The notes below the pieces were generated by a model. The model did no database searches. It had not been told where the DNA came from and worked only from the letters and a program-made list of their open reading frames with translations. The position numbers and the translations under genes were made by a program. A stretch of DNA of 37,759 bases from assembly GCA_949538625.1 (NCBI GenBank), contig CATISD010000038.1, positions 1 through 37,759 on the forward strand, in the 5' to 3' direction. Positions 1 to 37,759 of the stretch are shown one piece after another; the first letter of the stretch is position 1; every line of letters starts with the position of its first letter. Source of the DNA: Acidimicrobiales bacterium AG-410-I20. GTDB lineage: Bacteria; Actinomycetota; Acidimicrobiia; Acidimicrobiales; MedAcidi-G1.

Positions 1-186
1 CAATCAGGGGCTTTCGCTGAAGAGTGGGTTACCGAAGCTCACTCTGGTAGAGAAAACTTCTATGCATTAGAAGAAAAAGGTCGCGAGCATCGTATCGAGC
101 AAGTCGGTTCAAAGTTACGTGCGATGATGCCGTGGATTAGCGAAGGAAAAGTTTCTGTACAAGAAGCTTCAGGTGGGCAGGGCTAG
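1..186 (+). CDS. ilvC: Ketol-acid reductoisomerase, C-terminal end (partial)
   Basis: Open from base 1 to a TAG at 184-186, giving 61 codons of the C-terminus; the start lies outside the window. The residues SGAFAEEW, the GRENF segment, the EVGSK-like EQVGSKLR and the terminal MMPWI are the conserved C-terminal helices of class I ketol-acid reductoisomerase. This NADPH- and Mg-dependent enzyme converts acetolactate or acetohydroxybutyrate to the dihydroxy acids of the valine, isoleucine and leucine pathway in the cytoplasm. A tail of about 15 residues follows MPWI. The next gene starts 8 bases later on the same strand. Identification rests on recognised family residues. Confidence 0.88.
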   Translation, partial: QSGAFAEEWVTEAHSGRENFYALEEKGREHRIEQVGSKLRAMMPWISEGKVSVQEASGGQG

Positions 187-194
187 CAAAGGCT

Positions 195-1103
195 ATGGCT
201 GGCTCAGCCGACAATTCAGAAGATTCTTCTATAGTTTGGCGCGAACTCAGTCGTAGAGCAGCTCTTGTTTCACATCGACTTATTGGATGGATCTACTGGG
301 ATCCGGACGCTATTGCTAATTATGCAGCGCTTGGAGTACCAGATGGCATCGGGTACTACATCGCTACACGCGGAGCATCTCTTGGTGCAGCAGGAAATTC
401 CGCTGTTACGGCAGCGTTTTATTCGATTCATCCTACATTTGTAGAAAGAAGCCTCGATTTATGTCGAGAGCACACAACTTTTGAAGAGGCAGCAGCGGCT
501 CGCGATAGGGCAGTGGCATCCGGGTTAAAGAGGTTTTCGCCAGAAATATGTGAACCACTTGTATCGATGGAGTCGAAATTATGGGACGCTGCAGAAAGCC
601 TCCCAGTCGCTGGACGTGTTTTATTTTCCTCTCTAATTCAATGGACCCGCCATACGGATCCACTCGTGTCATCTTGGCTGGCAGTCAATGCGATTCGCGA
701 GTGGCGTGGAGATACTCATTGGGCAATCCAAATAAGCGAAGATCTTGATGAAAGTATGACGGGGATCCTTGACGGCGCCTGGCGAGGCTACGAAGGTGAT
801 TGGCTGCCGCGAAGCCGTGGAGCTGACGACAGCGCTCTTGAAGGGGCTTATATAAAACTAGAGCAACGCGGATTAGCAAAAGATCACAAAGTCACTGATA
901 AAGGCCTTCAGTACAGGCAAGAGCTTGAGGATCATCTAGACGATTTAGCCAGCGCGGCTTGGAAATCTTTTGGTTTGGAAGAAACGATTCGCTTTATTGA
1001 CCTACTTGAACCAGTTGGTCCGCGTTTTGTCGAACGCATCGATCAAACGGCAGGACCAAATTGGATGCCGGCGGCACGCGACAACCGTCCAAGCGACCGC
1101 TAG
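195..1103 (+). CDS. SCO6745/SalK-like protein
   Basis: 302 residues. The N-terminal pattern (RRAALVSHRLIGWIYW, an ALG..DGIGYYIATRGASLGAA segment, then a FYSIHP motif around residue 75) matches the actinobacterial SCO6745 or SalK-like family, whose biochemical role is unclear. The C-terminal third, with a short EGAYIKLEQRGLA..HKVTDKG segment, resembles a winged-helix-like module, as usual in this family. No signal peptide or membrane segment is visible. It begins 8 bases after ilvC, so it may be co-transcribed. ATG at 195 follows a modest AAAGG at very short spacing, so the start could be slightly different. Function is not assigned. Confidence 0.7.
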   Translation: MAGSADNSEDSSIVWRELSRRAALVSHRLIGWIYWDPDAIANYAALGVPDGIGYYIATRGASLGAAGNSAVTAAFYSIHPTFVERSLDLCREHTTFEEAAAARDRAVASGLKRFSPEICEPLVSMESKLWDAAESLPVAGRVLFSSLIQWTRHTDPLVSSWLAVNAIREWRGDTHWAIQISEDLDESMTGILDGAWRGYEGDWLPRSRGADDSALEGAYIKLEQRGLAKDHKVTDKGLQYRQELEDHLDDLASAAWKSFGLEETIRFIDLLEPVGPRFVERIDQTAGPNWMPAARDNRPSDR

Positions 1104-1132
1104 TTCTTTTTTACTTGAATTGAATCCAAGAT

Positions 1133-2338
1133 TTAGTTGAGGCGCTGAACCACCATCGCCATTCCCTGTCCGCCGCCAACACACATAGACTCAACACCGA
1201 ATTCTTTGTCGGCGTCCTCTAGTCCATTAAGCAACGTGGTCATGATGCGAGCTCCGGTCATACCGAATGGATGACCGAGGGCGATAGCTCCGCCATTTAC
1301 ATTTAGCTTCTCTAAGTCAATGCCAACTTGATCTGCTGAAGGCAGAACCTGAGCAGCGAAAGCTTCGTTGATTTCAAAAAGGTCAATATCATCCGGAGTC
1401 ATATTTGCTCTGCCTAATGCCTGTTTAATTGCATCCACAGGACCAAGTCCCATGATTTCCGGATTAAGAGCAGAAACGCCTGAAGATATGATTTTCGCTA
1501 TAGGAGTTATGCCTAACTCTGCTGCTCGTGTTTCACTCATTACTACTACAGCTGCTGCTCCATCGTTAAGAGGGCACGCATTTCCAGCAGTAACAGTTCC
1601 ATTTTCACGGAACACTGGCTGGAGTTGTGAAACTTTTTCATAGGTTGTTCCAGCACGGATACCATCATCAGCAGAGACGACAGTTCCATCAGGTAGCACA
1701 TAGGGAGTGATTTCACGTTCGAAGAAACCGCGATTTTGAGCATCCTCTGCTCGGTTTTGGGAACGAACACCCCATTCATCTTGAGCTTGTTTTGAGACAT
1801 TCTGTGACTCAGCAACATTCTCTGCGGTTTGACCCATCGCTATGTAAAGATCTGGGAGACCTTCAGTGGGAGCCCAATCTCCGGATTCGCCACCGCTTCT
1901 AGACGCTGTTCGTTCTTCTGCCTCGGCAAACCTTTCGTTATGTGAAGCGGTGTCAGAGGCCCCGTAACCGTAGCGGCTAACGCAATCTACGCCGCCTGCT
2001 ATAAAGGCATCTCCTTCACCCGCCATAATTGCATGAGCGGCCATACGGATTGTTTGCAAAGAAGAAGAACAATAACGATTCACGGTCACACCTGGTGCTT
2101 CAAGCCCTGCACGAAGACTTACAACGCGGCCTAGATTAAATCCTTGTTCACCACCAGGCTGAGCGGTACCCCAAATAACATCTTCGATTTCTTCACGAGG
2201 AAGTTCAGGAACTTTGTTTAGCACTGAATCAACGATAAAAGCAGACATATCATCAGGTCTTGCCTCAATTAAACTACCTTTTCCTGCACGGCCGATCGGG
2301 GTTCGGCCTGTAGCAACTATTACGGCTTCGGACATCAT
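1133..2338 (-). CDS. Thiolase (acetyl-CoA acyltransferase)
   Basis: 401 residues, full length for a type II or trifunctional-type thiolase. Visible catalytic elements are the nucleophile in NRYCSSSLQ (Cys90), NEAFAAQ, GHPFGMTGAR with His356, and the C-terminal CVGGGQG with Cys386. It cleaves 3-ketoacyl-CoA with CoA or condenses two acetyl-CoA, so it serves beta-oxidation or acetoacetyl-CoA formation in the cytoplasm. It is a monocistron convergent with the gene at 195. The AGGAGA ribosome site lies 2 bases from the first ATG and 5 bases from the second, so the second ATG (2335) may be the true start. Substrate chain length cannot be read from sequence. Confidence 0.92.
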   Translation of the reverse strand: MMSEAVIVATGRTPIGRAGKGSLIEARPDDMSAFIVDSVLNKVPELPREEIEDVIWGTAQPGGEQGFNLGRVVSLRAGLEAPGVTVNRYCSSSLQTIRMAAHAIMAGEGDAFIAGGVDCVSRYGYGASDTASHNERFAEAEERTASRSGGESGDWAPTEGLPDLYIAMGQTAENVAESQNVSKQAQDEWGVRSQNRAEDAQNRGFFEREITPYVLPDGTVVSADDGIRAGTTYEKVSQLQPVFRENGTVTAGNACPLNDGAAAVVVMSETRAAELGITPIAKIISSGVSALNPEIMGLGPVDAIKQALGRANMTPDDIDLFEINEAFAAQVLPSADQVGIDLEKLNVNGGAIALGHPFGMTGARIMTTLLNGLEDADKEFGVESMCVGGGQGMAMVVQRLN

Positions 2339-2504
2339 GTTCTCCTAACTATGCTGGCTACAAATTTCACCAGTTTTCATAATCCTAACCAGAAGCAGGT
2401 GATGGGTAGAACCGGAGAAATAAAAAATTTAAAGAAGTGCTGAAGATGCCACGTTTTATAAGGCTGAGCCACTACAGTCAAATCATTCAATTATTGGAGG
2501 CACA

Positions 2505-2972
2505 ATGCTTGAAGAAGGAAACCCAGCACCACAATTTTCAGCACCAGATCAGCATGGAAACATGATTAACCTTGAAGACTTTTCTGGCCAATGGATAGCT
2601 CTTTGGTGGTACCCCAAAGCAAGCACACCTGGTTGAATGCTTGAAGGAGGAGGGTTCCGTGACCGAACTCTCGAATTTAAAGCCCTGAATGCAGTAATCA
2701 TTGGTGCAAGTTTCGACACTATCGAAGAACAAAAAGCATTTGCCGAAAACCAAAACTATGAATTTTCTCTACTTTCAGACCCTGATCGCACAATGGGCGA
2801 GGCATATAAAGTAATTCGCCCCCCTGATCACCCATTGGTCAGCCTTCCAGAACGGGTTACTTATTTGATTTCCCCTGACGGGTTGATCGCTAAGGCTTAT
2901 GACCCTAGTAGCGCGACAAGTTTAGATGAGCATTCCGCACAGTTGCTCATTGACATAGAAGAGTTGAGTTGA
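2505..2972 (+). CDS. Peroxiredoxin (BCP/AhpC-TSA type), predicted selenoprotein with Sec44
   Basis: ATG at 2505 follows a GGAGG 4 bases away. The frame is open to a TGA at 2634-2636 and then continues without interruption to a second TGA at 2970-2972, giving 155 residues if the first TGA is read. Upstream residues are WWYPKASTPG and downstream MLEGGGFRD; the family consensus is YPKA.TPGCT.EA..FRD, so TGA occupies the peroxidatic Cys position exactly. No Cys occurs anywhere else in the product. The later FRD, GASFD, SDPDR and PERVTYLI motifs are intact, which argues against decay. A stem-loop follows the TGA (2650-2672). Predicted role: selenol-dependent reduction of peroxides in the cytoplasm. 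The stop overlaps the next gene's TTG. Pseudogenisation is the alternative. Confidence 0.82.
2650..2672 (+). promoter_or_regulatory. Candidate bacterial SECIS stem-loop of the peroxiredoxin gene
   Basis: Starting 13 bases after the TGA at 2634-2636, GAGGGUUC (2650-2657) pairs with GAACUCUC (2665-2672) in eight consecutive pairs (one G-U), leaving the 7-base loop CGUGACC. A GU dinucleotide sits in the apical loop at 2659-2660. Bacterial SECIS elements that bind SelB are short hairpins directly downstream of UGA with a GU in the apical loop. No clear bulged U is present in the stem, so the match is incomplete. This is inference from pairing by eye, not a folded energy model. Confidence 0.5.
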
Positions 2973-4174
2973 TAGACCGCCCGCTTCAAGGATTAAGTGT
3001 CGTTGAAGGTTCAGCCTTTGTTGCTGCACCTTCTGGTGGTATGACTCTGGCGCAACTTGGCGCTGATGTCATACGATTTGATCAAATTGGCGGGGGTATT
3101 GATCATAAAAGGTGGCCTCTCACAGAAAACGGAGTAAGCCTTTACTGGAACGGATTGAATAAAGGGAAGCGTTCGCTTGCAGTAAATTTGCGTGATCCGG
3201 AAGCTCAAGAGCTGCTTTCAACCTTGATATCTAAGGCTCGAAACTTTATTACGAACTTTCCGGCAGTGGGTTGGCTCGCCTATGACGAGCTTCAGCGAAA
3301 ATGTCAAAACCTAGTCATGGTTTCTATTGTTGGGAGCCATGATGGGGCAACAGCGGTTGATTACACGGTGAACTGCGCTGTCGGCTACCCAAACGCAACT
3401 GGTTATCCCGATGACCCGAGGCCAGTAAATAATGTCGTTCCGGCTTGGGATCTTATGTGCGGCCAGATGGCAGCATTAGGTTTATTAGCTGCTGATAGAT
3501 ATCGAACTCAAAATGGTCATGGGGATCTAGTGACACTCGCATTAACAGATGTCGCTTTAGCGGCATTGGGAATGCTTGGCGGAATCGCTGAAGCTCAGAT
3601 CACAAAAACGGAGAGGCCATCGATCGGAAATGATTTATATGGAGCCTACGGAACGGACTTCTTGACAAAAGATGGTCGTCGAGTGATGGTAGTAGCGATA
3701 AGCCAAAAGCAATGGAAAGGCCTCCAAGAAGCAACACAGGCAACCGCACAGGTGGAGGAATTGGCTTCGTCTTTAGGAGTTGATTTCTCGGATGAAGGCG
3801 AAAGGTATTTAGCTCGAGGCAGATTAACTGAATTGTTTACTCCATGGTTCACAGATAGAACTTTCAAAGAAGTTTCAGATACTTTAGACATGCACGGCGT
3901 CTGCTGGGGGCCCTATCAGTCTTTTGTTGAGCTGGTTGAAGACGATGAGCGCTGCTCTACTCAGAACCCTTTGTTCTCGAATCTTGAACAACCAGGAGTT
4001 GGGACGCATTTGGTTCCAGGTTCCCCACTCGCATTTTCAGAGGTTGGGGATCGTGGAGCGATGACCGCTCCACGATTAGGAGAGCACACCGAACAGATCC
4101 TCTCAGAAGATCTTGGGCTCACTCAATCAGTCATAGGCTCGCTCATTGATCGAGGTGTAGTAGCAGCCTCTTAA
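2969..4174 (+). CDS. mct: CaiB/BaiF-type 2-methylfumaryl-CoA isomerase-like protein
   Basis: 401 residues beginning at TTG, overlapping the peroxiredoxin stop by 4 bases (TTGA), so translation is probably coupled. It is a class III CoA-transferase fold protein. Segments such as VVEGSAFVAAPSGGMTLAQL, GADVIRFDQIGGGID, NGLNKGKRS, ITNFPAVGW, AVDYTVN and VPAWDL match what I know of Chloroflexus 2-methylfumaryl-CoA isomerase (mesaconyl-C1-CoA to mesaconyl-C4-CoA, intramolecular CoA transfer). Asp161 in PAWDL aligns with the catalytic Asp165 of that enzyme. The C-terminal LFSNLEQPG, PGSPLAFSEV and APRLGEHT segments also agree. No other 3-hydroxypropionate-cycle gene is in the window. A different acyl-CoA substrate remains possible. 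Confidence 0.82.
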   Translation: MIDRPLQGLSVVEGSAFVAAPSGGMTLAQLGADVIRFDQIGGGIDHKRWPLTENGVSLYWNGLNKGKRSLAVNLRDPEAQELLSTLISKARNFITNFPAVGWLAYDELQRKCQNLVMVSIVGSHDGATAVDYTVNCAVGYPNATGYPDDPRPVNNVVPAWDLMCGQMAALGLLAADRYRTQNGHGDLVTLALTDVALAALGMLGGIAEAQITKTERPSIGNDLYGAYGTDFLTKDGRRVMVVAISQKQWKGLQEATQATAQVEELASSLGVDFSDEGERYLARGRLTELFTPWFTDRTFKEVSDTLDMHGVCWGPYQSFVELVEDDERCSTQNPLFSNLEQPGVGTHLVPGSPLAFSEVGDRGAMTAPRLGEHTEQILSEDLGLTQSVIGSLIDRGVVAAS

Positions 4175-4227
4175 AGGCTAATTAATTGCTACTAAAGAGT
4201 AATCGTCTTAAGAAATTTCAAATGGCA

Positions 4228-4254
4228 ATACCTATCTGTTTTTCAGATAGGTAT
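4228..4254. terminator. Perfect 11-bp inverted repeat, possible bidirectional terminator
   Basis: ATACCTATCTG (4228-4238) and CAGATAGGTAT (4244-4254) are exact reverse complements around a TTTTT loop. It sits 54 bases after the mct-like stop and about 110 bases before whiB. There is no strong T-run after it on the + strand (CTTCTC follows), so it may terminate weakly, act as an mRNA 3' stabiliser, or bind a protein. Confidence 0.45.
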
Positions 4255-4323
4255 CTTCTCTAAGAATTATTAGAAATCTCTTTACTCTTGCCGATCTTTT
4301 TCGTACTGTCGCGCGAGGTGTAA

Positions 4324-4341
4324 GACCAAAAATATTTGGTC
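4324..4341. promoter_or_regulatory. Palindrome directly upstream of the whiB-like gene
   Basis: GACCAAA (4324-4330) and TTTGGTC (4335-4341) form a perfect 7-bp inverted repeat with an AATA spacer. It ends a few bases before the GGGGAG ribosome site and 20 bases before the TTG start. The symmetry and position fit an operator, possibly autoregulatory; an RNA hairpin is also possible. No matching site was found elsewhere by eye. Confidence 0.35.
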
Positions 4342-4361
4342 GAGTAGGGGAGAAAATTAAA

Positions 4362-4700
4362 TTGTTTGAGATCTCGGTAAAAATGCCCGATGAATATCCA
4401 ACCATGGGTTGGGTCGACCAAGGCAGTTGCCGAGGAGAAAGTTCACTATTCTTTGCACCCTTTGCAGAACGTCCAGAAGCAAGAGTTAGACGCGAAGCTA
4501 AAGCTCGTAAAATCTGTGAATCCTGCCCTTCTGTTGATCCATGTAAGGCATACGCACGAGAAAATCGAGAACTTGGATTTTGGGGAGGCGAATCAGAATC
4601 AGAAAGAGCTACCGCTGGATTCGCTCCGACAACTCCAATCATTGGTAGACGCCAAGTAGCAGCCCAACGAGCAGCAGCAGCACTAAATCGCACTGGGTGA
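4362..4700 (+). CDS. WhiB-family transcriptional regulator
   Basis: 112 residues. Four cysteines that ligate the [4Fe-4S] cluster are visible: Cys23 in GSCRGE, then Cys52, Cys55 and Cys61 in ICESCPSVDPC. The following GFWGGESESER is the family G-[VI]-W-G-G turn and basic region. WhiB proteins are redox- or NO-sensitive partners of the sigma factor and are restricted to Actinomycetota and their phages, so this gene anchors the taxonomy. A TTG start is chosen because GGGGAG lies 8-9 bases upstream; ATG at 4383 would remove 7 residues and has no clear ribosome site. The C-terminus is Ala/Arg rich. Which WhiB paralogue this is cannot be decided here. Confidence 0.93.
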   Translation: MFEISVKMPDEYPTMGWVDQGSCRGESSLFFAPFAERPEARVRREAKARKICESCPSVDPCKAYARENRELGFWGGESESERATAGFAPTTPIIGRRQVAAQRAAAALNRTG

Positions 4701-4824
4701 TTATCAAAGACGTAGAAATTGATTAACTGCTTTCTGCCGATAGTCAATCCATAAACCACTTATAGAATGCTGATGTGGCTATTGTTGCAATCTGTCACGT
4801 TTAATATTGAATAGGAAAACACTC

Positions 4825-5148
4825 ATGAACGACAGCCTTAGTTCTACAACACAGGTTGACTCCAGCACTCAGATGTTTTCCAAGTCAATGATCATTTCTG
4901 GGATTCGCTGCTTGCTTTCTTATATTGTTTTCCCTTGGCTTCTCCCGCTTTTAGGGGTAGCAGGAAGCGTAGGTCCACTTATTGGCATTCCTATTGCCTT
5001 AGTTGCGATTTGGTTCAATCTTTCGAGCATTAAACGATTCATGAAAGCTCAGCATCGTTTAAGGAAGATAGTTATTCCTATCAATGCAGCAGTTATTGCA
5101 TTGCTTCTTATTTTGATTGGGGTCGACATTGCAGAGCTCATTGATTAA
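4825..5148 (+). CDS. Small membrane protein, unknown
   Basis: 107 residues from ATG 4825, which follows AGGA by 8 bases; a TTG at 4807 would add six residues and overlap the ribosome site. About three hydrophobic segments are visible: residues 22-42, 46-62 and 82-102. A basic stretch (KRFMKAQHRLRK) between the second and third probably faces the cytoplasm. I do not recognise the family. It is followed 9 bases later by the YbaN-like gene, so the two are likely co-transcribed. Confidence 0.7.
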   Translation: MNDSLSSTTQVDSSTQMFSKSMIISGIRCLLSYIVFPWLLPLLGVAGSVGPLIGIPIALVAIWFNLSSIKRFMKAQHRLRKIVIPINAAVIALLLILIGVDIAELID

Positions 5149-5157
5149 AGAAACAAA

Positions 5158-5592
5158 ATGACTGAAATTAAGAACGAGTCAAAACAACTATTAAGTCGAA
5201 AACCTGCCCGTATTTTCTGGGCCACTATCGGTTGTATTTCCGTAGCTATTGGAGGCATCGGGATAGTCGTACCAGGACTTCCAACTACGGTATTCATGAT
5301 TATTGGAGCATCATGCTTTGCCCGCTCCGTTCCGCGGTTCGAACAATGGATTCTGGATCTACCTGCTATCGGCCCAATGGTGAAGGATTATCGCAGCGGA
5401 CTGGGAATGCCAAGAAGAGCAAAACAGATTGCAATATCAATAATCGTTATAACAAGTGGAGTTAGCGCCGGGGTTTTGATTAATTCCCTTGTCGTTCGTC
5501 TCGTGGTGATTGGTGTAGGACTCGCAGGAGTCTTATACATCCTCAAGCGGGTACCAACACGTGAGAAAGTTTTAGAACAGAAGAATCTCTAA
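5158..5592 (+). CDS. YbaN/DUF454 family inner membrane protein
   Basis: 144 residues. The hallmark block is FWATIGCISVAIGGIGIVVPGLPTT followed by CFARS.PRFEQWIL and GPMVKDYR, the DUF454 (YbaN) pattern: two closely spaced helices, then an amphipathic W..H/D motif, then two further helices near residues 87-125. Length is typical for the family. Molecular function is unknown. ATG at 5158 lies 9 bases after the preceding stop. Confidence 0.85.
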   Translation: MTEIKNESKQLLSRKPARIFWATIGCISVAIGGIGIVVPGLPTTVFMIIGASCFARSVPRFEQWILDLPAIGPMVKDYRSGLGMPRRAKQIAISIIVITSGVSAGVLINSLVVRLVVIGVGLAGVLYILKRVPTREKVLEQKNL

Positions 5593-5651
5593 CGCAACCT
5601 TCGAAACTGTAATAGGTGAAGTTAAAGCAGAACTACGGAAACTAATCAACT

Positions 5652-5849
5652 GTGAACGGAAATACTAAAAAAGACTCTTGGGTAAGTCGAAACCGATACG
5701 TCGCGTTCGTAATAACTATCGGATTCATTGACTTCATAGTTCGAGGGTTGATACGAGGACAATTGAACGTTCCCTCCCTCGCTCTCGTAGTTATCGCTAC
5801 ACTCGCCGCTTCTCACGCTGACAAAAAACGTAAAGAAGAGAACAAGTAA
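5652..5849 (+). CDS. Small predicted membrane protein, unknown
   Basis: 65 residues from GTG at 5652. Two hydrophobic stretches (VAFVITIGFIDFIV and SLALVVIATLAA) are flanked by basic residues, ending in a charged KKRKEENK tail. No family recognised. It lies 59 bases after the YbaN-like gene and converges on glutamate dehydrogenase, 8 bases away. Ribosome site is poor, so the start is uncertain; the ordered hydrophobic and charged pattern argues that it is real. Confidence 0.5.
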   Translation: MNGNTKKDSWVSRNRYVAFVITIGFIDFIVRGLIRGQLNVPSLALVVIATLAASHADKKRKEENK

Positions 5850-5857
5850 CCACCTAA

Positions 5858-7126
5858 TTAAGGGAAAATTCCACGCTGGTTATAAACAGTTTTTAAACGT
5901 TGAAGGGCAACGGCGTAAGCGGCATCCCGCCGAGAAGAAGAACCAAGGTCTTCTCTTAGTTTTGCAACAGAATCAGCTGCAGACCAAAGAATTTCGCGTA
6001 AACGATAATCAACGTCGTCAAGATCCCATCGTTGAGCTGACCTATTTTGCAGCCATTCAAAGTAAGAGACGATTACCCCTCCTGCATTGACTAAAATATC
6101 TGGAAGAATGTCAACGTTTTTTTGACTTAGAATTTCTTCTGCTTCCAATGTTGTAGGTCCGTTTGCTGCCTCTACAACTACTTTTGCTCGTATGTCATTC
6201 GCGTTATCTATATTTATCTGATTTTCCAAAGCTGCCGGAATCAGTATGTCAACGTCCATCGACCAGAGATCCGAAGGTTCTATCTGATCGGCATTTGGAT
6301 ATCCCTCCACTGATCCGTGTTCTTGTACCCAGTCTGTGAGGTCAAAGGCATCAATACCATCTTCATCAGCTATTGATCCAGCGTGATCAGATACTGCTAG
6401 CACTTTCGCTCCGTGGACTTGAAGAATTCTTCCCGTGGCGCTACCGACATTGCCCCATCCTTGCAAAGCAACGGTTGCACTTGATAAATCAAAGCCAACT
6501 TCGTCTGCCCAGTGTTGAAGACAAAAAACTACGCCTTGACCAGTGGCCTTTTCACGACCATGACTACCTCCAGTTTCAAGGGTTTTACCAGTTACGACTC
6601 GCTTAACGTTTTGTCTTTCAGATGAGCCTGTTGAATTTGCATAGGTGTCCATCATCCAAACCATTGTTTGAGAGTTACTTCCAAGGTCAGGGGCGGGAAT
6701 GTCATAATCAGGTCCGATGTTTCCTCCCAAACTATGTGTGAATCGACGGACGACTCGTTCAAGTTCTTCGCTACTACAAAGATGAGGATCAAAAGAGATG
6801 CCTCCTTTTGCTCCTCCGAAGGGGATGTCACATAATGCAGATTTCCACGTCATCCATGAAGCTAAAGCTTTGACTTCATCCAGGTTCACCATCGGACTGA
6901 ATCTGACCCCTCCTTTGTAAGGGCCAAGAACGTTATTGTGTTGAATGCGGTATCCAGTGAAAACTTCAAATCGGCTATCGTCCATTTTGACGGGAAAGTT
7001 TACAATGATCTCATTCTTAGGTTGAGAGAGTATTTGTCGGAGATCATCGGAAAGTCCGATTAGATCTGCTCCGCGGTTGAACTGTGTTAAAGCGGTGGCG
7101 AATAAACTTGATTCCATTTCTGACAT
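5858..7126 (-). CDS. Glutamate (Glu/Leu/Phe/Val family) dehydrogenase
   Basis: 422 residues, the length of the hexameric GdhA/RocG class. Substrate and catalytic residues are visible as Lys71 (GPYKGGVRF), Lys95 (WMTWKSAL), Lys107 (PFGGAKGG) and Asp147 (PAPDLGS). The nucleotide-binding fold begins near residue 220 with GWGNVGSATG. The enzyme interconverts glutamate with 2-oxoglutarate and ammonia in the cytoplasm; cofactor preference cannot be decided from sequence alone. The ATG follows GGAGAAGAA directly. It lies 29 bases after the P-type ATPase gene on the same strand, so it may be in that transcript. Confidence 0.92.
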   Translation of the reverse strand: MSEMESSLFATALTQFNRGADLIGLSDDLRQILSQPKNEIIVNFPVKMDDSRFEVFTGYRIQHNNVLGPYKGGVRFSPMVNLDEVKALASWMTWKSALCDIPFGGAKGGISFDPHLCSSEELERVVRRFTHSLGGNIGPDYDIPAPDLGSNSQTMVWMMDTYANSTGSSERQNVKRVVTGKTLETGGSHGREKATGQGVVFCLQHWADEVGFDLSSATVALQGWGNVGSATGRILQVHGAKVLAVSDHAGSIADEDGIDAFDLTDWVQEHGSVEGYPNADQIEPSDLWSMDVDILIPAALENQINIDNANDIRAKVVVEAANGPTTLEAEEILSQKNVDILPDILVNAGGVIVSYFEWLQNRSAQRWDLDDVDYRLREILWSAADSVAKLREDLGSSSRRDAAYAVALQRLKTVYNQRGIFP

Positions 7127-7155
7127 TTCTTCTCCGTCTAACTCCTTCCCAGACC

Positions 7156-9489
7156 TTAGTTGAATGTTTTCTTAAAGACCTGTGAAACTACACCAACAGT
7201 GACAGCTCCAACGATTGAGCAGATAATGATTGTTAACCATGCATTATCCGGAGGTAAGTCAAGTTCAAAGAAACTCTGGCCCGCATTATTAAACATGATG
7301 AATACATAGGACAAGGCCATGGCGATAGCTAAACCCAATTTCCAGGCGCGAAGAGGTCTACTAATCGAAACAAGGATACTGAGACCAACTGTAAGAAGAA
7401 TAATTGTTGCTGCAGTACGAGACTCATTCAAAGAAGCATTACCATTTCGTATCACCTCGTATCCAATGAAGGTGACGATTCCAGCTACAAGCCCAGATGG
7501 CAGAGAGAAATAAAGAACACGGCGTAAGAATCCAGTTTTTACCAGACTCGTGTCAGGTGCAAGCGCTAAGAAAAAGCCTGGTAGCCCAATTGAAAAAGAT
7601 CCAATTAGTGTTAGTTGTTTAGGGAGCAAAGGGAAAGGGCTACCGAATATTCCGACAAGAAATATAAGTAAAAGGGCGTAAGCGGCTTTTGAAATAAATA
7701 GATTCGCTACACGCTCAATGTTGTTAATGACTCTTCTTCCTTCGGCTAACACCCGAGGCAAAGTGCTGAAACGATCATCAAGTAAAACAAGTTGAGCCAC
7801 TGCTCGCGTTGCAGAACTTCCGGAACCCATGGCGATCCCCATGTCAGCATCTTTAAGAGCTAATACATCGTTTACGCCGTCACCGGTCATCGCCACCGTA
7901 TGCCCTCGGTCCTGAAGACAAGAAACCATAGCTCGTTTTTGGTGAGGAGTTACCCTCCCAAAAATAGCTTCTTGTTCTAATATCTTCCCGAGTTCGGCGG
8001 AGTCTTCCGGAAGGTCGCGGGCGTCAAAACCTGAATCACTATTTGGTATTCCTGCTCTTTGAGCAACGGCGGCAACGGTGGCAGGGTGATCACCAGAAAT
8101 TACTTTCAAAGTAAGCCCCTGACTGACGAAGAAAGAGAGAATTTCTTCAGCATCTTCTTTGACAGTGTCTTCTAGCAAAACTAGTGCGACAGGCTCTCTA
8201 TTTTCGGGTAATGCCTCTAAGTCATCTGAATTCTCAATTGAATGAGTTAAGGCAAGAACCCGTTTACCGGATTCAGCGTAACTTTTTACCGTTTCTTTCT
8301 CATCTAGAGCTTCTGCCGGAAGCAAAATATCAGGAGCTCCTAAATGGTAAGTGCCTTGATCGGCGAAATCAGCAGCAGCCCATTTACGGGCTGACGAAAA
8401 AGGTAAAACATTTTTTGCAACCCAATTCGGATTCGGGCAATTTAATCCGATTGCTTTCAAAGTCGGATTTGGATTTGGATCAGATGCAACCAGGGCTCCT
8501 AAAGCATCTGTAGGGTCGCTTTCACTGATTTCATGAATCCCAGAGAATGAAATTTCCCCAGTTGTGATTGTTCCAGTTTTATCAAGGCATAGAACATCTA
8601 CACGAGCTAAAAGTTCTACAGAAGCTAACTCTTTAGCCAATGCTTTACGTCGGGCTAAAGCTACTACTCCGACGATGAAGGACAGACTAGTGAGAAGAAC
8701 TAGACCATCAGGTACCGCGGCTACAGCTCCTGCAACTGTTCCACGTATCGCTTCATTCCAAGTCTCTTCTTCTGCGAGAAGGCGAATAAGAAGCAAGATT
8801 GCAGCGGGAGGAATTATAAAGAAGAGCCATTTCAAGATTGAATTAACTCCTGCCTTCAATTCGCTGTTGGCGAGTTTGAAACGTCTCGCTTCTTCCGCTA
8901 GAGACGAGGCATAAGAGTTTCCTCCAATATCAGTAGCTTGGTAGAAGCCAGAACCAGCTGAAACAAAGCTTCCAGATAGAACTGAATCCGATATCTGTTT
9001 CTCCACTGGGTCAGATTCCCCCGTAAGCAAAGATTCATCAATTTCTAATCCAATTTCGCTAATTACTTTTCCGTCAACAACTATCTGATCTCCCGGCTGC
9101 AACGCTAAAAGTTCATCGGCGACAACTTCCGAAACGGAAATTTCTGTTTCTGCTCCTTCACGAATCACTCGGGCCTTTGGAGAAGATAAAACGGCGAGTT
9201 CATTCAAAGTGCGCCGTGCTTTAAGTTCTTGAGCTATGCCAATGATGCTATTAGACACGATCACGCCGGCGAATAAAGCATCACCTGGGAAACCTGCTAT
9301 CAGAATTAAGACAAGTAAAGATCCCATTATTGCATTTACTGGGGTGAGGACATTTGCTTTTACTATTTCGCTAGTGGTGCGAACAGGAGCATCAGGTACA
9401 TTGTTTGTCCGTCCATCGCTGATTCGTTCTTCAACTTCAGCGAGATTGAGTCCAGTTAATGAATCAGAGAGTTGAGCGTTATCGTTCAC
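7156..9489 (-). CDS. HAD-family P-type cation-transporting ATPase, CtpE-like
   Basis: 777 residues. P-type hallmarks in order: TGES (residues 156-159, actuator domain), phosphorylation loop CLDKTGT with Asp303, SGDHPATV, and the hinge GDGVNDVLALKDADMGIAMG. Hydrophobic segments lie around residues 53-90, 219-240, 250-280 and several after 600. The short N-terminus lacks heavy-metal CxxC domains, and the region before Asp303 resembles mycobacterial CtpE (a proposed calcium importer). The membrane helix 4 motif reads VPDGL where related P2-type pumps commonly have PEGL. A GTG start is used with no clear ribosome site. Ion specificity is inferred, not proven. Confidence 0.88.
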   Translation of the reverse strand: MNDNAQLSDSLTGLNLAEVEERISDGRTNNVPDAPVRTTSEIVKANVLTPVNAIMGSLLVLILIAGFPGDALFAGVIVSNSIIGIAQELKARRTLNELAVLSSPKARVIREGAETEISVSEVVADELLALQPGDQIVVDGKVISEIGLEIDESLLTGESDPVEKQISDSVLSGSFVSAGSGFYQATDIGGNSYASSLAEEARRFKLANSELKAGVNSILKWLFFIIPPAAILLLIRLLAEEETWNEAIRGTVAGAVAAVPDGLVLLTSLSFIVGVVALARRKALAKELASVELLARVDVLCLDKTGTITTGEISFSGIHEISESDPTDALGALVASDPNPNPTLKAIGLNCPNPNWVAKNVLPFSSARKWAAADFADQGTYHLGAPDILLPAEALDEKETVKSYAESGKRVLALTHSIENSDDLEALPENREPVALVLLEDTVKEDAEEILSFFVSQGLTLKVISGDHPATVAAVAQRAGIPNSDSGFDARDLPEDSAELGKILEQEAIFGRVTPHQKRAMVSCLQDRGHTVAMTGDGVNDVLALKDADMGIAMGSGSSATRAVAQLVLLDDRFSTLPRVLAEGRRVINNIERVANLFISKAAYALLLIFLVGIFGSPFPLLPKQLTLIGSFSIGLPGFFLALAPDTSLVKTGFLRRVLYFSLPSGLVAGIVTFIGYEVIRNGNASLNESRTAATIILLTVGLSILVSISRPLRAWKLGLAIAMALSYVFIMFNNAGQSFFELDLPPDNAWLTIIICSIVGAVTVGVVSQVFKKTFN

Positions 9490-9516
9490 GTCATTGATGT
9501 TAGAAGATGAAACAAG

Positions 9517-10263
9517 TTAGCCCGGCGAATGTTCAAATAAATAAACGTTGTTAATCATTGAGAGACGATGGCGGGATCCCGGTAAAGAAGGATCATTTGA
9601 GGCGTAACCTGCATCTCCCTCCCACATAGCGACGGTTCCGTTATCAGTTTTTGCCATGTGTGTTCGATAAAAGACTGGATCCATATCATTCAACTCGCTA
9701 AGAGCTTGATCAACAGAATCAAAGCGGGAAAGTAAAGTCAAAGTCATCCAAGTAGGTGGCGCAAGTTCTATATCTGCATTATCTCTACGTTGTAAAGCAC
9801 TCTTTGGTTGCATCCAAGAATGATCAGTAATCTCTCCATGATCAATTGCTACATCTCCTCTTTCTCCGTCTAGAGAGCGTGTAGCGAAAAAGAATGTTGA
9901 AAATCTTTTCGGCACGATTGGAGGGGGAACCCAGTGAGAAAACCAGACAAGAGAATCAGCATCTATTGAGATATCAGCTTCTTCCGCTGCTTCACGAATT
10001 GCAGCAGAAGAAGCTGTTGCAAGCTCATCGCGTTTGCCACTTTCATCAATTACCACGTCTTCATCATCTACTCGGCCTCCAGGGAATACCCACATGCCGC
10101 CAAAAGCTATTTTTGAATTCTTTCTTAGCATGAGAACCTCTGGTCCGTTATCCGTGTCCCTCATAACTACTACGGTTGCGGCAGGAATAAGAGCAGATTC
10201 TCCATACTCATCATGATTTTTCGACCAGGCTTCGTATCGCCTTTGATCATTTGTTTCGGTCAC
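9517..10263 (-). CDS. NUDIX hydrolase
   Basis: 248 residues. A Nudix-type core is visible: MWVFPGGRVDDED (residues 58-69), an insertion of about 15 residues, then AAIREAAEEADI with the metal-binding Arg90, Glu91, Glu94 and Glu95. The stretched box and the C-terminal W-rich region resemble NUDT19/NUDT8-like acyl-CoA or CoA diphosphatases; this subfamily placement is tentative. GTG overlaps the CoA-transferase stop (GTGA), implying translational coupling, which fits a CoA-related substrate. Soluble. Confidence 0.82.
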   Translation of the reverse strand: MTETNDQRRYEAWSKNHDEYGESALIPAATVVVMRDTDNGPEVLMLRKNSKIAFGGMWVFPGGRVDDEDVVIDESGKRDELATASSAAIREAAEEADISIDADSLVWFSHWVPPPIVPKRFSTFFFATRSLDGERGDVAIDHGEITDHSWMQPKSALQRRDNADIELAPPTWMTLTLLSRFDSVDQALSELNDMDPVFYRTHMAKTDNGTVAMWEGDAGYASNDPSLPGSRHRLSMINNVYLFEHSPG

Positions 10264-11447
10264 TGGATAACTCCAGCTTCCCTTAATTCGTTTATCTCAT
10301 CACCTAAACCAGCTTCAGTAACCACTTCGTTGGTGTGCTGCCCTAAATGAGGAGCTGAAGGTTGTTTCAAGTGTGTGGGTGTACCATGAAACCTTGTGGG
10401 AGGGCGTGGCTGCATCACTCTTCCCAAAGTTGGATGATGATGCTCAACGAAAGTTTGATTCGCAATAACTTGCGGATCATTTGCTACTTCTTCTACATTT
10501 CGGATCACTCCAAAAGGTATTTGCTTTGACTCCAAAGCCACTGTTGCTTCGTCAACGGTAAAAGATGTCGCATTTTCTTCGATTTCTTGCCGCAATGCTT
10601 TTGATTTAGGGCGGTTCCTTAAACGGTCGCTTAGATGTTTGAGATCTGGGTCTGAACTGTCTACGCCAAAAATTTCTGCAAGGCCATGGAACTCAAAGTC
10701 ATCTGGAATAGCTACCGCAATATGGCCATCTGCTAATTCAATAGGAGTATTTGAAGCCGACATAGATTGCATCCATGTGTGTTCCGCATCTGGCAAAATC
10801 TCGTGGTCAGCTCCATCAACGAAAAGAAAAGCTATAGCAGCGTCCAGCATTGAAAGTTCAAGATGTTGGCCCCCAGCACCTCTTTCACGGGCAAACAGCG
10901 CAGCAGTAATAGATTGACATGCTGTGTGTGCCGTAAGTTTGTCGGCTATTAATTGTCGTAAGAATTTCGGTCTATCGTCATTTGCTCCAGTCTGATTACC
11001 TGCAAGCCCTGAAGCAGCTTGAATAGCCGTGTCATAAACTCGCCGGTGTGCGTAAGGGCCTTCGGAACCGAAGCCAGAAAGATCGGCATAAATTATGTCG
11101 GGTTTAATGGCTGCAACGTCTTTGTAAGAAACACCAAGTTTTTCTGCTACTCCTGAACGAAAATTCTGTATAACCACATCAGCATCAGTCAAAAGATGCT
11201 GGAAGATTTCTAGACCTTTAGGGTGTTGAAGGTCAATAACTGCGGAACGCTTACCTCGATTGCAAACTTGAAAACATGAAGAAATATCTCCGATGCTGGT
11301 GCCTAGTCTTCTCATAATGTCGCCAGTAGGTCCTTGCTCAATTTTGATGCATTCAGCACCTTGATCAACGAGCAGTCCAGCGGCAAGAGGTCCGGTGATA
11401 GCGACTGAAAGTTCAATTACTTTTATTCCGTGAAGTGGTCCAGTCAT
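10260..11447 (-). CDS. CaiB/BaiF family CoA-transferase
   Basis: 395 residues. The class III CoA-transferase pattern is clear: GIKVIELSVAITGPLAAGLL, a GAECIKIE segment, CNRGKRSAVIDL (residues 62-72), VIQNFRSGV, and YADLSGFGSEGPYAHRRVYD with the probable nucleophile Asp139. These enzymes move CoA between acyl groups (formyl-CoA, carnitine and related types). Exact substrate unknown. It opens a leftward operon with the NUDIX gene. ATG lies 6 bases after a TACAGT box with no ribosome site between, so the transcript may be leaderless. It differs clearly from the mct-like CoA-transferase at 2969. Confidence 0.88.
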   Translation of the reverse strand: MTGPLHGIKVIELSVAITGPLAAGLLVDQGAECIKIEQGPTGDIMRRLGTSIGDISSCFQVCNRGKRSAVIDLQHPKGLEIFQHLLTDADVVIQNFRSGVAEKLGVSYKDVAAIKPDIIYADLSGFGSEGPYAHRRVYDTAIQAASGLAGNQTGANDDRPKFLRQLIADKLTAHTACQSITAALFARERGAGGQHLELSMLDAAIAFLFVDGADHEILPDAEHTWMQSMSASNTPIELADGHIAVAIPDDFEFHGLAEIFGVDSSDPDLKHLSDRLRNRPKSKALRQEIEENATSFTVDEATVALESKQIPFGVIRNVEEVANDPQVIANQTFVEHHHPTLGRVMQPRPPTRFHGTPTHLKQPSAPHLGQHTNEVVTEAGLGDEINELREAGVIQ

Positions 11448-11453
11448 ATACGG

Positions 11454-11459
11454 ACTGTA
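11454..11459 (-). promoter_or_regulatory. Putative -10 box for a leaderless CoA-transferase transcript
   Basis: On the minus strand TACAGT is followed by six bases and then the ATG at 11447. TANNNT six to seven bases before a start codon is the usual geometry of actinobacterial leaderless promoters. No convincing -35 is seen. Confidence 0.35.
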
Positions 11460-11542
11460 CCTTGTTGAATACTTACAAGGCGAGGCAGGTGTCGTAGTTC
11501 TCGCTAGATATATATAAGGCTTAGCGATAATTAAGGAAACTC

Positions 11543-12361
11543 ATGAAACAACTTGACGGCAAAATAGCAGTTATAACTGGTGCAGCTAGCGGAATAGGGC
11601 TTGCATTAACAGAAACTTTTTTAGCGGAGGGGATGAAAGTCGTGATGGCAGATGTTGACGAAAATTCTCTATCTAAAACTGCTAGTGAACTTGAAGCCGC
11701 GGGCGCAGAAGTTCTTGGTGTACTTTGTGATGTTTCAGATGCTTCTTCGGTAGAAATGCTGGCAGATACAACTATTAAGAATTTCGGAATACCACATGTG
11801 TTGTGTAATAACGCTGGGGTTGCTCCAGTAGGACCGATATTAGATACAACACCTGAAGAGTGGCAATGGACAGTAGGGGTGAATCTTTTAGGAGTTGCTT
11901 ATGGAACGAAAGCATTTACACCACTAATGCTTGAACAAGGAGAGGGGCACATTATTAATACCGCGTCTCAAGCAGGTTTGATGACCACCCCAGTACTTGG
12001 TATGTACTGTGCTACAAAACATGCCGTAGTTGGATTTTCTGAATCTCTTTATCGAGAACTAGAAGATACAGAGGTTGGAGTCTCATGTTTATGCCCTGAG
12101 TTTGTTAAAACAGAAATAGCCGACCCAAAGAGGTTACGCCCTCACTGGGTGGAAGTAGACGAAACTCACGACACCTATCAGCCATTGTTAGCCGAAGCTA
12201 TTCACGCGACAGGTATTGACCCAAGTGTGGTTGCCTTTGATGTAGTGGAAGCAATCAAAATGAATAAGTTTTGGATATTTACTCATGACATAACTTTGGC
12301 TCAAGCTAATCGCCGGTTTGAAGATATTAATGCTGACAGAAACCCATCTCCGATGGTTTAA
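11543..12361 (+). CDS. Short-chain dehydrogenase/reductase
   Basis: 272 residues of a classical SDR. The cofactor loop TGAASGIG is at residues 12-19, VMADVDE suggests an acidic residue favouring NAD(H), NNAG is near residue 90, and the catalytic YCATK places Tyr155 and Lys159. It oxidises or reduces an alcohol/ketone in the cytoplasm; the substrate is unknown. ATG follows AAGGAAA. The P450 gene starts within about 10 bases of its stop, so the pair probably acts on the same compound, for example P450 hydroxylation followed by alcohol oxidation. Confidence 0.92.
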   Translation: MKQLDGKIAVITGAASGIGLALTETFLAEGMKVVMADVDENSLSKTASELEAAGAEVLGVLCDVSDASSVEMLADTTIKNFGIPHVLCNNAGVAPVGPILDTTPEEWQWTVGVNLLGVAYGTKAFTPLMLEQGEGHIINTASQAGLMTTPVLGMYCATKHAVVGFSESLYRELEDTEVGVSCLCPEFVKTEIADPKRLRPHWVEVDETHDTYQPLLAEAIHATGIDPSVVAFDVVEAIKMNKFWIFTHDITLAQANRRFEDINADRNPSPMV

Positions 12362-12368
12362 AAGGTCA

Positions 12369-13682
12369 ATGATGCATTCAGTCCATCAGCGGTCTACCTT
12401 TAATGATATGAAGATTGAAGACATTGACTTATCAGCAACAGAGTTCTGGGGGCAACCACTCAACCATCGAGAGGAAGCGTTTGATTTATTACGCACTCAA
12501 GATCCATATCGTTACTTCGAAATTCCTGAAGAGATCACAGGGATGTTCCCTCAGAAAGGGTTCCACTCTCTTGTAAGACACTCTGACGTCGCTGAAGCTA
12601 GTCGACGACCTAATGATTTTTGTAGCGGTCAGGGCGCAACGAGCGTTGTGGACCTTAAAGGAATTGAGTTATTCGGCGAGGACATGAATTCCTTTTTCGG
12701 CTCAATGATTTCAATGGATGATCCACGCCATCAGAAATTAAGAAAAATCGTTTCAAGTGGCTTCACTCCTCGCCGTTTAAGCGCTGTTGAAGAATCGGTT
12801 CAAAGAATAGCTGAAGAAATTGTTCGGAAAGTAGGAGACCAAGGAGAATGCGACTTTGTAGTAGACGTAGCTTCCCGACTTCCGCTCTTGGTTATCTGTG
12901 AGATGATGGGTGTGCCAGAGAGTCAAGTAGATCTCGTGTTTGACAAGTCAAATGTGATTCTTGGAGCTGGAGATGATGAGTATCTCCCTGAAGGACAAGA
13001 CGTTCTCGGAGCCATCATGGGGGCGGCGCTAGAACTTACAGCATTGATGAATGAAATGCTTGAAGAAAGACAAGATAGCCCTAAAGACGATTTAGCATCA
13101 GCTCTTTTACATGCTGAAGTCGATGGAGAGCGACTCACCAATATGGAAATCGCCTCATTTTTCATTCTTTTACTTGTGGCAGGAAATGAGACAACAAGAA
13201 ATGCTTTGTCATGGGGGCTTCATTTATTAACTGAAAATCCTGATCAGAAAGAAACCCTTTGGAATGACTTTGAAACGTTGGCTCCAAAAGCGGCTGAGGA
13301 AATTGTGAGATGGTCAAGTCCAGTAATTTATATGAGACGTACAGCGACACGTGATGGAGTTCGGATAGGAGAGAGAGAATTCTCAGAGGGAGACAAAGTA
13401 GCTCTTTATTATTGGGCTGCTAATAGGGATCCAAATATTTTTGAGGACCCACACAAATTTGATATTCTTCGAGAATCAAAAGAGCATTTTGGATATGGAG
13501 CTCCAGGACCGCATTTTTGCTTAGGGGCACACCTCGCTCGGAGGGAGATAACTGTGATGCTTCGAGAAATTTGTAAAAGTATCCCAGATATACATGCGAC
13601 TACTCCACCTGACAGGCTTCTTAGTAATTTTATAAATGGGATCAAGCATCTGCCTTGCAGTTTTACACCTGCAAAAATTTAA
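12369..13682 (+). CDS. Cytochrome P450
   Basis: 437 residues from ATG 12369. Landmarks: the I-helix AGNETTRNA, the ExxR pair in EEIVRWSSP, and the heme loop FGYGAPGPHFCLG with the thiolate ligand Cys384. SMDDPRHQKLRKIVSSGFTPRRL is typical of bacterial CYP families acting on lipids and sterol side chains (CYP124/125/142-like). It needs ferredoxin and reductase partners, none of which are nearby. The start is uncertain: ATG 12408 is also in frame and would remove 13 residues, while an upstream ATG at 12318 lies inside the SDR gene. Its TAA lies inside a TTAA that also supplies the stop of the opposing gene. Confidence 0.92.
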   Translation: MMHSVHQRSTFNDMKIEDIDLSATEFWGQPLNHREEAFDLLRTQDPYRYFEIPEEITGMFPQKGFHSLVRHSDVAEASRRPNDFCSGQGATSVVDLKGIELFGEDMNSFFGSMISMDDPRHQKLRKIVSSGFTPRRLSAVEESVQRIAEEIVRKVGDQGECDFVVDVASRLPLLVICEMMGVPESQVDLVFDKSNVILGAGDDEYLPEGQDVLGAIMGAALELTALMNEMLEERQDSPKDDLASALLHAEVDGERLTNMEIASFFILLLVAGNETTRNALSWGLHLLTENPDQKETLWNDFETLAPKAAEEIVRWSSPVIYMRRTATRDGVRIGEREFSEGDKVALYYWAANRDPNIFEDPHKFDILRESKEHFGYGAPGPHFCLGAHLARREITVMLREICKSIPDIHATTPPDRLLSNFINGIKHLPCSFTPAKI

Positions 13683-14671
13683 GCTAGTTCCCAAGGGGAC
13701 TTAAAATCTTCGGCATCTTCGTTTGTGACGCGCTCGTCTTTTACAAGCGCAATTAGATGAGAGTAAACCGAAGCAGCAGCAGCCTTATGAAGTTCTTCAT
13801 CTACATCTTTGTAAATTTCTGCAACGATGCTCATGATAGGTGCCGGGCCTTTTGATAGTTCATCGAGGATTTGTTGAGACCGTTTTTCACGGTGTGCAAT
13901 CAGTGACTCAACATAAGGTATTGGGTTTTTGATTGGTGGTCCATGGGTAGGACGATAAATGTTCTCTTCTCTGTTCGTGAGACGTCTCATATTCTTTAGG
14001 TAATCGTTTAGGTCTCCATCTGGTGCTGGAATCACAGTAGTGGACCATCCCATGACGTGATCCCCAGAAAATAAAGTGTTTTCTTCCTTTAAGGAAAAAC
14101 AAACATGATTTGAAATGTGGCCAGGAGTATGAAGAGCTTCGAAAGTAAAGCCTTCTCCCTTAATTATCTCGTTGTCTGCAATGTAAACATCAGGCACAAA
14201 ACTACGATCGCCAGCTCCTTCACCATCTTCAGGTTCAGGCTCTTTCCCTTCTTCTATAGCTTTAGCAACACGATTTTCGTAAGCCTTCACTGCCAATTCT
14301 GGATGGGATCCAAATCCAAAAGTAGAGGCACCTGTGGCCTCTTTAACGGCAGCAGCTGCAGGCGAATGATCGGGATGAGTATGGGTAATTAGAAGATGGC
14401 TTACTTTTTGTCCATCTACAGCTTTTAGAAGGGCTTCAATATGGTCGTCTTCATCAGGACCAGGGTCAATGATCGCTACAGTTCCACCTTTAGGAGGACC
14501 AACAATAAAAGTTCCGGTTCCGTAATAGGTAAAAACCGAAGGGTTTTCTGCCATCACTCTTCTGACAAGAGGAGATACCTGTTCTATTACCCCATAAGGA
14601 GGTTTATCTTCAAATAAGTGATCAATACCCATATCACTATTCTGCCTTATTACCAGCAGTGTGCTTGTCAT
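13679..14671 (-). CDS. Metallo-beta-lactamase-fold hydrolase
   Basis: 330 residues. The zinc motif THTHPDH gives His97, His99, Asp101 and His102; a later TPGHISNHV and the SGDHVMGWST stretch supply the third His and bridging Asp. The C-terminal helical region (around residues 255-330) resembles the LACTB2-like winged-helix extension, so it may be a LACTB2/glyoxalase II-type hydrolase. Substrate unknown. Start is weakly supported: an in-frame ATG (residue 14) is an alternative. Convergent with the P450 gene. Confidence 0.87.
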   Translation of the reverse strand: MTSTLLVIRQNSDMGIDHLFEDKPPYGVIEQVSPLVRRVMAENPSVFTYYGTGTFIVGPPKGGTVAIIDPGPDEDDHIEALLKAVDGQKVSHLLITHTHPDHSPAAAAVKEATGASTFGFGSHPELAVKAYENRVAKAIEEGKEPEPEDGEGAGDRSFVPDVYIADNEIIKGEGFTFEALHTPGHISNHVCFSLKEENTLFSGDHVMGWSTTVIPAPDGDLNDYLKNMRRLTNREENIYRPTHGPPIKNPIPYVESLIAHREKRSQQILDELSKGPAPIMSIVAEIYKDVDEELHKAAAASVYSHLIALVKDERVTNEDAEDFKSPWELA

Positions 14672-14741
14672 TGGAGCGCCGTACTCTTGAACTTTGTAAA
14701 TGAAAAGCCTATTTACCTATAAGGGATGACAGACTGTTGAG

Positions 14742-15380
14742 ATGTCAGTTGAAGACGTAAACCAACCACCTAATCAGCGAGTAGCCCAAAGGGTAAGAGA
14801 TCTGATCCATGGGCTTCATAGCCGTGTAGCCAATGAAGAAGCTCTCCAGCAAATCGAATTACTCCTTGAAGAAGCTCAAGCGCTTCTTCAAGGACCAACT
14901 CGAACCAAATGGTATGAAGTAGACGTTGATGTGGATGAAGATACAGCTATTCAACTTAGAGAAGAACATCGCGAGTACTCATTATTTCGCGGGGAAAGTA
15001 ACCCATTAGCTCCACCAGTCATTCTTTCGAAAAAACATGATTCTGAAGGAAAAGAAATAGTTGTGGGAGAAGTTATCTTTGACCAAACAAGAGAAGGTCC
15101 TCCTCGAACAGTCCATGGTGGAATGATCGCAGCGGTATTTGACGATGTGCTTTCTGGCGTTCTCTCGGGTACAGGGGCTGCTGGGTCGGTCACTGGAAAA
15201 TTAACAATTCGGTATCGTCGCCCAACTCCGATCAATACAGATCTCCGATTTGAGGCTTGGATCGATCATCAACAGGGACGCCGCCTTACAGCGCATGCCC
15301 ATTGTTTATCTAACGGTGAAGTAACCGCTGAAGCCGAGGCTCTCTTTGTTCGAATAGATATGAAGGACTTTGCAAATTAA
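14742..15380 (+). CDS. PaaI/hotdog-fold thioesterase
   Basis: 212 residues. An N-terminal helical region of about 70 residues precedes a hotdog domain with TVHGGMIAAVFDDVLS (HGG motif near residue 125) and LTIRYRRPTPINTDL. Proteins of this pattern hydrolyse acyl-CoA thioesters. First gene of a tight rightward operon; its stop overlaps the next ATG (TAATG). Confidence 0.85.
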   Translation: MSVEDVNQPPNQRVAQRVRDLIHGLHSRVANEEALQQIELLLEEAQALLQGPTRTKWYEVDVDVDEDTAIQLREEHREYSLFRGESNPLAPPVILSKKHDSEGKEIVVGEVIFDQTREGPPRTVHGGMIAAVFDDVLSGVLSGTGAAGSVTGKLTIRYRRPTPINTDLRFEAWIDHQQGRRLTAHAHCLSNGEVTAEAEALFVRIDMKDFAN

Positions 15381-15886
15381 TGAGTGAATTGCCAATAATT
15401 TGTTTTTTGTGTACCGGTAATGCAGCTAGATCGGTTATGGCACGAGCGTTTTTTGCAAGCAAAACTTCTGATTTTCAAATTACAAGTGCCGGAACTTTAG
15501 TGTTAGAAGGTCAACCAATGAGTATTCGAACACGTAAGGCTTTAGCTTCTTATGGTCTTTCAGAACCTGATCATTTAAGTTGTCAATTCGGACAATTACA
15601 TCTAGCAACTGACTTAGTTGTCGCCATGGAGCCAAGCCATATTTTTTGGATGCGTCGCCATTTTCCTGAAATGTCATCACGTACTGGAACGCTTCCACGG
15701 CTTATTCGCGACTTTCCTAAAGAAGGAAATTTTGAAACTCGGGTAGCCGCTATGGGGCTAGCAGAAGTTGAAATTGAAGAATGGGAAGAAGTCGTTGATC
15801 CTGCTTCAGGGGATCAAGAGGTGTTTGACCTTTGTGCAGAAGAGTTAGAGAGCCTTATTAACCAGTTCACGATGAAGATTTTATGA
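15380..15886 (+). CDS. Low-molecular-weight protein tyrosine phosphatase family protein
   Basis: 168 residues. The P-loop C-T-G-N-A-A-R (Cys11 to Arg17, CX5R) is N-terminal, and VVDPASGD near residue 135 supplies the general-acid Asp-Pro. SAGT, DLVVAMEPSH and the C-terminal helix also fit. Could dephosphorylate tyrosine or arginine residues, or act as arsenate reductase; the lone CX5R and the absence of arsenic genes favour phosphatase. It starts inside the preceding stop and its own stop overlaps azlC by 4 bases, so all are translationally coupled. Confidence 0.85.
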   Translation: MSELPIICFLCTGNAARSVMARAFFASKTSDFQITSAGTLVLEGQPMSIRTRKALASYGLSEPDHLSCQFGQLHLATDLVVAMEPSHIFWMRRHFPEMSSRTGTLPRLIRDFPKEGNFETRVAAMGLAEVEIEEWEEVVDPASGDQEVFDLCAEELESLINQFTMKIL

Positions 15887-16551
15887 AGAACTCTCACCGG
15901 AGAGAAGCTTTTATCCTTACCGCAGCCATTGGATTGTTAGGTATCACATTTGGGGTGTTTGCTGATTCAGCAGAATTTTCTCTCGCACAAGCAATAGTTC
16001 TCTCTTCACTTACTTTTACTGGCGCTTCTCAATTTGCTGCAGTCTCCGTGATAGAAAGCGGCGGAAACCCAGTTACCGCTGTAGGGAGCGCTCTTCTACT
16101 AGCAGCGAGAAACTCCCTTTACGGGCCTCTAGTCGCACCCTTACTACGTAGCCCATCTCGGATTCAACGCGCTTTAGGCGTTCATTTTGTTATAGATGAA
16201 ACCACGGCAATGGCCACTGCACAAAACTCAATAGAAGAATCTCGAGATGCTTTCTGGTTCACGGGAATTTGGCTATTTATATTTTGGAACACTGGAACAA
16301 TAATTGGGGTTTTAGTAGGTGGTTTGTTTGAAGACCCAAGTGTTTGGGGACTTGATGCGGCTTTCCCAGCGGCATTTGTTGCACTTCTTATGCCTCATTT
16401 ACGTACGCGAGCAAAGAAAGTCACTGCTTTCATCGGAGCAGGAATAACGATTGTTGCTATTCCTTTAAGCCCGATTGGGTTACCAGTTCTTCTTTCTCTT
16501 TTTGCTTTAGGGCCAGGCATCTGGCTTCAGTATCGAAAAGATCCGCAATGA
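15883..16551 (+). CDS. azlC: AzlC-family branched-chain amino acid exporter, large subunit
   Basis: 222 residues with about six hydrophobic segments. GLLGITFGVFADSAEFS, SSLTFTGASQFAAVSV and LLLAARNSLYGPLVAPLL are signature AzlC/YgaZ blocks. With AzlD it forms an inner-membrane exporter for branched-chain amino acids or related compounds. ATGA overlap with the phosphatase gene and with azlD. The nearby leuA, leuCD and ilvC genes make leucine or valine export plausible. Confidence 0.9.
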   Translation: MKNSHRREAFILTAAIGLLGITFGVFADSAEFSLAQAIVLSSLTFTGASQFAAVSVIESGGNPVTAVGSALLLAARNSLYGPLVAPLLRSPSRIQRALGVHFVIDETTAMATAQNSIEESRDAFWFTGIWLFIFWNTGTIIGVLVGGLFEDPSVWGLDAAFPAAFVALLMPHLRTRAKKVTAFIGAGITIVAIPLSPIGLPVLLSLFALGPGIWLQYRKDPQ

Positions 16552-16844
16552 GTTGGGATTCGTTACTCGTGCTTTCTGGAGGAGCGTATCTATTCAAGTT
16601 AGTTGGAGTTATTGCTGGCAATCGGCTATCAAGCAGATTTGAATCGGTGATAGCGCTTCTTCCACCTGCGTTATTTTCTTCAATTATCGTTCTTATGTCG
16701 GTTGCAGATGGCTCAACTCTCGTAATAGACGCTCGGTTAGTTGGAATAGGAGTTGGAGCGATAGCAGTGTGGAAGAAAGCTCCTTTTATTTTTGTCATCG
16801 TTGCTGCAATGGCATCAACGGCTATTTGGCGCGCAGTCACCTGA
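16548..16844 (+). CDS. azlD: AzlD-family branched-chain amino acid exporter, small subunit
   Basis: 98 residues with three to four hydrophobic segments. VLSGGAYLFKLVGVIAGNRL and ALLPPALFSSIIVLMS are typical of AzlD/YgaH. It overlaps azlC by ATGA, the usual arrangement, and provides the second half of the transporter. Confidence 0.88.
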   Translation: MSWDSLLVLSGGAYLFKLVGVIAGNRLSSRFESVIALLPPALFSSIIVLMSVADGSTLVIDARLVGIGVGAIAVWKKAPFIFVIVAAMASTAIWRAVT

Positions 16845-16857
16845 GTAACTTCATCTA

Positions 16858-17574
16858 TTGACTAGCGTGTCAATTGTGGATCATTCTGAAGAACTTCCCG
16901 TTATCCCGCCTGGGGTGTCTCCTTCGATAGAGCGCATGCTTTCTCGTCCACGCCCAAGATGGCGAGGGAGAATACATCGTGCAGCCATTCCATGTTCAAT
17001 TCTTACTGCCTTACTTGTCGCATTCAATGTTCCAGCGGGACCTGACCGTATCGGAGCACTTATTTATGGGGCAGGGGCGACTTTAATGTTTGTGGCTAGT
17101 TCTATAGTTCATTTCAAAAAATGGCCGATACCGATTTGGGAGAAGTTATTTCGGTTTGATCATGCGGCAATTTTCGTTCTCATTGGCGCCGGCGCCACTC
17201 CAGTAGCAATGAGTGCATTAGATGGAAGTGCGAGGACTCTCATGTTGCTTGCGGTTTGGATAGGCGCCGGTATAGGAGTTGTTATGCGGCTTCTTCCATT
17301 CCATCCTCCGAAAGGCTTGATGAACACTCTATATATTTCTCTTGGATGGGTACCGATAGTTGTAGCTCCTGAAATATTTCAATCACTAAATGGAATAGCT
17401 CTTGCTCTTTTGATATCTGAAGGAGCTTTATACTGCGGGGGAGCGTTAATGCTCGGCGCACGCTGGCCAGATCCCTTCCCAAAAGTTTTTGGTTATCACG
17501 AGGTGTGGCACGTTTCTGTAACTACCGCAGTGTGGCTGCATTACGTATTAATTTTGGTTATTGCAAACCCCTAA
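16858..17574 (+). CDS. PAQR/hemolysin III family membrane protein
   Basis: 238 residues, about seven hydrophobic segments. Conserved zinc-type residues are visible: SSIVHF, FDHAAIF and the C-terminal HEVWH. This fits the bacterial YqfA/HlyIII members of the PAQR superfamily, proposed membrane hydrolases. It is 13 bases after azlD. The TTG start at 16858 has no ribosome site; GTG at 16867 or 16876 is equally likely. Confidence 0.85.
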   Translation: MTSVSIVDHSEELPVIPPGVSPSIERMLSRPRPRWRGRIHRAAIPCSILTALLVAFNVPAGPDRIGALIYGAGATLMFVASSIVHFKKWPIPIWEKLFRFDHAAIFVLIGAGATPVAMSALDGSARTLMLLAVWIGAGIGVVMRLLPFHPPKGLMNTLYISLGWVPIVVAPEIFQSLNGIALALLISEGALYCGGALMLGARWPDPFPKVFGYHEVWHVSVTTAVWLHYVLILVIANP

Positions 17575-17609
17575 CAAATTTTCTTGCTGCCGCAGGCTAA
17601 GTTGCATAT

Positions 17610-17984
17610 GTGCGATACAAAGCAATTTTCTTTACTTTGATTCTTTTTACTTTTTCTTGTTCCTCAAGATCAATATCGGATCCAACTCAAGCAAAAGATT
17701 GCAGTGAATTAGTAGAGGCCGGGAAAGCAGTAGCAGAGCGTGTTCTGGAGAGATTAGATGGCCAGACATTGGAAGAATTAGAAGCAGCGAATCCTGAAGA
17801 ACCACTTGCGCCAATTGATTATTTGATGCGAGTTGAAGAATTTGAAAATCAGGCGGGAGTATTAGGTTGCGGCAAAGATCAACTTCGATTACAGGCATGC
17901 TCGGTATACGCTGATCTAGAGGTAAAAGCTAGCGGCGATTTAGCTCGTGACTTTCTTGCCCCCTATCTTGAATCCTGTAGTTGA
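17610..17984 (+). CDS. Small putative lipoprotein, unknown
   Basis: 124 residues from GTG. Basic N-terminus, a hydrophobic core (residues 5-16) and Cys17 after FTFS suggest a lipoprotein signal, although the lipobox is weak. The mature part is acidic with four further Cys (in KDCSEL, LGCGKD, QACSVY and ESCS). No family recognised. Preceded by a short 35-base gap. Confidence 0.6.
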   Translation: MRYKAIFFTLILFTFSCSSRSISDPTQAKDCSELVEAGKAVAERVLERLDGQTLEELEAANPEEPLAPIDYLMRVEEFENQAGVLGCGKDQLRLQACSVYADLEVKASGDLARDFLAPYLESCS

Positions 17985-18058
17985 TAAATGAAAATAAATC
18001 TGTTTAGAACAACAAAAAATGGCAGTATGCATATACGTCATCTATTTAATGGAGTTAT

Positions 18059-19258
18059 ATGAGTGCATCACGTTTATCTCAACGCGTTGGGGCGATAGCT
18101 GAATCAGCCACAATGGCCGTTGATAAGAAGGCTAAGTCATTAAAAGCTGCCGGTGAACCTGTAATAGGGTTTGGCGCAGGTGAACCAGACTTTCCTACCC
18201 CAGAACACATTGTAAAAGCCGCTGTTGAAGCATGTGAAAATCCTGCGTCTCATAAATACACACCTGCGGGGGGTTTACCTGACCTTAAAGAAGCTTTAGT
18301 GGCGAAAACAGAACGTGATTCAAAGTGGCGACCAGATCCTTCGCAAATACTTATCACAAATGGAGGAAAGCACGCCGTCTATAACTCATGTGCTGTTTTG
18401 TTGAATCCAGGAGACGAAGTGATATTGCCAGCTCCCTATTGGACTACATATCCAGAGTCAATAGCTTTAGCCGGCGGCAAGACTGTGCCGGTAATGACCG
18501 ATATCAGCAATGAATTCCGAGTCACCGTTGAGCAATTAGAGGCCGCTAAAACAAATCGAACGAAAGCATTGATGTTCGTTTCTCCTTCAAACCCGACAGG
18601 TGCGGTGTATCCAAAAGAGGAGATGGAAGCTATAGGGCAATGGTGCCTTGAAAATAACGTATGGGTAATAGCTGATGAGATATATGAGCACTTAACGTAT
18701 GACGGACATGAGCATCATTCCATTCGTTCGCTTGTTCCAGAACTAGCGGACACGTGTTTGATCGTAAATGGTGTTGCCAAAACTTATGCAATGACTGGCT
18801 GGCGTGTGGGTTGGATGCTAGGCCCAGAAGATGCGATAAAAGCAGCAACTAATTTACAATCACATGCTACGAGCAATGTAGCTAACGTTTCACAACAAGC
18901 AGCTCTTGCAGCTGTTGCCGGAGATTTATCCGCAGTTCAAGAAATGAGGTCCGCTTTTGATCGCCGGCGACAAACTATGACGGAGATGCTGCAACAAATT
19001 GAAGGCATAAAAGTAATTCCACCACAAGGTGCTTTTTATGCATACCCAGATCTCACAGCATTTCTAGGTAAAGACATTAAAGGCGAGGTCGCTCAGACAA
19101 CGAGTGAACTTGCTGGAATTATTCTCGATCAGGCTCAAGTAGCGATTGTTCCAGGAGAAGCATTCGGCACACCTGGTTATGCCCGCCTTTCCTTTGCCTT
19201 AGGTGATGAAGATCTAAAAGAAGGCATTGAACGCATTTCTAATCTGCTTAGCAGTTAA
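18059..19258 (+). CDS. aspC: Class I pyridoxal-phosphate aminotransferase (aspartate aminotransferase type)
   Basis: 399 residues. [25 protein letters not shown], the APYWTTYPE segment, [18 protein letters not shown] and the PLP lysine in [13 protein letters not shown] (Lys241) match prokaryotic 1-beta-type aspartate aminotransferases. It transfers the amino group of aspartate to 2-oxoglutarate; a broader range (including prephenate) is known in the family. GGAG lies 5 bases before ATG. A peptidase gene follows after 3 bases. Confidence 0.92.
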
Positions 19259-19261
19259 CGA

Positions 19262-21160
19262 GTGAAGATTTCAGCGCCTTACGGATCCTGGAAGTCTCTG
19301 GTTAGCGCTGAACTGGTAGTTTCTGGAGCAGTTGGCTATGGAGAAGTCATATCTCAAGACAACTCTTTCTGGTGGGCTGAATCACGACCTAACGAAGGAG
19401 GCCGTGTTGTTATAGTCCGGGACGGTGTAGAAGTTGTTCCAGATGACGTCAACGTACGCACTCTCGTTCACGAATATGGCGGAGGCGCATGGACAGTTGC
19501 AACAGGCAGCCTGATATATAGCGACTATGAAGATCAGCGCCTTCGCAAAATAGACAGTCAAGGGCGTACTTGTGAGCTAACCCCCGAACCTGAAACAGCA
19601 AGAGGGTTGCGTTATGCAAATGGAGTAGTCACTTCTGACGATGAATGGTTCATATGTGTGCAAGAGAAGCATGTAGAGGACAAAAGCGAACCAGAGAATA
19701 GCCTTGTCGCAGTTTCTCTTGACGAAACCTGTCAGGTCAAAGATCTAGTACTTGGTCCCGATTTTGTATCTAGTCCTGCGATTTCTCCAAACGGAGACAA
19801 AGTGTGTTGGATTCAATGGGATCATCCAAACATGCCTTGGGATAACACCGAACTCTGGGTGGCAGATTTTCAAGACGGAGCCATATCCAATGCTCGCAGG
19901 ATAGGAGACCAACAAGAATCTTTCTTCCAGCCATCATGGGGCCCTGACGGCAAACTTTATGTTGTTAGTGATAGGGATAATTGGTGGCATCTTTACAGAA
20001 TCGAAGAAGACCAATTTGTACAATTAACTTTCGGAAATTTTGAAATAGCAACACCTCAGTGGGTGTTCGGGTTAAGCCGCTATGTATTTCAAGGCGAAGA
20101 AATTTGGTTTGCTTACTCCCAACAGGGGAAAGATCATCTAGCCATTCTTGAGAAAAATGGCGATGTTAGAGAAGTAAATTTAGAAGCGACCAGTATTAAT
20201 TCATTATCGGCCACAAACGATGGAGTAGTAGCAGTTATAGCTTCTTATGAGCAAGAGCCCGCAGTTGTAAAAATCACAGAAAAAGAGCAGGTGCTTTGTT
20301 CAACTCCTCGGGACCTAGGTTTGAGTTCAGAGTGGTTCCCTCGCCCTGAACTACTTGAATTCCCAACCTCAGAGGGAGACACCGCCTGGGCCCACGTGTA
20401 TCCCCCAACAAACCCCGATTTTCAAAAATCCGATGAAGAATTACCACCACTTATTGTTCTTGCTCATGGAGGTCCTACAGGAGCGGCCCGCACCCAACTC
20501 CAACTTTCAATAGCGTGGTGGACAAGTCGCGGTTTCTGCGTCGCCGACGTTGATTACCGTGGTTCAACTAGTTATGGAAGAAAGTATCGGCACCGGCTTC
20601 ATAACAATTGGGGCGTTCTAGATGTTGATGATTGTGTGGCAATAGCTGAGCACTTAGTTCAAGAAAGACGAGCAGATAAAAACCGGCTGGCAATAAAAGG
20701 AGGAAGTGCTGGAGGGTTCACCGTCCTAGCAGCACTTACATTCCATAATGTTTTTTCAACAGGAGCGAGCCGTTATGGTGTAGCTGACCTAGAAGCCTTA
20801 GCCAAAGACACCCATAAATTTGAAGCAAGATACCTAGATCGTCTCATAGGCCCTTGGCCGGAAGCTAAAGACATCTACTATTCCCGATCACCCATAAAAC
20901 ACGCAGACCAATTAAACACTCCGCTGCTTTTATTACAAGGATCATTAGATCCAATTGTTCCTCCAAACCAAGCACACATGATGGTGGACACCTTGAAAGA
21001 GAAGAATCTCCCATATGCACTTTTGGAATTTCCCGACGAAGGTCATGGATTTCGCAAGTCGGAGAATCAAATAAAAGCCCTACAAGCAGAGCTGTCTTTC
21101 TTCGCTGAACAGTTCAGTTTCACGCCTCAAGACTCCTTACCGCCCTTAACGATTAATTAA
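19262..21160 (+). CDS. S9 family prolyl oligopeptidase/acylaminoacyl peptidase
   Basis: 632 residues. An N-terminal seven-bladed beta-propeller region (to about residue 360) precedes an alpha/beta-hydrolase domain with GGSAGG (Ser482), DPIVPP (Asp563) and EGHGFR (His595), a complete catalytic triad. The absence of a signal peptide suggests a cytoplasmic enzyme that trims short peptides. GTG start is 3 bases after the aminotransferase stop, so the two are co-transcribed and may serve amino acid salvage. Confidence 0.9.
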   Translation: MKISAPYGSWKSLVSAELVVSGAVGYGEVISQDNSFWWAESRPNEGGRVVIVRDGVEVVPDDVNVRTLVHEYGGGAWTVATGSLIYSDYEDQRLRKIDSQGRTCELTPEPETARGLRYANGVVTSDDEWFICVQEKHVEDKSEPENSLVAVSLDETCQVKDLVLGPDFVSSPAISPNGDKVCWIQWDHPNMPWDNTELWVADFQDGAISNARRIGDQQESFFQPSWGPDGKLYVVSDRDNWWHLYRIEEDQFVQLTFGNFEIATPQWVFGLSRYVFQGEEIWFAYSQQGKDHLAILEKNGDVREVNLEATSINSLSATNDGVVAVIASYEQEPAVVKITEKEQVLCSTPRDLGLSSEWFPRPELLEFPTSEGDTAWAHVYPPTNPDFQKSDEELPPLIVLAHGGPTGAARTQLQLSIAWWTSRGFCVADVDYRGSTSYGRKYRHRLHNNWGVLDVDDCVAIAEHLVQERRADKNRLAIKGGSAGGFTVLAALTFHNVFSTGASRYGVADLEALAKDTHKFEARYLDRLIGPWPEAKDIYYSRSPIKHADQLNTPLLLLQGSLDPIVPPNQAHMMVDTLKEKNLPYALLEFPDEGHGFRKSENQIKALQAELSFFAEQFSFTPQDSLPPLTIN

Positions 21161-21189
21161 GAGGTTGCAAACGACGGAGTTACTCCGGT

Positions 21190-21195
21190 TAGACT
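21190..21195 (+). promoter_or_regulatory. Putative -10 box of the leuA leader transcript
   Basis: TAGACT ends 7 bases before the ATG of the leader peptide at 21203. A TTGCAA 19 bases upstream (21165-21170) could serve as -35. Its spacing would make the leader peptide mRNA leaderless, which would explain the lack of a ribosome site. Confidence 0.45.
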
Positions 21196-21202
21196 GTTAC
21201 AT

Positions 21203-21238
21203 ATGTACAAAGATCTTGACCTTCTCTTGCTAACTTAG
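21203..21238 (+). CDS. leuL: Leucine-rich leader peptide of leuA
   Basis: Eleven residues, MYKDLDLLLLT, ending at TAG 21236-21238. Five of eleven residues are Leu, with four consecutive codons that are all different (CTT, CTC, TTG, CTA). It lies before a factor-independent terminator in front of leuA, the arrangement of a leucine attenuator. Predicted role: ribosome stalling on Leu codons when charged tRNA-Leu is scarce relieves termination. No ribosome site precedes it; leaderless translation is likely. Confidence 0.75.
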   Translation: MYKDLDLLLLT

Positions 21239-21266
21239 GGCGAACGCCTACATAACGCGTTTGTCC
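21238..21266 (+). promoter_or_regulatory. Leader hairpin between leuL and the terminator
   Basis: GGGCGAACGC (21238-21247) pairs with GCGUUUGUCC (21257-21266) in ten pairs, two of them G-U, with a nine-base loop. It starts inside the leader stop codon and abuts the terminator stem. A ribosome that finishes leuL would cover its left arm, whereas one stalled on the Leu codons would leave it free. This fits an attenuator switch, but it does not itself overlap the terminator, so the exact switching pair is unresolved. Confidence 0.5.
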
Positions 21267-21296
21267 ACCTCCTGTATCAAAACAGGAGGTTTTTTT
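21267..21296 (+). terminator. Attenuator terminator upstream of leuA
   Basis: ACCTCCTG (21267-21274) pairs with CAGGAGGT (21283-21290) around the loop TATCAAAA, followed by seven T in total. It lies 48 bases before leuA ATG, so it must be read through for leuA expression. Confidence 0.8.
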
Positions 21297-21344
21297 AATT
21301 TTCAGCAAAGAAATACAGGAACTACAAAAAGAAAACGGAAAAAA

Positions 21345-22919
21345 ATGGAAAAGTCCAATTCTCCAGAACGAGTAATCATATTTGATACGACCCTAAGGGA
21401 CGGTGAACAGTCACCGGGTATTTCTCTGGACGTCGGAGAGAAACTAGAAATAGCTGAACAGCTCGCTCGCCTCGGAGTTGATTACATCGAAGCAGGGTTC
21501 CCGATCGCAAGCCAGGGAGACTTTGATGCAGTTCACGCTATAGCCTCCGCGGTGAAAGGTCCTGTTATTTGTGGTCTCTCCCGTACCGCACACAAAGATA
21601 TCGATCGCTGCTGGGAAGCAATAGAACCCGCAGAAAAACGTCGCATCCACACCTTTATAGCCACAAGCCCTACCCACATGGAACATAAATTACGGATGAC
21701 TCCTGAACAAGTACTAGAAGAAGCTGCTTCTGCTGTCACAAGAGCCCGAGAATATACCGACGACGTGGAATTCAGTCCGGAAGACGCATCTCGCTCCGAA
21801 TTCGGATTCATGTGTGATGTGCTTCAGGCCGCTGTGGACAATGGGGCTGGAACACTAAACATCCCGGACACTGTTGGATTTGCTACCCCGATGGAATGGG
21901 CGCAGCGTATAAAAGATATACGTGAACGAGTAAGAGGCGATTACGTAATCAGCACTCATTGCCACAATGACTTGGGCTTAGCGGTAGCCAACTCCCTAGC
22001 AGCAGTTGGGGCTGGAGCTCGCCAAGTTGAATGCACCATTAATGGCATTGGGGAACGTGCGGGCAACGCAGCAATGGAAGAAATAGTTATGGCCGTAAAT
22101 ACACGACCAGATATTTACACCGGCATAGATATAGACATACGAACGGAAGAGTTAGCTCGAGCTAGCCGAATAGTTAGCCGCCTAACAGGCTACCCAGTCC
22201 AGTTCAATAAAGCGGTAGTAGGCAGAAATGCCTTTGCGCATGAATCAGGAATACATCAGCACGGGGTCCTTAATGAACGGACCACCTATGAAATTATGGA
22301 CCCAGCTGCGGTTGGGCAAGGAGAAAGCCAAATAGTGCTCGGAAAACATTCCGGACGAGCAGCGTTCAAAGACACTCTTGAGAAATTAGGCATCGACATC
22401 AAAGGCGATGCCCTTAATTCAGCATTCACACGATTTAAAGAACTCGCTGATCGGAAAGTCCAACTCACTGACGCAGACCTTGAGGCATTAGTTGTCGAAG
22501 AAATGGGCGGAAACGTAGATCACGCATACGAACTGGTTAGTATCTCAGCCCAAGGGGGAAGCACCACAACTCCATCCGCAGATCTAGAAATCAATGTTTC
22601 AGGAGAACTGGTGGCTATTTCCTCAGAAGGCGATGGCATGGTTGACGCAAGTTGCACAGCGATCAAAAAAGCTACAGGAGTAGAGGGCCGTCTTACAGAC
22701 TATTCAGTTATGTCTGTAACAGGTGGCGTAGATGCATTAGCTGATGTCACTCTTTCGTTTGTAAGCGAAGACGGCTTAAAGGTCGCAGGACGCGGGTTGT
22801 CTACCGATGTTGTTGAAGCATCAGCTCGCGCTTTCATAGCAGCACTTAACAAAGTTGCACATATAAGAACTACAGGAGATGACCCGAATGCAATTGAGCG
22901 TCCAGGTCATATCGGGTAG
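21345..22919 (+). CDS. leuA: 2-isopropylmalate synthase
   Basis: 524 residues from ATG 21345. [15 protein letters not shown] (with Asp14), [19 protein letters not shown] and STHCHNDLG with His205 and His207 are the Mn- and substrate-binding motifs; the region after residue 390 resembles the regulatory LeuA dimer domain. Condenses 2-oxoisovalerate with acetyl-CoA in the first committed leucine step, cytoplasmic. A longer frame opens at 21261 but would translate through the terminator hairpin, so it is rejected. Ribosome site is weak (GGAA). Expression is probably attenuated by leucine; the C-terminal domain would also give feedback control. Confidence 0.95.
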
Positions 22920-22932
22920 CGCAACTCAAAAA

Positions 22933-25182
22933 CTAAAGTTTGACTACTTCTAATCGATCTAAAGTATCAAGATCATTGGATTGAAGCCGATCAAAACTGT
23001 AGGACCATAACTGATCTTGAATGACAAGTGTGCGCTCAATCTGTGGCATCCAGTAATACCCCTCTGGCTGGCATATAGTTATCATCTTATTTTCAGGAAT
23101 TCTGTCAGTGTCGAGCCCTTCTTCTTGAGCCCAAGCAACAGCTAGATCAGAAGGAATGTATTCGCACCAATGTCCATCCATCTCTGGATAGGTGTCGGCT
23201 TCGCACAGCATGACGGTTCCAAAGATCTGGATTTCTCCTAAAAAGTCGGCAAAATCTTCTTCCTCTAAAACATCACAGACCGGGTCAATAGGGTCTGGGT
23301 TCGCATCCGTATGATCTATGCGCCCTACTTCGGTGATCTTTCCATCACTGATGTCAAGAGCTATTGCACCAGAGAAGTTTGAGTACCAATCATTAAATGG
23401 GAGCACTGCAAGATTTTTAGCTGGCCACCAGAGGAAGGCTCGGTGATCCCATTCGACTGATGAAGAGCCACCAGAAGTAGTCCAAGAATCTATAGCTGTT
23501 GGCTGATCTAGATCTGATACATCAAAAAGAGTGACTTTTGCTCCAGTAGTTTGACCAGTCTCAGTTGCATCTTGGCCTATACCAAGAACAAGATCGTCAC
23601 TAATGGGGTGTAGGTAACCGCTGTAACCAGTTATTTTCAATTCGCCACGCACCACAGGGTTAGTTGGGTCCGATAAATCAACGGTGTAGAAGGGGTCGGT
23701 CTGGCGGAATGTCACGATATAACCAACATCTCCAACAAAACGGACAGAGAAAATACGTTCGCCCCGCCCCATATCACCTACTTCTCCAACAATCTCAAGA
23801 TCGGAGTCGTTACGGATTAGAACAGAGACTTTGGATTCACTGTCATCACTGAAACCCCACGGCCCTCCCAGAGTGGTAGCAACCCGTAAATATCCTTCAT
23901 GTTCAGACATAGCAAATTGATTCAGTAAATGGCCTTCTACCGAACCGGACGCTACATAGCCTGTGGAAGTTGAATCAGAGACATCAAACTGATGAATCGA
24001 AGTTGCATAGTTCTCTGATATTGCTTCCCAACGGCTTTCATCATCTTCAAAAAGAATAGGGTCAAGATAACTTGTGGTAGCCACATAAAGGCTTGAGTTG
24101 CTTGCATAAACCGTTTGCCCATCAGCTAATACCGCAGTTGCAGCCGGAGCTTCAAGAGAGGAATTAAGGTTCACAGAGACCACTGACAAAGTCGAAAATC
24201 CAGCGAATTCAGTCGGATAGTGAACGTTTGTGCAATCTGCTACCAAACCTTCAGAAGTAACTCCATCAGAGTTTTTAAGGACGTAATGGGGGAGCCAGTC
24301 AGTTAAAGTTGTCTCAGAAATAACTTCTTTGTTGAACCTCTCTGCACTTTCTTCCCCTGCTTGATTTTGTGGATAAACAAAAGGGAGTTGGTTTATAGGA
24401 GAAGAAGTCACAATTCGCGCTATTCCATCAACCACTCGAGCGCTAACGTAATTACCATCTACGGTGAGAGTGCTTACTACAGATAGTTCATATGGATTTG
24501 AAATATCGACCTCGATCACACTGGATAAACTCCTCCAATATCCGCTAAATCCTGGCTCAATACCGATCTCTTCGTCGAGAGCGACTCCATCTTCGTAGTC
24601 ACTAAACGAGTCGGTAGAGGCAAGAACAAAAACTCTGTCTCCTGAGAAAAGAATTTCTCTTGGCCAATGGCCTTCAAACAAAATCGAATCACTTAATTCT
24701 GGCGTATCTCCAGACACGTCAATCAGGTGCAGTTCGTTGTTGCTTATAACCATAATTCTGCTTCCATCTGTTTTGATTATGTCTGGTTCATCAATTCCAA
24801 CTTCTTGAACATTTGTCCCTGAGTAGTCGACGCCTTCCGTCATAGAAGATCCCGCATCAGCTTCAAATGCTATGCCTGACTCTGCAACCATCTCTTCGGC
24901 CGCCATCATGGGAGTATCTGTTCTCGCAATTCCGACTGGCCCATACCAACTTCCGTCTTCAAGCCCGTAAGGACCTACTCTGGCACTAGCTTGCTCTTGG
25001 AGATAGGCAAGCAAATTATCGCAACCATCGAAAGAAGCTAGAGCAGAAACGAATTGAACATCGTCAAGGTTAATTTCTTCCAAAGTGGTAGTTGTTACCC
25101 CAGATGTTCCCGGTGCGGTAGTGCTACTGCAAGCCCCAGCTATGAATAGTGAGGCGAAGGCAAGTAAAAGAACTTTTTTCAT
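22933..25182 (-). CDS. Secreted beta-propeller lipoprotein
   Basis: 749 residues. The signal sequence MKKVLLLAFASLFIAGAC predicts a lipoprotein with Cys18 as the acylated residue. SGTNVQEVGIDEPDIIKTDG followed by repeated beta-strand blades matches the 'beta propeller domain' family of secreted proteins found in archaea and actinobacteria. Function unknown; likely an envelope scaffold or adhesin. GGAG precedes the ATG. It is separated from leuD by 67 bases. Confidence 0.82.
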   Translation of the reverse strand: MKKVLLLAFASLFIAGACSSTTAPGTSGVTTTTLEEINLDDVQFVSALASFDGCDNLLAYLQEQASARVGPYGLEDGSWYGPVGIARTDTPMMAAEEMVAESGIAFEADAGSSMTEGVDYSGTNVQEVGIDEPDIIKTDGSRIMVISNNELHLIDVSGDTPELSDSILFEGHWPREILFSGDRVFVLASTDSFSDYEDGVALDEEIGIEPGFSGYWRSLSSVIEVDISNPYELSVVSTLTVDGNYVSARVVDGIARIVTSSPINQLPFVYPQNQAGEESAERFNKEVISETTLTDWLPHYVLKNSDGVTSEGLVADCTNVHYPTEFAGFSTLSVVSVNLNSSLEAPAATAVLADGQTVYASNSSLYVATTSYLDPILFEDDESRWEAISENYATSIHQFDVSDSTSTGYVASGSVEGHLLNQFAMSEHEGYLRVATTLGGPWGFSDDSESKVSVLIRNDSDLEIVGEVGDMGRGERIFSVRFVGDVGYIVTFRQTDPFYTVDLSDPTNPVVRGELKITGYSGYLHPISDDLVLGIGQDATETGQTTGAKVTLFDVSDLDQPTAIDSWTTSGGSSSVEWDHRAFLWWPAKNLAVLPFNDWYSNFSGAIALDISDGKITEVGRIDHTDANPDPIDPVCDVLEEEDFADFLGEIQIFGTVMLCEADTYPEMDGHWCEYIPSDLAVAWAQEEGLDTDRIPENKMITICQPEGYYWMPQIERTLVIQDQLWSYSFDRLQSNDLDTLDRLEVVKL

Positions 25183-25249
25183 TGTGACTCCAGACTAGTT
25201 GTTTCTAGTTCAGACGTCTGTAGAAGTTATTTAGTTCCCGTAGGTGAAT

Positions 25250-25846
25250 TTATTTTTTTGTACTAGGCATCCACTCGGGACGAACACTCTCATAGTCCTT
25301 GATTTGTTGAGTGAAACGCATACTTAGACCAATGTCGTCAAGCCCCTCTAAAAAACGCTCTTGTGTGGAGGATTCAAGAGGGAAAGAGCAAGCAATCGAG
25401 GCTTCTGGGGCCTCTAACGTTAGATTTGCCACGTCTATAGTTATCACAAGGTTTGGGTTTGCTTCCGTTGCGTCGAGCAAACCTTCTCCGATTTCATTGC
25501 TTACTTGAACGGGGACCAAACCATTTTTGGTGCAGTTATTTCGAAAGATGTCAGCAAATCTTGGTGAGATAACTGCTTGAAACCCGTATTGTTGTATCGC
25601 CCACACGGCGTGTTCCCGTGAAGACCCAGTGCCAAAGTTTGGTCCGCCAATGAGCACTACTGCTTCGCTGTAACGCTCGTCGTTGAGAACAAAATTTCGG
25701 TCATCACGCCATTCCGAAAAAAGACCCTGCTCAAAGCCTGTGCGTTCAACCCGTTTAAGCCAATCAGAGGGAATGATTTGATCCGTATCAACATCTGAGC
25801 GACGCAAAGGCACTGCTGTTCCGGAGACAATTTGTATAGCTTCCAC
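25250..25846 (-). CDS. leuD: 3-isopropylmalate dehydratase small subunit
   Basis: 198 residues. DVDTDQIIPSDWLKR, FGTGSSREHAVWA and SPRFADIFRNNC are the swivel-domain motifs of LeuD. With LeuC it isomerises 2- to 3-isopropylmalate. A GTG start follows AGGAGG with good spacing, 10 bases after leuC, so the two are co-transcribed and expected to form the heterodimer. Confidence 0.95.
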   Translation of the reverse strand: MEAIQIVSGTAVPLRRSDVDTDQIIPSDWLKRVERTGFEQGLFSEWRDDRNFVLNDERYSEAVVLIGGPNFGTGSSREHAVWAIQQYGFQAVISPRFADIFRNNCTKNGLVPVQVSNEIGEGLLDATEANPNLVITIDVANLTLEAPEASIACSFPLESSTQERFLEGLDDIGLSMRFTQQIKDYESVRPEWMPSTKK

Positions 25847-25856
25847 GAATCCTCCT

Positions 25857-27260
25857 TTAGCTCAAATCTTCTGGAGTGGCGAATGACCCTGCAATAGCTG
25901 TAGCTGCAGCCACTGCAGGAGAGACAAGGTGAGTTCTTCCACCACGACCTTGTCTTCCCTCAAAGTTTCTATTTGAAGTGCTAGCACAACGTTCGCCTGC
26001 AACAAGTTTGTCTGGGTTCATTGCCAAACACATTGAACAGCCAGGTTCGCGCCAATCAAATCCAGCTTCTTCTAAAACTTGTGGTATCCCTTCACTCTCT
26101 GCTTGTGATTTCACAGCCCAAGAACCTGGAACAACAAGAGTTCTCGTTCCCTCGCTGACTCTTCTTCCTCTAGCTACTTCGGCAACTGCTCGGAGATCTT
26201 CAATGCGGCCGTTGGTGCATGAGCCAATAAAAACAGTATCAACTTTGATATCACGCATTTGTGTGCCAGAGGAGAGCCCCATGTATTCAAGCGCTCTTTC
26301 AGCAGATTCGCGTTGGACAGGGTCTTCAAAAGAATCCGGATCCGGTACTGCGCTAGTTATCGGTATAACTTGACCAGGGTTAGTTCCCCAAGAAACATGC
26401 GGAGTGATTTCAGATCCGTCAAGGATCACTTCTTTATCGAAATTTGCATCTTTGTCAGTTGATAAAGAGAGCCAGTCTTCTATAGCGAGTTCCCAGTCTT
26501 TCCCACTCGGGGCATGTAAGCGTCCTTTGAGGTATTCAAAAGTTGTTTCGTCAGGAGCGATCAAACCGGCTTTCGCCCCAGCTTCAATTGACATGTTGCA
26601 AACGGTCATTCTTCCCTCCATAGAAAGGTTCTCAATGACGCTTCCTCGGTACTCGATGATGTAACCAATGCCGCCTCCAGTTCCGAGTTTCCCGATAATG
26701 GCAAGAATGACATCCTTGGCTGTGCTGCCTTGGGGAAGAGAACCATTAACGGTTACTGCGAGAGCGCCAGGTTTTTGTTGAGGAAGAGTTTGAGTAGCTA
26801 GTACATGCTCAACTTCACTTGTGCCTATACCGAAAGCCAATGCCCCGAAAGCACCATGAGTACTGGTGTGGCTATCCCCACAAACCACTGTCATACCGGG
26901 AAGCGTAAGGCCTTGTTCTGGTCCAATAATATGAACGATTCCTTGTCCAGGATCACCCATGGGGAAGAGCCGAATTCCGAATTCTTCACAATTTTTCCTT
27001 AACGTTTCAATTTGGGTGCGGCTAATTGGATCAGCTATGGGTTGATTAATATTCTCGGTAGGTACGTTGTGGTCTTCTGTCGCGATAGTCAGATCTGGGC
27101 GGTAAACGCTGCGGTTGGACATGCGTAGACCATCAAAAGCTTGCGGCGAAGTGACTTCATGAATGAGGTGCAGGTCAATGAATAACAAATCAGGTTGCCC
27201 ATCGCTTGAATGAACAACATGACGATCCCATACTTTTTGACTCAGCGTTTTGGGTGACAT
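25857..27260 (-). CDS. leuC: 3-isopropylmalate dehydratase large subunit
   Basis: 467 residues from ATG 27260. SCTNGR and CSMCLAMN hold the three Cys that ligate the 4Fe-4S cluster; [13 protein letters not shown] and [16 protein letters not shown] are substrate motifs. The frame could begin at GTG 27272, but GAGGAAA, the ribosome site, lies 3 bases before ATG 27260 and overlaps that GTG, so ATG is preferred. It catalyses stereospecific dehydration/hydration in leucine synthesis. The gap from the di-heme gene upstream is only 58 bases, so leuCD may be read through from that cluster or from its own promoter. Confidence 0.94.
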
Positions 27261-27318
27261 TGATTTCCTCACAACTTAGATAGCTCTATTTAGGATACGC
27301 CGATTAGACAGATACTAG

Positions 27319-28617
27319 TCAGAGAGCCTTTAGGAAACCCAGAATCAATGCTCGGTCGCTAGAAGAAAGATCGGCGTAAGCATCTCTAGAAGATTGTGCT
27401 TCACCACCATGCCAAAGAATTGCTTCTTCCAGCGTCCGCGCTCTCCCATCATGTAAGTAGTGTTCGTGCCCAACAGTGCTTGTTAAACCAATGCCCCAGA
27501 GAGGAGGAGTGCGCCATTCAGAACTTTCGGCTCCTTTCTGAGCCAATCCATCATCTAGGCCTGGACCCATGTCATGCAACAAGAGGTCTGTAAAAGGAAT
27601 GATCATTTGGTTAGAAAGGGCTCTTACTTCATGACTGCCAGTAACCCATGGTCTTGTTCGATGACAACCAGCGCACCCAATTTGTTCAAACCAAGCAGCT
27701 CCCATTTGTATGTTGGGGTCAAGGTGTCCCCGTAGAGCCGGCACTGCCACGGTAGAAGTATAAAAAGCAGTGTCTTCTAAGAAATCAGAGCCAAAAAGTT
27801 CAGAAGCTCGTTCGTAGTCGAGTGAAAGATCTTCAGTAAAAGCACTTTCAGTGAAACTAAGAATTGTGGGTTCCTGTGCTTTCCATCCAAATCTTCCAAT
27901 CTCTCCGTCAAACTCTGCTACTCGACCGGATATGCCATCAGAATCTTGATCGTATGGATCCGCTCCTAATGAAATATCAGAAGCAGGAATAGTTTCAAGA
28001 AGCCCTCCTCCAAAAACAGGGGGAGCTACACGAAGAGAAGTAAACACCGAGTCAAGGTCTAAAGAATCTACTTGAATTACCGGTTTACGTAGCGAGAAGG
28101 GAGTTCCATCACCCATCGTCCCAGATGTTTCTTCCCACGTAACAGTTAATGAACCTTCTTTAGAAACCCCTTGATCTTGGAGTTGAAGCCCAATTTCAGG
28201 ATGAGGGATCATAGCCCCCGCTTCGTCAACGCCGAGACTCACCATGAGTGTCGGCCCAGAAGCTCTTACTAATCCTTCTGGAGCAACAGAGCGCCCATTG
28301 TTTATATGGCAACCCAAACAACTATTTCCATTTCTTGGGTCTCCTAACCCATCTTCGATACTCCAAATGTGCTCAAATGGAACATCTCCATCGGCGAATC
28401 TAATGCGTTCCGGTAAGCCCATAGCCCGGTTAGACAAGCTAAAAGAACGTTCATTTGACGCCATGGTTGTTCCCTCGCCGCCGCTTCGTAAGAAAAGCTC
28501 CGGAGGTGCGGTATTAAGTGACGGACTGTCCGACCTAGCGATCAGAAACCACAGCCCTGCAGTCAGGGCCGCGATTACTGAAAGTTGTAGTAGGCGGTTA
28601 CCCGCCTGAGAAGTCAC
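27319..28617 (-). CDS. Di-heme oxidoreductase (DUF1111/DHOR family) with two CxxCH sites
   Basis: 432 residues. A signal-anchor-like hydrophobic N-terminus (residues 8-27) sends it across the membrane. Two c-type heme sites are visible: CLGCH (100-104) and CAGCH (315-319). The DQDSDGISGRV segment and the LWGIGLTS..HYLHDGRA segment fit the di-haem oxidoreductase family related to MauG/bacterial cytochrome c peroxidase. Needs cytochrome c maturation. Starts at GTG overlapping the preceding stop (GTGA), so coupled with the beta-helix gene. Electron partner unknown, but the adjacent cupredoxin is a candidate. Confidence 0.87.
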   Translation of the reverse strand: MTSQAGNRLLQLSVIAALTAGLWFLIARSDSPSLNTAPPELFLRSGGEGTTMASNERSFSLSNRAMGLPERIRFADGDVPFEHIWSIEDGLGDPRNGNSCLGCHINNGRSVAPEGLVRASGPTLMVSLGVDEAGAMIPHPEIGLQLQDQGVSKEGSLTVTWEETSGTMGDGTPFSLRKPVIQVDSLDLDSVFTSLRVAPPVFGGGLLETIPASDISLGADPYDQDSDGISGRVAEFDGEIGRFGWKAQEPTILSFTESAFTEDLSLDYERASELFGSDFLEDTAFYTSTVAVPALRGHLDPNIQMGAAWFEQIGCAGCHRTRPWVTGSHEVRALSNQMIIPFTDLLLHDMGPGLDDGLAQKGAESSEWRTPPLWGIGLTSTVGHEHYLHDGRARTLEEAILWHGGEAQSSRDAYADLSSSDRALILGFLKAL

Positions 28618-30245
28618 CCTGCAGAAGGGACACCGATGCTATCAATATCAATTGATGGTGGCGGCCCGGCAGGCACTCCCTCGGCAATGTCAGCATCTGG
28701 CATTGATGGTTGGTCACTAGGAGCCGGCATCGTGTCATAATCCACTGTGCCATATCCGTCACCACCAGGTCCCGAGTTCGGGACAGCAGTATCAGTAGTG
28801 TTCGTTGCTTCTCCGTCACACGGCATAAATGTTTCAATATCTGCAGGCGCAGAAGTAGTGAAAGTGTTATCAGAGAAACAGTTTCCTTTTGAGCCGTAGG
28901 TTCCATCTTCTTCAATGATCGATACGTAAGCTAAATCGAATTCACTACCAGAAACAACATTTTCTATAACAGTGTTGTCATTAGCTACCCAAAGATTCTG
29001 ATCAATGAAAATTGATAAAGCGATACCGGCATAAAAGTTGTCTTCTACTCGATTTCGCACGATCAAGTTGTCGTTACCTCCAGCGGCAACAATGCCAACA
29101 CCAAAACCTATATCCCAAGAAGCGCTACGTCGCGGTGTGTCTTCGTTGCCGTTATCAGTAACAAGGTTCCCCACAACAGTGATATTCCCTTGTGGCGCTA
29201 ATTCCTCTGAATCAAGAGTATTAGGTACTACACCTAGTCGGTTGTGTCTGAAAATAGAATTCATGATCACAATGTTGTCACTAGCGTTAGTTCCTGAGTA
29301 CCCAAGAGCGTTGTGTTCACTAATCACGTTGTCGATTACAGCATTGCAAGGGTTGCATTGACCGATGTAAAAACCAGAGTCAGGATGTCCGCTTCCATAG
29401 CTATGTTCAAAAACACCATTTTGAGCATTAAATGCGTAAATGCCGTAAAGGCCATTGTTATAAGCCGTTACATAAGAGGCGCGATAGCCATCAACAATAA
29501 TGTCTGTTCCATAGTCGCCAGTAAAGAAAACTCCATTAGAAGTATGTGAATGGACAGTCAAGTTCTCTATGGCTACACCGTTCGAGAACACTATGAAACC
29601 ATTAGGCCGTTCATGTTCGCCGTCAATAATGACTTCATTTCGGTCTAATCCACGAATCACCAAATCGTCGGTTTCCACGATCACTGACTCATAGTAAGTG
29701 CCAGGAGCGATCAGAATCAGATCACCAGGTAACGCATCATCAACTGCGTCTTGAATGGTGGCGTAATCATCTGGGACTCTCAAAGCATAAGGTAAAGGAT
29801 CTCCAGCTTCTCCGGCGAGCATTTCAAACTCTTCATCGGAAAGAAGCGAAATACATGCAATGGCAGCCTCTTCTACTGTCATAGCGTAAGCATCATCGTC
29901 CGTCATAATGGTTTCCATCATGGTTTCGTAGTCATCGCCAGATTCTTCATGGACGGTATCAACTATGCATTCTGTGTAATCAGAATTCGCAAAACCCAAA
30001 TCTTGTTCTAGGACTTCGTTAAGTATGTTAACGATTGCTGTTCGAAAATCTGACTCGTCGTCATCACCCGATTCGGCTTCTTCAACCGCTGCGGCTGTGG
30101 TTTCAACCGCGGCGGCTGTGGTTTCAACCGCGGCAGCTGTGGTTTCAACTACTTCAGCTGGTTCAGAAGAAGAGTCACTTCCTCCACAACTTGAAGCTAT
30201 AAAGGCCAATGAAAAAATGATTGCAAAAATTTTGTGAGTTTTCAT
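28614..30245 (-). CDS. Parallel beta-helix lipoprotein
   Basis: 543 residues. Lipoprotein signal with lipobox IASSCGG (Cys20), then a low-complexity linker of ETTAAAV repeats (residues about 34-57) and an acidic stretch. From about residue 155 ('DDYATIQDAVDDALPGD' and LIAPGTYYES) it is a right-handed beta-helix of the NosD/pectate-lyase-like kind, with repeating Asn-ladder turns. The C-terminus is Pro/Gly rich. Function unknown; NosD-type helices participate in copper-protein maturation, but this is only analogy. Co-transcribed with the di-heme gene. Confidence 0.85.
   Translation of the reverse strand: MKTHKIFAIIFSLAFIASSCGGSDSSSEPAEVVETTAAAVETTAAAVETTAAAVEEAESGDDDESDFRTAIVNILNEVLEQDLGFANSDYTECIVDTVHEESGDDYETMMETIMTDDDAYAMTVEEAAIACISLLSDEEFEMLAGEAGDPLPYALRVPDDYATIQDAVDDALPGDLILIAPGTYYESVIVETDDLVIRGLDRNEVIIDGEHERPNGFIVFSNGVAIENLTVHSHTSNGVFFTGDYGTDIIVDGYRASYVTAYNNGLYGIYAFNAQNGVFEHSYGSGHPDSGFYIGQCNPCNAVIDNVISEHNALGYSGTNASDNIVIMNSIFRHNRLGVVPNTLDSEELAPQGNITVVGNLVTDNGNEDTPRRSASWDIGFGVGIVAAGGNDNLIVRNRVEDNFYAGIALSIFIDQNLWVANDNTVIENVVSGSEFDLAYVSIIEEDGTYGSKGNCFSDNTFTTSAPADIETFMPCDGEATNTTDTAVPNSGPGGDGYGTVDYDTMPAPSDQPSMPDADIAEGVPAGPPPSIDIDSIGVPSAG
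30081..30143. repeat. Three tandem 21-bp units
   Basis: Units at 30081-30101, 30102-30122 and 30123-30143 differ by one or two bases each and encode ETTAAAV repeats in the linker of the beta-helix lipoprotein. Whole-codon units let copy number vary without frameshift. Confidence 0.8.
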
Positions 30246-30284
30246 GCCCTTTACTTTAGAGCATCCAGCAGAGAGAGAACGACC

Positions 30285-30776
30285 TCAGCCTGTAATCACA
30301 AAAATTTGACCTGTTTGCCCACGAGTGGCGGTGCCGTGAAAAGTGCAGAAATAAGGAAAGTAACCATCTTGTTCGAATCGCAAAGAAGCGGACCCAACTT
30401 CATCAAACAGATCTTCATTCAATCCGATAAACCATCCGGATTCGCCTTCCTCAAGTGACGGCATCACATTGTGTCGATTACGACCGTTATTCACCCAAGT
30501 GACTTTTGTGCCAGCGGAGACAGTAATTACACGATCATGAAAAACATTGTCCTCAATGCTGATAACAACTTCATCTTGTCCAGTGTAATCAATTGCATTA
30601 TCAGGTATTTCAAGCGCAACTAAAGGCGTTTCTTCAAAGTTGCCACTAATAGAGACAGGCCCAGAATTTACAGCACTACTACACCCAATAAGAAAAGAAA
30701 GAGTCAGAAGTGAAGGAATTAGGAGTTTCACGCCTAGAAACTTAGTGGCAGAGACAAGATTCTCCTCTGATTTCAA
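30285..30776 (-). CDS. Cupredoxin (plastocyanin/azurin-like) lipoprotein
   Basis: 163 residues if TTG 30776 is the start; a GTG at 30731 (removing 15 residues) would give a more typical signal peptide beginning at VKLLIPS. The lipobox LIGC gives Cys32. Ligands of a type 1 copper site are visible: His102 in RNRHNVMP, then Cys144 and His147 in YFCTFHGT. The expected axial Met of the usual C..HG....GMTG motif is replaced by Gln154 (RGQTG). Predicted periplasmic electron carrier. 7 bases separate it from the upstream esterase gene. Confidence 0.87.
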   Translation of the reverse strand: MKSEENLVSATKFLGVKLLIPSLLTLSFLIGCSSAVNSGPVSISGNFEETPLVALEIPDNAIDYTGQDEVVISIEDNVFHDRVITVSAGTKVTWVNNGRNRHNVMPSLEEGESGWFIGLNEDLFDEVGSASLRFEQDGYFPYFCTFHGTATRGQTGQIFVITG

Positions 30777-30783
30777 TCAAGAA

Positions 30784-31659
30784 CTAGGAGATATTCAAAG
30801 CATCCAATGTTCGAATCCACAAGTCGTGACGAGGATTCAAAATATCGAAATGTGTGGCAGTGTCATTAAAAATGCCTTCGTCATAAACAAGAAAATCGCT
30901 TTGGCTAATCGGAACTGTTAGGTCGTAGCGGCCATGAACTGCAATAATTCGTGACTCTATAACTCCAGGTGTTGCCACTCGATAATGTTCAGGCACTTCT
31001 TCGGGTTCACCACCCAGAAAAGCCTGAACAGCACCACGACCAAGGTTCTCTTCTGCTGCGACGTATAAATCAACAACTGCGGCTTGAGCAACAACGGTGC
31101 GGGGAAGAACTTTTGGATTACTGCCCGGATCCCCCTCACCAAGCCCCGACCTACCTGCAGCCCAAAGAGCCAAGTGGCCGCCCGCAGAATGACCAATGAA
31201 GGTCACATCGTCAAGATTTAAAGGCTCGTCCAATTCAGTTAGATAATCAATTCCGTCTGCTACGTCTTCTAGAGTCCCGGGGTAGCCTCCGCCGGGGATA
31301 CCGACGGCCCGATAGTCAAAATTCCAAGTTGCTACTCCACGATTAGCTGCATCATCGGCAAGGCCGGTCATAAGCGTCTCGTTGAATCCGGCTTTCCAAA
31401 ATCCTCCATGGATAAAAACTAAAACTGGGAAAGGTCCTTCCCCAGGAGGTATACGAAGGTTGCCGGCATTCCAAAGGCCATCTCCGTATTGAATTCTTTC
31501 CACTCGTACGACATCGACCGACACACTTGTTGTCGTAGTTATTTCAATATTTTGAGTTGTGAGATCTCCTGAAACCGATGTTTGACCAATCTCTGATTTA
31601 TCTCCGCACGCAGAAATAATGAAAAAACTGAGGAGGAAAACATAAAATACACGCACCAA
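30784..31659 (-). CDS. Alpha/beta-hydrolase lipoprotein (esterase-like)
   Basis: 291 residues. A signal peptide with lipobox IISAC (Cys18) is followed by an alpha/beta-hydrolase: oxyanion hole HGGFWKAG, nucleophile GHSAGGH, acid in HGRYDLTVP and base in NPRHDLW near the end. The HGG motif fits the hormone-sensitive lipase/carboxylesterase or arylformamidase-like group. Substrate unknown. Start TTG or the next GTG; neither has a good ribosome site. Sits 40 bases after the selenoprotein gene in the same direction. Confidence 0.85.
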   Translation of the reverse strand: MVRVFYVFLLSFFIISACGDKSEIGQTSVSGDLTTQNIEITTTTSVSVDVVRVERIQYGDGLWNAGNLRIPPGEGPFPVLVFIHGGFWKAGFNETLMTGLADDAANRGVATWNFDYRAVGIPGGGYPGTLEDVADGIDYLTELDEPLNLDDVTFIGHSAGGHLALWAAGRSGLGEGDPGSNPKVLPRTVVAQAAVVDLYVAAEENLGRGAVQAFLGGEPEEVPEHYRVATPGVIESRIIAVHGRYDLTVPISQSDFLVYDEGIFNDTATHFDILNPRHDLWIRTLDALNIS

Positions 31660-31699
31660 CGCAACTTATAACAACAAGAAAGATTAGATGTGGACTAGA

Positions 31700-32215
31700 T
31701 CAGACTTTACGGTTAGTTTCAACGAATTTTTCAAAAGCATCACCAGTCAAATCGCCCATATGGCCGGTTACATCACCGGTAGCAGTCACTAAGACTGTTG
31801 CCGGTTGCCCAAACACTCCGAACCGTTCCCACACAGAACCATCAATATCAACCAAGTTGATAAGCCCAGTTAAGCTCCATTCATTCAAAGTGGCAGAAAC
31901 AACGTCAAGACCATCACCTTCACGCGCAACACCGACAATAGTTAGGTCCTCAATAGTTATGTTTGCCTCAGCGACCGTTGGGGCTTCTCGACGACAAATC
32001 GTTCAATTCGGATCCCAAAACCAAAATAAGACGTCCTTACCGCCAAGCGTTGCTACATCAAATTCTGAGCCATCAACCTGAACCGAAGTAAAGTTCAGAA
32101 TTTTTGGAATAGAGGAATCTAAGTTCTGGCTTTGATTATTTTCCCCGCTGCAACTTAAGGTTCCGACAACAAAAAAGACGAAACACAAACATACAACTAC
32201 TGGACGCAAACGCAC
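31700..32215 (-). CDS. Thioredoxin-like (TlpA/DsbE type) lipoprotein, predicted selenoprotein with a Sec71-T-I-C74 motif
   Basis: Two half-frames (32215-32003 and 31888-31700 as open stretches) lie in the same frame, separated only by TGA at 32005-32003, with sense codons throughout. Reading through gives 171 residues. Before TGA is VLFWFWDPN, after it TICRREAPTV; the family pattern is FWAPWC..CR.EAP, so TGA takes the first Cys of the CxxC active site, making U-x-x-C. Later VFGQPATVLV contains the cis-Pro loop. The N-terminus looks like a lipoprotein signal (Cys22, imperfect lipobox). GTG start with TAGAGT six bases upstream suggests leaderless mRNA. Role: extracytoplasmic disulfide or peroxide reduction. 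A disrupted gene is the alternative. Confidence 0.83.
31965..31984 (-). promoter_or_regulatory. Candidate SECIS hairpin of the thioredoxin-like gene
   Basis: On the mRNA, bases 19-38 after UGA can form GCC/GGC, then CA/UG and C/G pairs around a GGUC apical loop, with two mismatches. The loop GGUC resembles the GGUCU apex of the E. coli fdhF SECIS. The stem is imperfect and other foldings exist, so this is weak evidence by itself. Confidence 0.35.
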
Positions 32216-32221
32216 ACAAAT

Positions 32222-32240
32222 ACTCTACGCCGGATACGGT
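32222..32240. promoter_or_regulatory. Divergent putative -10 boxes in a 32-bp intergenic gap
   Basis: Minus strand TAGAGT (32222-32227) lies six bases before the GTG at 32215; plus strand TACGGT (32235-32240) lies seven bases before GTG 32248. Both match TANNNT at leaderless spacing. The gap is too short for separate 5' UTRs, which supports leaderless transcripts. -35 elements are not evident. Confidence 0.4.
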
Positions 32241-32247
32241 CAGACAT

Positions 32248-32337
32248 GTGAGTACACGGTTTCTGATTTTTGCAGCACTGCTATGTGGTTTAGTGCTTCT
32301 TGTAGCTTTCACTGTGCAAGTTTTGATTGCGGCATGA
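32248..32337 (+). CDS. 29-residue hydrophobic small protein (candidate)
   Basis: GTG 32248 to TGA 32335-32337 encodes VSTRFLIFAALLCGLVLLVAF..., a single transmembrane segment after a short basic N-terminus. It lies between the divergent selenoprotein gene and the membrane protein at 32378, which starts 40 bases later. A TANNNT box at leaderless spacing supports expression. Such short hydrophobic peptides often bind larger membrane complexes. No recognised family. Confidence 0.45.
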   Translation: MSTRFLIFAALLCGLVLLVAFTVQVLIAA

Positions 32338-32377
32338 ACTCTGTAGCGAAATTCTGTAATAAGAGCAGATGATTTGA

Positions 32378-33226
32378 ATGATTGATTTAGACGCTGCAAC
32401 GGTTCTGCTCCAATGGTCAACTGGAAGCCTCTTCTTTCTTTGGGTCACCGGTAAAAGAAGAGAAGTAGGTATCGGATATGGCTGGACCATCCGAATCACG
32501 TTTGGAATAGTGCTTGCGGGATCAATTTTTGCTGGATTCGCTCAAGGGGAACTTCTCTTACGTGAAATTTTCTCTATAGGAATGATGGCGGCAGTTGCAG
32601 TGGCTATGACCGTTTCAGTTATGCGACGGAAAGCCGGCGTGGCTAATCAACGAAGAACAGAAGAGCAGCGCACTGCTCGAGTCGCTTCAATGACTGGGAT
32701 CGATAAAGCCAAAAAAACGTTTGAAGACGGATTGGAGTTTCCTCCCGCCTTAGACCTTGTCGCCCCATTTCTTGGTTTGATTGCCCTAATAATCGCCGGT
32801 ATTGATGCAGGGGAGCCTGAAGCATTAGCGGTCGCACGTACACTGATCGGAGCCTTGTTCTTAGGAGCGATAACTGATGCCATGCTTCTGGGTCATTGGT
32901 ATTTAGTTCAACCAGGTTTGGATCGTGGCCCGTTAAATGAACTTGTGCGTTGGACTGGCTATGTTTGGCCATTTGAGTTGGTAACGCTTTTATGGCCAAC
33001 GGGTATGGTTTCAGTTCTAAACGGGACTATAGATGATGGCTACAACGGGATGCTTGGCTGGTTTTGGACCGCTTGCACAATTTCAACAATTATCTTGGTC
33101 TTTGTTACTCGCGCTGCATTGAAAGAACGTCAGTACTCTGCGGTTATGGCCGCAACGGGGTTGTTGTATTTAGCAATTTTGACCGCATTTGGAATGGATC
33201 TTGTAGCTAGAGCAACTCTTGCGTAG
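32378..33226 (+). CDS. Multi-spanning membrane protein, unknown
   Basis: 282 residues with about eight hydrophobic segments. A cytoplasmic-type basic loop (RRKAGVANQRRTEEQRTARV) follows the first three. The motif DAMLLGHWYLVQPGLDRGPLNELVRW, containing an intramembrane His, stands out and could bind heme or metal, but I do not recognise the family. A 40-base gap from the 29-residue ORF suggests one transcript. No clear ribosome site at ATG 32378. Confidence 0.75.
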   Translation: MIDLDAATVLLQWSTGSLFFLWVTGKRREVGIGYGWTIRITFGIVLAGSIFAGFAQGELLLREIFSIGMMAAVAVAMTVSVMRRKAGVANQRRTEEQRTARVASMTGIDKAKKTFEDGLEFPPALDLVAPFLGLIALIIAGIDAGEPEALAVARTLIGALFLGAITDAMLLGHWYLVQPGLDRGPLNELVRWTGYVWPFELVTLLWPTGMVSVLNGTIDDGYNGMLGWFWTACTISTIILVFVTRAALKERQYSAVMAATGLLYLAILTAFGMDLVARATLA

Positions 33227-33300
33227 TGCTACAAACCCGAAGTAGTTCAGTTGAGCAAACTATGCTGTAGAAGGCCAGTTCTTATGGAAGATGAGGCCTT

Positions 33301-33316
33301 CGTTGCAGTGGCAACG
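33301..33316. promoter_or_regulatory. Short inverted repeat upstream of the amidotransferase gene
   Basis: CGTTGC and GCAACG are exact reverse complements around AGTG, 21 bases before the GTG start at 33338. Could be an operator or a 5' UTR hairpin; six base pairs is weak evidence. Confidence 0.25.
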
Positions 33317-33337
33317 TGCTAGAGAATAGGAAACCAC

Positions 33338-35278
33338 GTGTGCGGATTATTGGGTGTTGTCGCAACTGAAAATAATTATCTTTCGGCGGAAGACCTAAAA
33401 AGACTACTTTCAATAGGAAAATTGGCACAACGTCGCGGAGTCGATGCCAGTGGGCTGGTTTTACTTGAAAGTAATTACGACATTCATGTTGTGAAAGCGA
33501 ATCATGGGTTTGAAACGATGGTTGAAACAGACGCCGCGTCCAATCTTCTTGAAAGAGCAAGGGTGGCAGAGTCTTACGGCCTTTTTGGACACAGTCGATT
33601 AGAAACGCATGGCTATTCCGGTTCCCAAGTCAATAACCAGCCAGTCGTTTTGGGTAATTGGGTAGTAGTGCATAACGGGGTCATAACCAATGCAGAAGAA
33701 ATAAAAAACTCTCTTGAACTTGATGATGGAGGCATCGAAACAGATTCTGTAGCGATAGCACTTCTTTTGGAAGAATGGGATCGATCTGGTCGTTTAGTGG
33801 ACAGTGATGAGATTTTCAATCGTCTACGCGGTGAGTACAGCGTCATTGCGGCTTCACTATCTGGAGAGGTTTTGTGTCGAACAAATGTTGGGAATCTCTA
33901 TTCGGCATTAGGAGAGCAAGGCCAAATGTACTTAGCGAGCGAACCTAGGCAATTCCCAAAAGAACTACAAAGTGATTGTGAGCGCATAGATCTAGATCAA
34001 ACTATTTTTTTACGAAGCAAACAAGAAGAATTAGGCCAAGTGTCTGTTGTTGATGCAAGCAGACAAGAAACCGGTATGGAGGGAGCTCAAGGGCTTCATC
34101 TCCAATCAGATGAAGTAGAAGCAGACTTCTCAAGAAGGATGGAACGGGTAGCAGAACAAGCAAGCAACTATTCAGAAACCTTAAAGCGGTGTACTGCGTG
34201 TGTTCTCCCAGAAACTTTTCCAGGTATTTCGTTTAACGATCAAGGTGTCTGTTCAATTTGCCAGAATTTTCAAGAACCAGAATATCCCGGACTAGAAAAA
34301 TTATCGAACGATCTCCAAGATCAGTTAACACCAAATGGAAAAGTATTGGTTTGCTTAAGCGGAGGCCGAGATAGTTGCTATATCTTGCATCTTATTCATG
34401 AGTTTGGATTTGATGTCGTTGCTTACACTTATGACTGGGGGATGGTTACCACTGCAGCGCGAGAGAATATGTCGCGTATGTGTGGAGATCTAGGTATAGA
34501 GCATGTTCTAGTTTCACCAGATATTCGACAAAATCGAGTGCGCATTCATCGCGCATTAAGAGCGTGGTTAAAGAAACCTAAACTGGGGACTATCCCAATA
34601 TTGATGGCTGGCGATAAGCCATATTTTCGATGGGCCCGTGAAATTGCCCGAGAGCGTGGAGACATACCCGCAGTTTTAGCAGATCATCCAATGGAAACTA
34701 CTGGGTTTAAAGCAATGCTTGCCGGTGCGACTTTCTCTCCAAATCAAGCTGGTGGGGTTTCGTATCGTCTTGGTCCAACTGGAATGGCGAAAATGGCTCT
34801 TTCCTATGGTCTGCATGCCACTCAATCTCCAGGAATGTTTCCTGCTCTTTTCAAAGAAGGACTAACAGGATTCATTGACTATTACTTAAGAAAGCATGAC
34901 TTTGTTCGACCGTTTTCATATATTCCTTGGGAAGAAGAGAAACTTGAAGAATTATTGAGATCAAAATATGACTGGAGTTCTGGAGAAGACCGCTCATCCT
35001 CTTCGTGGCGAATGGGCGATGGAACAGCTCCGTTCTATAATTTGATGTACCAAATCGGTCTAGGTATGACTGAGCATGACACTCTGCGGTCAAACCAGAT
35101 TCGCTACGGATTAATGGATAGGTCTGAAGCGATTACTCGACTGGAAACAGATAACCGTTTCAACTCATTGGGATTGGCTTCATATTTTGTGACTGTTGGA
35201 ATAGATCTTCAATGGGCAGGAAGTCGAATAGAAGAGTTTGCTTTTCAGAGTTTGGGCCATGAAAGCACTTTAAGTTAG
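33338..35278 (+). CDS. Fused class II glutamine amidotransferase/N-acetyl-sugar amidotransferase (WbpG-like)
   Basis: 646 residues. Start GTG after AGGAAACC exposes Cys2 as N-terminal nucleophile: MCGLLGVV, then QRRGVDASGL, GHSRLETHG and VVVHNGVITN (class II GATase, residues 1 to about 220). A zinc ribbon follows (Cys285, Cys288, Cys305, Cys308 in CTACVLPET...CSICQNF), then a PP-loop SGGRDS (341-346) and AYTYDWGM, as in WbpG/PseA-type N-acetyl-sugar amidotransferases that install amidino groups on UDP-sugars or nonulosonates. Usual WbpG partners HisH/HisF-like proteins are absent; the fused GATase would supply ammonia. Likely makes a modified sugar for surface glycan, consistent with the following glycosyltransferase. 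Confidence 0.85.
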   Translation: MCGLLGVVATENNYLSAEDLKRLLSIGKLAQRRGVDASGLVLLESNYDIHVVKANHGFETMVETDAASNLLERARVAESYGLFGHSRLETHGYSGSQVNNQPVVLGNWVVVHNGVITNAEEIKNSLELDDGGIETDSVAIALLLEEWDRSGRLVDSDEIFNRLRGEYSVIAASLSGEVLCRTNVGNLYSALGEQGQMYLASEPRQFPKELQSDCERIDLDQTIFLRSKQEELGQVSVVDASRQETGMEGAQGLHLQSDEVEADFSRRMERVAEQASNYSETLKRCTACVLPETFPGISFNDQGVCSICQNFQEPEYPGLEKLSNDLQDQLTPNGKVLVCLSGGRDSCYILHLIHEFGFDVVAYTYDWGMVTTAARENMSRMCGDLGIEHVLVSPDIRQNRVRIHRALRAWLKKPKLGTIPILMAGDKPYFRWAREIARERGDIPAVLADHPMETTGFKAMLAGATFSPNQAGGVSYRLGPTGMAKMALSYGLHATQSPGMFPALFKEGLTGFIDYYLRKHDFVRPFSYIPWEEEKLEELLRSKYDWSSGEDRSSSSWRMGDGTAPFYNLMYQIGLGMTEHDTLRSNQIRYGLMDRSEAITRLETDNRFNSLGLASYFVTVGIDLQWAGSRIEEFAFQSLGHESTLS

Positions 35279-35294
35279 GCGAAATTTTTTAGCG

Positions 35295-37759
35295 ATGATT
35301 TTTCTTTACATCTTCTCAACTCTTTTAGTTATAGCTACAGCGTTTTGTACAACGCTTATTTTTGACGACTGCAAACAACATTTCCGGCTACTCGCAGCGA
35401 TCGTTCTTTACTATGCAGAAATTGCTGTTCTAGGACGGCTCCTTTCGCTTTTCGGTTTAATAGGGAACCCGCTTGCTTGGTTATTGGCTGAACTCTTCAT
35501 CTTCATTCTGACGGCCTCATTTGTGTTCAGACAGATTGGTTCACCGTCATTTGGGGAAGCATTTAAGAAAGTCAAGACCAAATGTTCTCCGAACAGCGTT
35601 CTACAGCAAATAAGAACTTCTAAACTCCCACCTTATTTAGTCCCTGCTGCAGCAATCATATTTTTTGGATCCATTGGATTACTCCTTGTTTCACTCGCAG
35701 CATCAGTATTCATACCACAAACAATGGATGATATTTTGACGGCTTATCTCCCTCGAGTCGGCTATTGGATACAAGATGGAAGTCTTATTTATTCTCCTGC
35801 TTCTCCTTATAACTCTGTTCAGTTCTCTTACCCGATAAATGCCCATATCCCGTTACTTCGAAGCATTGTTCTTTCTGAACGCGTTAATTTCATTGGACTG
35901 GACCAATGGATTGCTGCGATTGCTAGTGCAGCAGGAATATTTGGTCTGGGGAAACTGCTGAATGCAAAAAAAGGCGTGTCTTTAGCTATGGCAGGAATTT
36001 GGCTAATGATCCCAACTATTGGAGTACAAATTGGGGTAGCACTTACCGATCTTCTAACTGCCTTTTTCTTCTTGTCAGCATTAATTTTTGGGTATCTTGG
36101 TTGGACAGAGAACCGTCCTTGGAAACTTGGAATATCAACACTGGCGTTCGCTTTACTGCTGGGGACTAAACAAACAGCATTATTTTCGTTACCTGCACTC
36201 ATAGTCCCTGCATTCGTTTTACTTAAGTCACCAAGCCGCAGAGTTGAGGTCAAGAAACTGATCCAATGGGTATTAATTTCGGCTCCCATCTTATTATTTG
36301 TAGGTTTGGACAGGTATCTACTTAATTGGCGTTACTACGGGCATCCATTAGGAGAGCCTGACTCATTCAATCTATTTACCGGTGGGCTTAGCATCTCTTT
36401 CGGAGAGAGAATCGGTTCTCTGATAGATAATGTCGAACGAACCCTTGTAAATATTTTCTTCGCTGATCTCGATTTTCTTCCCTATCAGATCACTGATCAA
36501 ATTTCGGACGCGTTTCAGACAAGAGAACCATTTATCACTATGGGGCGAGCAGTAAGTGGGGGTGTTCCTTGGCTGGGGTTCATGGCATCTTTGCTACTTT
36601 TAACAGGACTAGTTTTTGCATTAGTGCACCTCATACGCAAGCCATCTAAACTCCCGCTTTTAGTAATACTGCCTGCTTTAACTCATTTAGGGGTTTTGTA
36701 TTACATGCGCCCGTCTTTCTCGTTGGCTTTTTCCCGGTATCTCATTACCGCTGTGGCTTTATTACTGCCTGTTGCGGCTTTAGGCATTTCAAGGATCAAA
36801 CACCCGAAGAAGCAAATGTCCAGAGTGTTCCTAGGGGGATTAAGCACGATAGTGACACTTGGACTTTTGACCCAGGTGTCCTTCGCATTAACAAGATCTG
36901 AAGAAAGACCCATTGGGCTAGAAAGTTCCGGATGGACTGAATCAAACTACGAAAGTTTTGCTCACTCAATGGGGTTCATAGATCGCTATGAAATTATTAA
37001 GAGTTTGCGGTATATCGATACGTGTCTTGAAATCGAAAATGGCGTCGGCATTTCTTATGGGAACAAGTATCCACAAGGATTATTATTTGGTGACAATTTT
37101 CAACGAGAAGTCCAGCAATTACCTGGAGCATCAGTTGAAGATAAGGAAGTATTTGATCCTGCAACAGGAGTATCTGCATTAATCGTAGCCACCTCAGAAG
37201 TCATAGAAATAGAAAGTGATTCACAATTATTTTCTCGAGACGATGGAGATTTTGCTGTGGGTTTCTTTGGGCCAGTCTCAGTAGTGAGTCCGAAATCGGT
37301 TAAATCCGATCAAGAGTGCAGAGTGAGTGGAAGTTTCTTAGTTCTAGATGCGATTAAAGCCGGTTTTTTTGATGAGGTTGAAGAGAATTCTGTAATTGTC
37401 GTTCCTGAATCAGGCGAATTTTTGGAGTTCGCACTTTCATGGGTAAAAACCTCTTATTTCGATTCACGCAATATTGAGCTAGTGCTAACTGCTCCTCCAA
37501 ACTTAAGTTCTTGTTCGTCTAGTGATGGAATGTGCACACAAACAGATCAAAGAGTGTATGTCTTGAACAATGTAGATCGAGCGGAAGGAACTAGTCTTTT
37601 CTTCGCCCCGGTTGAAAAAGATTTAGGCTACGAAGATAATCCATTGATAAGCATGCAGAAAGCCCGCATGTTCGGCAACGCAAGCCCGAATTGTGTTATG
37701 GAATCACCATCCGCAGGGCAAATCCCAGAAATAGAAACCAATAATTTGACTCACTTATG
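35295..37759 (+). CDS. GT39-like membrane glycosyltransferase (partial, runs off the end)
   Basis: At least 821 codons, open from ATG 35295 to the last base. About ten hydrophobic segments occupy residues 1-530. The early periplasmic loop DDILTAYLPRVGYWIQDGSL, followed by PINAHIPLLRS, matches the D-x-x-x-Y-H/L-P-R-V..W pattern of membrane GT39/ArnT-like enzymes that use a polyprenyl-phosphate sugar. Residues from about 540 onward form a large soluble domain. It starts 16 bases after the amidotransferase stop, so both probably serve one surface glycan pathway. The stop is beyond the window. Confidence 0.75.
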   Translation, partial: MIFLYIFSTLLVIATAFCTTLIFDDCKQHFRLLAAIVLYYAEIAVLGRLLSLFGLIGNPLAWLLAELFIFILTASFVFRQIGSPSFGEAFKKVKTKCSPNSVLQQIRTSKLPPYLVPAAAIIFFGSIGLLLVSLAASVFIPQTMDDILTAYLPRVGYWIQDGSLIYSPASPYNSVQFSYPINAHIPLLRSIVLSERVNFIGLDQWIAAIASAAGIFGLGKLLNAKKGVSLAMAGIWLMIPTIGVQIGVALTDLLTAFFFLSALIFGYLGWTENRPWKLGISTLAFALLLGTKQTALFSLPALIVPAFVLLKSPSRRVEVKKLIQWVLISAPILLFVGLDRYLLNWRYYGHPLGEPDSFNLFTGGLSISFGERIGSLIDNVERTLVNIFFADLDFLPYQITDQISDAFQTREPFITMGRAVSGGVPWLGFMASLLLLTGLVFALVHLIRKPSKLPLLVILPALTHLGVLYYMRPSFSLAFSRYLITAVALLLPVAALGISRIKHPKKQMSRVFLGGLSTIVTLGLLTQVSFALTRSEERPIGLESSGWTESNYESFAHSMGFIDRYEIIKSLRYIDTCLEIENGVGISYGNKYPQGLLFGDNFQREVQQLPGASVEDKEVFDPATGVSALIVATSEVIEIESDSQLFSRDDGDFAVGFFGPVSVVSPKSVKSDQECRVSGSFLVLDAIKAGFFDEVEENSVIVVPESGEFLEFALSWVKTSYFDSRNIELVLTAPPNLSSCSSSDGMCTQTDQRVYVLNNVDRAEGTSLFFAPVEKDLGYEDNPLISMQKARMFGNASPNCVMESPSAGQIPEIETNNLTHL

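Follow-up and report, generated by a model that had tools for sequence, protein, structure and literature searches.

The gene at positions 2505-2972 (+ strand) of the window (the whole stretch of DNA analysed, 37,759 nucleotides, contig C38 of the source genome) almost certainly encodes a peroxiredoxin selenoprotein. A hairpin downstream of an in-frame TGA would direct selenocysteine (Sec) to residue 44, at the peroxidatic position, and the selenium would serve in peroxide reduction; insertion, activity and the use of an outside reductant are predicted. The original prediction of a Sec peroxiredoxin is supported by the Sec genes of the genome, by the conservation of the TGA and by a covarying hairpin.

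An in-frame TGA conserved at the catalytic codon

The frame runs from ATG (2505-2507) to TGA (2970-2972), an ordinary terminator on the + strand. Its sole internal stop is the TGA at 2634-2636 (+), codon 44, which occupies the peroxidatic position in TPGU as judged from the frame and from the alignment of homologues. Translated with this TGA as Sec, the product has 155 residues, carries the motif KASTPGU and contains no Cys at all. The Pfam AhpC-TSA profile spans the TGA with 109.6 bits (cut-off 26), and domain match and homologues together place the gene in the BCP/PrxQ type. The five closest named relatives share the gene's ribosome-binding site, GGAGG, which lies here at 2496-2500 (+). The observation of an in-frame TGA in place of the catalytic Cys, in an otherwise intact and Cys-free frame with a good ribosome site, is therefore confirmed. 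These five relatives also retain ACTACAGTC, which lies at about 2471-2479, roughly 25 bases ahead of the start, and is perhaps a promoter element.

A plain listing of open reading frames, with TGA as a stop, gives only 2637-2972 (111 aa) and loses the first 43 residues together with the Sec, as had been anticipated for automated callers. TGA is likewise a normal stop elsewhere in the window, where it terminates 9 of the 31 gene frames listed. Both facts agree with a reading in which the internal TGA is a real stop and the locus is a pseudogene, a sequencing error or a source of the 43-residue stub only. Against this reading, the exact TGA is kept, in a frame that is otherwise open, in 80 of 80 sequences (the best 80 of 259 relatives from a search of named genomes, GTDB r220); neither a sequencing error nor decay would hit the catalytic codon repeatedly. 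We regard a real stop as exceedingly improbable; pseudogene and sequencing error are refuted in practice by the conservation of the TGA. Cys forms could be picked up in this search through one of its three patterns, which had Cys in place of the Sec. The record titles of these best 80 of 259 mostly name Acidimicrobiales, Acidimicrobiia, Acidimicrobiaceae or Candidatus Microthrix, while some say no more than Actinobacteria/Actinomycetota or bacterium. Identity is highest for the single-cell genome AG-410-I20 (89%), followed by AG-439-B19 (81%) and MedAcidi-G2B (79%). One member of the 80, L172, is titled Deltaproteobacteria and carries a TGA homologue at 50% identity, which is either a transfer or a mislabelled bin.

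Sec decoding of the conserved TGA is also favoured by a survey of 397 genomes of the order, 311 of which have some match at E 1e-15 or better. Close homologues (at least 128 bits) with one in-frame TGA occur in 79 genomes and a close homologue without it in one (G126); all 17 genomes of the source's own family fall in the TGA group. The seventy loci that were fetched represent 62 of these 79 genomes; the remaining 17 are counted from the tally alone, a reservation made because one tallied entry (L091, contig C24 of G342), rejected as a TGA homologue, proved to have its TGA only at the gene end and to be a Cys peroxiredoxin. The alignment called for by the original prediction has TGA at the catalytic column in 65 of the 70 loci, Cys in four (L054, L056, L057 and L091) and Ser in one (L055). 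The TGA falls at the same residue in every one of the 62 fetched genomes that have a close TGA homologue, so its placement is beyond chance. Another sense codon accompanied by decay, named beforehand as the pattern that would speak against a selenoprotein, is not what the close relatives display: the TGA is kept, the frames are intact and one close homologue has Cys. That homologue, L054 (TPGC), is the only close one with Cys instead of Sec, and its genome, G126, has selA and tRNA-Sec.

Selenocysteine genes and further TGA-containing redox genes

The source genome (1,496,268 bases in 149 contigs, 85.02% complete, 5.94% contamination) contains each of selA, selB, selD and selC tRNA-Sec, for which a search had been proposed. 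The tRNA-Sec scores 63.1 bits (cut-off 47) and is called tRNA-SeC with anticodon tca by ARAGORN. SelA (399.6 bits, cut-off 267.9) and selB (299 bits, cut-off 242.25) are adjacent, selB beginning at the base where the selA frame ends. A profile match of 361.7 bits identifies selD (L022, contig C101, 753-1673, - strand), whose frame has its own in-frame TGA, read GAGUGCK. Sec decoding is therefore expected, and a genome lacking selB and selC, which would have spoken against the prediction, is not what was found. The Sec genes sit on contigs other than that of the window and could in principle be foreign, given the level of contamination; the presence of selA in 17 of 17 sampled genomes of the source's family counts against this.

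Conservation of the TGA by itself implies read-through and would fit decoding as another amino acid, by a change of code or by suppression with another tRNA; nothing specific points to such a reading. It is opposed by the ordinary genes that end in TGA, this peroxiredoxin included, by the selA, selB, selD and tRNA-Sec of the source genome, and by the Cys found at this position in the four homologues listed above. On these three grounds a change of code was rejected, and we consider decoding as any residue other than Sec very improbable.

Across the survey, selA (E 1e-40) occurs in 73 of the 79 genomes with a TGA homologue versus 164 of the 318 others (Fisher p 1.5e-12, with related genomes that are not independent). 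Six TGA genomes (G063, G197, G242, G261, G299 and G311) have no selA match even at E 0.001 and no selB match over the cut-off, and five of the six have a tRNA-Sec over the cut-off. Their missing selA and selB are likely to be assembly gaps.

Two further redox genes carry an in-frame TGA. The first, at 31700-32215 (- strand), is a second predicted selenoprotein with a thioredoxin fold, a lipoprotein-like (lipobox-like) start and a UxxC motif (WFWDPNUTIC; Sec codon 32003-32005). Its Sec column has TGA in 26 of 30 fetched loci and Cys in four (L185, L190, L196 and L197). Folds of 63 and of 46 bases from its TGA gave nothing beyond shuffled sequences; the presence of CTGCGGTCGCAG in several related genes suggests a conserved hairpin there. 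The other, also of thioredoxin fold, has its active-site TGA in SSWUGC, as read from the frame (L004, contig C73, around 1008-1337).

A covarying hairpin downstream of the TGA

A SECIS-like hairpin lies within the coding sequence at 2650-2672 (+). The stem of eight pairs (2650-2657/2665-2672, one pair being G-U) begins 13 bases past the TGA, in agreement with the hairpin originally described, and closes the loop CGUGACC. Its stability in the single sequence is ordinary (z -0.88, a stability that 34 of 200 shuffles equal or exceed), so that chance is ruled out only by comparing relatives. Alignment A1, of 60 distinct sequences, omits two more distant TGA homologues (L092 and L093) and the non-TGA loci L054-L057 and L091. 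In this alignment 80.4% of the stem cells pair versus 74.6% after shuffling (0 of 500 as high), a proportion that falls to 60.0% or less when the stem is slid, and the covariation score is 0.287 versus 0.195 for shuffles (0 of 500). Two of the five measures, pairs with a double change (191/500) and pair types (493/500), do not exceed the shuffles. Among the 60 sequences, columns 22/34 are occupied by UA (29), CG (18) or UG (10) and columns 21/35 by GC (39) or AU (15); 12 retain the outermost pair.

All six core pairs form in 54 of 65 TGA sequences, a set that includes L092 and L093, and in none of the five non-TGA homologues (L054-L057 and L091); the background rate in the same genes, taken over 6175 positions, is 1.05%. 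A minority group, for example L069, can pair one base out of register, where 1 of the 65 scores six of six. The loop columns C25, G26, T27 and G28 are invariant in 63 sequences. The downstream hairpin thus covaries across relatives. According to the available text of PMC1088965, bacterial SECIS elements carry a guanosine in a small apical loop; structure and covariation together identify the present hairpin as a predicted element of this kind.

Active site, proposed mechanism and known selenocysteine peroxiredoxins

By sequence profile the closest solved structures are BCP/PrxQ proteins, e.g. PDB 5iph and 3drn. A protein alignment of 22 sequences hand-picked for spread (A2) shows no variation at P37, T41 and R117, nor at residue 44, which is Sec except for the Cys of L054; we take P37, T41 and R117, with residue 44, to make up the peroxidase site. 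The gene shows the sequence features of a Sec peroxiredoxin (Prx, TxxU), namely an AhpC-TSA domain, a TGA at the peroxidatic residue where homologues have Cys, a predicted SECIS hairpin shortly after it with G in the small apical loop, and a host with selA, selB, selC and selD; for this class the motif PxxxTxxU is stated in the available text of PMC13188914.

The protein reaches the cut-off of no NCBIfam model: it scores 92.7 bits against the BCP thiol peroxidase equivalog NF006960 (cut-off 140) and 38.4 bits against the PrxU equivalog NF040737 (peroxi_PrxU; cut-off 270). In PrxQ proteins the resolving Cys lies five residues after the catalytic one. This position is Gly in the product of the window's gene, which, being Cys-free, lacks the resolving Cys of the two-Cys PrxQ mechanism. 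Outside the Sec position, 68 of the best 80 of 259 named-genome relatives are free of Cys, and L128 and L151 carry one five residues past the Sec. The Cys-free chain and the scores below the equivalog cut-offs of known peroxiredoxins could also point to a selenoprotein that is not a peroxidase, namely a thiol oxidoreductase or redox sensor of peroxiredoxin fold. The retained P-x3-T-x2-U motif and Arg, with P37, T41 and R117 invariant in the 22 sequences, argue against such a function, which we judge unlikely.

For the preferred reading, a Sec peroxidase, the following sequence of events may be proposed. SelB with Sec-tRNA would bind the hairpin just past the UGA and place Sec at residue 44. 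Carried on a BCP/PrxQ-type fold, the selenium in this peroxidatic position would then reduce hydrogen peroxide or organic peroxides, the selenol being converted to selenenic acid. In 1-Cys peroxiredoxins the oxidised peroxidatic residue is reduced by an outside thiol. Because the protein has no resolving Cys, an outside thiol most likely reduces the oxidised selenium in the same way.

The close homologues in this lineage almost all keep Sec and have mostly lost the resolving Cys, which is mildly distinctive. We tentatively propose, with somewhat less than even confidence, that a Sec-fixed and mostly Cys-free 1-Sec PrxQ branch has been kept through the diversification of the Acidimicrobiales, that the gain of Sec preceded the loss of the resolving Cys, leading to dependence on an outside thiol, and that the hairpin has steered the protein sequence, the F/L and T/I/A/V residues encoded by its two arms changing together.

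The group shows clearly how an order can retain Sec at a single catalytic site, Cys being rare among close homologues, and its members form a set for separating the constraints of the RNA hairpin from those of the protein. They suggest the use of selenium for peroxide defence in these actinobacteria. Mechanical ORF listing cuts the gene short, and automatic annotation probably does so too, in a widespread marine group.

Two known families differ from the present one. The BCP/PrxQ Cys forms (PDB 5iph and 3drn) have Cys where the window's gene has Sec, and their PrxQ resolving Cys is absent here. PrxU of Eubacterium acidaminophilum, reportedly described by Sohling in 2001 and cited in PMC13188914, is a Sec peroxiredoxin like the present protein; the low score against NF040737, which we take to model its family, places the window's gene in a different peroxiredoxin branch.

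The closest likeness is with environmental sequences. In the available texts, Sec peroxiredoxin (COG1225, TxxU) ranks among the commonest selenoproteins of both marine surveys: it takes second place in the Sargasso Sea, with 43 genes (PMC1088965), and the GOS survey counts 253 Sec peroxiredoxin sequences (PMC2398784). Peroxiredoxin also appears among bacterial selenoproteins in the available parts of a 2006 survey, including Symbiobacterium, then placed in Actinobacteria (PMC1794560), of a 2016 survey with 91 Prx selenoproteins in 78 organisms (PMC5029168) and of a 2026 review that lists Prx with TxxU (PMC13188914). A word search of the available deep-Sep text (PMC12013277) returned no actinobacterial or peroxiredoxin terms, and no paper on Acidimicrobiales selenoproteins was found in the open-access literature. 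The Sargasso Sea and GOS Prx (PF00578/COG1225) share domain family, TxxU motif and marine source with the present gene, and the selenoproteins of PMC1088965 have, in its available text, bacterial SECIS hairpins after the UGA, as here. Since 'actinobacteri' is absent from the available texts of PMC1088965 and PMC2398784, those reads appear not to be assigned to this lineage there, whereas the present gene belongs to Acidimicrobiales. Sec peroxiredoxins are thus already known from ocean bacteria, and their assignment to Acidimicrobiales is made here.

Follow-up and report, generated by a model that had tools for sequence, protein, structure and literature searches.

In the window, the whole 37,759-nucleotide stretch of DNA analyzed here, one gene is interrupted by a stop codon that is almost certainly read as selenocysteine (Sec), judging from comparison with the gene's homologues. 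The product is very probably an extracytoplasmic thiol-disulfide oxidoreductase of the TlpA/DsbF type, predicted to be anchored in the membrane, in which Sec would replace the nucleophilic cysteine.

The probable selenocysteine gene and its active site

The gene runs along the minus strand from 32215 to 31700, where one TGA joins two half-frames at the first active-site position (FWFWDPN-U-TIC). A sequence-only reading of the same DNA had placed a single TGA between two same-phase half-frames at that position, without stating the strand, and had counted 171 residues in total; both statements hold. The main features are as follows.

31700–32215, minus strand: Sec-containing TlpA/DsbF-like gene; GTG start at 32213–32215, stop TGA at 31700–31702, 171 residues including Sec71
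32150–32215, minus strand: predicted lipoprotein signal with lipidated Cys22 at 32150–32152 (GTLSC); read directly from this copy, clearer lipoboxes in homologues
32003–32005, minus strand: in-frame UGA, putative Sec71, first position of UxxC; TGA shared by 45 distinct homologous stretches, replaced by Cys in lineages without SelA
31994–31996, minus strand: resolving cysteine Cys74 (TGT) of U-T-I-C; invariant in the 39-sequence alignment A2
31965–31984, minus strand: bSECIS hairpin of 7 consensus pairs, apical loop GGUC at 31973–31976, 26 nt after the UGA; covariation on alignment A1
31802–31804, minus strand: codon of the cis-Pro, Pro138 (GQPA), which faces the active site as is typical of the thioredoxin fold; invariant in A2

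The readthrough translation of 32215–31703 is VRLRPVVVCLCFVFFVVGTLSCSGENNQ...VLFWFWDPN-U-TICRREAPTVAE...GQPATVLV...FVETNRKV, with a single internal TGA, and its GTG start aligns with the ATG of homologue L021. Both arms of the gene are gene-like in codon usage, with 0.12 and 0.42 bits per codon, and the other five frames are not (−0.21 to −0.02). The list of open reading frames of at least 80 residues in the window contains none in the frame of this gene.

A mechanical survey of the window for frame pairs connected by a single TGA listed fewer than 20. The only other listed pair with a recognizable redox motif is a peroxiredoxin-like gene, presumably the first UGA gene of the sequence-only reading; it carries an 8-pair stem with the 7-nt loop CGUGACC approximately 21 nt after its TGA.

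2505–2972, plus strand: peroxiredoxin/BCP-like gene; TGA at 2634–2636 at the peroxidatic position, YPKASTPG-U-MLEGG (TxxU)

The bSECIS element and the selenocysteine machinery

The hairpin with a GGUC loop that had been proposed downstream of the TGA is present and covaries. Across 37 distinct sequences (A1), its seven-pair stem is 89.6% paired, against 72.0 ± 1.6 in shuffled alignments; 40 cells are changed on both sides of the stem (shuffled, 11.0 ± 2.5), and the covariation score is 0.522 (shuffled, 0.193 ± 0.023). All slid registers of the stem collapse in this test. All 45 sequences have GTC as the Val codon that holds the loop (31973–31975), whereas GTC accounts for 41% of the other valines of the same genes. 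Cys homologues mostly have different residues and codons at the loop position, and the hairpin is absent from them. The loop presumably recalls that of E. coli fdhF.

A bSECIS has been described as having a loop of 3–9 nt with an early G, a stem of 4–16 bp and a spacing of 16–37 nt (PMC13188914), and the family consensus falls within these limits, with its GGUC loop, its 26 nt and its seven covarying pairs. The published threshold for the minimum free energy is ≤ −7.5 kcal/mol. The median over the TGA rows is −9.5, and the window copy, folded as its 26-nt core, reaches only −5.0 kcal/mol; taken by itself, the window hairpin would therefore fall short of this threshold. Its upper stem contains an A·C mismatch that recurs in its genus, and a longer stretch around it favors another fold. 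The Rfam scan of the window gave no match at gathering thresholds. From the alignment, we regard the putative bSECIS of the window copy as recognized by homology and not by energy. When hairpins were enumerated for 65 TGA sequences, the loop lay at 26 nt in 42 and at 34–35 nt in 12 (L040, L081, L199, L204–L209, L211, L213, and L214); the six members without the GTC loop codon all belong to these 12.

The assembly itself encodes a tRNA-Sec (63 bits, above the Rfam cut-off), which ARAGORN confirms with the anticodon TCA. SelB scores 299 bits, above its cut-off, and SelA is encoded directly upstream of it on one contig. SelD (G000:C101:753-1673, L051) scores 362 bits, contains one in-frame TGA, and is probably a selenoprotein itself. 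On this gene content, the source genome is predicted to decode selenocysteine. The machinery whose lack would have spoken against the sequence-only reading is thus present, and its proposal of a selenoprotein agrees with selA, selB, selD, and tRNA-Sec in the genome as well as with the covarying bSECIS.

Relation to known thioredoxin-fold proteins

Pfam AhpC-TSA scores above its cut-off in the joined protein, which was modeled by AlphaFold with a pLDDT of 86.7. The top fold match in Foldseek is M. tuberculosis DsbF (3ios; TM 0.91 on the target, 1.5 Å), followed by DsbE/MPT53 (1lu4) and then ResA. The best sequence matches are likewise DsbF (78 bits) and DsbE/MPT53 (68 bits), and from the sequence and model-based fold matches these two appear as the closest solved relatives. 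Residues W65, F66, W67, P69, U71, C74, V81, and P138 are invariant in the 39 sequences of A2. The AlphaFold model, Foldseek, and A2 together display a thioredoxin fold in which a helix begins with C/UxxC and a cis-Pro is present; by motif and fold, the UxxC is placed within a TlpA-like domain of the cd02966 type. The structure prediction that had been suggested for the joined protein thus returned a DsbF-like fold, in keeping with the proposed thioredoxin-like protein with U-x-x-C.

The M. tuberculosis proteins DsbF and DsbE share WFW-x-P-x-C/U-x-x-C with the Sec protein. In contrast, they have Cys in the motif FW(A/T)PWC, while the window protein has Sec in FWDPNU. ResA, CcmG, and TlpA are membrane-anchored extracytoplasmic enzymes of the same superfamily and fold; however, the ResA model gives the Sec protein 44.8/170 bits, and the protein lies under every NCBIfam cut-off. 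The NCBIfam identities ResA, DsbE, TlpA, and StoA were rejected on these scores. Membership in NF041054, the 'ResA-like WAxxUGC motif-containing protein' (WAxxUGC_long), was also rejected (28 bits where the cut-off is 300; UxxC, not UGC). This model likewise describes a TlpA-like selenoprotein, but it differs in its UGC motif and 354 positions from the UxxC and 171 residues found here.

The homologues begin with a basic start, a hydrophobic stretch, and a lipobox cysteine, often followed by a Thr/Pro-rich linker. Their lipoboxes include LASLMACSE in L021, LLAGCAG in L026, and LLAAACG in many others; GTLSC of the window copy is weak and not canonical. With lipoprotein signals upstream in the homologues, we expect the thioredoxin domain to sit on the outer side of the membrane. 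The extracytoplasmic anchoring predicted earlier is therefore seen in the relatives more clearly than in the copy for which it was proposed.

The sequence-only reading had called an exported thioredoxin-like protein with U-x-x-C unusual, which overstates the case: such TlpA-like selenoproteins are published, and they are common in the order. In the accessible parts of PMC1088965, PMC2398784, and PMC13188914, a 'thiol-disulfide isomerase-like protein' (cd02966 TlpA-like, UxxC) is an inventoried selenoprotein family from the Sargasso Sea study, and the GOS study has 321 'Trx-like 1' (COG0526) UxxC proteins as well as 'Prx-like' UxxC groups. As there described, the published UxxC groups resemble the Sec gene in their TlpA-type thioredoxin fold, first-position Sec, Cys homologues, and downstream bSECIS, a likeness drawn from their descriptions. 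From this part of the inventory, the general type of the Sec gene is therefore already known.

Gene neighborhood

The genes downstream of the Sec gene point in the same direction.

30784–31659, minus strand: alpha/beta-hydrolase lipoprotein (BD-FAE), the next gene; adjacency to the Sec gene limited to this copy and the closest homologue
30285–30776, minus strand: cupredoxin-like lipoprotein; same orientation as the Sec gene in members of the genus and in part of genus g3
28614–30245, minus strand: right-handed beta-helix (NosD-like) lipoprotein; part of the Sec-gene neighborhood
27319–28617, minus strand: di-haem oxidoreductase (DHOR); part of the Sec-gene neighborhood

The cupredoxin, beta-helix, and di-haem genes are co-directional with the Sec gene in members of the genus and in some of the sister genus. 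In genera g1 and g3, these three genes (27319–30776 in the window) remain grouped, and the beta-helix lipoprotein among them has a linker of Thr-Thr-Ala repeats. Across the wider family, the Sec gene has leuC-leuD on one side and a divergently transcribed lpd-sucB-lipB-lipA cluster on the other (names from translations). Parts of this cluster are also near it in several further families of the order, and an aceE-like gene is near it in some of the other families (loci L052–L091). A functional link with lpd-sucB-lipB-lipA and leuCD was rejected on account of divergent transcription or unrelated function, and these surroundings look like old inherited gene order rather than a functional operon. 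Promoter and terminator scans showed no excess over shuffles.

Proposed mechanism and redox direction

In the mechanism that we propose, SelB on the GGUC hairpin would deliver Sec-tRNA at UGA71, and the lipoprotein would be exported and held in the membrane via Cys22. Sec71 would be the nucleophile, which either attacks a substrate disulfide or takes up electrons, and Cys74 could reasonably resolve the intermediate via a Sec71–Cys74 selenenylsulfide. The protein would have a reducing role, with electrons supplied by CcdA, and we consider this direction somewhat likelier than an oxidizing one. As for substrates, the exported cupredoxin- or cytochrome-type proteins encoded next door in the genus are a guess.

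The leaning toward a reductase comes from the presence of CcdA and the failure to find VKOR. The genome encodes one CcdA/DsbD-type membrane protein. VKOR was not found in this genome or in the 29 genus and family members searched; five further members of the order and three control genomes did yield it in the same search. However, the immediate neighbor of CcdA is a different TlpA of the Cys type, so that CcdA is no more than a candidate donor to the Sec protein. Cytochrome c maturation was rejected as a specific role, since the Sec gene has no such genes next to it and the CcdA-like gene adjoins the Cys-type TlpA.

Alternatively, in the manner of DsbE and DsbF of M. tuberculosis, the selenoprotein might act as an extracytoplasmic oxidant that introduces disulfides into exported proteins; we consider this unlikely. 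An active-site couple usually becomes more reducing when Sec takes the place of its first Cys, which speaks against an oxidant. So do the presence of a CcdA-like reductant carrier and, in the own genome and the 29 relatives searched, the lack of a VKOR that could re-oxidize it. The attraction of the oxidant role lies in kinship: DsbF and DsbE are the closest solved relatives by sequence and fold, and both oxidize hirudin in vitro, without insulin reductase activity (PMC3853704).

Conservation of the TGA and exchange with cysteine

With the joined protein as query, we searched 149 related genomes, of which 124 gave matches. Each of the best 35 matches contains exactly one TGA, and homologues of 85 and 73% identity retain it. 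The active-site column holds TGA in 45 distinct homologous stretches, always within FW-x-P-x-U-x-x-C, and TGC in three. For the three closest homologues, pairwise dN/dS is 0.13, 0.19, and 0.15 after the TGA, similar to the values over the 40 codons before it (0.13, 0.05, and 0.17). The values of 0.13–0.19 therefore indicate purifying selection on the frame past the TGA.

The alignment also reveals the Cys/Sec exchange that the sequence-only reading had proposed to look for, with Cys in the TGA column in lineages without SelA and SelB. The Cys members L075, L078, and L082 are nested in the Sec clade (support 98/93), where an aligned Cys replaces the UGA, and their genomes are 98–99% complete and have neither SelA nor SelB. 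The tree splits the WFWAP group from ordinary Cys-type TlpA paralogues (99/90). SelA is present in 66 of the 69 genomes with the TGA form and in 37 of the remaining 80 (Fisher p 7e-12), TGA status being taken from the matches listed, among which weak matches are partly missing; beyond the family, the counts are 33/33 for TGA genomes and 25/68 for the others. Because genomes share kinship, the p values overstate independence. In the three TGA genomes without SelA, all of them MAGs (85, 69, and 88% complete), SelB above the cut-off is missing as well, as expected if their assemblies lack a single selA-selB contig.

Sec forms recur in the phylum (Actinomycetota) beyond the order. Cys forms are common in Mycobacterium and its relatives, Nocardia, Lentzea, Nocardioides, and others, as found by a pattern scan of named genomes that back-translates Cys codons and thus detects Cys forms only, Sec forms being invisible to it.

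A pseudogene, or a sequencing or assembly error that put TGA for TGT, TGC, or TGG without recoding, is highly improbable. The window does come from a fragmented MAG (assembly of 1.50 Mb in 149 contigs, 85% complete), and lone changes to TGA are a frequent type of error, but the same column holds TGA across dozens of genomes, and an identical independent error is not credible. Selection past the TGA, the covariation of the bSECIS, and the co-occurrence with SelA speak equally against it, and we regard this explanation as refuted for practical purposes. That an altered genetic code or general readthrough inserts tryptophan or another residue at the UGA has a negligible probability, since homologues without TGA have Cys and not Trp in the column, TGA also terminates the Sec gene and many relatives, and the genome has a full Sec system. 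Collectively, the comparisons strongly support the selenocysteine reading of the TGA at 32003–32005.

Spread and significance of the family

Among the matches listed, TGA-containing TlpA-like paralogues number five in G123 and four each in G063, G074, and G089, which would represent the expansion of one selenoprotein family. One paralogue in G123 (L196, G123:C190:6500-8300) has two active-site TGAs, FWAPW-U-P-F-U-RRE, and a single GGUC-loop hairpin; its UxxU site could possibly form a diselenide. By these comparisons, the family is widespread, and often multi-copy, in a little-studied order of Actinomycetota.

In 2006, Actinobacteria were already described as a phylum rich in selenoproteins (PMC1794560). 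In a full-text search of open-licence papers, none joined Acidimicrobi- with selenocysteine and selenoprotein. The accessible parts of PMC1088965, PMC2398784, and PMC13188914 describe no lipoprotein anchoring, no order-wide spread or paralogue numbers, and no two bSECIS positions. Relative to these texts, we present as new, not found described, the spread of the family throughout the order, its several Sec paralogues per genome, the UxxU variant, and a bSECIS that occurs at either of two positions.

We tentatively raise the possibility that, in the VKOR-less lineages of the order, Sec-containing TlpA/DsbF lipoproteins may be the main extracytoplasmic thiol redox enzymes, with several Sec paralogues per genome, one of them UxxU (diselenide), and a bSECIS that has moved between 26 and 34–35 nt after the UGA. 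Since standard annotation cuts such genes at the TGA, a widely conserved exported redox enzyme has been missed across the whole order. The family offers unusually clear Sec/Cys exchanges tied to the absence of SelA and SelB, together with a strongly covarying bSECIS, and it makes testable whether extracytoplasmic Sec serves to reduce or to oxidize exported proteins in bacteria without VKOR.
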